From Branchiostoma floridae (Eukaryota > Chordata > Leptocardii > Amphioxiformes > Branchiostomatidae), in NCBI RefSeq assembly GCF_000003815.2, contig NC_049989.1:19089176-19153175 (forward strand): a stretch of 64,000 bases of DNA. The letters are read 5' to 3'. Positions 1-64,000 of the stretch are shown here, piece by piece. The notes below the pieces were generated by a model. That model made no database searches. It had not been told where the DNA came from and worked only from the letters and a program-made list of their open reading frames with translations. How positions within the stretch are numbered: position 1 is the first letter of the stretch; every line of letters starts with the position of its first letter. A program made the position numbers and the translations under genes.

Positions 1-439
1 AGTGGCTACTAATTTAAGGGGAGGTATTGCTTTTGGTCCATCTGTTTGTTTGTATTTTCACAGTTATTTCATATATTTTTCATATGCAAGTCACGTTCAC
101 CTTAGAGTGATAGGAAGAGATCAACGGAAAATTTCAATGTTAATCAAAGCCTTATTGTTTTGTGATTTTGATTAACAAACTACGATTTAACATACAAGAT
201 AGTTCTAGACATACAAAAAACTGTTCATACAAAGGTGTGAGACGTTTGAGCTCTAGTTTTGGAAAGGTTTGTCGTCTTTATGACCTGTGTCAGCCCTCGG
301 TATCCCCCGACCAGTAACTATGCAGAACTAATTTAATCATGGGCTGCATTGATTTTTCCATTGGAAGAATTGATCACGACAGTCAGTGTAGGAATTCTCA
401 AACACAGGTCTGGAAATACACTGTTGGGTAAAGTTGCAC

Positions 440-632
440 TTTTACCGTCCAAAATAGGCACGTGCAGCTACTGGAATTTGAGGCCCGTAGTTAATTTGAG
501 AGAGGAGAGGCAGTGAAATTTTGTCAACACAAGGTGTGGCCATCGATTTGAAAAGTTTTAGTTTTTTGTTTTCAAATCGGAAAAAATAGGGTCGGGAAAT
601 CCGAGAATCAACAATTAAAACTGGTGTGGCCT
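440..632. mobile_element. MITE fragment, same family as 18789-19158 (opposite orientation)
   Basis: This stretch is the reverse complement of about 18789-18965 at clear similarity (shared ACGTGCA..CTACTGGAATT, the TTTTGTCAACAC segment, and the GGTGTGGCC end). The second terminus is not visible. Confidence 0.65.
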
Positions 633-1786
633 AACAGTGGATAAAAGCAACTTGCACTGGTCCAATTTTGGTCTGAGAGTACTTGCACCACAGCAATTTT
701 ACACGCACTAACTCGCATATGCATGTGGTATATCGAGCCCTGAAACAGGATCTAATCAATAACATTAACAGTACAAAATGATGCTAGATTACGGAGGAAG
801 AGACCCATCTCTTTGTACATTGTCTGGCCTGACTATTGTAAAATCGTTTCTTTCTATCTCTCTTTCTGTATATAGGATACACCCAAAAGCTATTTTTAAT
901 GCTTCATATTTGTCTTTTTCTTCTTTCTTGGTAGGCCATAGATATTATGTATAACAAAAAAACAACAAGTCATAGACTTAGATAGTTAGAATTTTAGATA
1001 GGATATACTTTTAGAGTATAGAGTCAGATTCTAGATTTGTTTGGGGCTGATTTCACCATTGTAAAATTAATGTAAATTGCATGGGGGGTAATATCTATTG
1101 TAGCTGAGCTTTGGTCTTACTGACTTCTGTTTAGTTCCAAAATAAACATTGGCTTATCCTTATCAGTTCTTTGGTGTAGGAAAAGGTCTGTTATCTCTTG
1201 GCTGTAGTCCATGATGTCGGAACCACAAGCAAAAAAAAAAAAATAACAGTGCTGCACAACCTTCTTACAAACTCTGTACCCTCTTGTCATTGTTCAAATT
1301 TTGGCAATGGTGCTCAAATGTACTTGTGTTTATTCTACAATATTTAACCTACCTATGAAACCTCATTTTGGGGGACAATCCGGATTTACATGTATACAAG
1401 CTGATTGCCGAATGAATGGATCCTAAATGCCAGTCTTCTTAGCTTTCATGTGCTCTCTCTAGTCTAGACGTGGGAAGTGAATGAGAGAGCGCACTTAAGC
1501 CATAAATGCTAGCATTCAGGCTATCAGGAATGTTATCATCCTCATAGACTAGATTTACGACAGTCGGGAATGGTAAACAAACATCCCATCCACCATCTTG
1601 GAATTCCGTGAATCTGTCTTAAATTGCTCAATTGTGCCCCTGATGACCTCTACATAACCTTTTGAGAGACCTTCAGGGATCAAGTGATCAAAGGTTTGTT
1701 TGTTTTTAGTGCAGGAATTGGTAAATACAGAGAGATACCTGACTGATAATGTAGGGTTTAGATAGCTGTATATTCAGATTAGGCTT

Positions 1787-2126
1787 AGGCCACACCAATT
1801 TAATTTCTTGGTTCACAGATTTTTTCATAAAAAAATATGGAGCGAGAGGGCAAAATAAAAATAAAAATAAAGATTTTAAAATGGTTGGGGTAAAGGTAAC
1901 GGCTAATCCAAAACACTATTATTGTACAGTAACAGCACCTGTACCCACACTTTAAGGAGCTTATAATTGTATTTGCTACTGGGCCAATTTGCTACACCAG
2001 AAAGTTGGTGAATGGTTTCATTAATGGTGAAAATTTGCTGAGTGGTAATTTTTATTTTTATTTTTTTTTCCAAAAAATAGGAGCGAGCGAATCCGTGAAC
2101 CAAGAAATTAAATTGGTGTGGCCTTA
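1787..2126. mobile_element. MITE, GGCCACACCAATTT family
   Basis: Terminal inverted repeats of about 60 bp: the left end starts GGCCACACCAATTTAATTTC and the right end is its reverse complement, finishing in GGTGTGGCC. The interior is AT-rich and non-coding. Confidence 0.75.
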
Positions 2127-4403
2127 GGTACTGTTAACGTATTAAATTTTGTGGCGATTTGATTTTGTGGGGGAGAAAGTTAATTTTATAGGGAGAAAAT
2201 GTGTGGAGTTTGTGGTATGCTGTTGTCATATTCTCTACACTAATAAAAACACTGTTTTTATGCTATCATTGAGAAACCAGAAACATAACAAGAGCACCAA
2301 ATTCCCCAAAATTGCAGTATCAGCTTTGATGTAATTTTGGGTAGGAATGTTACAGCATTAACAAGGATGTAACCTTATTTAAGGCCGGAAGTACTTTCAA
2401 GATGAGGCCAAATAGACGATGAGTCTCCAATTACGTTTATCATTTCTATTCTAAAATTGATTTACTTTATTTACATAAAATATCATACTTAAGAATACAG
2501 TGTATTTGTTTTTACAAGTTCTCATTATCTATTACTAGACTAGTGTCAATAAAGCCAATAAAGTGTCCCTACAAATTGAAGGAAGTCCTGTTATGTAATG
2601 TTTATTTGATTTTTAGCAACCAATATCACAAAAGCAAATTTGTTACATTTTTTTGTCACTCTGGCAGTCTCTTGAACATAATTATACTTAAGTAGCTCAC
2701 ACCACTATTTCCCAAGTAGTAAACATTATTGAGAAAATCTCCCCATGGAATGTGTTCTGCTAAACTCGCTCTACCTTTAAGTGTACCAGTTGCATAACAG
2801 GTGAAAGGTGTCAAGTCCTTGCTCTGGGCCTACCTTACAGTGCTGTGCCCCCCTCCCCCATCTGACCAGAGTTATGTGAAGTATTCACCCGCACCCAGCC
2901 TCCTACAGCGAGTGGGCACCGTTGCTAAGCAACTCGGTCTGTTCCCCTAACATAGACATGGCTTTTAATGTCCAGATTTATCCATGTGTTTTCCTAGCTC
3001 GGATTTCCTTTGATGACATTGAACTTGAAGTGCTGTTTACACGTGTTACTTAGAGCTGGCAGTCATCCTCTATTGAAACGAAGCACAATGCTTGTTGGAG
3101 TAGCTAGTGGTTCAGTACAGTGGCTTTGCTACATCACCCCTCTTAATAAGTGTGTTTGCTACATCACCCCTCTTAATAAGTGTGTTTGATTCTTTTAAAC
3201 GGATATATGCAGAGGTTTAGTACATGAATTTCCTACATAAATGGCACCAATGGCTTAAGAAATTATCATATTTGTCATATTTGAAAAGACACTAGGAATG
3301 TAAAAACTCTGACAAATTCAAAGCCTTGAACCTGAACAAGTTGCAGAGTACTGGGTCAAGTTTTCCATAAATGAAAGCTTAGGGCATGGTTGTCTTAGCA
3401 AACATATACTATAAGTTATGTTTGTATGATATCATAGGTACGACTGAATTTTTGCAAGACATGTACAGTTGAACAACAATCCTAAGAATGCAGTCCCTTT
3501 GTACGATCCTATGACTTATGACTGGGCTCCAAGTCTGACAGTGGAATGCAGGAAAGGTGCCCTTGAAGTGTTCTCCGGTAGCATTCCCAGGTGGAAGCAG
3601 TAACTGTGTGGTTATCTGAGGTGACATCTTGACACAGTTAGCCTTGGCAGGGACTAAATCTCTGTAGAGGTTTCCTGTCAGCTACTGTGGTACAGAGATA
3701 TCATACACATGCTGCCAAAACCTAGTAGTTCAGATCAGCATTTTGCATTATGAACATTTCACAAGAAAGACATTAAATTTTACATGTAGATGGAAAGGTC
3801 TCGATCCACACTACTACTATATATAGGTCTGTAAAGCACCCCTACTCTTATTGATAAGTGTGATGTGTTCTTTAACGTGCCTAGGCTGTGGCTCTTTTGA
3901 AGCACCGGACCTCTCTTTACATTGTAACATACTATCCGAGGGATGCCTGAAGCCAAAGTTAGGTACTCATTTCCACCAGAGTGAAGTGAAGAAATTTGTT
4001 TACTAGTTATGATTAATTTATTGGTGTGTTTTTCTTAATGGCATAGGGGTTTGAACCGAGAAGCTCTTTATCCTTAGCCACACATAGACCAGATTCTATC
4101 AGTCCCCTAAGTCATCTTCTTTGTCAGTTTTGACTGTAACATCCCATACAGCAATCAACATCATCAGTATATAGTATACAAATAATAGCATGTATAATAG
4201 ACTGCTGATATGTGGCGAAGATGATGATGATTATGATGTATGATATTGGTATGAAAATACTTAGTGTAATATTTACTATATCATCGATATATATCCCAGG
4301 TTTGGACTAAGGAGCCGCTGTCTGTGGTCGAGTGTCCTGTGGAACTACAACATGTTCTACTATATGAAAATACCTAATTTTTCTCCCATGTCTCCACGTG
4401 CAG

Positions 4404-15071
<10,668 letters not shown>

Positions 15072-17990
15072 CCTCTGAACTTTAACCCTAGTGCAACGAC
15101 TACCTTAAGTGTAGCTCCCAAATTTCCTTGTAGTTAAAAACATTAAACTGTTGTGATCACAGTTAGACAAGTTGATCTCGTTTGTATAGTTCTCTCGTTG
15201 ATAGCAGTGAGCCCCAGACATTTTTCCATTCTAGATACCTCGGCCACCCCTGCTGGTAAGTGGTGCTGTCCTAGCTCCTGTCAGTTCTGTGTAAGTTTGG
15301 GATGGTCCATGTAAGTTGGAGGGGTGATTTTGGAATGGTTTTAACCAACAAAACAAAGGTTTAGTTCCAAATGTTACCGAAAGCAGACAGCATGTTGACT
15401 AGCCTATGGCTAAACGAAGGTGTATATAGTTGATAATCACCTATTACATTGTTCAGTAAGTTTTTTTGTTGTTCAAAAATGCTAACTGTACATAAATGTA
15501 CAAGACATGTCTGGCATGTTCGTTCAGTTAAGAGGCTCTACATGTAACAGTAATTGTTATTTAGATATATATATGTACCATCTCCTATGATGTAACATTA
15601 CTGCAGCTATTTTTCTTAGGCTTCTAGCTTTGCCTTGCATCAGCTTTTTTATTGATGAGAGCCAAAAAGACGGTTGTCATGCGCAGTGCCAATTGAAACC
15701 CTATCCTGAGCTTTTGCTATGGCAAAACTCTCCTTCACAATCTTGGTCATCAGTGGGTCTGAAAAGTCTGTTGAGTATAAAAAAAGTAGGTGTTCTTGTT
15801 GGAGTATGGATGGAAGGAAGAACTGAGAAGGACCATAGAGTGTTGTTATTCCTGTTATGATGAGAATTCGTATCTGATTTTGGTATGAGGAATGCATTAA
15901 TCTGTATAATGCCATACGGATTTGATTCTATGGATGAAATGCGCTAGACAAAACAACACATTATACTGTGTGAACAAGATACTTCTGGACATCATGTCTG
16001 AACATGGATGTTTCCTGACCATGACATGCTCTCATTTTTAAAGTAGTGTTACCAGAAATGCATTTTGTTATCCATAGAGTCGAGTTCGTCTGGCTGGATT
16101 GGAAGGAAAAAAGGCAGTACTGTATTTTACAGAAAAAAAAGTAGGAACAGAATGAAGGTGTTGGGCATGACTGAAAAAGAACTGAGATTGTTTATCATTT
16201 ATCATCTTAATTAAACGTGATGTAACAAAATTTTTTCATAAAATTCCATTTCCATCTTGAATTATTTCCAATTGTCCATATATTTGCTTAGCTTGCCTTT
16301 GCTATTTGTCATGTATCCATAAGATGTAGTAGTCTGAATGAAGACATTGCAGTCACTGTTTTTATATTAGGCTATTACTATCATTAGTTCTATTCATTCT
16401 GTTTTTCTACATATCAAACTTGCATTTATATTAATGTTTATTGGACAGACATTCATCGATTAGATAATGTATTAGATTGTAAGTCATGAAAGATCCTATA
16501 GCGGCAATATAGACATGATCTAGGGGAACTTATACTACGTGTACAAGATTGTAGGCAACTTTCCTGAAATATACATCTATTGTACTATCATCTGTTACTA
16601 GCCACAAGCCATCGCAAGAAAGGATGACTTACATTAGTGTAGTATGTGGAAATACATGTACAAATCCACAATCTTCATGTATCTCATAGTAAGACTAGAC
16701 ATTGGGCAAATTTCACAAGAAAATGATTGTATCAATCAACATTCCACCCAGCATGGAGCATGTGGTCCTAAAAATAAAACTTTCTTCAGATGAAAAAAAA
16801 ATCAGTTAGAAAGAATTGTCATGAGCCACTAGGTTTTTAAAAACAAATGTGAAAAAAAATTGTATTTCCATGTCCATGGAGTTTGACCTTGAGACATGGT
16901 CCAAGATGGCTGCCATGCAGACCAATGCAAGTTTGTTCCACTTGTGCAGAAAACAGTGCATTATGGTTTAACCTTCATGTTCTAAAAACTAGCTTCTTGT
17001 GAGCTGTTGGGACAGAAAGTAAGATCATAATGTGAGAACCATCATGGTATAAAACATTGGTCTTGCCACTATAAGAAATATGTCTTTGGTAAAGGTAAAC
17101 ATCGTAAAATGTTGAAACTCCAAAAGCTCTTAACCTTAAAGTGCAGAACTCGGTAATATCATCCATTTGTATCTACTACTTCATCAGCCCAATAATCTTC
17201 ATCTATGTGAATTCTCATGAAAATTATAGTGTAAGCAAAAAATAAGCACAGAGCAATGATTAGTGTATGTTTGTGAGAGTAATGTGGTCCATGTGTGTGT
17301 GTCATAATATAGTTATATTGGGAATCTATGACAGCCATTCTAGATAGAAGAAGTGATTTTCTTCCTTGCTAAGCAAGGTTCTTTTGTACCTGTGTAGATA
17401 AACTGGTTGTAAGGGGTTTGTGATTTATATTTTGGGAACTCTTGTGTGTGTTGAACAGTGAAGTTCTAAAGTCGTGTACAGGAAAAAATGCCACTGCGAT
17501 GTCTCAAAATATTGACTATCCTTTGTGTAGTCCAGTCAATGTGAAGTATGAGGATGGCAACGTTTTGGAAGAACATAAACTGAAACTGTGCCACAAAGAC
17601 AGATGTAAGAGGTCATCATTGAAAAGTTGTAAGTACCTGCAAAATGTGAAAGAAAAGAAGTTGTGATGCATGATTTTACTCTGTCTCGAAAATGCAGAAA
17701 AGGTTATTCGTTTACCTCCTAATGTTTAAATATTGACTGTTGTCTACCAAAGTATTGCCAACTAGAGTATGAAATTTACAGTCATTTTAAGATCTATACA
17801 TACTCCGTACATGACTTCAGTGTAGCATTGTTGAATGTTCTGGAAGAGTTTTTAAGATAGTCTCTGCAATAATCATAGTCTTAAGGATATGTCTAAGATG
17901 CTGGGTGAAGAGGGAGGGGTGCAGTAAGATGTGTCTATCACGTTTCTATCAATGCTTGCCAAATAAAGATATAGAGGTTTAATCAAATGT
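15072..17990 (+). other. probable coronin 3' untranslated region
   Basis: About 2.9 kb after the stop codon has no coding exon or clear transposon. Two AATAAA signals are present (16773-16778 and 17962-17967); the second is followed by GT-rich sequence and is the better candidate for the distal poly(A) site. The extent is inferred only from these signals. Confidence 0.5.
17962..17967 (+). promoter_or_regulatory. AATAAA polyadenylation signal, coronin distal site
   Basis: AATAAA lies in AT-rich context about 2.9 kb after the coronin stop, with a GT-rich stretch within 40 bases. An earlier AATAAA at 16773-16778 could give a shorter transcript. Confidence 0.45.
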
Positions 17991-17999
17991 TCCCGGGGT

Positions 18000-18788
18000 G
18001 AGTGGTGATTTCTTTCTTTAGTTCCAGTTCAGTGTATGTTTCATGTTTGTTGCACCATTTCGGAACCTGAATCTTACACATTATTGCATTGCATTGTTGA
18101 ATCTAATGCATTAATGCATTTCATTTCATTCCCATCTAAAACGAGAAGCTCACCATTCAATGTATGTAGATAACAATCACCTAAATGTAGACAACATTGG
18201 ATAAATGCACACTACATACACCTATATATTTAGACTACATTCGATGAATGTACACTACATCCGATGAATATACTCTGCATACACTACATGATTATACGTT
18301 AAATTACTGTTTGCAACTCTTCGATATATTAAGGAATTTGATATCTATGACTTGTGATCTGTGGGCAGGAGTTCAGGATAACTATGACTATTTTTGAAAA
18401 TTGGGTCATGCATGTTTTAAGGTCAGAGCAAAAAGGGCACCGAACGTGTCCCACTCCTCTTTTGGTGATTAAGTAAACAAAGCCTTGTTGAGTAAAGCAC
18501 AGACGATTTATAAATGCCCCCAAAACATCACTACTAGTAAATTCATGCCGTATAAAATGAATTGTATCGGCAATGCGCTTTGACGTATTTGCAGGAATGG
18601 TAATCCACAGGCCTGTAGTAATCTTTGGCTTCCCGTTTAGTTACTTTCATAAAAACTGCTGTCTTTATTGGACGTCACTAGCTGAATAGAGATGAGACGG
18701 CTTTAGCGTTGATTGCTATAAGTAGTTCCATTTACTCTACCACTGCTGCAGGGCAGTTTTGGCGCACGGCCAGAGTTCGATTACTAGT
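18000..18788. other. intergenic DNA between coronin and the orphan gene
   Basis: AT-rich sequence with short repetitive TACAC(T)ACAT.CGATGAAT stretches at about 18180-18290. No exon, RNA gene or clear element seen. Confidence 0.5.
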
Positions 18789-19158
18789 AAGCCACACCAA
18801 TTTTATTTGTTGTTTCTCGGATTTCTCGACCCTATTTGTTTCCGATTTGTAGAAAAAAAAATTAAACGCCATGCCTCGTGTTGTCAAAATTTCACTGCCT
18901 CTCCTTTCTCTAATTAACTATGGGCCTCTAATTCCAGTAGCTGTACGTGCATATTTTGGATGGTACGTGTATCATTTTTCTTCAAACTTTGGACTTCGCT
19001 ACCAGAGCCCCCCTAAATGTTAAAAGTTTAGGTTTTTCTGTCGGATCTCTCCTACCCCCGACTTTTTTTAATTTTTTATTATTATTTCTTTTTGACCGAC
19101 CGACCCAATTTTTTCTGGAAAAAAATCCGAGAAACAACAAATAAAATTGGTGTGGCCT
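18789..19158. mobile_element. MITE, GGCCACACCAATTT family (full copy)
   Basis: Ends AAGCCACACCAATTTTATTT and its complement finishing GGTGTGGCCTT. Sub-terminal inverted stretches contain CCGAGAAACAAC. It ends about 40 bp upstream of the TATA/CRE-like promoter of the orphan gene. Confidence 0.8.
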
Positions 19159-19192
19159 TAAGCCGGGCGTAACGCAGCATACATGTATGCGC

Positions 19193-19383
19193 TATATATG
19201 ACGTCATCGCCCAATGCATCATATGATTGCGTGTGAATGTACTATGTAGACTTAAGAGCGTCACGTGGGCTTCTGCTATTCCGTGCTGGCGAGTGCTCGC
19301 GAGCCGCGGTCCATTTACAAGCAAGCTGTCTTGGTACAGAGGAACACTCCAGTCTCTTACAACATTGTGGACATCTTGTCTTG
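19193..19383 (+). promoter_or_regulatory. candidate promoter and non-coding first exon of the orphan gene
   Basis: TATATAT (19193-19199) overlaps a perfect CRE palindrome TGACGTCA (19199-19206). A probable untranslated first exon ends at 19383 before a strong donor (gtaagtat). The next acceptor is TTTGTTTCTCATTCAG at 20323-20338, ten bases before the start codon. The transcription start is not defined by sequence alone. Confidence 0.5.
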
Positions 19384-20348
19384 GTAAGTATCCCCATGTC
19401 CTTAATACCACGACGTCTGCGTAAAACAATGTACATGTACATGCACGTTGGTGTAATTGTCTGCCATCAGACCGCAGTGGCACTTCCGGGTTGGGTATGG
19501 AGCACGTCGCATTTTTACTGTGTTCATTGATCTTGGTAATACGTGCCGCGCATTACTAGTATTCTGTGTGCTTTAGGTCTCTGCTGACACGGTACGGTAT
19601 TGAGACGGCATGCTTTAGAACTGCCTGTTGAACAAACAATGTTAAACATGGTCGGCGATGTTCACACCCACAGGAACTGTACTTCAGCCCTTGACAGTTT
19701 TGTACTTTGTTGTAAGCGATCGATTCAAATTGTTGCTGACGGGGTCGATAGCCTCCAAACAGGCTCCATAGGATGTTTTAACGTAACCGTGTTTATTTTT
19801 CAGATTACGTAAAACTTATGTTGCTTTTTGACTTCTCTCATGTTGTGACTAAGTGCTAAGAATAAGACATCAATGAGAATGCAGTAGTACATATACGTAA
19901 CTGACTGAGAAAGATTATAGCATTTTAAAACCTCCTTTGGCCCGATATTTTTCTGTAGGTTGTACCGACAATTTCTGTAAAAGGCGCAGGCACAACTATT
20001 CGTCTTTGGACAGTATCTCATATAATCCAGATATGACTGGCCCTTCATTCTGAGAAGCTGCAGTGTAGTTAGAGCGTACCAGTATGAAATCATATGAACC
20101 ACTGTTGCGTCAAAACAATTAGGAAAAGCGTCCGGCGTGACAGCATATACATTTGGCAGCACTAATTTCTTTTGCTAAACGGTTGCATGGGTGCAGTTGG
20201 GTCTTGACTCGCATGAGGCGCATATGGCCTGGAAAATGTAAGCCTGACTTAGGATGAACTTTAGAGACATAGTTCGCAATACAGTTACTTTCTTACGTAG
20301 ATTCAAAACAATTTTTTAACCTTTTGTTTCTCATTCAGGTAATACAAA

Positions 20349-21557
20349 ATGGCAGGTCACAAAGACGCTCAAGAATCCGCACCTGAAGATGAGGCATCAC
20401 AATTCAGTGAAGACGCTCAAGAAGAAGTACTAAGAAAACGAAGCTCTTCAACAGAACGTGTGGAGAAAGACAACGCAAGGAATTCTGCCATTGATGGAGA
20501 AGATACAAATCTTCAAAAGGTTGGAGAAAGTCTTCAGCAGCTCCCTAAGCTCGTGCACGACCTGTCACTGGTAACGCTCATATGTACCAGGCTGGAGAAC
20601 CTTCTGACGTCACTTACAGGGGAGGGGAAAGAAGTCACAGAGGCGAGGGCACATGTCGAGTTGCTCGTTGGCCAGTACCGCAAGCTGGAAGGAATCGTTA
20701 AAGACTTCTTAAAGAGGATAAGAGCGTTCGCAAGACACAGTATTGACGAGATCAAGCAAACTTCGGTTGAAGCAGGACCAGATAAGGAATGCGTTGCGGC
20801 AATAGTTAACAGGAGTAAGGACCTATTGTACAAGATGAGCGAGTTGGAACAGCGCCGGTCTTGTATAGAGTCGAGTTCAGGGTTTGCGAAGGAAGGGTCC
20901 AGAAAAGTGGCTGAGAAAAGTCGGGCTACAGCAGAGATGAGTCGGACCTTAGCTTGGGGAGCCATACCGGGACTTGGGACTCTAGCATGGGGGGCAGCAG
21001 GGGCCATGGCCGGCGCAGACGGGTACGAATCCTCGGTGGGGAAGATAGTGGGAGGGATAAAGGGTCTAGGGTTCGGTCTAACCGGTGGGTTAGTGACAGG
21101 CGTTCTGTCTCCGGTGCTGATACCGGCCGGACTATCCGTGGCGAGGGAAAGAGAAGCGCTTAAGGAGAAATCAGAACACATCGTGAACGAGTTGACGCTC
21201 GCCACGGTCGTGCTAGACAGCGCGATCAAGAACATCAGCCAGTGTCTTCACGTGGTCGTCTCCGGGATGACCCAGCTGTACGAGACCATCGAAGAGATGG
21301 AAAATGTGTCGGACACCGAATCTCAAGATGGCAAGAAAACGAAACTTAAAGGAATAGGAGAAGGTTTAAGGAAGCTGTGTGAAGAGGGTTTCGAGCCGCT
21401 GTGCCAGGCATGTGACGAAGCAAGGATGCGGGTCTTGGGTTACCTTGGACCTACCCTACAGGAGTATGCGACTGAGAGAAACGTAGCGCCCAAGGAATCT
21501 GAAGAGGGAGACTTTGACATCATTGACCCGATTGAATTGCTTGATACTACGAATTAG
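20349..21557 (+). CDS. orphan 402-residue protein with Gly-rich hydrophobic hairpin between helical arms
   Basis: Single uninterrupted coding exon; the ATG is the first after an acceptor at 20338. No family is recognised with confidence. Layout: acidic disordered N-terminus (1-60), amphipathic helical region (60-195, Leu/Glu/Lys-rich), hydrophobic Gly/Ala-rich block (200-223 with LAWGAIPGLGTLAWGAAGAM, then 230-265), a second helical arm (266-372), and an acidic end. No signal peptide, so probably cytosolic. The helix-hairpin-helix plan with a Gly-rich amphipathic hairpin recalls apolipoprotein-L-like proteins and alpha-helical membrane-inserting proteins, but that is shape similarity only. 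Single-exon coding with a 5'UTR intron is common for such inducible chordate genes. ATTAAA at 21780-21785 may be the poly(A) signal. Confidence 0.85.
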   Translation: MAGHKDAQESAPEDEASQFSEDAQEEVLRKRSSSTERVEKDNARNSAIDGEDTNLQKVGESLQQLPKLVHDLSLVTLICTRLENLLTSLTGEGKEVTEARAHVELLVGQYRKLEGIVKDFLKRIRAFARHSIDEIKQTSVEAGPDKECVAAIVNRSKDLLYKMSELEQRRSCIESSSGFAKEGSRKVAEKSRATAEMSRTLAWGAIPGLGTLAWGAAGAMAGADGYESSVGKIVGGIKGLGFGLTGGLVTGVLSPVLIPAGLSVAREREALKEKSEHIVNELTLATVVLDSAIKNISQCLHVVVSGMTQLYETIEEMENVSDTESQDGKKTKLKGIGEGLRKLCEEGFEPLCQACDEARMRVLGYLGPTLQEYATERNVAPKESEEGDFDIIDPIELLDTTN

Positions 21558-21779
21558 TTTTCTCTTCTTAAAAATACTAGAAAGTGTCGTGTTCCTAAGA
21601 TGTCTGAAGTAAAAAGATAATAATCTATGAAATGTATGTATCAACATTATGTTCTAGACAATCCGTTGATGTTGAAGTTTGGGCAACGGTAGAACAGTTG
21701 CTACATTACTTACTTTTATCATTATATGATTTATGTACAGTTCTAGATAAACCTGTGTATGTTGCCCACACTGTGTTGC

Positions 21780-21785
21780 ATTAAA
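21780..21785 (+). promoter_or_regulatory. ATTAAA polyadenylation signal of the orphan gene
   Basis: Common variant signal about 220 bases after the stop codon; the only good candidate in the 3' flank. Confidence 0.45.
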
Positions 21786-21799
21786 GTGAACAAAATGAA

Positions 21800-22860
21800 G
21801 TATCTCGCCTAATCCTTTTTATATCAAGTTTTGGTGTGGTGATGGAAAATGCTGTTTACCTGCCTGCTTGCGATGACTCAGCACATGTCTTATAATGGCC
21901 CCTTTTTTACGCCTGTCTTGAGACCATGGTAAATGTCTTTAAGATGATCGAACTTTGGCACGGTGCTTACCAATACCACGGGTGCCTTTCTTAAGCGTAC
22001 AATAGTTTTAGGGGGGTTTCCGTTGATGTAAGTTTTTTCTTTTTACAATAAATTTAGCGTTGACGTTATGAGGGGATTACCCTGTTTGGCGTTTAAAAGG
22101 TATACCCGTGGATTTGTCGTGTCATTTACTTCGTTAGCAGCAGGTGAGTTGATTTCTTTAACCTGCCCCAAGAAGATTATGTTTTGTGGGCTGTGTGTGA
22201 TCATCATAAGTAGATAAGTTTATTTTTGTATTTGGTGTTGCGAAAACGAGGAAATAGTTATATTATGCCCCCTGATGGTTGTCCATGTGCGACTTTCCAT
22301 TTCTGATATTTCGTTTTTGTGCTAGCTCGAATTGGACTCGTGAAGAAAAGACATGATTATTAGGTTGAGCCTCTTTGGAATATATGCCTTCATTTACCTT
22401 TGTGCCTAATTCGATGAAAAACTAGCTGGTTGTGAAACTTTCTGCGGAGTCACCGACTTTGTCAACAGACTAGATATGTAAACCCGCTCCGCAATGAAAT
22501 ATGCGAATCGTTGACTGTGCCGCTCTCTCATTGGTAGAGCCGCCAATTGCCATGCGTTTCATTTTTTCTCGTTTTTGTGGGATCGGCCCGGATCGGTCTG
22601 GAAGGCCAGGCTCGCTATTGACATCAACGTCTGGGAGACCGGTCAGTCGAGCGGACCGCTAGGAGAGCCAGTCAATCAATATAATCCTCTACTTGCTATC
22701 GCCATGGTGGGCGGGCTCGTTGACAGTAAGTTTGCTGGGTTACTTTTTTTTTGCAATCAAAGGCGAAAGTTTGAATAGGGCCATATAATCGCTGTTCATG
22801 TCACAACGATACTAACAATTGTTTTATCATGGTAACTGATTCAAAGCCTGGTATCCAGCC
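21800..22860. other. intergenic DNA with two possible untranslated exons
   Basis: No coding exon can be proven. Two sites look like exon ends with good donors: ...GCAGCAG/gtgagtt at 22142 and ...GTTGACA/gtaagtt at about 22728. They could be 5' exons of gene A or of an unrecognised transcript; the short reading frame ending at the second has no recognisable product. Confidence 0.3.
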
Positions 22861-24182
22861 GTAATATAGCTCCGTGATAATGTAGCAATGTGATACTGTA
22901 GCATCATTCTGTGATGCTGTAGCATTCTATGATACTATAGCACTGTAATATTGTAGCAAGCTGTGCGTGATACTGTAGCATTCTATGATACTTTTGCACT
23001 GTGATATTGCAGCAAGCTGTGAGATCCTGTGATTCTGTATCATTCTATGATACTGTAGCACTGTACTGTTGCAGTGTGCGAGCATGATGTGATGCTGTTG
23101 CATGCTTTGGTACTGTAGCATTCTGTGATACTGAAGCACTGTGTTACTGGTATGTTGTGATACTGTAGTATGCTGGGATAATGTAGCATGCTGGGATACT
23201 GTAGTATGCTGTGATACTGTAGTATGCTGTGATACTGTAGTATGCTGGGATACTGTAGCATGCTGGGAGTGACTGTAGCAGGCTGAGATACTGCAGCATG
23301 CTGTGTTACTACATTGTATAGCAGGCTGTGATACTGTAGCAGTGGCATGCCGAGATACTATGGAGTGATGTTATACTATAGTGTGTTGTGATGCTATAGA
23401 GCGGTGTTTTACGATAGTGTTAGGTGATGCTATAGAGTGGTGTTAAGCTCTAGCAAACTGATATGTATAGAATGCAGCACGGCGTATTCCGTATCACCCG
23501 AAGGCCGGAGGGCGATCCGACCCGCAGGAGGCTAGGGCTGGGACCGATGATGCGAAATACACCGTATTTTATTTTTGTCATACCCACCTTGGAAAACAGA
23601 TGTTTCGATGCGAAATGTGCCAGAAGTTGAGAAAATTTGGTGCCCTCGAACAAAAATTGTTTCAACAACGATGTTCTCACGTCTGAATCAGGTATTCGAA
23701 GTTTCGACCGCTCCGCACTCGACCGGCGTGTTGTGCACAGAGTACGTTCGTTGATATTCGATGGAAGCCTGTGTTATACGGCTTTTTATCACTTGGTCCG
23801 AAACACTTGTATCGAACGTTATCGTGGCCCAGGTATGACATACAATAGCGTATACTGGTACACTATGGTGTGGTCTGCTCTTTATATAGTACACTGTGAT
23901 ACAATACTTGTAGCATGATGTTATACTGTAGCACTTTGTTACTATGGCATACTGTGATATTGTAGCATGCTGAGGTACTTAAGCACTGTGATACTACAGT
24001 GTTGTAGCCCTTTACTACCGAAGCATGATGTGATGTTTTGTAGCATGCTGGGACACTGTAGCGTGGTGTTCTGCAGTAACTACAGCGTGCTGTGATACTA
24101 TAGCATTTTGTGATACTATAGCGTGCTGTGATACTATAGCGTGCTGTGATACTATAGCGTACTGTGATACTATAGCTTTACT
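22860..24182. repeat. 18-bp minisatellite (TGTGATACTGTAGTATGC type), interrupted
   Basis: Degenerate copies of a unit of about 18 bp, best conserved at 23150-23290 and 24085-24180, fill 22860-23440 and 23900-24182. An unrelated block (about 23455-23900) interrupts the array. On the minus strand the array gives a fake Gln/Tyr/His/Ser-rich reading frame. Confidence 0.85.
23479..23566. mobile_element. short inverted-repeat block inside the minisatellite
   Basis: CGGCGTATTCCGTAT at the left is mirrored by ATGCGAAATACACCG at the right, an imperfect 15-bp inverted repeat around a GC-rich core. Probably the end of, or a whole, small transposon within the 23455-23900 insert. Confidence 0.45.
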
Positions 24183-25200
24183 TTATGCTATATTTTATTT
24201 GCTATATTACTGCCATTTTCTTACATGAATAAAATCTAATGTTATCTAGAATATCTTTTATCATTAAATATGCATAAACTATGCTAATTTGAGTTACGAG
24301 TTACAGGAGTTAGAAAGGGCGGGCCTAGAAAACCCCACCCCCGGCCCAATCTGAATAGGGTTAAAGCCGAGTCACGTCATAAAATAATCCTGAAATGAAC
24401 ATTTCAGCTGTGCGTGAGCAGCAGATACCAATTTCTTATTCATTTGTGCAGTGTTGTGGAATTCATTAATGAATAACTAGGAACGGGAAATTCCCCTGAT
24501 TACCAACACATGCTGTAAATCAATAAATGCGTAGGTCAAATGTAGCAGACGAGAGTGACACAGCTCCTGGCGGTGACGAATCTAAGATAACCATCAAGCC
24601 TGCTCAAACTTACCAAAGGTGTGGCACAAAATTGCATTTGACCAATCAGATATAAGAGAATGGGCATATTTAGCCGAAAAACAAGCCCTGACAAGTCACT
24701 TTCTAGCATCACAGTGTTCTTTCGCCACACTTTCCCTGCACGACGGTAGGTTTTCGAGGTCTATGTTATATCTGCTTATGCTGCATATTTATATTTGCTT
24801 TTATTTATATTAGAAAAACGTAATATCACGTTCCTGTATACTTTAAAAACTTGTCGGTGACAAATATGTAACCGCCATGCCTGCTAACCTCTAGAAATCA
24901 TTCAGCCTTCTTTCCCAGTGCTCCGTGATAGAGACTTGTTTTGTTGCAAGTTCTCATTGGAAACGTGGCGAAGGATTATGAAAGCAATACGGGATGTGAA
25001 AGCAATACGTCATGGTTGACTTGATTAGATACAGACCGTAGAGAGTGTAAGGAAATGGTACCCCAAGAAAAATCCACATCGTTACACGTTTAAAAAGATT
25101 TTAATGTAATACGCGAATATAACAACCACAATTTTACATAGGTTGTATTACAATTAGTATCAAGTATTTGCCCCACAACGCCTGGCAGCCGGAAGGTACA
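24183..25200 (+). promoter_or_regulatory. 5' flank of gene A, with a kappa-B-like site
   Basis: No coding exon. A near-perfect palindromic NF-kappa-B-type site GGGAAATTCCCC lies at 24485-24496, about 700 bp before the gene A start codon. The translated exon probably begins after an acceptor-like cctggcag (to 25188). No TATA box could be assigned. Confidence 0.35.
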
Positions 25201-26389
25201 ATGCTGCCCAGGACCATTCTAGTTGTGCTGTTGTTGGGGCTGATTCTGTGGCCTGACGGGTCGCAGTCATGGCGTCGGCGGCGCCGCAGACGATGTCCCG
25301 TCCGCGACTGCCAGTGGAGCCTTTGGACAAGCTGGTCTAGCTGCTCTGCGTCTTGTGGCCCATCAGGTACCAGGGTGAGAACAAGGTAAGGATACTATAT
25401 AGATAATTTATATATACCTCGTTGTAAACGAGGGCGCCCAAAATATGTGATTTTTTTGCTTCTTCCACATTTTGCTCCTCTTCCCAAGGAACCTCCTTGC
25501 TCTTCTTCATCAACTCCGTCTGTTTTTGGCTATGTTGATACCGTCTAGCATTTCATATTTTGCATTACGTTTTCCAGTTTGTTACGTGTTTGGAATGGCA
25601 TTTTTGTCACCATGGGGATTTCAAACCCAATATTGACACTGTCAACTTACGCCCCGGTAATGTTTACTTACAAAGGTCGATCGGAATGTGTCCATTCACC
25701 TACACAAGACTCTGTTGCGAAGACGTTGGTCCCCTCAGCCTAAAGAGTGTCATGCCTAAAAAATGTTCCTTGCAGATGATGTGTTAATTTTGGTAACGCC
25801 TCGGGGAAGTGCCTTTTCATGTTTTTTTGTGACGTGATTATTCGTATGTATACGGATAATGTCGTAAAGCCGGCGGTTACGTTTACATGGGATGCCAGAT
25901 CGAGCCAGGGTAGTCAAACCTCTGCAAGTATAAATGAGCATAGCGCACTTATGTAGTAGCGTAATGGTGACTCGAAGCGACTGGCAGAATATGCACTCTT
26001 TTTGTAAAAGCGTCATGCTTTGTTATCAGTCTGGCCATTCTAGTCATGATAATTTCAATGGACGCCCGGCTCGAGCGCTCACACATGCTTAGTATAAAAC
26101 AATTCTGTTGGGTGTACGCATCGCCTTTACCATCATTACGTTGAGGGTCGGGGACCACTGTGGTAGCATCCAGCAAAAGCCTTTTCCGTCTTTCCCTGTC
26201 CTTCAACCTACATCTAATTTTGTACAAACATCAGATCTAAAGCCGTCGAAGCTCAGTGTGGAGGTAGTAGCTGTAGCGGGTCGAACAGGGAGACTCGGAC
26301 CTGCAACAGAATCTGTTACAACGGAGGCTACGTGTACGGCGGTCGCTGCAGCTGTCGGTCGGGGTACACGGGGACCTGCTGTCGAAGTG
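25201..26389 (+). CDS. gene A exons 1-2: signal peptide, Arg7, TSP1 and atypical EGF
   Basis: Exon 1 (25201-25385, 185 nt) encodes the signal peptide, [13 protein letters not shown] and the TSP1 start [20 protein letters not shown]. Exon 2 (26235-26389, 155 nt) completes the repeat ([20 protein letters not shown]) and continues into a Cys-rich EGF-like module ending YTGTCCRSG. The acceptor at 26233-26234 was chosen because only it restores the TSP1 frame (AG + A). Exon sizes equal those of gene B exactly. Confidence 0.92.
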
Positions 26390-29300
26390 GTAAATACTTT
26401 CCTTTTCAGATACTCTTGTTTTGATAACATAAAGGCAACTTCGTTCTAAACTCTTGTCATCTGGGGACCAACGTCTGCACTATACAAATGTAAATTGAAA
26501 TATTCATCTTCACAGACGTCAACGAGTGCAGAAGCAGTAACGGTGGTTGTGACCACACCTGTTACAACACACAAGGGAGTTTCTACTGCCGCTGTAGGTC
26601 TGGCTATAGTTTGTCAGGCTCCACAAGATGTGTGGGTAAGTAAACACATTCGTAAATGATCCTATTTTTGTTGCTTTATGCCACATTTTTATGTTACATT
26701 GCATGCAATCCAGGCAATGAAGTACAGACTGATTGCTGTATGGAGGGCGAGAGGGAATGTTACTTAAATCACGATTTTATTTTGGCTAACACTCCACATA
26801 TATATAGTCGATCAGGTTTCATGGGACAAATAGTACATAGTATATGAAGTGTAAGTCTCGTCTACATAATGATTGTACTTGTCTCTGTGACTGATACCTT
26901 TGTACTCTGCTGTTAGACTGTATAGATAGTGTACAAATATGGTATTTCCACAGACATTAACGAGTGCAGAAGCGGTAACGGTGGTTGTGACCACACCTGT
27001 TACAACACACAAGGGAGTTTCTACTGCCGCTGTAGGTCTGGGTACAGTCTGTCAGATTCCACAAGATGTGTGGGTAAGTGATTCATAAATAGCAGTTTAT
27101 TCCTCCTTGCATCTTTTATAGTTTTATGTTGTCTTTGTGTGACACGGGCAAATTTCAGAAATGTAACAGAAACTCACAATGAAGCGTGTAGGGCCATTCA
27201 TTGGAATGGTTGCTAGAAGCGTGATTTAGTCAGGATACACTTCATCGAACAGGTTTAATCACTTGAATGGTAAATAACCTATGGATATTGTATCTTCACA
27301 GACGTCAATGAGTGCAGAAGCAGTAACGGTGGTTGTGACCACACCTGTTACAACACACAAGGGAGTTTCTACTGCCGCTGTAGGTCTGGTTACAGCCTGT
27401 CAGGCTCCACAGGATGTGCGGGTAAGTTCATGAACCAGAGTTCGGAGACCTCAGACCTCCATGGAATACTTTGAACCTTTATAGATTTTATCATTTCATC
27501 TTGTTTTATTATATTTCAGCCATACATAGTATGGTGAAATATATTGTATTCGTAATGTTTCTTCTTTCTTTCTTTCTTCTTCTTCTTCTTTCTCCTGTCA
27601 AATCTTCAAAGTGATTCATCTCCGCCGTTCCTGGACCGAATGACCTGAAATTTGGCACAGGGGTAGAATGGGCCAATACCTTGATGCTTTTTTCTCAGTT
27701 TTTACATATCTGCCTCTAAAATGATTTTATTGAGATTTTTTGGTCAATTTTAGACCAAATCTTTTAATTTTGGCCCCTGTACCCTGGTATTACAACCAAA
27801 TGAGCTGAAATTTGACAGAGATGTGCCTTGATAATGCCCCCATATAAATTCGATAACACTTTTGGTGTACAGTACAACAAAATGCTTATTTTTGCGATTT
27901 TTTGACCAATTTTTGACCAAAAAAGGACACTTTTGGCCCCTGTACCCTGGTATTACAACCAAATGAGCTGAAATTTGACAGAGATGTGCCTTGATAATGC
28001 CCCCATATAAATTCAATAACACTTTTGGTGTACAGTTCAACAAAATGCTTATTTTTGCGATTTTTTGACCAATTTTTGACCAAAAAAGGACACTTTTGGC
28101 TCCTGTACCTTGGTATTGCAACCGAATGAGCTGAAATTTGACACAGATGTGCCTTGATAATCCCTTCATATAAATTCCATAGCACTTTTGGTGTACAGTG
28201 CAACAAAATGCTTATTTTTGCGATTTTTGACCAATTTTTGACCAAAAAAGGACACTTTTGGCTCCTGTTCCCTGGTATTACAATTAAATGACCTGAAATT
28301 TGGTATAGATAGGCATTAGATACTTGGTAACAAGATTCTAGTAAAATTTTTGACATAAATAACTTTAAAATTATTAATTTTGGCACTTTTCTGAGGGGAA
28401 ATTTGTTTTCTTTTGGGATCCTGACGTGACCTTCCGTGACCCCGCACAGAGCCACACCTGTGCGCGTCAGCCGGCGAGTTAATTGAATCAAAGACCTAGC
28501 CAATCAGCGAAGAGGAGGCCAAAGGCTAATTAATATTCATAAGCGGGGCCTCATGATCCCGTATATAGCAGTGTTCCTGCCAGGGGGAGCGAAGCCCGCC
28601 TAAGGCTCTCGCATTTTAGACTATTCAGAAGGCTTTATATTGTATCAGTTCTTAGGGGCATATCTATGATAATCGCAGCAGTCACTTAACTTCTCTTCAT
28701 GAGTTTAGCGTAACACTATTTCAGGTCAAACCGTCAAAGGCAACTAAAAACAAACTTTAACGTTACTGAGTTCAACAGTACTTATAACTTGTTATCCGAA
28801 GTTGAAACGCTAGCGATGGTATTTTCGCTGCGCTGTTAGCTCCGTGCGACTGTTGTTGACGGTCTTATAACGGTATATTTTGCACCCCTGTACCCTGGTA
28901 TGAGTAACATTTGGTATAGATAGGCATAAGATAGTCGGTAAAATGATCCAAGTAAAATTTTTGGCACAAAGTACTGTAAAAGGCTTAATTACAGCACTTT
29001 TTTTAGGGGAAATTGGTTTTCTTTCGTTCTCCATGCCATGACCTTTCGGACGATCACCCCACAGAGCCGACATCTGCACCTGCGTCTAGCCGGCAGGAAG
29101 AGTTAATTCAATTAATGGTTCAGCCAATCAGCGAAGAGGAAAGCGAAGGCTAATTAATATTCATAAGCGGGACCACACAATACGTTAACTTGAAGACTCA
29201 GGCCGTACAGACTTCTCGCCAGGATTTTTTCAAAGCGTCGGACAGGGGTCCGGGGGCCGCCGAATGTCCCTGGCGGGGTCCAGGGGCAGGGCCACTGTGG

Positions 29301-32300
29301 GGGCGGGGGGACCCAGGTGGGCGAAGCCCCCCCGGAAGCTCTTGCATTTTAGACTAAGGCTTCTTTTATCAGTTTTTTTAGGGCCATATCTACGATAATC
29401 GTAGCAGTCACTTACTTCTCTTCAGCAGTTTGACTTTAAAATATTTCGGGTCAAAGCTTCAAAGACAACTAAAACCTCATAAACAACAAACTTTACTTAG
29501 CTCAACAGTATACAAAAATATTGTACGGGTTGCCATCCTTAGTTGAAGCGCTTATTTATAGCGCTAGTATCTTCGCTGCGCCGTTAGCCGCCGTGCGACT
29601 TTTGTTGACGGTCTGATATCCCTACGTCGCCGCCTCGCTGATATTCCCACGGACATGTTTCAAGAAAAATACCCAGCAAAAAACGCTGTTCTGCGTCAAA
29701 TTCTATTCTATAAAACATGTGGGACTCAGTGTTACAGTCTAAATATTTTGTAGAAGCACCGCTGTAGGAAAGAAGGTCCAAGCAATGTAAAACATCACGT
29801 AGCATGAAGTTCGCTGTCAACTGGCACACAGCACATGACTGTTTGAAACTCTAAGTCTAATCAACAGCCGTGTTTGATTGATAGCCGGCGGTCCTTTGAT
29901 GAAGTCGGCGAAAGGTGCGTTAGTTAGAAAATCTGCGTTTAGTCTTGATACGTAATTATAAGTTAGACAGTGGCGAGGATGATTATTTTCTCATCAATAT
30001 TTCTCTTCAGAATTATTTGAACTTAATTGTACATCTAAACAATTGGCTTACCTGTGCAATGTTTATATGATTAATGATCAGTGTACTGAAATCATGTGTA
30101 ACGTATGGCTCCTAGTCAATAGATCAGCATTTTCTCTATAGTGACCACCTGTCTATAGTGGCCACATTTCCTAGTGCTGTTGTTTTTTGACATAAACTTT
30201 GAACATTTAAATTGTAAGTAACTTTAAACTGCCAGAGTTTCAGCCCAACAAAACACTCTCAGCGCCAGGGTGTGAACAGACTGACCAGACAGACGAAAAT
30301 AAATCCTCGAACAAGGTTCAATCGTATCTTCAGGGTCTGGCAGGAAGTTGTTAAACTAAAATAAGAATAGGCTCGATGGCTGATTGCATACAAAGTAAAA
30401 CAGTTTAACAGTTTTACAGCTTGAAGAAAACAAACGCTCCTACAGTACCTGCACCTGCTTGATAATTATTAAATCGTATGCCCTACTTGAATAAAAAAAG
30501 TTCACTGCAATAATAAATGTACCCACATCACAAGGAGCTTATACTTTTTTAAACTTACACCTAGTTATCGTACTGAAAATTGTTAATGACATTACATGAA
30601 GTCATTCAACAATTTTCAGTCATGATGAAAATTTTCTGAATGGAAGGTGTTATTATTGTCATTTTCTGAAAAATAGAAGCAAGCACTGTTTTTACCTGGA
30701 ATCAATTCACAATACCAGTCCACTTTGGGGGATAATGTACTGTTAAGAGGATGTTCCATTTTTGCGCAGGGGTGATTTGGAACAGTCCAATGTTGCGTGG
30801 GAAGGGGTATGGCTGAAATATGCTGTATTTGCTCTTAAGCAAATGTCAGCCTTTCTAGTTTACTATGTATCTTAAGCTGTAATTAGCATACTATACTGTA
30901 AATGCAGGAATTTCCGCGGTGGTTTTATGTTCGCGGTTTTCGCGTTGCAGATTCACCGCGAACATTTTTCATGGAAGTAAGGGACTAGAGTGTATGGTGC
31001 TACCGCGAACTTAAAATTAAACACCGTGATTATTTGCCATGGAAGTAAGAGACTATAGTGCATGGTGCTTGCGCGAACAGTCCTTTTCCCGCTACCGCGA
31101 AATTAAATCCCCGCGAACTTAAATGCTAGTTTATTTAGGAGGGTAATCGCAAGCAAAAATGCAAGCAATGTATGTGGGGAAGTCCTTTCATGTTTACATT
31201 TTATCATAAATTATGCAAATGAATTTAACATTTACGTCATCAAATTTTAGTAAGTAAGTATGCAGGTTGAGTGCAACTTTGCATGTCATTGTATAATGTT
31301 ACATCTTTGAACTACCTGCATACCGAAAACCATTGGAATTCGTTGGTCCTTTGTTTATTTATCCTCCTTAAGATATGTTAAAAATGTTCTGCAGTTCAAG
31401 TTTCAGTTGATAGGGCCCCCACTCCCACACCTCTTCTTCCTTGTATAACGAGCTATCTGCCACCAAAAAATCAAGAACATCGCATGTCCATGTCTATATG
31501 CTACAATTGAGTGGAATAGTCAGACCAACCCAACACATAAGTGAACAGGTTTGAACAACTGAATTGTACATAACGTAGTAATATTGTGTCTTCACAGATG
31601 TCAATGAGTGCAGAAGCAGTAACGGTGGTTGTGACCACACCTGTTACAACACACAAGGGAGTTTCTACTGCCGCTGTAGGTCTGGCTATAGTTTGTCAGG
31701 CTCTACAAGATGTGTGGGTAAGTGAACACATTCGTAAATGCTCCTATTTTTATTGTTTATGTCACATGTTTATATTATCATTGCATTTAATCCAGGCTAT
31801 GAAGTACAGACTATGATTGCAAATTGCTATATAGAGGCCTAGTGGGAGGGTTATCATGATCTATTTAGGCTAACGCTCCACATAATCAATCAGGTTTCAT
31901 CGGATGAATAGTACATCGCGTACGAAGTTTAAGCTCTCTCTACATAATGATTGTCTCTGTGTCTGCTACCTTTGTTGTTAGAGTATAAAATAAATAGTGT
32001 ACGGCTATGGTATGTCCACAGACGTCAACGAGTGCAGAAGCAGTAACGGTGGTTGTGACCACACCTGTTACAACACAGAAGGGGGGTTCTACTGCCGCTG
32101 TAGGTCTGGCTATAGCCTGTCAGGCTCCACAAGATGTGTGGGTAAGTGCTATTCAAGTACCCATAAACGTCCTTTCATCTAGTTTGGTCGTAAAAGAAGC
32201 CTGATGATGGAGTGCAAGTGAACACTTCTCTGGTATTAGACCTTTCATCTTCCTCTGTCTTGCCTCTGGGCCTTGCCTCTCACGGGCAGCCTTGTACCGC

Positions 32301-33649
32301 TTCATACTTGTTTAACTTGTAGTATGAAATCATGAATGATGATTTTCTTAAATGTCTCTTGATGTTTTAAAACTTATCCAACAATAATGTCTCAAAAGAT
32401 AAACTATCAAAAATACATCCGAACAGACATAGACGAATGCACCAGTCACATCGGACGCTGTGACCACATCTGCACCAACACTGCAGGGAGTTACAGCTGT
32501 TCCTGTAGGCCTGGGTACCGTCTGTCGGGCTCCAGGATTTGTGTTGGTAAGTATTTACATGTATCTCACACATGAGGTCCATGTTTCTTGCTGCGTGAGA
32601 AGATCAAGATTACAGACAACAGCTGCTATTTAGCTGGACAAAATGGACTCAATGCTAAAGATAGTTTACATATATGTCTCAGGTGGAGACCAAGAAACAT
32701 CCTAAATATTTAATAGATAGAAATGTTTTTCACTTGTTGTTCTACCTATCGATATACATGTATCACAATTTTTTAGTGCAGCTTATCTTACAGATCTTTC
32801 AGCTCATCTTACTGACCTGTATGAGTAACTGTCAGATCGTAAGCGGAGGGTACATGTACATGGTCGATGAAAAGCGACGGATACATGCCATTGGGGTTTC
32901 AATATTATGGTGAGCCATTTAACAAAGGATATATTATTTCAATAGACATCGACGAATGCAGAGGCAACAATGGCGGATGTGATCACATGTGCATCAACAC
33001 CGTGGGCAGCTACTCCTGTGCCTGCAGAGAGTATTATCACATGACGTCCTCTGGGACTTGTGAAAGTAAGTCATTTAGAAATGTGATCTATGCTAAGGAC
33101 AGTAATTTACGGACAGGCATTCTGTCAAAAGCTCTGCGTGAAATCTTTGGGATACTGACAATAGCGTCTGCTCTTGGCTCCCTATAACGCTACTTGTACT
33201 TACCAACAGCATATTAAGTAGCGATGGTCTCTACTACATTTATATTTACATTAATATTCAATTGTGACAAGTTAAAATAATAAGTTTAGCAAGTTCCCAG
33301 GTGAAGTAATATAATAAGAAACAGATAGCTCCTTAAAATATAGAACACATAAATCTTGCGAATGCTTTCTTTTATCAAAACCCATCAATTATCCTTCATT
33401 AATAATTGTATTTATACTCCTTCAGAAAGCGACACGTCTTCAGCCAACTACACGCCTTCAGACAACAATGCGACCACAGAAAGCCATACGCCTACTTATC
33501 TCGTTGCCCTTGAAGGCATTGGAAGCTCCTTTCTTGTCATCGTCGTTATCATTGTTATATACAAAGTTCTCAAAAAGATCTTGACAAGCAAGTGGAACAT
33601 TCGTCTATGTAATGACAAATCCCCACCCCCTTATGAATTGCAGACATAG
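25201..33649 (+). CDS. gene A: signal peptide-TSP1-EGF(8)-TM membrane protein with PPPY tail
   Basis: Probable type I cell-surface protein, 467 residues, 10 coding exons: 25201-25385, 26235-26389, 26516-26635, 26954-27073, 27302-27421, 31598-31717, 32022-32141, 32427-32546, 32946-33065, 33426-33649. Order: signal peptide (1-23, [20 protein letters not shown]), seven arginines, one thrombospondin type 1 repeat split by a phase-2 intron, an atypical EGF-like module, seven calcium-binding EGF modules, a short Ser/Thr-rich stem, a membrane helix ([15 protein letters not shown]), and a short cytoplasmic tail with PPPY. The start codon matches the paralogue gene B position for position. No known orthologue is named; likely roles are adhesion or ligand binding (inference). 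AATAAA near 33882 may end the transcript. Confidence 0.93.
26516..33065 (+). CDS. gene A exons 3-9: seven calcium-binding EGF modules
   Basis: Seven exons of exactly 120 bp, all phase 1-1, each one EGF module: 26516-26635, 26954-27073, 27302-27421, 31598-31717, 32022-32141, 32427-32546, 32946-33065. Each starts D(V/I)(N/D)EC and carries the calcium/hydroxylation pattern C.N....(F/Y).C.C (for example [12 protein letters not shown]). Modules 1-5 are nearly identical in DNA and protein; 6 and 7 are diverged. A 4.2-kb intron full of repeats separates modules 3 and 4. Introns after modules 1 and 4 are also similar, showing block duplication. Confidence 0.95.
27422..31597. repeat. repeat-rich intron of gene A: 163-bp tandem repeat and a duplicated element of about 650 bp
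   Basis: From about 27770 to 28290 a 163-bp unit (CCTGGTATTACAACC... ...ACACTTTTGG) is repeated about 3.3 times, at near identity in the first copies. From about 28265 to 28876 and again from about 28885 to 29620, two diverged head-to-tail copies of a longer element share the landmarks AGCCAATCAGCGAAGAGG, CTAATTAATATTCATAAGCG and TAATCG(C/T)AGCAGTCACTTA. The rest of the intron (29,620-30,890 and 31,140-31,597) shows nothing recognisable. Confidence 0.8.
30894..31138. mobile_element. MITE, TACTGTAAATGCA / CCACCGCGAA family
   Basis: Same family as the inner element at 6552-6763: left end TACTGTAAATGCAG, internal ACCGCGAAC motifs in both orientations, right end diverged near AAATGCTAG. The interior has a duplicated ATGGAAGTAAG(G/A)GACTA segment. 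Confidence 0.7.
33426..33649 (+). CDS. gene A terminal exon: stem, membrane helix, PPPY tail
   Basis: 74 codons including the stop. A Ser/Thr/Asn-rich stem ([20 protein letters not shown], likely O- and N-glycosylated), one hydrophobic helix of about 20 residues, a basic stop-transfer segment ([10 protein letters not shown]), and SPPPYELQT at the end. The intron before it is only 360 bp and holds no hidden exon, so gene A truly lacks the vWA and ZP blocks of gene B. Confidence 0.9.
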
Positions 33650-34520
33650 GTCAAGTAATAGTCAAGCAGTTAGAATGGGACAAAACAGTAGTTAAATGTG
33701 AGTTTGCATGATGTGTGATATGCTTTCTTACCTAGGCAATAATTATATCATGTAAGAGTGCAAGCAATTTCAGTACCTCGTCTGATAAACATTTGCTTAA
33801 TGTATTTTCCAATTTACACCAATTGAATGAGCGATAACACTCTTGCACTTTTCAGATATAATCATTTTACTATATATTAGCAATAAAGTCGAATAGTACT
33901 AGTGACGTCGTAATGTTGCATAACTGAGCATAGCTTCACCGACATCGCGGATGACCTGTAAACGGTAAATGACGTCTCTTCCGACCGAGGTGAACACGGC
34001 ATTCTATCCTAGCGACCTTGAGGAGATATTTGATTCGGGAAGTTAATAGATGGAGGCAGGCAGTCACGGTGGAGCTTTGAAACTTTCTGTTTATCGTAAC
34101 TGAGGGTCACACCGTATCAGGGTATCAGTTTTGAACGGCATTGAAAACGCTGTGTATACAACATATACCTGCCTATTCAGCAAACCTCGAGCAACATATC
34201 TTGAACAAGTGCCGTGTATATGCAACACATTTGTAGACCTGACTTGAGTCAAGGTCTATTTTTGCGTTGCCCTGTTTACCTAAGACTTTAGGTCTTTCCC
34301 AACCTAGACTGTTTATCAAGACGTCATTCGTCCCAATTGACGGTCCACTGGACGACAGTATATCCTCTCCAAGCAGAAACGTGGCTTACGTTTTTTCTGT
34401 GCTCTAGGGCAGACTGAAGTCATTCTTGGGATAATTGTGTTGCACTAAAAGATAGTCCCCACGGATATACGTGTAACGGTGACGTAACCACTGTACCACT
34501 AATAACAAGGCCTCTACATA
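33650..34520. other. 3' flank of gene A and intergenic DNA
   Basis: Contains AATAAA at about 33882, the candidate poly(A) signal of gene A. Nothing else recognised. Confidence 0.45.
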
Positions 34521-34523
34521 CTT

Positions 34524-34688
34524 GACGGCGCTTTCGTCGCGCTCTCTCTGCGATCTCAAGTTTGAAATTCTTTGTGTTTGACAGACAAGGAATTGTGCAG
34601 AAAAAGACGATTTTTTACGCTTTATTGTTTTTTATACAATACGTTGCGCGATGCGTCGCAAAGAGAGCACGACGAGAGCGCCGTCGTA
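34524..34688. mobile_element. inverted-repeat element (GACGGCGCT ends)
   Basis: GACGGCGCTTTCGTCGCGCT at the left mirrors a right arm with ACGACGAGAGCGCCGTC; the arms of about 32 bp contain CTCTCT / AGAGAG cores. Probably a small MITE. Confidence 0.6.
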
Positions 34689-35079
34689 GCGGAAGGGAAT
34701 ACAACAAACGACACACCAGAATCATACATCTACAGAAAAGCTAGCATCGCTTAAGCCTATAACATCCAAAGCCTGTATAGTAGCCTGACTGGAGGTCAAG
34801 GTATCGGTACGTATTCACGCGAGCGTGACCCGTTCGTAGTAATGTTGGTGGACAACAGACCAGAATCGTCAACACCTTTGTGAACATGACCACACCTGTG
34901 TTTCATAATGCTCGTGTCAAGATATCATTTACGCCCTGAACATTCAGTAAACAATGTTTCAAGGTCTTCGGGTTTGTAATGACCTCTCATATATCAAGAA
35001 AATTTACTGGAAGTGGGAAGAAAATACTTTTTTTCTCGGAAACGTAAGAAAACATGTTGATGATCTTCAGACCGAACAG

Positions 35080-35207
35080 TATAAATAGGGGGGGTCTTGG
35101 CAGTTTCAGCCGGACAGACCAGGCAAGATTTTCCAATCGTGTGCACCACGATCGGGCGTTGCTGTGCATCCAGATAAAACGGAACGGGCATCAAAACCGA
35201 TCAAGGG
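35080..35207 (+). promoter_or_regulatory. TATA-box promoter and untranslated first exon, probably gene B
   Basis: A perfect TATAAATA (35080-35087) lies about 30 bases upstream of a short stretch that ends in a consensus donor (GGG/gtgagt at 35207/35208). The next plausible acceptor in the right direction is CTTCGCTCAG ending at 36988, sixteen bases before the gene B ATG. This gives a 5'UTR intron of about 1.8 kb. Assignment to gene B is inference from order and orientation. Confidence 0.5.
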
Positions 35208-35209
35208 GT

Positions 35210-36400
35210 GAGTAGCATTTTACATCATTTGAAAAATAACAATGCTCTATATTAATCAAACTTGAACTGTAATTTCCAGCTCAAAAAGATGCATTTTATA
35301 CCGAACAACTCCTGTTTTTGTAAAAAAAGTAAAGAGCAAATAAGCCACATCTATGCGCCTTATTCAAATAAATAGATGGTATAAAGGTTGGTTCACCCAT
35401 GCGTATATGTTCAAGGCCGTATTAGGCCCGCATGTTGAGTTGTTTTTGCGCAAAAGTCTAGTTTCTGCCTTTGTTATGTTTCGCTAAAATGATTCTTTGC
35501 GACAATGTGGTCGCCACTAAGAGCTTACTTTCTGGCTGTCGATGAGAAGTCCTGCACGTTTGTTTCCGGATTATCGGTACTTTTAGCCGCTTTTCCTAAT
35601 TGCCGGAATACGTGTATGTTTGGGCTTGGGAGACAATAGAGTGTAGTAGCTGGATAGCCTTCTGAAAGTATGTTTACGGTCTTGACTTGTTGTCGGCTGT
35701 ACGGTGAAACGGCCGCCCATAAACCAAACGGCATCACGTTTAAAAGCGTTTGCCAAGAGTACGTTTTACATAATTCAAATGTTTTAAGTAAGAATGTCTT
35801 CAGTACCACACACTTTACTGAGTTGGTGTGCCGGTCAAGTTTGGCTGTATACGAATACGTGAGCGGTCGAAACACTGCTCGAATCAGCCCCCCCCCCCCC
35901 CTAACATAACAACACAGAAAACCACCCGTTACCAAGAGGGTCGCACAGGAGGCTGGCAAGGTAAAGTGATAAACATGTTGTTCACATAAAGCCAGTCGAG
36001 CGTGCTATTGGCCAGGACCTATGAGTGAGACCTCCCCGATATTTCTTCCTAGAAGTGCAATGGCGATGACTGGAGAGTGACGTGTTAAGTTTCATTGACA
36101 TTGTCGCGTAACGGCCCTTGTTTTCAAAACGTCGGCGCTTTATTTATAGCATAAACAACGTGTAACAGAATCCTCATTGTCGGGTGGATGAGGTTACGGT
36201 GGGTATATGGACTATAGCAACGCTCCAGTGAGTACGTACAATGGATCAAACCGTATCAGGAGAAATCCCGTAGCTGTTACCGGGAAAATTGTCCCTTCGG
36301 CGAAGAAGTGTGACGTTAGTTCAGTTTCCATAGAGTCAAAGTTTTCCGATGAACTGTTTACTGACAACAAGCCATGCCATGGAACAAGAAAATCTATCGG
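35210..36400. other. presumed first intron of gene B, part 1
   Basis: No exon or repeat family recognised except a C-run at about 35889-35900. Short reading frames present have no recognisable product. Confidence 0.4.
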
Positions 36401-36407
36401 ATGTAAT

Positions 36408-36548
36408 GGTGGGGTCGTTGGCCAAATGGCAGGGTATTTGGCCCATAACCAAAAGGTGCTGGGATCAAATCCGTTGATATGCCACCGAACTTGCCTTAAG
36501 AAAGATATATTACACGAATTTTCTCACTTCAACCAGGTGAAAATGAGT
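36408..36548 (+). mobile_element. tRNA-derived SINE
   Basis: tRNA-like head with TGGCCAAATGGCAGGG (A-box region) and GCTGGGATCAAATCC (B-box region), followed by a degraded SINE body ending TTTCTCACTTCAACCAGG, comparable to the copy at 43704-43832. Confidence 0.6.
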
Positions 36549-37004
36549 TATGGGAAGAAAAATGAGTGATATTCTAAAATACGTCAAATTAGTTCTTGTT
36601 GTATTCCAGCTTTTGCTGCAAATGGCCAAGAGCATTTCTTTAGATATCTTGAGTTGCAACATGCCGTCTTTAAAACGTCAGACAAAAGTCATACCTCAAT
36701 GGACTTAGTGAGTGAAAATACATTATGACATGTAGCATCGCCTGTATTGTATACATAGGAATAATGTTAAATAATGATTGTCTAGACGCCAAAAACCTCT
36801 CTAATGATTGTAAAAGACAATTTTTATGCCATACTATGCACCCATGTATTGAGTAGATAAGCCTCATAGAACTGTAGTTATGTGTCAGTAGAAGCCATGC
36901 TTTGTACCTTGTACAATTGTAGCACAATAAAGTTACATTGTATTATCATTATCATGATTTTGAGAGATGCTTTCGGTACTTCGCTCAGGTATCCAGATGC
37001 TACA

Positions 37005-38454
37005 ATGCTGACCAGGACCATCCTAGTTGTGCTGTTGCTGGCGCTGATTCTGTGGCCTGACGGGTCGCAGTCATGGCGCCGCCGGCGCCGCAGACGATGT
37101 CCCTACCGCAACTGCCAGTGGAGCGGCTGGTCAGCATGGTCCAGCTGTTCTAGATCCTGCGGGCCGCACGGGACCCAGTCCAGAACAAGGTAGGGCGTAA
37201 AGCTGCATTTTACACTTATCAAATGTTATTAATGAATGAATGAAGACTTTTATTGTACAGTTTTGCCCAACCGAGCTAAGTACAGGTCACAACAAGTCAG
37301 GATATATACATATAAAGGTGTCACATATCTAGTCTAACACAAAAGTTCGGCTTCTTCTCGCTTCTTGGTAATGGTGAAAATGTAGGACTGTATGGGTTTC
37401 GCTATTGTCGGTTTGTCAAAACGCATGAGAAATATAAACTTGTCAGTGCTACTCATTTGTCTAAAATGAGGGAATCTACTTTCTATGTAACTAAATAGAG
37501 TATTTCTATTATTGACATTAATGTTATCATTTTCATTAAAAATAATGAAGGTATTGTTTTTGGTGTGTTTGTGTGTCTGTGCTTCTGGATATTTGTGTCA
37601 GAATAACTCTAGCGCCTCTGGATGGTTTGTAATGACATTTGGTATGTGGTTATAGCCTGAGTATCATCCTCCGTAGTAACCGCTGGCTCACGACTTTCGC
37701 TTGCTCCGTGGTTAGCAAGCGAAAGTCGTGAGCCAGTGGTCAGTACGGAGGATAGTACTCAGGCTAATGTGGTTATGTGTTGGAAAGACGAAGGTCAAGG
37801 TCAGCATTGGCTCCCTAGTATATACCCTGTTACTGCAGCAGAACTCCAAATGTTATTACCTCCATGAAAAATCATGGAGGTATTGTTTTTGGTGTGTCTG
37901 TGTTTCCGGATACTTGTGATTGGTATAACGTTTGAACCTCTGGATGGATTAGAATTTCATTTCTATGTCGGTATGTGTTGGGAATACAAAGATTAAAGTC
38001 AACTTTGGCTTCCTTCTTTTCTTAATCTGTCTTATGTGGATTTTGTTCAGCAGTCGCGACATCCAGACCTATTGTAGTTTATCTAAATGCATTTAGATGT
38101 ACTGTAGTCTCTTACTGACATGGGAAATGTTCGCGGTGGATTTTGAAGTTCGCGGTATAGCTGCCACAGCGAAAACCGCGAACATTAACCACCGCAAAAG
38201 TTTCTGCATTTACAGTAGTACCTTTAATTTCATTTCAAGGAAGCGTACATTGAATTGTATGTGATAATAATGCCTTGCCTGCTCCAAATGAAATATCAGA
38301 TACGTTGCTGCCAGTGCTCAGTGCGGTGGACATGGCTGTAGTGGCTCCAGCAGGGACACCCGGGCCTGTAACAGGCGGTGCTACAATAGCGGCTATGTAT
38401 CCGGCAGTCGCTGTGTGTGTAGAGGGGGATACACCGGGTCCTGCTGCCAGACTG
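37005..38454 (+). CDS. gene B exons 1-2: signal peptide, Arg7, TSP1 and atypical EGF
   Basis: Exon 1 (37005-37189) and exon 2 (38300-38454) match gene A exons in length (185 and 155 nt), phase and sequence ([58 protein letters not shown]). The module after TSP1 ends YTGSCCQTG. The intron between them carries a Mutator-like hairpin MITE, a retroelement tail and a GCGG-type MITE. Confidence 0.93.
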
Positions 38455-41400
38455 GTAAGTGTGAACTCTCCAAGCAGACGAACAGCTTTCTATTTTGTAT
38501 ACCACTTTATTGATGTCTCGCGGCCTAACGAGATATCAAGTAAACGGTACAAAATAGAAAGACCGATAAAAACGCAGAAAAAAAAACGTAAAAAAGAAAC
38601 AAACAGAGCCTTACCTCTGCTTGGATAGTATTAGAGTACCTGCTTTTGAACTTATTACTTATATGTCTAACCTTCATCGACGTAAGTTAGAAATCTATCC
38701 ACCTGCTTGAGTGCCTAATGTCCTGCGGATTGTTAAGTTGTGCATGTATTGACATAACTTGAAAAGCTGTGGACGGATTTTTAAATGTGGATAGAAGTGG
38801 AAAATTAATTTCCTCCGGCGACCTTCCTCACAATTGCAGGTGAACTTACTTAATGGGATAACTGTATCCAATGTCATTCTGTATCCATATATTTATTCCA
38901 ATTATCAGTTTGGTTAAAAGGATTTCATCTTGATGATAGGACTTGTCCATGTAAAACTATGATGCAATTTCTTTTGACAGACATCAACGAGTGCAGCAGT
39001 GGTAACGGCGGCTGTAGTCACACTTGTTACAACACACATGGCAGCTTCTACTGCAGATGTAGGACCGGATATCAACTCTCAGGCTCAAGGGCATGCTTGG
39101 GTAAAACCAACTTCTTTTTTTAGAAATATGTAATAAATACATATATTAGACACTAGACAGGTTTCACTGTACAAACAAACAAACAAACAAACAAAACAAA
39201 CCTTGTCCTTACTGTATATAAGATGAATGAAATAAGACACCAAGAAGTCAGGATATGCCGTTTACATTATTATGCAAAGAAAGCAGATATGTTTTTATGT
39301 TAAGTGCATTAACCGAGATATATGTATACATCTTCGTAGACATCAACGAGTGCAGCAGCAGCAACGGCGGCTGTAACCAAATCTGCACCAACACTGCAGG
39401 GAGTTTCAGCTGTTCCTGTAGGCCTGGTTACCGTCTTTCAGGCTCCAGGACTTGCGTGGGTGAGTGCTATTTCACTGCGACACCTTTTTTGCTAGATTAA
39501 TGAAAAAATGAAGTCTATGCTTCACAAAATTCACCTACATTTATACTGTATAATGCAAATCCTTTTACCGTCTAATCTATGCTGTCAACATAATGTTTGT
39601 CCAAATAACCGTTACCGTTACCACATGCTTAAGGTTCAGTCTAAATGGTATTTATGAAATGAAAAATGTACTTTCGTACGATCATCTTTGCAGACATCAA
39701 CGAGTGCAGTACCAATAACGGCGGTTGTAGCGAGACCTGCACTAATATCGTGGGCGGTCACTACTGCTCCTGTCAACCGGGGTATCGCCTAACGGGGTCT
39801 GGTGCGTGCGTGGGTAAGCGCTACTCTTTACGTACTACAGTCAAAAGTGGCCAACTCGGGACCAATACGATAAGATTTTATTGGTCTATGTGGCCAGGTA
39901 TTTATATGGATATATGGTGTGCTTTTTTTTTAAATAGGACCTAGAGTATTTCAGAAACTACAGAAGCTTTGTGGCCAAATAAATAAAAAGTTCATGGAGA
40001 GGTGAGTTTTCTGGGTTTCAAATGTTTACTTGTTTTATGCTTTCTGTTGTTTTGTAACTATGATACGACCCACAATATAAGAATCTCACAACAAGATTCG
40101 TAGTATGACAAATACTGTACCCGTCTTCCGGTATGATTTGGTTCAGAAATCGCATTTTTACGGTTATCGTATCATAACCGACATCTTCTGCGCAGAGTTT
40201 ACAACTCAAGCGGTGGACCTCGTCTTCCTGATCGCCCGTCCTCGCTCCTCCGTCAGCAACGCCGACGTCAAGACGTTCCTGAAAAGCGTCGTGGCCGCGC
40301 TCAACGTCAGCCAGACGGCCGCCCGGGTAGCCGTCATCGAGTACACGTCAGTCATGCACAGCCACTTTGATCTGCCGACGCACCTGACCAATGCACAGGT
40401 ACTGTACTTTGCCTTACTTTATTCAGATTGTAACAGACAATACAATGCGGGCACATAGGCAGCGAGGCTGATATCGCGACCACATTGATACATACATAAT
40501 ACAAAATTGAACAAATAACAGTAGAATAAAAGTAGATACATTCAAAATACATCAATTACAGCTGGAGCATATGCATAATATGTAAGCTAAGGATTCAAGA
40601 CTAGGCACAGCTGGAAGTGAATCGTTTAGTAGTTGTTACTATGCCATTTTATCGCATTGGAAAGTTTACTATTGATAACAAGGTCATGGTCAGGTGAACC
40701 CCGGAGCAGTAAAGAAACGGCGAGACGTTTTTGTATGAGGCATTCAACATTGGAGGTTAGTTTGCTGCGTTGGTCAGAATACAGGGGGCAGTGTAGCAGG
40801 TAGTGTTGAACCGTTTAAGAGAAAACTCCACAGACACATTGTTTGTCCTTGATGTTCATCTTGTACAACGTGCACAGGTGACCTCGGCTATCAACAGCAT
40901 CCCGGCCTGGGGAACCACCAGCTACAGGAAGACGGGTAGCGCCATTAAGTACCTCACCGACTACCTGTCCTGGAGGGACGGCATTCCCAAGGTCCTCGTG
41001 GTCATCACGGACGCAACATCGAGTGAGTGACAAACACATTGCGAGCAGTGATGAACTGATTATTGAATGAATTAATGAATAGGTTGACGAATAAAACATT
41101 GCAGGAATTAATGAATGAATGGGTGGATTGATGGATAAATGGATTGATGGATCAATTGACAGACGGTAAGATAAAGTGCTAGATGGATGGATGGATGGAT
41201 GGATATGGATGGATGGATGGATGGATGCATGGATGGATGGGTATGGATGGATGGATGCATGGAATGGATGCATGGATGGATGCATGGATGCATGGATGGA
41301 TGGATATGGATGGATGGATGGATGCATGGATGCATGGATGGATGGATGGATATGGATGGATGGATGGATGCATGGATGCTTGAATGATGGATGGATGGAT

Positions 41401-44400
41401 GATGGATGGATGGATAATCGAATCAATATTAAATATTGGACGGATGGTGGAGATCCCGTCATGATGTTCTCATCAAAGTACATGATGACATTGGCATACT
41501 TAAGGAAACATTTTACTCATCAAGGTAGACGAAAGTACCTGATCCCTCATTCATGTCTGATTCCACAGACGACTACGTATCCGGTCCTGCTCAAAGCGCC
41601 AAGAACGCGGGTCTCATCCTGGCCTCGGTGGGCGTGGGCACCAGCATCAGCAGTACCGAACTGAACACCATCGCCACCAACAGTTCCTACCGCTACGCCG
41701 TCAGCTCCTACACCGACATCGTGGGGCTCATGGGCGTACGGGACCAGCTACACAGCAGGATGGACGCTTGTGAGTTGCCGTTTGTTCCTTTGATTGTGTG
41801 TGTGTTGTCACATACACTCGCACACATATGCATGCATTTACACACACATGCAAAAAGAGCGGCATTGCCCTGCCATGAGTGAGAGTGAGCACACACACTC
41901 ACACACAAACACACACACACACACACACACAAGATTGCTTCAAGATAGTTCGGATTTATCTTCAAGTCGTGCTTACTCACAATGTCCCCGTGTGCGTGCT
42001 TGTATATTTGTTTGTATTTCTGTGACTATGTATAATACACATTATGTAACATACATTACTAATGCTGCTATTTTGATCGGTGGGTCTGGATGATCACAAA
42101 CCAGAAGGAGTGAAGTCTGCCATTTCTGATTGCCATGCCATGTTTTATGTCTAGTTGGAACCACGGTCGCCCTTGAAGTGACCTGCAACTCGGGTTCGAT
42201 TTCCGTGAAGATGGAGAAGAGCTCGCTGACGTCATTCCAGATCCGGTCTGCGGCGGATCTACATCTCCGGCAGCCCACCTGTGTCGCAAGGAACGACGGG
42301 AACTACTTCACCTTCAACATCGCGAGTCTGTCGGCTTGTGGTACGGAGAAAGAAGTAAGGAATAGAACTCCTTTAAAAGTATGTTCACTAGTCATAACAG
42401 TGAACTCTTGTTTTTGGCTGGTAGATCGGCTTGTGTGTGTATCCGTGCTCACGTGTGTGTATGTGTGTTTGTATGTATGTACGGTGTGTGTGACACTGTG
42501 TGTTTTGCTCTGCCATAGGGAACAGTGTATCTTTTTTTTCTTTTGTCACCTGCAATTAGCCTTCGGGCAAGACTTTGCAATAAACTTATTGTATTATAAG
42601 TCTCTGCCAAGGGGTCAGGTCTGCTATTTGTGACTGTCTCATGTAAAACATTAGCTAGCCTGAAATCCAGCCTTGTTAGCGAACTTCGGGACCGGACCAA
42701 AGCTAGCAAATTTGCCTTCATGAGTTTTTTTTCTTTGCCATAACACTAAATTGAATTTGCTGCAACACCCACCTTTGCAGCAAGACGGAGACCACTTCGT
42801 CTTTTCCAACACCATCAACAGCAAGATCCCTTCCGGTGTGGACGTCTGGCGAGGCAAGCTGCTGACCGTGAACGTCACGTGTCGCTACCCGGTGGATCTC
42901 AGCGTCAGCCTGACGGGCGGCATCAACCCGGTCGTGACGTAAGTCTAGTTTGGTGTGTTTAGAGTCACGTGACTGTGACGTAAGTCATCCGCCATGTTGT
43001 AGGTTAAACCGTTTAAGCTGCTGGCTTTAAACGTCACGTGTCGCTACCCGGTGGACCTGAGCGTCTGTCCGACGGGCGGCATCAACCCTGTCGTGACGTA
43101 AGAAATTTCCCGGATGCAATCCTTGTTAATTTACATTGGCTCCCATACTTGCTTCCATACAAACAATTATGGGATGGCAGAGGTAACTCAAATAGGATGG
43201 CACCAAGGCCATATCTAAGGCTGACGTCATATTTCCAAACCGGGGCCCGACCGGGCTGTTTGTGGAAATGAAGAATAGAAATGTATACGGAAAGATGTAC
43301 TCAAATAATGGCCACGACTATTCTCTTTATGTCTTGTGCAGCTTCGTGTCTTTTATATCAAACTTTTTGTTCCCGAAAGCTGCCCGTCCGGGCCCCGGTT
43401 TGGAAATGTGACCTAGGTCTGACTTGCATGGTTTTGACGAATACAAACCTTCCAGCACAGAGACGTTCACGGTGGAGGGTAGCGGGGAGTTCCGAGTGAC
43501 CATGGGGCTGTTCCAGGGTCCCACCTTCGGCACTGCGTACTCCACAACCCCGTCCATCACGCTGGAGGATAACCTGTACGTGGGGCTGAACCTGCAGGGC
43601 GTGAGTCACTCCGAGCTGGTCCTCAGGCTCAGGAACTGTTGGGCTACCCCGACCAACAACGCGGAGGACCCGACACAGTACCCCATAACTACAGACGGGT
43701 AAGCGTGTTTTAGACCTGAGTGAAGTGAGGAAAGTCGTGTTAAGTGCCTTTCCCAAGGGCACAAGATCGGTGACATGGCAGGTTTCGATCCCAAGAGCCC
43801 AAAGGGCTACCGATTACGCCACGCGATCGCACAATCACGATTTTATTTATTTTGTAGCGTGTAGTCCTGCTTGTAACGTAGTTGCAGGCTACTCGATATC
43901 ATTTCGCAGGCCTTTGCTGTCTCTGCATTCTTGTTAAACCCGAGAAGACGGCCATTGCGTAGTCCTGTTGTTAATTCGAGACACGATCGCATTGTCCTGG
44001 CCACCACAGTCAAAAGTATATAAAAGCAAAACAAACTCCAGATGAGGTCTTTGGTATCCATCCCTTTATTATTATAAAAATTTTGTTCCATTCAGGTGTC
44101 CGAACACTGAGGACGGAACCATCTACATCATAGAGAACGCCCAGTCGAAACAGGCCCGATTCCGTGTGCAGATGTTCCGGTTCGCCAGCCACCCCCGCGT
44201 GTACCTGCACTGCACCATCAGCGTGTGTGACCAGGTCAACCCTGGAGCCTGCGCGCCGGTCAGTATCTGTACTCTAGCTAGATTCTACGAGACTGACTTC
44301 GCTAGCTATTACAGGAAAAATAGTTTCGCTACCAGAGGAGTTGGTCGACCGCACAGTCGGAGTCTTACTCATAAACCTAAGCGTGGACTGACTCCCCTGC

Positions 44401-45562
44401 AGGCCAGGCTAATTTCCCTATTTTTTTTGCTGGTGAAGGCTTCTTGTACTCCACATTTCCATTGCAAGCTTGATGCTTACACCTAAACCTTAGGGCCCCA
44501 TAATTATGTCAACATGACGGATTCGGAATCAGTTGGGAAAAAATGGTCGGGATGTCTCATTGATTAAAAGATCATTGATCATTCACATCCTTCTTCATTG
44601 ATGAATTATATTTTTATTTTACCTACCGCAGACCTGTGCGACCCACAGCGGCCGGCGCTGGCTTCCGTCCGTCCAGCCCGAGCAGGCGGCGGGGAGAGAG
44701 CGGAGGGCGGCCGAGGACACGACAGTCACCATTTCGTCGGGACCTATTCTACAGGAAGGCGAGGACGATGGTATGTCCCGTTCTTTTGATAATATTAATG
44801 TTTGCTTTCAACAACGCTTGAACTGCTCCCCAAAAGACATACATGTAACTAGTTATGTCCACCTTGCAGAGGTTTATTTTTTTGTTGCACTACTATGTCG
44901 TTTCGTATACGTATTTCAAATGGGATAAACGTAGAGGTGTAGCAAAAGACATGAAGTTTTTTAGAAATTAATACAAGACATTGCCTGAGTGTACTTCTTG
45001 CTGTTTGTCAGTGAGCCATGTGACAGGTTGCAAGTCTTGTCATTAACATACTGACAAGCCAAAATATATGCACGTCCTATCGTGTACTTCATAATGTAGG
45101 AAAATTGCCCATCATTTTTTATTTGTTTGTTTATCTGAATTCATCACAAAGTTGCAAGTTGCTTTCCCTCGTTGGTATCATCGAAGTTAATAAGACCATT
45201 CCACGTTTTGTCTCATATGTGCTGATCAACTGTTTTATTTGAACATTCCTACAGACGATGAACCGTCTCCAGTTGTCCTTGCCCTTGGCGGCATCTTGGG
45301 CACCGTCTGTGTCGCCACCCTGGCCGTCATCGGGGTCAAACTCGCGGGGAAGGTAGCTGCGAAGCCAGCCGTGACCCCAGCGGCAGTCAGCAGCCCGGGA
45401 GGAGGACAGCCGAGCAGCGGACCATCCGGGGACGAGCCGCCGCCATACTCCGCCTCTGCAGCTGACGGCTTCGCTTCGGCCAACTTGAAGTATAATGTCG
45501 TCACGTCCAAGTTGGGCGTTGGGGACAATGGTTTCTCCAGCTTGCCGACTGTGAAAATTTAA
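37005..45562 (+). CDS. gene B: TSP1-EGF(4)-vWA-ZP membrane protein with PPPY tail
   Basis: Tandem paralogue of gene A, 819 residues, 14 coding exons: 37005-37189, 38300-38454, 38981-39100, 39340-39459, 39694-39813, 40196-40398, 40878-41022, 41569-41769, 42155-42354, 42781-42938, 43456-43698, 44096-44258, 44632-44770, 45255-45562. All junctions agree in phase. Order: signal peptide, Arg7, TSP1, atypical EGF, three calcium-binding EGF modules, vWA domain, full ZP domain, basic cleavage site GRERRA, membrane helix, tail with PPPY. ZP domains polymerise into extracellular filaments after release at a consensus furin site, so a shed or filament-forming apical protein is likely (inference). The EGF-vWA-ZP mix recalls uromodulin-, matrilin- and OIT3-like proteins but equals none I know. 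Confidence 0.94.
37230..37560 (-). mobile_element. 3' end of a truncated non-LTR retrotransposon (minus strand)
   Basis: On the minus strand it ends ...TGTACAATAAAAGTCTTCATTCATTCATT, an AATAAA plus 4-bp-unit tail typical of CR1/L2-like LINEs. No intact coding part. Similar low-complexity tails occur at 40410-40860. Confidence 0.45.
37653..37766. mobile_element. 114-bp hairpin MITE with perfect 9-bp target duplication
   Basis: Nearly perfect palindrome TAGCCTGAGTATCATCCTCC... ...ACTCAGGCTA with an 8-base loop around 37711, flanked by ATGTGGTTA on both sides (37644-37652, 37767-37775). Same terminal motif and duplication length as 8559-8964, hence a Mutator-like family. It has split an older repeat (AGGTATTGTTTTTGGTGTGT at 37545 and 37879). 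Confidence 0.9.
38085..38219. mobile_element. truncated MITE, CCACCGCGAA / TGCATTTACAGTA family
   Basis: GTTCGCGGTGGATTTTGAAG and the mirrored ACCGCGAACATTAACCACCG lead to the right end TTTCTGCATTTACAGTA. The left end is missing. Third member of the family at 6552 and 30894. Confidence 0.7.
38981..39813 (+). CDS. gene B exons 3-5: three calcium-binding EGF modules
   Basis: Three 120-bp phase 1-1 exons (38981-39100, 39340-39459, 39694-39813), each DINEC..., with [24 protein letters not shown] and [12 protein letters not shown] motifs. The second is closest to gene A module 6, the first to modules 1-5. Confidence 0.95.
40196..41769 (+). CDS. gene B exons 6-8: von Willebrand factor A domain with altered MIDAS
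   Basis: Three exons (203, 145 and 201 nt) encode one vWA fold: [20 protein letters not shown] (strand 1), [18 protein letters not shown], an alpha segment [30 protein letters not shown] (MIDAS Asp), and [14 protein letters not shown]. The canonical DxSxS at the end of strand 1 is replaced by ARPRS, losing the first metal-binding Asp, while the Thr and the ITD Asp remain. Metal-dependent ligand binding is therefore probably lost or altered. The intron after exon 7 contains a GGAT microsatellite. Confidence 0.92.
40410..40865 (-). mobile_element. probable retroelement fragment in the vWA intron
   Basis: On the minus strand the block ends ...GTCTGTTACAATCTGAATAAAGTAAGG, again LINE-tail-like, and lies wholly inside the intron between two vWA exons. 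No coding domain seen. Confidence 0.35.
41100..41425. repeat. GGAT/GCAT microsatellite
   Basis: Long ATGGATGGATG(C/G)ATGG array within a vWA intron. Every frame on both strands stays open (Met-Asp-Gly-Trp or His-Pro-Ser-Ile repeats), which is an artefact. Confidence 0.95.
41880..41932. repeat. CA microsatellite
   Basis: CACACA run interrupted by CTCACA in the intron after vWA exon 8. Confidence 0.9.
42155..44770 (+). CDS. gene B exons 9-13: zona pellucida domain and basic cleavage site
   Basis: Exons 42155-42354, 42781-42938, 43456-43698, 44096-44258 and 44632-44770. The domain starts [20 protein letters not shown] and keeps [31 protein letters not shown], the ZP-C landmarks [11 protein letters not shown] and [23 protein letters not shown] and CATHSGRR. 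It is followed by GRERRA, a proprotein-convertase type site, and VTISSGPI, which resembles the external hydrophobic patch of ZP proteins. Cys spacing is complete for a ZP module (ZP-N plus ZP-C). Confidence 0.94.
43029..43102 (+). repeat. duplicated 3' end of a ZP exon with its splice donor
   Basis: About 69 bases repeat the end of exon 42781-42938 ([12 protein letters not shown]...GGINPVVT) and its gtaag donor, with few changes (a Ser codon became Cys, a Leu codon became Pro). No acceptor precedes it, so it is probably a pseudo-exon. Confidence 0.8.
43215..43418. mobile_element. inverted-repeat element in a ZP intron
   Basis: The left arm ACGTCATATTTCCAAACCGG followed by GGCCCGACCGGGC mirrors the right arm GCCCGTCCGGGCCCCGGTTT followed by GGAAATGTGAC. 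The arms of about 35 bp enclose 130 bp; the right end stops about 40 bp before exon 43456. Confidence 0.7.
43704..43832 (-). mobile_element. tRNA-derived SINE (minus strand)
   Basis: On the minus strand: GATCGCGTGGCGTAATCGGT head, B-box-like GGGATCGAAACC, then GTGCCCTTGGGAAAGGCACT and ACACGACTTTCCTCACTTCA. Same family as 7788-7925. Confidence 0.75.
45255..45562 (+). CDS. gene B terminal exon: membrane helix and PPPY tail
   Basis: Acidic lead-in (DDDEPSP), hydrophobic helix ([20 protein letters not shown]), then a long Ala/Pro/Ser/Gly-rich cytoplasmic tail with DEPPPYSAS and ending in VKI. The PPPY sits in the tail as in gene A although the surrounding sequence is unrelated. Confidence 0.92.
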
Positions 45563-47705
45563 CTCACAAAGCATCTGTAATAACAGTGTTTGTAAACCCA
45601 CAAATCATCCGAATGGAGGCCTGGAGAGCCCTCTTCTCGTATCAGCAACATGGTGATTTCCATCATTCACCCGGAGACCTGTCTCGTCCTTGTCTTGTAT
45701 AATCTGCAAGTAGATCCTGCGGTAGCATAAGATAGTATCAAAAGCTAGCAGAGGAGTGAAGCCGGCCTAGGAGTGTGTTTGGCTACCTACATGGCAAATG
45801 TATACCTCTTGGCTGACTACACTCCTTGGCCAGTTTGGTGCTATCCTATGCCATCGTAGGATCTGCTTGGAGACTAGTCATGTACTCATCTAACGAAAGA
45901 GTATGTCACCCGTAAGGGGCGGTAAAACCCCATCGTGCGTAAGCACCTCGACTGATGATTATGGCAGTGTTTGTTATTAGTGGTATTGTGATGTGTGATG
46001 ACGTGCTGTGTAAATTTACAACGAAATAGTCGTCTTTGTCAAGAAGTCATGACTTCACGGATTTACTTTCTGTGATTTAGTTTTATTTAGTGTTTATTCA
46101 TATTGTAACCAGTCTTGAGACATCTCAAAAGACGTTAGTGGAAACTTAAGATACAAGAGCAAGGATTTTACAAGACCTAAGTGACAAGAAGTTACTTGTC
46201 AATGAATGAGTCATAGCATTGAGTCGCTCTTTTTTTATTTGATTTATTAGGTTATATAAAGACACACGGTCATGGCTACCCAACTAGACTATTATAAAGG
46301 GCTAGCACTGGTTACTGCCCAATACTATAGCTTGGCAGCTTGACGTAGGTTGTACAAACAATGCAAAGCGAGGATTTTAGACACTGAGGCGGCCTGGGTT
46401 ACCGACCTAACAAGTGTAGTATTTGTTATAAAAAGCAACGTAACAAACTTCGATCTAAAATCAGTGTCGCATAGTTACTAAGCTATGTACATTATCAAGG
46501 TTATTTAGTACGTAGAAAGTAATTGTCATCACGTGTTTGTTGAGCGCTGTCCAGAGTATTTGAAAGCTGTCCGGAGCACAGACATTTTGTCATCAAGCGT
46601 TTATAATTAGGTAACATTACAAACCAGTTGGTAAGCAGAGATTTCATGTACTTGCCAAAGGGTATTGTTCTCCTGTACATATTACAGATATTTTATGTCC
46701 TTGTGTCTGCAATGTCTTTGTTGTGTTGTTAAATCTGTTTTCATGCTTGTCATAGTTTGATCCTTACAGACATTTATTCTTAAGGTTGCATAAAACAAAA
46801 TGAGGGCAAATGCTTAAAAGTAGCTCCGCAACACATCTCCTAGCTATATACCTCGACGTGGAGATAAGTTTTACAGACATAAAAACATCACATATGAACA
46901 GTTAATGTAATAAGAATTTACCTTACACGCGTCATATCATACAACAAATATTGCAAAATCAAGTTTGAAGCTATCATAATAATAGAAGTTTAGTTGCAAG
47001 TTCTTGCCCGAGGGCTAATTGCAAGTACATGGTATAAACATAGAAGATATACAAGTGACAATGGACAGCAATGAACAATATTCTACTGTAATACTAGTGT
47101 TGGCTATTTCTAAACAGGTTGGGTTTGACTTCTTTTTTGGAAGCAGAGGGAGACGAAATGCCCCACCTTTTCTAAAATTTGTGGGTTCTGCAATTTCAAG
47201 AGAAAATACAATAACACAAAAATGGTAAAGATCAATTGATTCAGCATGTTCGCGTCATTTAGATGGACCATTATAGTACAGGATTTATCCAGAATGACGT
47301 CACCAGACCTTGTCCTGACGCCATATGGGGTATCACACCGAAGTGACTTGTGCCCCTGACTGCATCACTGCCATTGGTGCATTAAAGCAGAAAAATCCCT
47401 TTAGAAAAGACAAAAGAATATAACAAAGATGTTTTATACCCCGCAACCCAAGGATCATTACATCTGGTTTGGTATATCTCATATGACAAAACCGATGATA
47501 GCTACATTTAGCTCACACACAAAGCAATTCTGTTATATTCGTTTAAGCGTATTCGGGTTAGTAGATTAATTGATCACAGCTATCTTTTAGTCTTTTATAG
47601 GCGTTTCAACGACTTGTCTGTCGTTTCATCGGTGCATAATTATGTTGTGAATGAAATTAAAAAAAAAAAACTTGAATTATACAATAAGCGCATAGGGTAT
47701 CTCAC
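45563..47705. other. 3' flanks of gene B (+) and the kinase gene (-)
   Basis: Convergent gene ends. The kinase C-terminal tail exon and 3'UTR should lie here on the minus strand, but no exon can be identified from sequence alone. No convincing poly(A) signal for gene B was found. A hairpin element (45706-45873) is the only structured feature. Confidence 0.4.
45706..45873. mobile_element. inverted-repeat element (AGATCCTGCGGTAGCATA ends)
   Basis: CAAGTAGATCCTGCGGTAGC at the left mirrors GCCATCGTAGGATCTGCTTG at the right, with further inverted similarity inward (GATAGTA / TGCTATC, GGAGTG / CACTCC). About 168 bp, possibly a MITE in the gene B 3'UTR, where it would fold as an RNA hairpin. Confidence 0.65.
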
Positions 47706-50700
47706 ATTGGGATCCACCTCCAGCTGTTCTCTGATAGCCGTGGCGCCAGGTCTGTTCTTCTCGTTAAACTTCCAGCACTGCAGCATCAGCTGGTATCTGT
47801 GTGAGAGGAAGCAAATCTTATGTTCATCTCACCACATAGTAATCTCCGCCAATGCTATTTTCTGTTTTTGCGTTTGTATGCGTGTATGTTTGTGGATGGA
47901 CAGCGGAACTAGAGAGGGTTTGGGTGGATTGTATTGATATTCAATATGTAGGGAAGTCTTGGTGAGATCTTGAAATGATCAGATTTTGGCACCCTAGCAG
48001 CTTGATACAGTACTGCAGCGGGGCTTCCGGTTTTGACCATGACATCTCGAATTTTGGACTTGCTATGTTCGTACTTTTTTAAGTAGTAGATACGAGGGGG
48101 GTTCAATAAGTTCTTGGCCTCACCAAGAAATAACAAGCACAACTCAGATTTTCAGGCACAACTTCATAGTATGAAGTCTTTTATCAATATCCTCCAAATT
48201 ACAAATCATTGGAGTCATTACTTTCCAGGCATTCGTTTTTTCTAAATTAGAAGGTAAGTGGGGAGAAAAAGAAGGGTGAAGTGTGATCAGACAATTTGAC
48301 CTCACACCTCAGGTTGCAGATCAATTGTCCACCTTTTTTTTTTCGTTATCCCTTACCTAACGTTACTGGGTGTCGCCTGCAACATGATGATCACAATAAT
48401 TTGAATTTTGGTACACATTTATATAAGACTTTATACATGTACGTGGGGTTATCAATAAGTCCCCGACTTTACCGAGAAAAAATAAGCACAGCTCAGATTT
48501 CGAAGCATAGATGTCAAGTATAAAGTCTTATATAAATATGTACCAAAATTCAAATTAGTGTGATCATTACTTTGCAGGCGACACCCAGTAACGTTAGGTG
48601 AGGGAGAAGGAAAAAAACGTGGACAATTGACCTGACCTGAGTGTGTGGGTCAATTTGCGCTGCTGGAAGTTAGAAACCCAATTCTTTTTGCTTGAAATAG
48701 GAAGAGAATCATTATCAAACATTTTGACAACGTCTTTTGTTAATTTATGGCATGGGAAACTAGACCCACACATGTCTGATCACAATTCACACAACTTTTT
48801 TCTCGCCACTTACTTTCTAATTTAGGAAAAACGAATGCCTGGAAAGTAATGACTCCAATGATTTGAAATTTGGAGGATATTGATAAAAGACTTCATACTA
48901 TGAAGTTGTGCCTGAAAATCTGAGTTGTGCTTGTTATTTCTTGGTGAGGCCAAGAACTTATTGAACCCCCCTCGTAGCTCTTGAGTGGTGGATAGCTCTC
49001 GATCGTCATAGTGCAAGGAGGTTAAAGAGACTTCATTGGATCTTGTAAGCCAATGAATGATGAGTACAGACTTTTAAAAATTTGTCCTTTTTTTCTCCAG
49101 TGAACAAACTCCAGACGTACCTTTCCTCTGTACACAGCTGGGGTCTGGGGAGTCTGAAGTGGTTTTGCAGAGCATCGTACAGTCTGTCTGCACCTTCCAT
49201 CCCAGGGTACGGCGTGCGGCCCAGCTGCGCCACCTCCCACAACAGGACCCCGAAAGACCACCTGGGAAGTAAAAGTCACCTGTCACTGTTTTAAAAGGAG
49301 AATGGTACAATATAGCAGAGGTTTGATGCTGCCTGTCTTGTCATTTTCTTTTACTTCTTCATGTAACAAGTTCTGCTTAAGTATCACGAGGATGGGGGCA
49401 CGGATTATTGCAGCTGCCGGTTAGGTCCACTCTCTTATGTTGCGTGGAAAAAAGGGCAAAAATACAAACTATCTGCAGCAAAGATTTACTCACACGTCGC
49501 TCTTGTCTGTGAACAAAGCCTCATTCTTCAGGCCCTCCGGCGCCATCCACTTCAGAGGCAGGAGTTCGCTGTTCTAGATAATAAACGGACGGGAGTGGTG
49601 ATCAGTATTTTATTTTTCTTAGACAGCTAACGAAATTTTTCTGCCATTTTTCGATTGTATGCTTTAAAAGATTTCTATATTAGTAAACATATGTATTTCT
49701 TACAAGATTGCAGGTTCGGCAGATGAGTAATACCAAGACTTCATTCGACCAGGACTAGTCAAAACTATCAAGCAAGGAACCGTCCAGGGCTAGGGAGGAA
49801 GAGAGAGAGGTGGCCAACGAAAAAGATGGGAGGGTGAAAAAAAATGGTTGCCATAGCATCTGTAGTGGTCCAACGGTCAAATAGTTAGCCTGAGGGACAG
49901 ATGAGATGATATGTCCGACCTACCCTGTCCTGCCGATGGTACCCCACAGCGTACATGTCCCGGGCCAGCCCGAAGTCCGCGATCTTGGCGGTTCCCTTCC
50001 CACAGATCAGGATGTTACGGGCTGCGATGTCTCGGTGAACAAGCTGGGTACAAAAAATCGGAGCTTTTTTGTTGAGATTGATTTTACAGTTTCCTTGAGC
50101 AAGAAGATGGCCGAAATCTTATTGTTGACACTGAGGCCCAGAACAAAAAAAAAACCTTTGTTATTTTGTACACGTGAAAGCCTTAATGTTATTTATATAG
50201 TTTCTGTCAGTAATCATATAAGGCGGCCTTTGTAATATCCACAGCCTAGCTTGAAAGCCTTGGCTGTGCGTCCTGAGTAGCCCAAATCATGAATGATTCA
50301 TTGTAAACACATTGTAAAGTTTGAATGCCGTTGGACTTCGCAAACAAGGGCAACGGATTGTCTGCCCTATGAAGGATTGAATTCACAACCAACAACCATT
50401 TACAGATTAACTTTAGCCTGTGTTTGTGATTTGGGACGGCCATTACGATATAAGAATAAATACAGATCACATTCCGTGACTGGGCTATGATCTTTATTTA
50501 TGGTACTTAGCTTCAAAAAATGTTGTTAATGGTTTCTCACCCTCCTGCTTGCCAGATGCTCCAGACCGGAGCACACTTCCACCATCATGTTCTCGAAGAT
50601 GTGCCGTTTGTTGACCAGAACGGTCCTGTTGAGTTTGGACTCCGCACGTAACGTCCACAGCAGGTGCAGGAGACTCCCGTGTTCGGCATATTCCAGCACC

Positions 50701-52650
50701 AATTCGAGCGGACCTATAGGGAAAAATGTTCATGATGATGACTATACTACATTTAGCTCGAGAGCTCGACATGTCTGGACACCTGTGCCTGTCTCATTGA
50801 ACCAGAACAAGTATATTAAAGTTTTATTTATGAGCCACTGTCTGAAATAGGATTTTTTTCTAACTAGACAGCTGGTATTTGCAAACAAATATGTAATGTT
50901 AACCTTACATCGTTATTTATTCTTACTCAATACCTATATATCACATTCTTACTCAATACCTATATATCACATTCTTACTCAATACCTATATATCATATTT
51001 ATACATATATCAACCAGTTGTAGTTTGCTAGTTACAACATGTAATCGAACATCACAGGATATCTGCTACTTTACCAGTAACCACGGTGACAACCGTCTAG
51101 TCCAGGTAATTAGCCATATTCATTTTGTTCGTTTTGTTTTCATTCAAGTGGTTTAAGTCAAATAAATTATCCCTAAATATAGACAAAACAAATTTCATCA
51201 TTTTCACAGGAAGAAATAAGAAATACAGTAAAGAAATGGCAAAGTTACACATAGATAATAAACCCATTAAACAGGTAAGCAACGCACGGTTTTTAGGAGT
51301 CGTTATAGATGAAAAACTCACGTGGAAGTTTCACATAGACATCATTTGTAAGAAAATTGCTAAGAATATTGGTATCATAAGAAAAGTCGCAAACTGCCTA
51401 TCTCGTAAAATATTTATGACTCTTTACTACAGCTTGATATACCCCTACTTAACATACTGCAATATAATCTGGGCTAGTACTTACACTACCTCATTAAAAC
51501 CACTGCACCTACTACAAAAACGTTTTGTTAGAATTGCATCAAACGCCTCTTTTATAGCAAACTCAGCAACTTTTTTTCACAATCTGAAGATTTTGACACT
51601 ATACGACATAAACAAATTGCAGTCAGCCATTTTCGTCCATAAAGTTATTCACAATAATTCTTTCTTACCAGTCCTATATAAAGACATTTTTAAGTACAAC
51701 GCAGATATTCACAATCACAGTACAAGGCAGCAAAACAGTCTTAGACCTATCAAAACAAAATCGAACCTAACACAATTTACTATAATGTTTAGAGGCCCAT
51801 CCATATGGAACACTCTAAGTCTTTCCCTACGAAATTGTCAGTCGCTTTCCATTTTCAAGAAACGTATGAAAAACAACCTTATAGAGAAGCCAACTATTTA
51901 CTCCTGATTTGTTTTTTTTTCCTTGTTTTTGATCATGTTATGCTCAATTATCATTTAGTATTATACCGTGTATTTGGTGCTCCTTTAACCTGTTTGTTTG
52001 CAGTCTTTGCACCCATTGTCTTGGTTATCTGTATTTGCTTTCATTTTGTTTTGCTAGCATGATTAATTGTATGATTTTGACTAATTTCTTTATGATCTGT
52101 TGATCATGTTTAGTTTTGTCTTATTTCAGTTTTTGATGTTAAGATTAATTGTAACGTTGTGTATGATCACTGAGTTATATTATTTTCACTTGGTTTATTA
52201 TTGTTCGATGTATAATCTTCATGACCATTTAATTGTATCATGATTTGTATATTTTGACGGGGGGAGAGTTTGTATAAGCCACATGGCTTTTTTCTCCCCC
52301 CTTGCACGTTCTGTTGTATTCTATAATTTTCTGTATGTATCATTTTTTAAAGTGCAAAATAAAATCAATCAATCAATCATTTAAGAAGAAGAAACGGAGA
52401 GAAAACAATCCGTGAAGGTAAACGTAAGGAATAACAGAAGGAATGGCAGAAGACTACCTTTTAACTTCTTGACGGCGACCACTTCATTATCTCTATCAGG
52501 GTGTGCGAGCGTTGCCTTGACTACGTGACCAAAAGCGCCCTCTCCCAGGAGCTGTTGGACCTGCAGCCTATCCCTGTCGATCTCCCTTTCTTTCAGTAAC
52601 TCGATGTCGATACTACTTGATAAGGAACTTTCTGCAAGTGGCATCACGGC
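47706..52650 (-). CDS. kinase gene exons 16-21: tyrosine kinase domain lacking helix C
   Basis: Exon 52458-52650 ends just after VAVKKLK (phase 1). The next exon found, 50541-50713, begins at beta5 with [19 protein letters not shown] (phase 1). Conserved kinases have about 38 residues between (helix C with the salt-bridge Glu, and beta4). Later exons carry the catalytic and DFG loops (49924-50043), APE motif (49494-49573), helix F region (49121-49261) and the CW...RP motif (47706-47796, [20 protein letters not shown]). The two activation-loop tyrosines are YAVGY. Confidence 0.93.
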
Positions 52651-55600
52651 CTGAAAATGAAATGGTGATGTATTGTGATTTACTGACTTCAATAGTCTGA
52701 AACGTAATATTTAGATTTCAGGCAGTGAGCGTAACGGTTAAAAATATTGTATCATTTTGTTTGAATGAATGAATGAATGAAAGAAGGAAGGAAGGAAGGG
52801 AGGAATGAAGGAAGGAAGGAAAATATTAGAACCTATCAAATAAAGATGAAAATACCATACTCTTTAGGGATGTAAATTTGTCTAATTGCTTTTTATCAAA
52901 TGGTTGGTCCAAAGCAAGAGTATGTTTGTCATCGAAACGAACCTTTAAATTCTGTTCCAGTTGAAAGACTTCTGGATCGTCGATGTTTCCCACCCGCTGC
53001 CTCTTCTTGTGTCTGTGGAGCAGGAAGATGGCGCCGAGCAGGAGGAGAGTCAGTCCGGCTGCGGCCAGACTGACGGCCAGTAGTGTCGTCTGGGATCCTG
53101 CAGTGTATTCAGAGACTGCAACAGGAGGTCAGCCTTTTTACATCGTAGGTAGTTAACAAATTAATACACTCTGTACTAATGTACTTAATGCACTCTGTAT
53201 GTATGGCGTTTCGTGATGCAGTTCCCATCAAAACTGCGACACCAGAAATATATTTTATGATTAATGATACCACTGGGGTTGGTATATTGTGCATGACTGC
53301 AAACGTTAATTGAAAAACACAGAACTTGTTGTTTATTGCTATTGCTTTAAAAGGTTTTCGTTCGGATTGAGGTGATTTTATGTATAAAGACGCAATTCTA
53401 TGTAAGTAATGTACTGTTAAAAAGACTGACCTGGTCCTGCACACCCCAGAAGCCGGTCACACGTAGCCTGTCCGGTACAGTTACAGACCTGGTCACATCG
53501 CTCGCCGTAAAAGTTATCTTGGCAACCTGAAATGTTTCAACACAGTGTCTCATTATTATTGGCTCTCGCAATACAAGTATGATGGCAATTTCATATACAT
53601 TATTACACAGGATACATCTAAAAAGTTGACAATATAAAGTAAAAGTGACAGCACCTGCTATTGTTATATTCACTGTGTCGTAATATTCATCTCCACTCAT
53701 GCTGAGAGCCTCACAGGTCCACAGACCTTCATACGCAGGCACCAGGGAGTTGACGTGTAGAACAGAAGAGCTGGCAGGAAAGAAGGGACAGAAGAATCAG
53801 ACATCCGGAAAAATAACTATGGCCATCATCTACGTTCTTTATCATCTATTCTTTCAAGTGATGAAAATGCGACATTTTTCTGTTCACTTACAAGATTAAA
53901 ACAAAAGGATTGTGATTAGTTTAAAAAAGACGTAAGATGACGCACTTGCTGCTGTTCGTTACATTCAACAGAGTTTTGTTCCCATCCTGAGAGAACCACG
54001 TGATGTTGGTCACTTCAAAACTGTAGGCTGTGCAGGTGAGCTGCAGTTCCTGTCCGTATCGCAAGTCTGACAGGTCACTGGTAGAAGTACTGATGAGTAC
54101 TTCTGGGTATTCTATAAATAGGGAGAACAATTGTTGTTATTGTAAGGTTGCACAAAATGATAGTATTACATCATGTGGGAGAAAAAAGGGCAGAGATACG
54201 ATGTAGCCGAGACATATAAGTGTTTTATCAGTCGAAGGGCTACCACGCGCTCTTCAAAAACGACCCTTTATCTAAATACTTATATTTTTTGAGTGGGAGC
54301 TGGGATTCTTATCTCCTTTAAGAATTGGGAATCTCCCAACAGGTGGGAAGTTATATTCCTCTGTTGTCTAACCCCATATGAAAGCAAATCGCAATGGAGA
54401 AAACGATGAAGGTTTGATGAAGGTTTGAGGTCTTTGCGTTTGGCTGCTCCTCACCTGTGTTGCAGTTCTTTCCTGTCCAGCCAGGGGCGCACCTGCACGC
54501 ACCGTTGAAACTGTGACACATTGCTCCGTTGTAACACCGACAACGCTCCGCACAGAACCGCCCGAACCGGCCGATGGGGCAGGCTAAATAAGGGAGAAAT
54601 GGTTTTGATAGATAACTGTCCCGTCAGGAAATCACAGGTCTACTTATTTACCTAATGATAAAATCTACTATTAATGTGTACCTACTCGTCTAGGTCCCTT
54701 CATCATCATCATCCTCGTCGCATGTCAGTGTTTACTGTTTAATTATGATTGGTATGGGAACAGGCAAGTACCAATATTTCATATCACACACAAGCACGCT
54801 ATTTATTGGTGGGGGTGGGGGGAAGACGAAGTAATAATAGAATTAGACATATACATTTACAGTCATATACTCTCACACCAACATAACACTTTTTCTTCAT
54901 ATCTCAGATATATAATCCCCGGATGATCCAATCAGGGGTAAAAGTGGAGGGATGGTACCCCAGGACTTCGCACGCACGCACGCAAATACACGCACGCACA
55001 CACACACACGCACACACACACACGCCCACACGCCCACACACATACACACACATACACAAACATGTGCACGCACACACGCACATACACACACACACACGCA
55101 CGCACACACACACTCACACGCACGCACACAACCAAACACGCTTCACTTACCTGTCACAATGACTTCAGTCCTAAACTCCTCGCCATTAGTTGTACAGCTG
55201 ATTTTATTCATGTCAGTGTTCCATACTAACCGTCCTACCTGGACATGCATGAGTAAATCTTTGTTAGAACAAAACAAAACAAAACGAATTCTTTTCTACA
55301 AGCTTGACTTGTGTCTTGGCGTTAGGAAGCATTTTATTAACGTACGAGATATAGCGAAAGACAGATGGATAAATACAGTTTATGGAAAGAATTAATAAGA
55401 ACTATATTATTGTTTTAGCTAAAATAACGTAAATGGATGATTACACTAATTTTTTCACATTGAAAATTTTGTGTGGGTAATATAATATATTTCCTTCATG
55501 GGAGAGAAAAAAATCAGCTTTGCGAAAATTTATGTCATTGTAAGCAACCTATTCATAAAGGGCAAATACAGAGCACCGTAAACGTCTTATCATCAACATA

Positions 55601-58600
55601 ATCGACTTGTGTAGAGAAAAGTTTACTATTTACATGTAAGAAGAAGAAATATACCTTGACATTGTAATACGTGTACTTTACGACGGCAATATTTCTCTCC
55701 CATGGGTAGTCGTACATGTAGAAGGGGATCCATGGCCAGTCGTCAAGTGGATATGTTCTGCGGTATAGCCGCCATAAGAAAGAAAAAAACAAGGTTCGTC
55801 ATCATCCCTGGCAACCTCAAAATGCAATGTGGCGAGATATAGGGACACGAGATTTACCAGCTATGTAAAACTTCGAGCGAGCTCGCCGGAGTGAGTGTGC
55901 GAGTGTTCTCCATTCAGTCTTACCTCTTTAATATGGGACCAAAAGCCACCCTGCAGGATTACACTATGGTGCACTGAGCATCTCCAGGGTGCAGGAGTAC
56001 AGTCTCAGGATGGGATGCTTTCAAAACAACAGCTAGAACACCTATATTTTTGAACCCCTTACGTAAGCAGGTCTGGTGTACATGTTCGTTCAATGAAATT
56101 GCAATCATAATAATTTGGATATCTTTGGATAAGTTTTCTAATGACATTCAATACAGTGAAAACGGAGATATGGTCAGCTGAAATTAATATTCCAAATTTG
56201 TTGTGCCGAGTTCAGATAGACAGAGAGAGAGAGAAATAAATAAATAGATAGATAGATATAAATTACCCAATTTTTCGCATATACAGCTCGCCCCCTGCCA
56301 TGGTGCTATTATTGATTGGGTCACAGCTTAGCTCGGTGTCTGGCGTTAATTCAAAATCAAGGACTCCTTCTTGGATAGCAAGGTAGAACTCGAAGGTATC
56401 TGGTGGAAAAAAATAACCGTTAGGTCCACTTAGAACGTACGGCGATGATGTTATATTAGAATGTGATGAAACACTAACTTCTGAATCAAATGTCTTACAA
56501 CTACTAGTATACACTACTGTTCCGGCAGCATTTTGTGCAATTGATACATTTCATCATTTTATAGGTATAGATAGGATGAGCTAACAAGCGAAATGGTGGT
56601 TAGTAACAAGAAAAGTGAACTACTCACAGCCAAACGTAATCGGGCTTCTCTTGTCAGTTGTGTAGGCGTACGGATAGATTCCTCTAACGTTGGTGAAGGG
56701 CCAGTCAAAAATCTCCAGCTGAACAAAATTCTGAATACAACAGAGGCATTACATTATAATATGATTTAGGACAATCAGCTGATTCTGATGATAAATAGGA
56801 AAAAGCCATGCACTATCAAACAGCATTCTATCGATTTCATCATAAAGCAATAAGTACAGAATCAAATGTTGTAATCTTCACAATAACAGCTTAATCCTTT
56901 CGTCATTAATCTTAACAATGTATAAAAGAAAAAAATACAAAGAAGCTGAAGTAAAAAGTAGTTTTGGCCAAATTCAATAAAATATGATTTTAACGATTGC
57001 AGCTGACTGAAAGTTAGTACCATTGTCGGAAACGCAAAACTCATTTTTGATTGCTACTTGGCCACTCTATATTGCCTATATCTTGTATAGTGAGACGAAA
57101 CACACACTGCTTTAAATGGTGTTTTTACCGAGACTGAACGATTGCTAAATGTCTTTTCTGTTTGCGGGACGAACGTATCTTCATCAAACACCGGCTCATC
57201 CTCTGCAGAAAAGAACAGAAAGGCATAAGGTTTAATTATTTACTGTGTTGCTGGTTGTTCACAATAAGTTTACCACATATATTTATTTCGGTTGTGAAAT
57301 ATCCGCGGAGGTAGTTATGACTCGAGTTTTTTTGTACTTATGTTTGATATGCCAGATGTAGCTTCAACTCACCCACTTCCCTTGTGGTAAATGCGAGGCT
57401 GAACTGGGTCCGTGAAGCTAGACGACGTGTTAAAACAGCGTATAGCTTGTTGCCGGTACTAGCCGTGGATAAGTGTAAATGTCCTAAGTCAGGTACTGAA
57501 TAGAGAAAAGTAACACAAAACGTGTAAAACGAAAGGTAGCATTTGCATCCAAATGATAATGGATAATGGTCTAGCTTACCAAACTACTGCTTTTTGTATT
57601 CTTCTTAGAGTCACGCGTGTTCTTACATACGGTGACCAGCCCTTACGCTCTGTCCTACCACTTGCTACATAATGTAACACCACATGTAACAAAGGATGTC
57701 TGCTAGCTAACCAGTAGCCATGGTGATAGCTGTCTGGTCCAGGTCTTTGAACTTATTTGTGTGGAAAGGAAGACAAATATTAGTAGTTAAACTAGTGACA
57801 GTAAAAGGGAATACTTACGAGGCTGGTCTCCACAAAAGCTGTCGAGGACCTCGCTGTTTGTAGAACCTCCGTCGTAGAACGTCAAAACGTCAGAAGTACA
57901 GCTGTCTGTACCTCGGCGGAAACCCATGGTATCGAAATTGAGCTGAGATGGACAATGATATTTAATACCAGTGCTTATCTATGCATTACCAGTGCTTATC
58001 TATGCATTGGCATTTTACAGAGCAATGACACCAATAGTTGTAATTCGAAATCTTCTTTTGAACACAAACGCTATCTGTGGTCTTAGAACCTATGATATGG
58101 CTTTGATATTTTATTCATATTTTCTTTACAACGGGCACATAAACATATTTACGAGTCCTACCAAAAAACAAAAGCAACGTCAAGAATATATTACCGTAAA
58201 CGTCCACTTCTTATGAAATTAAACACAGATTGAACCAAGCTTTAGTTACCAGTATTATCCTGCCCACGTCAGTAGTGATGTCCCACTCACAGGGGTATGA
58301 CGTCACGTCAGTGAAACTTGATATGTAGCCTCGTTTTCCGGTGAGGTGGTGCAAACATCCGGAAGCTGGTGGGGGGGGGGGATTACAGATGATTACAATA
58401 CATTGTTAGCTATGATGACACATAAAATGATTTCAGTTTTCGGACTTTTCAACAAAAATCGTCCATTTACTACTTTTCGTTACTTGATTCATTTACAACA
58501 GTCTCGTTTCAAAATACATTGAGCAATGAAGACGAAATCCACGTTCACATACCTACCGTCTGACTGCCAAGGGTGATGTAGCAGGAGGATAACATGCTAA

Positions 58601-58765
58601 GTCGGACATTTCTTTGGCCTGAATAGGTAACTAATTTACGACTTCGAACATAAAATTGTGGCTGATTCTCTGTTATCATTGATACATAAATGTGTACTCA
58701 CCACTACATGTATGGCAGCAGAGTAGAAAGAATAAACCAATTGCAGCATCAAATTTGCCAATCAT
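47706..58765 (-). CDS. receptor tyrosine kinase: CUB-unassigned-EGF-Ig-EGF stub-TM-kinase (tail exon not found)
   Basis: Twenty-one minus-strand exons from the ATG at 58765: 58702-58765, 58553-58618, 58250-58365, 57819-57942, 57373-57495, 57129-57202, 56628-56730, 56267-56399, 55655-55757, 55151-55238, 54455-54583, 53946-54111, 53655-53770, 53431-53526, 52943-53115, 52458-52650, 50541-50713, 49924-50043, 49494-49573, 49121-49261, 47706-47796. Together they are 824 codons with consistent phases. The kinase has [51 protein letters not shown] and SFGVLLWE. The kinase exon borders resemble FGFR-type receptors, but the ectodomain does not. Two parts are absent: helix C/beta4 of the kinase, and the C-terminal tail. 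Likely a lineage-specific receptor. Confidence 0.92.
48089..48977. mobile_element. mariner-type MITE with about 175-bp TIRs, containing a second related palindrome
   Basis: The outer arms (48089-48262 and 48803-48977) are inverted repeats beginning TACGAGGGGGGTTCAATAAG. Inside, 48349-48603 is another palindrome (CCTAACGTTACTGGGTGTCG ... mirrored). Its inner sequence GGGGTTATCAATAAGTCCCC aligns with the outer ends and resembles irritans-type mariner termini (TGATAAGTCCCC). No transposase frame remains. Confidence 0.8.
50917..50998. repeat. three-copy 26-bp tandem repeat
   Basis: Three near-identical copies of ATTCTTACTCAATACCTATA plus TATCAC in the intron next to the LINE fragment. Confidence 0.85.
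51125..52380 (+). mobile_element. 5'-truncated CR1/L2-like non-LTR retrotransposon with 3' reverse-transcriptase remnant
   Basis: The open frame 51125-51907 encodes the C-terminal part of a LINE reverse transcriptase: [57 protein letters not shown] and [11 protein letters not shown]. Catalytic palm motifs are missing, so it is dead. The 3'UTR has a GGGGGAGAG / CTCCCCCC hairpin (52259-52303) and ends AAATAAAATCAATCAATCAATCA. It is antisense to the kinase gene and fills the intron where a kinase exon is missing. The frame is still open over 260 codons, implying a recent insertion. Confidence 0.85.
52763..52822. repeat. GAAT / GAAGGAAG microsatellite
   Basis: GAATGAATGAATGAAAGAAG followed by GGAAGGAAGGGAGG units, in the intron before the kinase exon 52458-52650. 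Confidence 0.85.
52943..53115 (-). CDS. kinase gene exon 15: transmembrane helix and juxtamembrane
   Basis: Hydrophobic helix [20 protein letters not shown] followed by a basic stop ([10 protein letters not shown]) and an acidic juxtamembrane with [13 protein letters not shown]. Confidence 0.92.
53431..54583 (-). CDS. kinase gene exons 11-14: EGF, Ig and EGF-like stub
   Basis: Exon 54455-54583: Tie/laminin-style EGF ([20 protein letters not shown] ... [12 protein letters not shown]). Exons 53946-54111 and 53655-53770 form one Ig domain ([28 protein letters not shown]), joined by a phase-2 intron with a weaker gtgcgt donor. Exon 53431-53526 encodes a short Cys-rich stub ([20 protein letters not shown]). 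EGF plus Ig recalls Tie receptors, but without fibronectin repeats. Confidence 0.88.
54965..55138. repeat. CA/CACG microsatellite
   Basis: Compound ACACACGC-type array directly downstream (in gene orientation) of the kinase exon 55151-55238, starting only 12 bases from its donor. All frames over it are artefacts. Confidence 0.92.
55151..57202 (-). CDS. kinase gene exons 6-10: extracellular region of unknown fold
   Basis: Five exons (57129-57202, 56628-56730, 56267-56399, 55655-55757, 55151-55238) give about 165 residues between CUB and EGF. Aromatic-rich, with [52 protein letters not shown] and [11 protein letters not shown]; few Cys. The repeated beta-like patterns suggest a beta-sandwich domain, but I recognise no family. 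Phases (0, 1, 2, 0, 1) fit throughout. Confidence 0.8.
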
Positions 58766-58787
58766 CTTGAGAGCATCTGCACGCCTC
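57373..58787 (-). CDS. kinase gene exons 1-5: signal peptide and CUB domain
   Basis: The ATG at 58765 opens a signal peptide ([20 protein letters not shown]); 58766-58787 is 5'UTR after an acceptor. Exons 2-5 encode a CUB domain: [82 protein letters not shown]-like end. The YP.(N/C)CEW.I landmark is clear. Exon 2 uses the gtatgt donor (exon low end 58553); the overlapping gtaggt donor four bases earlier would break the frame. Confidence 0.88.
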
Positions 58788-59029
58788 CTGAAATGAAAGA
58801 TTTAGATTAGAACAATACACTCCCAATTTCATTCTGTCGGGACTCTGTATGCATATCTTCCACCCAAACGTAAACCACGAGGACCCCAGACATTCGTGAT
58901 GAAAAAAAAAAAAATGGTACTTCAAGTTCAGCACATTGCACCGTAGCGTAGGATAACTAAAATACCATCCAATGTTTCCCCCAAAACAGAGCAATTTCTT
59001 GACTCTATTTACATGTCTAGTGGCGTTGG

Positions 59030-59240
59030 TGTGACGTAACTGGTACAGCATTAGGCTCGGGATCTAGAGGTCCCGAGTTCGATACCCACCTTGCCCCGAC
59101 GTTGTGCCCTTGGGAAAGGCGAATTTCCATTACGGTTGAGTGACGCCTACGATCCTCTTTGGCTAATCTAACTGTGTGCCAAAACACACCACGGATTTGG
59201 CGAGTCAATGTGCAAACATCTGCACATTGACTTCCCAGCA
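59030..59240 (+). mobile_element. tRNA-derived SINE
   Basis: Head GGTGTGACGTAACTGGTACA with B-box-like CGAGTTCGATACCC, then GTGCCCTTGGGAAAGGCGAA and the tail region GTGTGCCAAAACACACCACG. It is the fullest copy of the family in the window. Confidence 0.75.
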
Positions 59241-59264
59241 AGAACCGTTAAAAAATTACATGTC

Positions 59265-59345
59265 TATCAGGCAGTGAATTTTGTTTGTTTGTTTGTTTGT
59301 TTGTTTTATTGGGATCTCCATTAGCGGTTCGAAGTTCATAATGGG
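59265..59345 (-). mobile_element. LINE-like 3' tail (minus strand)
   Basis: On the minus strand: ...GCTAATGGAGATCCCAATAA followed by AACAAACAAACAAACAAA. A short conserved end plus a 4-bp-unit tail; no coding part. Confidence 0.4.
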
Positions 59346-62300
59346 AACGTGCTGCTGCAAGCTCGACTGAAAAACCGTTATTCAAACCGCAGGTGCCAAT
59401 CTGCAAAGGTGCACAATAAAGGGATATTGGCCATGGTGTCGTCGCGGTTGACTTCAGCACGTCAATGTGAAGTCAGCCTTTGTACGATGTCGCATACTGT
59501 GACGACTGCTACCCCTTATCTCTTTCTTTCTCCTGTTCATTTTGTAGGCTCAACCACACAAAACTTGGCTGGTGACTTCATGTAAATGACCTCTCCCTCC
59601 CTTTTCTCAGCTCACCCCCCCCCCCCCCCCACGCACACACACAAACGATCTCTCTCTCTCTCTCTGCACAATTAAACACATACATACAAACGGATATTAT
59701 CAAACACAAAAATAAAGGGTGCGATACCTGCACGCCCCACACCGTGACAATAACAAGAGCTCTATCATACACCAAAACATAATTAGACCAAGAACTTGAT
59801 TAGACTCGCCTGTTCGTCGTGCCAATCTGAAGAAGGAAGTACGAACATTTGTTTCCGCCAACCTTTATATTGGCAGTACACTATTTGGTTAATTATTACA
59901 AAAACAGTACAATACAATAGGTGGTACAGGTGTAAAGGTCTAGATTTATGTGAGCGATGAGTTGATAAACTGTGATGAGTACAGGTGTCCCTTGTCTAAC
60001 GCTTTCACCACGGGGCATTGCCCCCTCTACCCTCCAGAAAAATATGACAGTCATCTTTCCGAAATCCTGATAAAAAATGTAGTCACCGCTATGCAAACAT
60101 TGCGTCATTGGCACAAATAGCAACATGACGTAGTGCGGTCTTTGGTGGGGGAAGTCCGGCAATACAACCCGTTACCTCACCTGGTGTATAAACATGAGGG
60201 TCTGTATGGGGTGATCCGTGATCTTCAATTATGTATAGTCTATCCCTCTTTACTGCCTTTTAGTTGAATCATGGGCAATAGCCCTCAGAATTGTTGTTGA
60301 CAAAATGATCACTCAATCAAGCATGGGTATTTAAGGGGATTAAGCCCAAACTGAGTTTGCCTTTGTTTTTGCACTGTTGTCACGGCCTCCCTCATCATCA
60401 ATAAGTCTTGACTCGTTTTATCATATGTAAGCCCGATACAGTGCTACGTTGTACCCCATGCCAAGACAGATATATCCAATATGGTATTATGGATATATCC
60501 AATATGGCTCCCACCATGCCGTGGGGAGATCTCAGGTAGAGAGACTCGGTCTAGTAACAGGCTCCAGACTCTGAAAGCGAACACTACTCGTTTCAAGAGA
60601 AGCCCGATTAACTATATGGTTTCCCTGCTAAACGATGACTCTGTGTGAATAGTTTTTAGATTGCTTAATGGTGTTAGTCGGTAGAATGCCTGTTTTAATG
60701 ATGACAATATGTATTTTATTGCAATTGTAAATGTAAATGTGCCTATCAATTCAGCCTTAGGGCTGCTATCTGGGTCATGTAACGTTATACCTTAAACTAG
60801 ATTGCCTATACTGTTAGCTTAGCTTAGCTTAGATGTTAGTTTCTTACAATAGTACTTAACTTGAGTTTATAATCCCCATGAAGAATGACATACATTTTAC
60901 GTTAAGTTGTCGCGCAATAAAGTTCTTCTTTTTTTACCTTCATAGCTGGCAATGTTAACATCTATTATCATAATACCGGTACGTTTACGACGATTTCTCT
61001 AGCCATACTGATTTGACAAATTGTCAACGCATCATTTTCTCCAGTTACATGTTACTGTTATAGGTTACCCTTGCCACTTCTTCTGTGTAACTTTTCTGCC
61101 ATTCTTGTCGTGCTAAAAGCGTAATATTGTAATTGTAACACGCCGCGGAATTATACGTCGAACGGGCGCGTGGTTGGGAGGGGGTAAAAAATACCGGTAG
61201 GAAGAAACACGGCACAATTAACTGCCGCTATGTCCATTTTATACATCCTCTGATGTTCCTTCCTTTTCTGTCAGTAAATGCATAAAACATAAACCTGCAT
61301 GAGCATACAAAATGTCATGAGAAAACGGACGTATACTGTCAAGAATTTTCATTTAACTTCTGTCCGTCACAAACGCTTCACTGCTAGCGTAGATATAAAA
61401 ATGGCGGGAAAATGGCTGCGTACGTTCAATTTTGCCCATTCAGTCGTAGATCCGGGCTATCATGCAACGGTTTTTCACACTTTTACATGAGTTGTAGGTC
61501 ACCAACAGAAATTCAAGATTGTTGTTGAATCATGTTCGTCTTGTGCCGTGAGAATGTGTAATTATGATCTATAAATTTGGCAATAAATGTGACAGTGTGT
61601 TCGTCCCACGACGAGCTGCCTACCCCGAAAAAGATACTGAAAACTTTTGGCCTTGTTGTGTTCGAATGCATTGTTATCTATGCTTTGTAAATGATGTATT
61701 GGACACCTAGATGTCTAAAGTGTGCAAAGCTCAGAAATAACTATTGTTGCATGTGTAGATCTCTTTAAGTTCCAGTATCTTTAATCTACCGGTATAAGTC
61801 TTACTACCGGTATTATGCCAATGCATGTTATATACTGAACACATAATGTATGTTCTATGTTCGTGAGACATAAGTCACCATCGCCCGTAGTAACCAAGGG
61901 ATTAAACTAAAGCGTTAAGCGGCGATATATTTTTGTTGCTGTATCAGGTTAATGACCTCTGACCTTTTCCCGATTAGTCGCCATTTTGGTAGCTGTCATT
62001 TAATTTTTTCCGGCGGTGTACTAAGCTTGGATGAGTTCTTACGGTATGTCCGGGAAAAAACGGTATAGTAAAGCCGCGATGCGTTATATCAGCCTAAAAA
62101 ATGGTTCCCCGTTCTTGGAAGGGGTTAATAAATCACGAGGAACTATTTTTGAAAGCTGGACCGCAGTTAGAAGTCATGTAATTACGCCTGAAAGTTGACC
62201 AATTTTCAGCGTTTTAGCGGTGCGTTTCGCTATTGTATTCGAGACGAGTTACGCACTGCATGGGGTTTTCCGTTACCGGGTTATAGGACAAGGATCAACT

Positions 62301-62454
62301 GCTTCCGGGTCAACCATACCAATAGTGTAGTGTTGTTGCACTATCACCTAAGTCGGTGATATGGCAGTCACTTTAACACATTTAATGGATTACTGTACTC
62401 TTGAGGTTGTTTTTACATATCATACTACAATGTAGAGGCTTTTCGTTATGAGGG

Positions 62455-64000
62455 AGGTTTATAAATACGGAATACGGATAGAACAGTGCCATACTACAGG
62501 TGTGTAAAAAAAAAGGGACAGTCTGTGCCAATGTCGAAGCTTTCCCGGCTATCAAGGCAAGTTTATACGGATGGAACAGAGACTTTCTACAATAAAGATT
62601 AGCACAGTTCTTGTCCTGTCGAGATTTTATGTTACTAAGGGAAGTGTATCAGATACAAATGTGCCATACTACAGGTGTGTCAAAAAAATTGACACAGTTG
62701 TGCCAATGCCGAAGATATGCGTTCTTAAGAGAGGTTTGTATGGATCAAACAGAGACTTTCTACATGTGTATCATATAGAATGAAACTGTTCTTGTCCTGT
62801 CGGGATTTTACGTTTTTGAGGGAGGTTTATTCAAATAAAACAGTTACATATACAGGTGTATCAAATATTTGACAGAGTTGTGCGAATCGAACATTTGCGT
62901 TCTGAAGGGAGGTTTATACGGATGAAACAGAAACTTTCTACATGTGTATCATATAGAATGACACTGTTCTTGTCCTGTTGAGATGTTACGTCATTATTCG
63001 GATAGAACAGTGCCATGCTACAGGTGTGTCTAAACAAATTGACACAGTTGCGCAAATGCCGAAGATTTCCGTTGTATCTGTACCTGTACCGGTATCTGTA
63101 TCTGTACCCGGTACCTGTTTGTACGGATGAAACAGAGACTATTCACATGTGTATCATATAGAATGACACTGTTCTTGTCCTGTTGAGATTTTACGTTATT
63201 GAGAGAGATTTATTCCGATAGAACAGTGCCATACTACAGGTGTGTCAAAACAAACTGACACAGTTGCCCCACTGCTTAAGATTCGCGTTCTGAAGGGAGA
63301 TTTATACGGATGGAACAGCGACTTTCTACATGTGTATCAAATAGTATTACACTGTTCTTGTCCTGTCGAGATTTGACGTATTAAGGGAGTTTTATTCGGA
63401 TAGAACAGTGCCATACTACAGCTGTGTCAAAACAAATTGACACAGTCGCGCCAATGCCTAAGATTTGCGTTCTGAAGGGAAATTTATACGGATGGAACAG
63501 CGACTTTCTACATGTGCACCATATAGTATTACACTGTTCTTGTCCTGTCTAGATTTGACGTTGTTGAGGGAGGTTTATGCGGATAGAACAGTGCCATTCT
63601 ACAGGTGTGTCAAAACAAATTGACACAGTCGCACCAATGCCGAAGATTTGCGTTCTGAAGGGAGGTTTATACGGATGGAACAGCGACTTTCTACATGTGT
63701 ATCATATAGAATGACACTGTTATTTTCTTGTCGAGATTTGACGTTATTGAGGGAGGTTTATGCGGATAGAACAGTGCCATACTACAGGTGTGTCAAAACA
63801 AATTGACACAGTCGCGCCAATGCCGAAGATTTGCGTTCTGAAGGGAAATTTATACGGATGGAACAGCAACTTTCTACATGTGTATCATATAGTATTACAC
63901 TGTTCTTGTCCTGTCGAGATTTGACGTTATTGAGGGAGGTTTATTCCGATAGAACAGTGCCATACTACAGGTGTCCAAGTGGAAAGACACATTGGCGCGG
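62455..64000. repeat. satellite array, about 183-bp unit, running off the window
   Basis: Anchor GTGCCATACTACAGGTGTGT recurs at about 62487, 62661, 63010, 63226, 63409, 63591, 63774 and 63958. Late units are 182-184 bp apart; the first are about 175 bp. One unit carries a 30-bp GTACCTGTACCGGTATCTG insertion (about 63075-63115). Units contain ACACTGTTCTTGTCCTGTCG and GGAACAGCGACTTTCTACAT. No coding potential. Confidence 0.92.

Follow-up and report, generated by a model that had tools for sequence, protein, structure and literature searches.

The 64-kb window analyzed here (C11:19089176-19153175, the whole stretch of DNA under study, taken from a Branchiostoma floridae assembly of 513,431,437 bases in 431 contigs) carries a receptor tyrosine kinase gene on its minus strand. 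The published forward primer for B. floridae AmphiAmR11 (PMC3827198) has a single exact match in this assembly, at C11:7015526-7015545, and 0 matches in the reversed control. For the GFP family, of which B. floridae has many genes, a search gave 0 matches; as its 14 controls were equally silent, this does not indicate absence. The kinase exons, designated E1 and E3 to E7, were placed by hand from splice signals and reading frame (Table 1). Joined together, they form an open frame of 266 amino acids in which the catalytic Lys and the HRD, DFG, and APE motifs are intact, and which matches Pfam PF07714 with 214 bits (cut-off 23.1, E 2.9e-63). The best single-domain structure matches were FGFR and RET kinases, preceded in rank by one EGFR chain containing the kinase in duplicate. 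Upstream, domain profiles run on the window placed a CUB domain above its cut-off and Ig-like and EGF-like domains below theirs, and a genome search showed the transmembrane and ectodomain exons to be common to a group of paralogs on C8. The gene belongs to a small family of multi-exon receptor tyrosine kinases, with CUB, EGF-like, Ig-like, and transmembrane parts ahead of the kinase.

Table 1. Positions in the window of the exons of the kinase gene and of the features of the intron between E1 and E3
Feature	Position	Strand	Remarks
CUB domain stretch	57820..58363	-	two exon matches, 57820-57963 and 58004-58363; the reading of the latter runs through stops outside the exon
EGF-like exon stretch	54441..54578	-	match limits
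Ig-like exon stretch	53945..54115	-	match limits
EGF-like exon stretch	53423..53596	-	match limits
Transmembrane exon	52943..53119	-	match limits, genome search; relatives at C8 places
E1: juxtamembrane, Gly loop, β3 (VAVKKLK)	52458..52650	-	3′ end phase 1
Intron without the helix-C/β4 exon (E2)	50714..52457	-	E2 DNA and protein profiles unmatched; no N
Intron left between E1 and LINE 3′ end	52380..52457	-	78 bp
5′-truncated LINE copy, antisense to the gene	51147..52379	+	(AATC)n tail; 1233 of 1744 intron bp
Intron left between LINE 5′ end and E3	50714..51146	-	433 bp
26-bp tandem repeat	50919..50999	unassigned	3.1 copies
E3: β5 to helix E	50541..50713	-	phase 1 to 0
E4: catalytic stretch through DFG	49924..50043	-	phase 0 to 0
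E5: P+1 loop exon, ...SDV	49494..49573	-	phase 0 to 2
E6: kinase exon	49121..49261	-	phase 2 to 2
E7: kinase exon, ...VDPN	47706..47796	-	
Possible last exon and stop (NPQILEKVGHF...QPV*)	47110..47187	-	candidate, by eye only

The P+1 exon initially looked like a second missing exon, a reading that was discarded once it had been located at 49573-49494. Separately, the intron between E6 and E7 contains inverted repeats at 48088-48979, with arms of 183 nt (97% complementary) and 103 nt (91%), which look like a palindromic mobile element.

The kinase domain is incomplete between E1 and E3. E1 ends with ...VAVKKLK and the first base (G) of a split codon at 52458, and E3 starts with GT CCG CTC at 50713; GT and AG are present and both ends are in phase 1, so that splice signals and frames bear out the exon limits set by the original prediction. 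As it had also claimed, joining the two exons directly keeps the frame, the phases being 1 and 1 and the joined frame open. When the joined frame was aligned to FGFR1 (chain 5am7), K64 corresponded to chain residue 62 and G65 to residue 100, leaving 37 residues without a counterpart.

The nature of the missing piece could be read from related genes in the same genome. A search with the joined kinase gave 146 matches, and at least nine paralogs were recognized, a lower bound as 144 of 544 candidates were scored: eight in a cluster on C8 (23.48-23.77 Mb) and one on C4 (23.33 Mb). The nine stretches compared are referred to as L039-L047, L047 being the C4 copy. In all nine, a 111-bp exon running from phase 1 to phase 1 lies between E1 and E3. 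This exon, E2, encodes ALLRETCIMLLCG.HDN...LKGICFRDG, including the helix-C Glu, and 25 of its 37 residues, counted after the split first codon, are invariant. It aligns without gaps to the helix-C/β4 segment of FGFR2, Glu facing Glu, and the FGFR2 residue is the one that pairs with the catalytic Lys. The missing element is thus, as proposed, a single exon for helix C and β4 with its Glu; the proposed length of about 114 bp needs correction to 111 bp. Pairwise dN/dS of the remaining kinase exons of the window gene against the nine paralogs ranged from 0.12 to 0.22, values at which these exons look constrained.

An exon of this kind was sought in the intron, the window, and the assembly. A DNA profile built from the nine paralog exons, which scored 106.6-126.7 bits in those paralogs themselves, gave a best match of 5.4 bits (E 0.57) over both strands of the window, at 39716-39763, far from the gene. 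Among the matches listed, down to about 0.4 bits, none fell in the intron, and a 1.4-bit match at 50612-50633 lies inside E3. In none of the six intron frames did the corresponding protein profile exceed -0.5 bits. Both profiles therefore rule out an E2 hidden in the intron on either strand, and the absence claimed by the original prediction is upheld, with the missing piece visible in nine of nine paralogs. Of the 10 genes found, the window gene alone lacks the exon, the profile scoring 107-127 bits in its nine paralogs and no more than 5.4 bits in the window. Relocation of E2 elsewhere was ruled out by the window profile together with a genome search using the E2 peptide, in which 18 matches were obtained: the nine paralogs at 70.2-85.6 bits and nine others at no more than 25.4 bits. 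A tenth strong copy was not found in the assembly, unplaced contigs included (21 of 21 first-look candidates scored), and one of like divergence should be detectable because even the most distant copy, that on C4, still scored 70.2 bits. This search had been suggested with the original prediction. Open, phase-compatible segments of 60-180 bp between an AG and a donor-like GT were also scanned as possible substitute exons; the three candidates in the intron all lie within a LINE, and none resembles E2. Neither the intron, nor the window, nor the genome searches thus provided the gene with a complete N-lobe including helix C and its Glu.

What the intron does contain is largely a LINE copy in antisense orientation, accompanied by a 26-bp tandem array and an (AATC)n tail at 52363-52379, in agreement with the earlier description of an antisense LINE and simple repeats. 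On the plus strand, the open frame at 51110-51907 corresponds to the 3′ coding part of the LINE preceded by some flank; it has no stop before its natural end, in keeping with a young element. Pfam analysis of the window LINE piece gave only a sub-threshold LuxE match; a longer relative, L049, contains RVT_1 (E 2.2e-27). At least 43 genome matches to the LINE were found, its own copy included; the copies begin at various points on the 5′ side and share the (AATC)n tail. The 5′ end of the window copy falls where longer copies go on, so the copy is 5′-truncated. The reverse transcriptase of longer copies, the varying extent of 5′ truncation, and the simple-repeat tail are hallmarks of a non-LTR retrotransposon. 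Compared with 11 copies of at least 97% identity (8 fetched copies below 97% were left out), the window LINE shows 5 private substitutions over 1231 columns and the other copies 2 to 14, which indicates that it is young.

These observations are best explained, with a probability we put at about 0.6, by a recent LINE-associated deletion allele of one dispensable paralog of this small receptor tyrosine kinase family, in which the 111-bp helix-C/β4 exon was lost and which is probably still segregating. The copy would then be one that was probably broken recently and perhaps still varies between individuals, rather than a new kind of kinase. A young, 5′-truncated LINE would have inserted antisense into the intron between E1 and E3, and an accompanying deletion would have removed E2. 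In target-primed reverse transcription, an extra deletion is expected at the 5′ end of the LINE. Here, the LINE 5′ end faces E3, the side on which E2 should lie, and the 3′ end is 78 bp beyond E1; in eight of the nine paralogs E2 starts roughly 180-330 bp beyond E1 (1444 bp in L046). A LINE copy at the site of missing sequence is also what LINE insertion-mediated deletion leaves behind. We infer that insertion and deletion were a single event: the LINE 5′ end points to where E2 would be expected, and the rest of the gene is open and looks constrained, which suggests that the loss probably happened recently, as did the LINE insertion.

To map the deletion, the two intron remnants were aligned with the paralog introns; each of the 36 scores fell short of the highest value from its 60 base shuffles. 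The top score, 39, was reached twice by the right remnant of the intron: with intron 1 of L046, where the shuffle maximum was 47, and with the end of intron 2 of L047 (shuffle maximum 40, mean 28.8), the latter giving at most a hint of possible homology. As the paralog introns cannot be aligned above shuffles, neither the end points of the deletion nor a one-event origin can be read from them. The original prediction was right to place a LINE in the gap; a single-step replacement of the exon by the LINE is more than these introns can show.

Alternatively, E2 may have been lost in a deletion of its own, and the LINE may have entered this intron independently. Copies of such a LINE are common, and this one is flanked by a 9-bp direct repeat with one mismatch (TCATTCAAG/TCATTTAAG), a possible target-site duplication; if it were a true one, no sequence went missing through the insertion, and the exon disappeared on another occasion. 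However, the repeat overlaps the (AATC)n tail, and it is like the tail-type match found at L057, the only one of five other truncated LINE copies with any target-site duplication candidate. An old loss should moreover have relaxed selection, yet the kinase exons are open and constrained. We regard two separate events as unlikely.

An assembly artefact, in which the joining or collapse of nearly identical LINE copies would have eliminated an existing E2 together with its flanks, appears more doubtful still. Five other copies, L049-L053, match the LINE along its entire length at 98.5-99.3% identity, the B. floridae reference is not haplotype-resolved according to PMC12373286, and N bases are present in three of the nine paralog stretches. 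Against this, there are no N bases in the 64-kb window and hence none in the 1744-bp intron, for which the original prediction had named an assembly gap as a possible objection. The genome search, unplaced contigs included, yielded no tenth E2, the LINE copy carries private substitutions of its own, and within the window the intron is not repeated.

Returning to a recent deletion allele, the youth of the LINE was set against the diversity of lancelets, for which a heterozygosity of 3.2-4.2% is given (PMC12500494). With 5 substitutions and this heterozygosity, the neutral chance that the LINE copy is already fixed is 4.6e-7 to 1.6e-9, an estimate that depends on the species, on neutrality, and on the count of 5; if 10 substitutions are assumed, the chance is 2.8e-3 to 2.0e-4. 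With a LINE so young relative to lancelet diversity, the exon-less allele probably segregates together with exon-bearing alleles, that is, it would still be polymorphic. A lancelet pangenome classes 10.3% of B. floridae regions as dispensable and reports "protein tyrosine kinase activity" as enriched among the dispensable genes of both species studied, B. floridae and B. belcheri (PMC12373286). An exon-less, possibly polymorphic copy among ten paralogs fits this picture, with the difference that the presence-absence variation described there concerns genes and the present case one exon of a gene, in one assembly.

Splicing of E1 to E3 would yield, in frame, a protein 37 residues short, lacking β4 and all of helix C with the Lys-pairing Glu. 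Given what is known of the kinase fold, loss of helix C and β4 should abolish activity and probably folding. An N-lobe without them would not be expected to fold or work, and the window kinase is accordingly predicted to be inactive. The most likely outcome would be a loss-of-function allele; at best, the product would be a receptor in the membrane whose kinase is dead. Known receptor tyrosine kinase pseudokinases keep the fold and vary in catalytic residues. The window gene resembles such receptors, for example CCK4 (PMC8662651), in that its kinase should be inactive; unlike CCK4-type pseudokinases, it keeps the catalytic residues and has neither helix C nor β4. With both of these gone, a loss-of-function allele is more likely than a pseudokinase of the usual fold-keeping type, and intact motifs, constraint, and a young LINE also fit a recent loss of function better than an evolved pseudokinase. 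On this point, we depart from the original prediction, which had called the product probably a pseudokinase.

In a further reading, the helix-C-less receptor would have been retained and put to use as a decoy, a dominant-negative, or a true pseudokinase. The skip is in frame, the catalytic motifs are intact, and the ectodomain and transmembrane exons are related to those of the paralogs; a dN/dS of 0.12-0.22 could mean that the receptor is still used. Constraint can, however, be older than a recent loss, and the LINE is of recent origin; without helix C and β4 the N-lobe should, from established knowledge of the kinase fold, unfold. We consider such a retained receptor very improbable. Equally improbable is its most elaborate form, in which a single step of LINE insertion gave rise to a catalytically dead receptor by removing exactly one phase-symmetric exon, and the allele became established, its product being made, residing in the membrane, and being selected as a decoy or dominant-negative partner of the intact paralogs.

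LINE-1 insertion-mediated deletion was reportedly the subject of a paper by Han et al. in 2005, and one by D'Aniello et al. in 2008 is said to treat the lancelet tyrosine kinase superfamily. A literature search found no paper on the window gene and, for helix-C-less splice forms and intronless lancelet receptor kinases, nothing to the point. The closest parallel is an insertion-mediated deletion by BrLINE1-RUP within BrCER2 (PMC10368883), where a 5′-truncated LINE likewise occupies a site of missing sequence within a gene. That insertion shows no clear target-site duplication; for the window LINE, the 9-bp repeat overlapping the tail is a possible one. The window LINE differs in being of another type, with an (AATC)n tail, and in that a whole exon is gone; the pre-insertion allele is unseen here. 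The kinase itself is like FGFR and RET in its structure matches and in the ungapped alignment of E2 to FGFR2, and unlike them in that the family has an ectodomain with a CUB domain and at least 10 copies in the B. floridae genome. Lancelets are known to be highly heterozygous and to vary in the presence and absence of genes, and among them the locus offers a clean, dateable case in which a young LINE accompanies the loss of an essential exon in one family member while nine paralogs retain that exon. Should the exon-less allele prove common or expressed, it would be a natural test of what a receptor kinase can do without helix C.

The kinase exons also differ among themselves in their distance from the C8 paralogs. 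Silent differences were fewer in E3+E4 than in E1, E5, E6, and E7 in seven of seven comparisons (L040-L046, L039 being left out), with Fisher p values of 2e-5 to 4e-4 that are not independent; for L043, for example, there were 5 in 90 codons of E3+E4 and 31 in 131 codons of the other kinase exons. No such contrast was seen between the window gene and the C4 copy (p 0.87) or between the C4 copy and the C8 copies (p 0.51 to 1). Pairs of C8 copies showed a weaker one in three of four cases (p 0.0024 to 0.026; the fourth, 0.24), and within-cluster conversion or silent-site constraint may therefore add to it. In trees from which L039 and L044 were left out, E1 set the window gene apart from the C8 copies with 91% support, and E3+E4 grouped it within them at low support (15-53%). 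Taken together, these patterns suggest a likely exon-sized gene conversion between chromosomes at E3/E4, the introns being unalignable.

Two further observations concern other parts of the genome. Beyond E4 of the C4 paralog, at L047:3496-3911, several repeated fragments resembling part of the activation-loop exon form a tandem array. On C1, C4, C5, C7, C8, C12, C18, and others, many kinase matches lie in uninterrupted open frames of ~900-1000 amino acids, an apparent large-scale expansion of receptor kinases without introns that share 36-48% identity with the window kinase.
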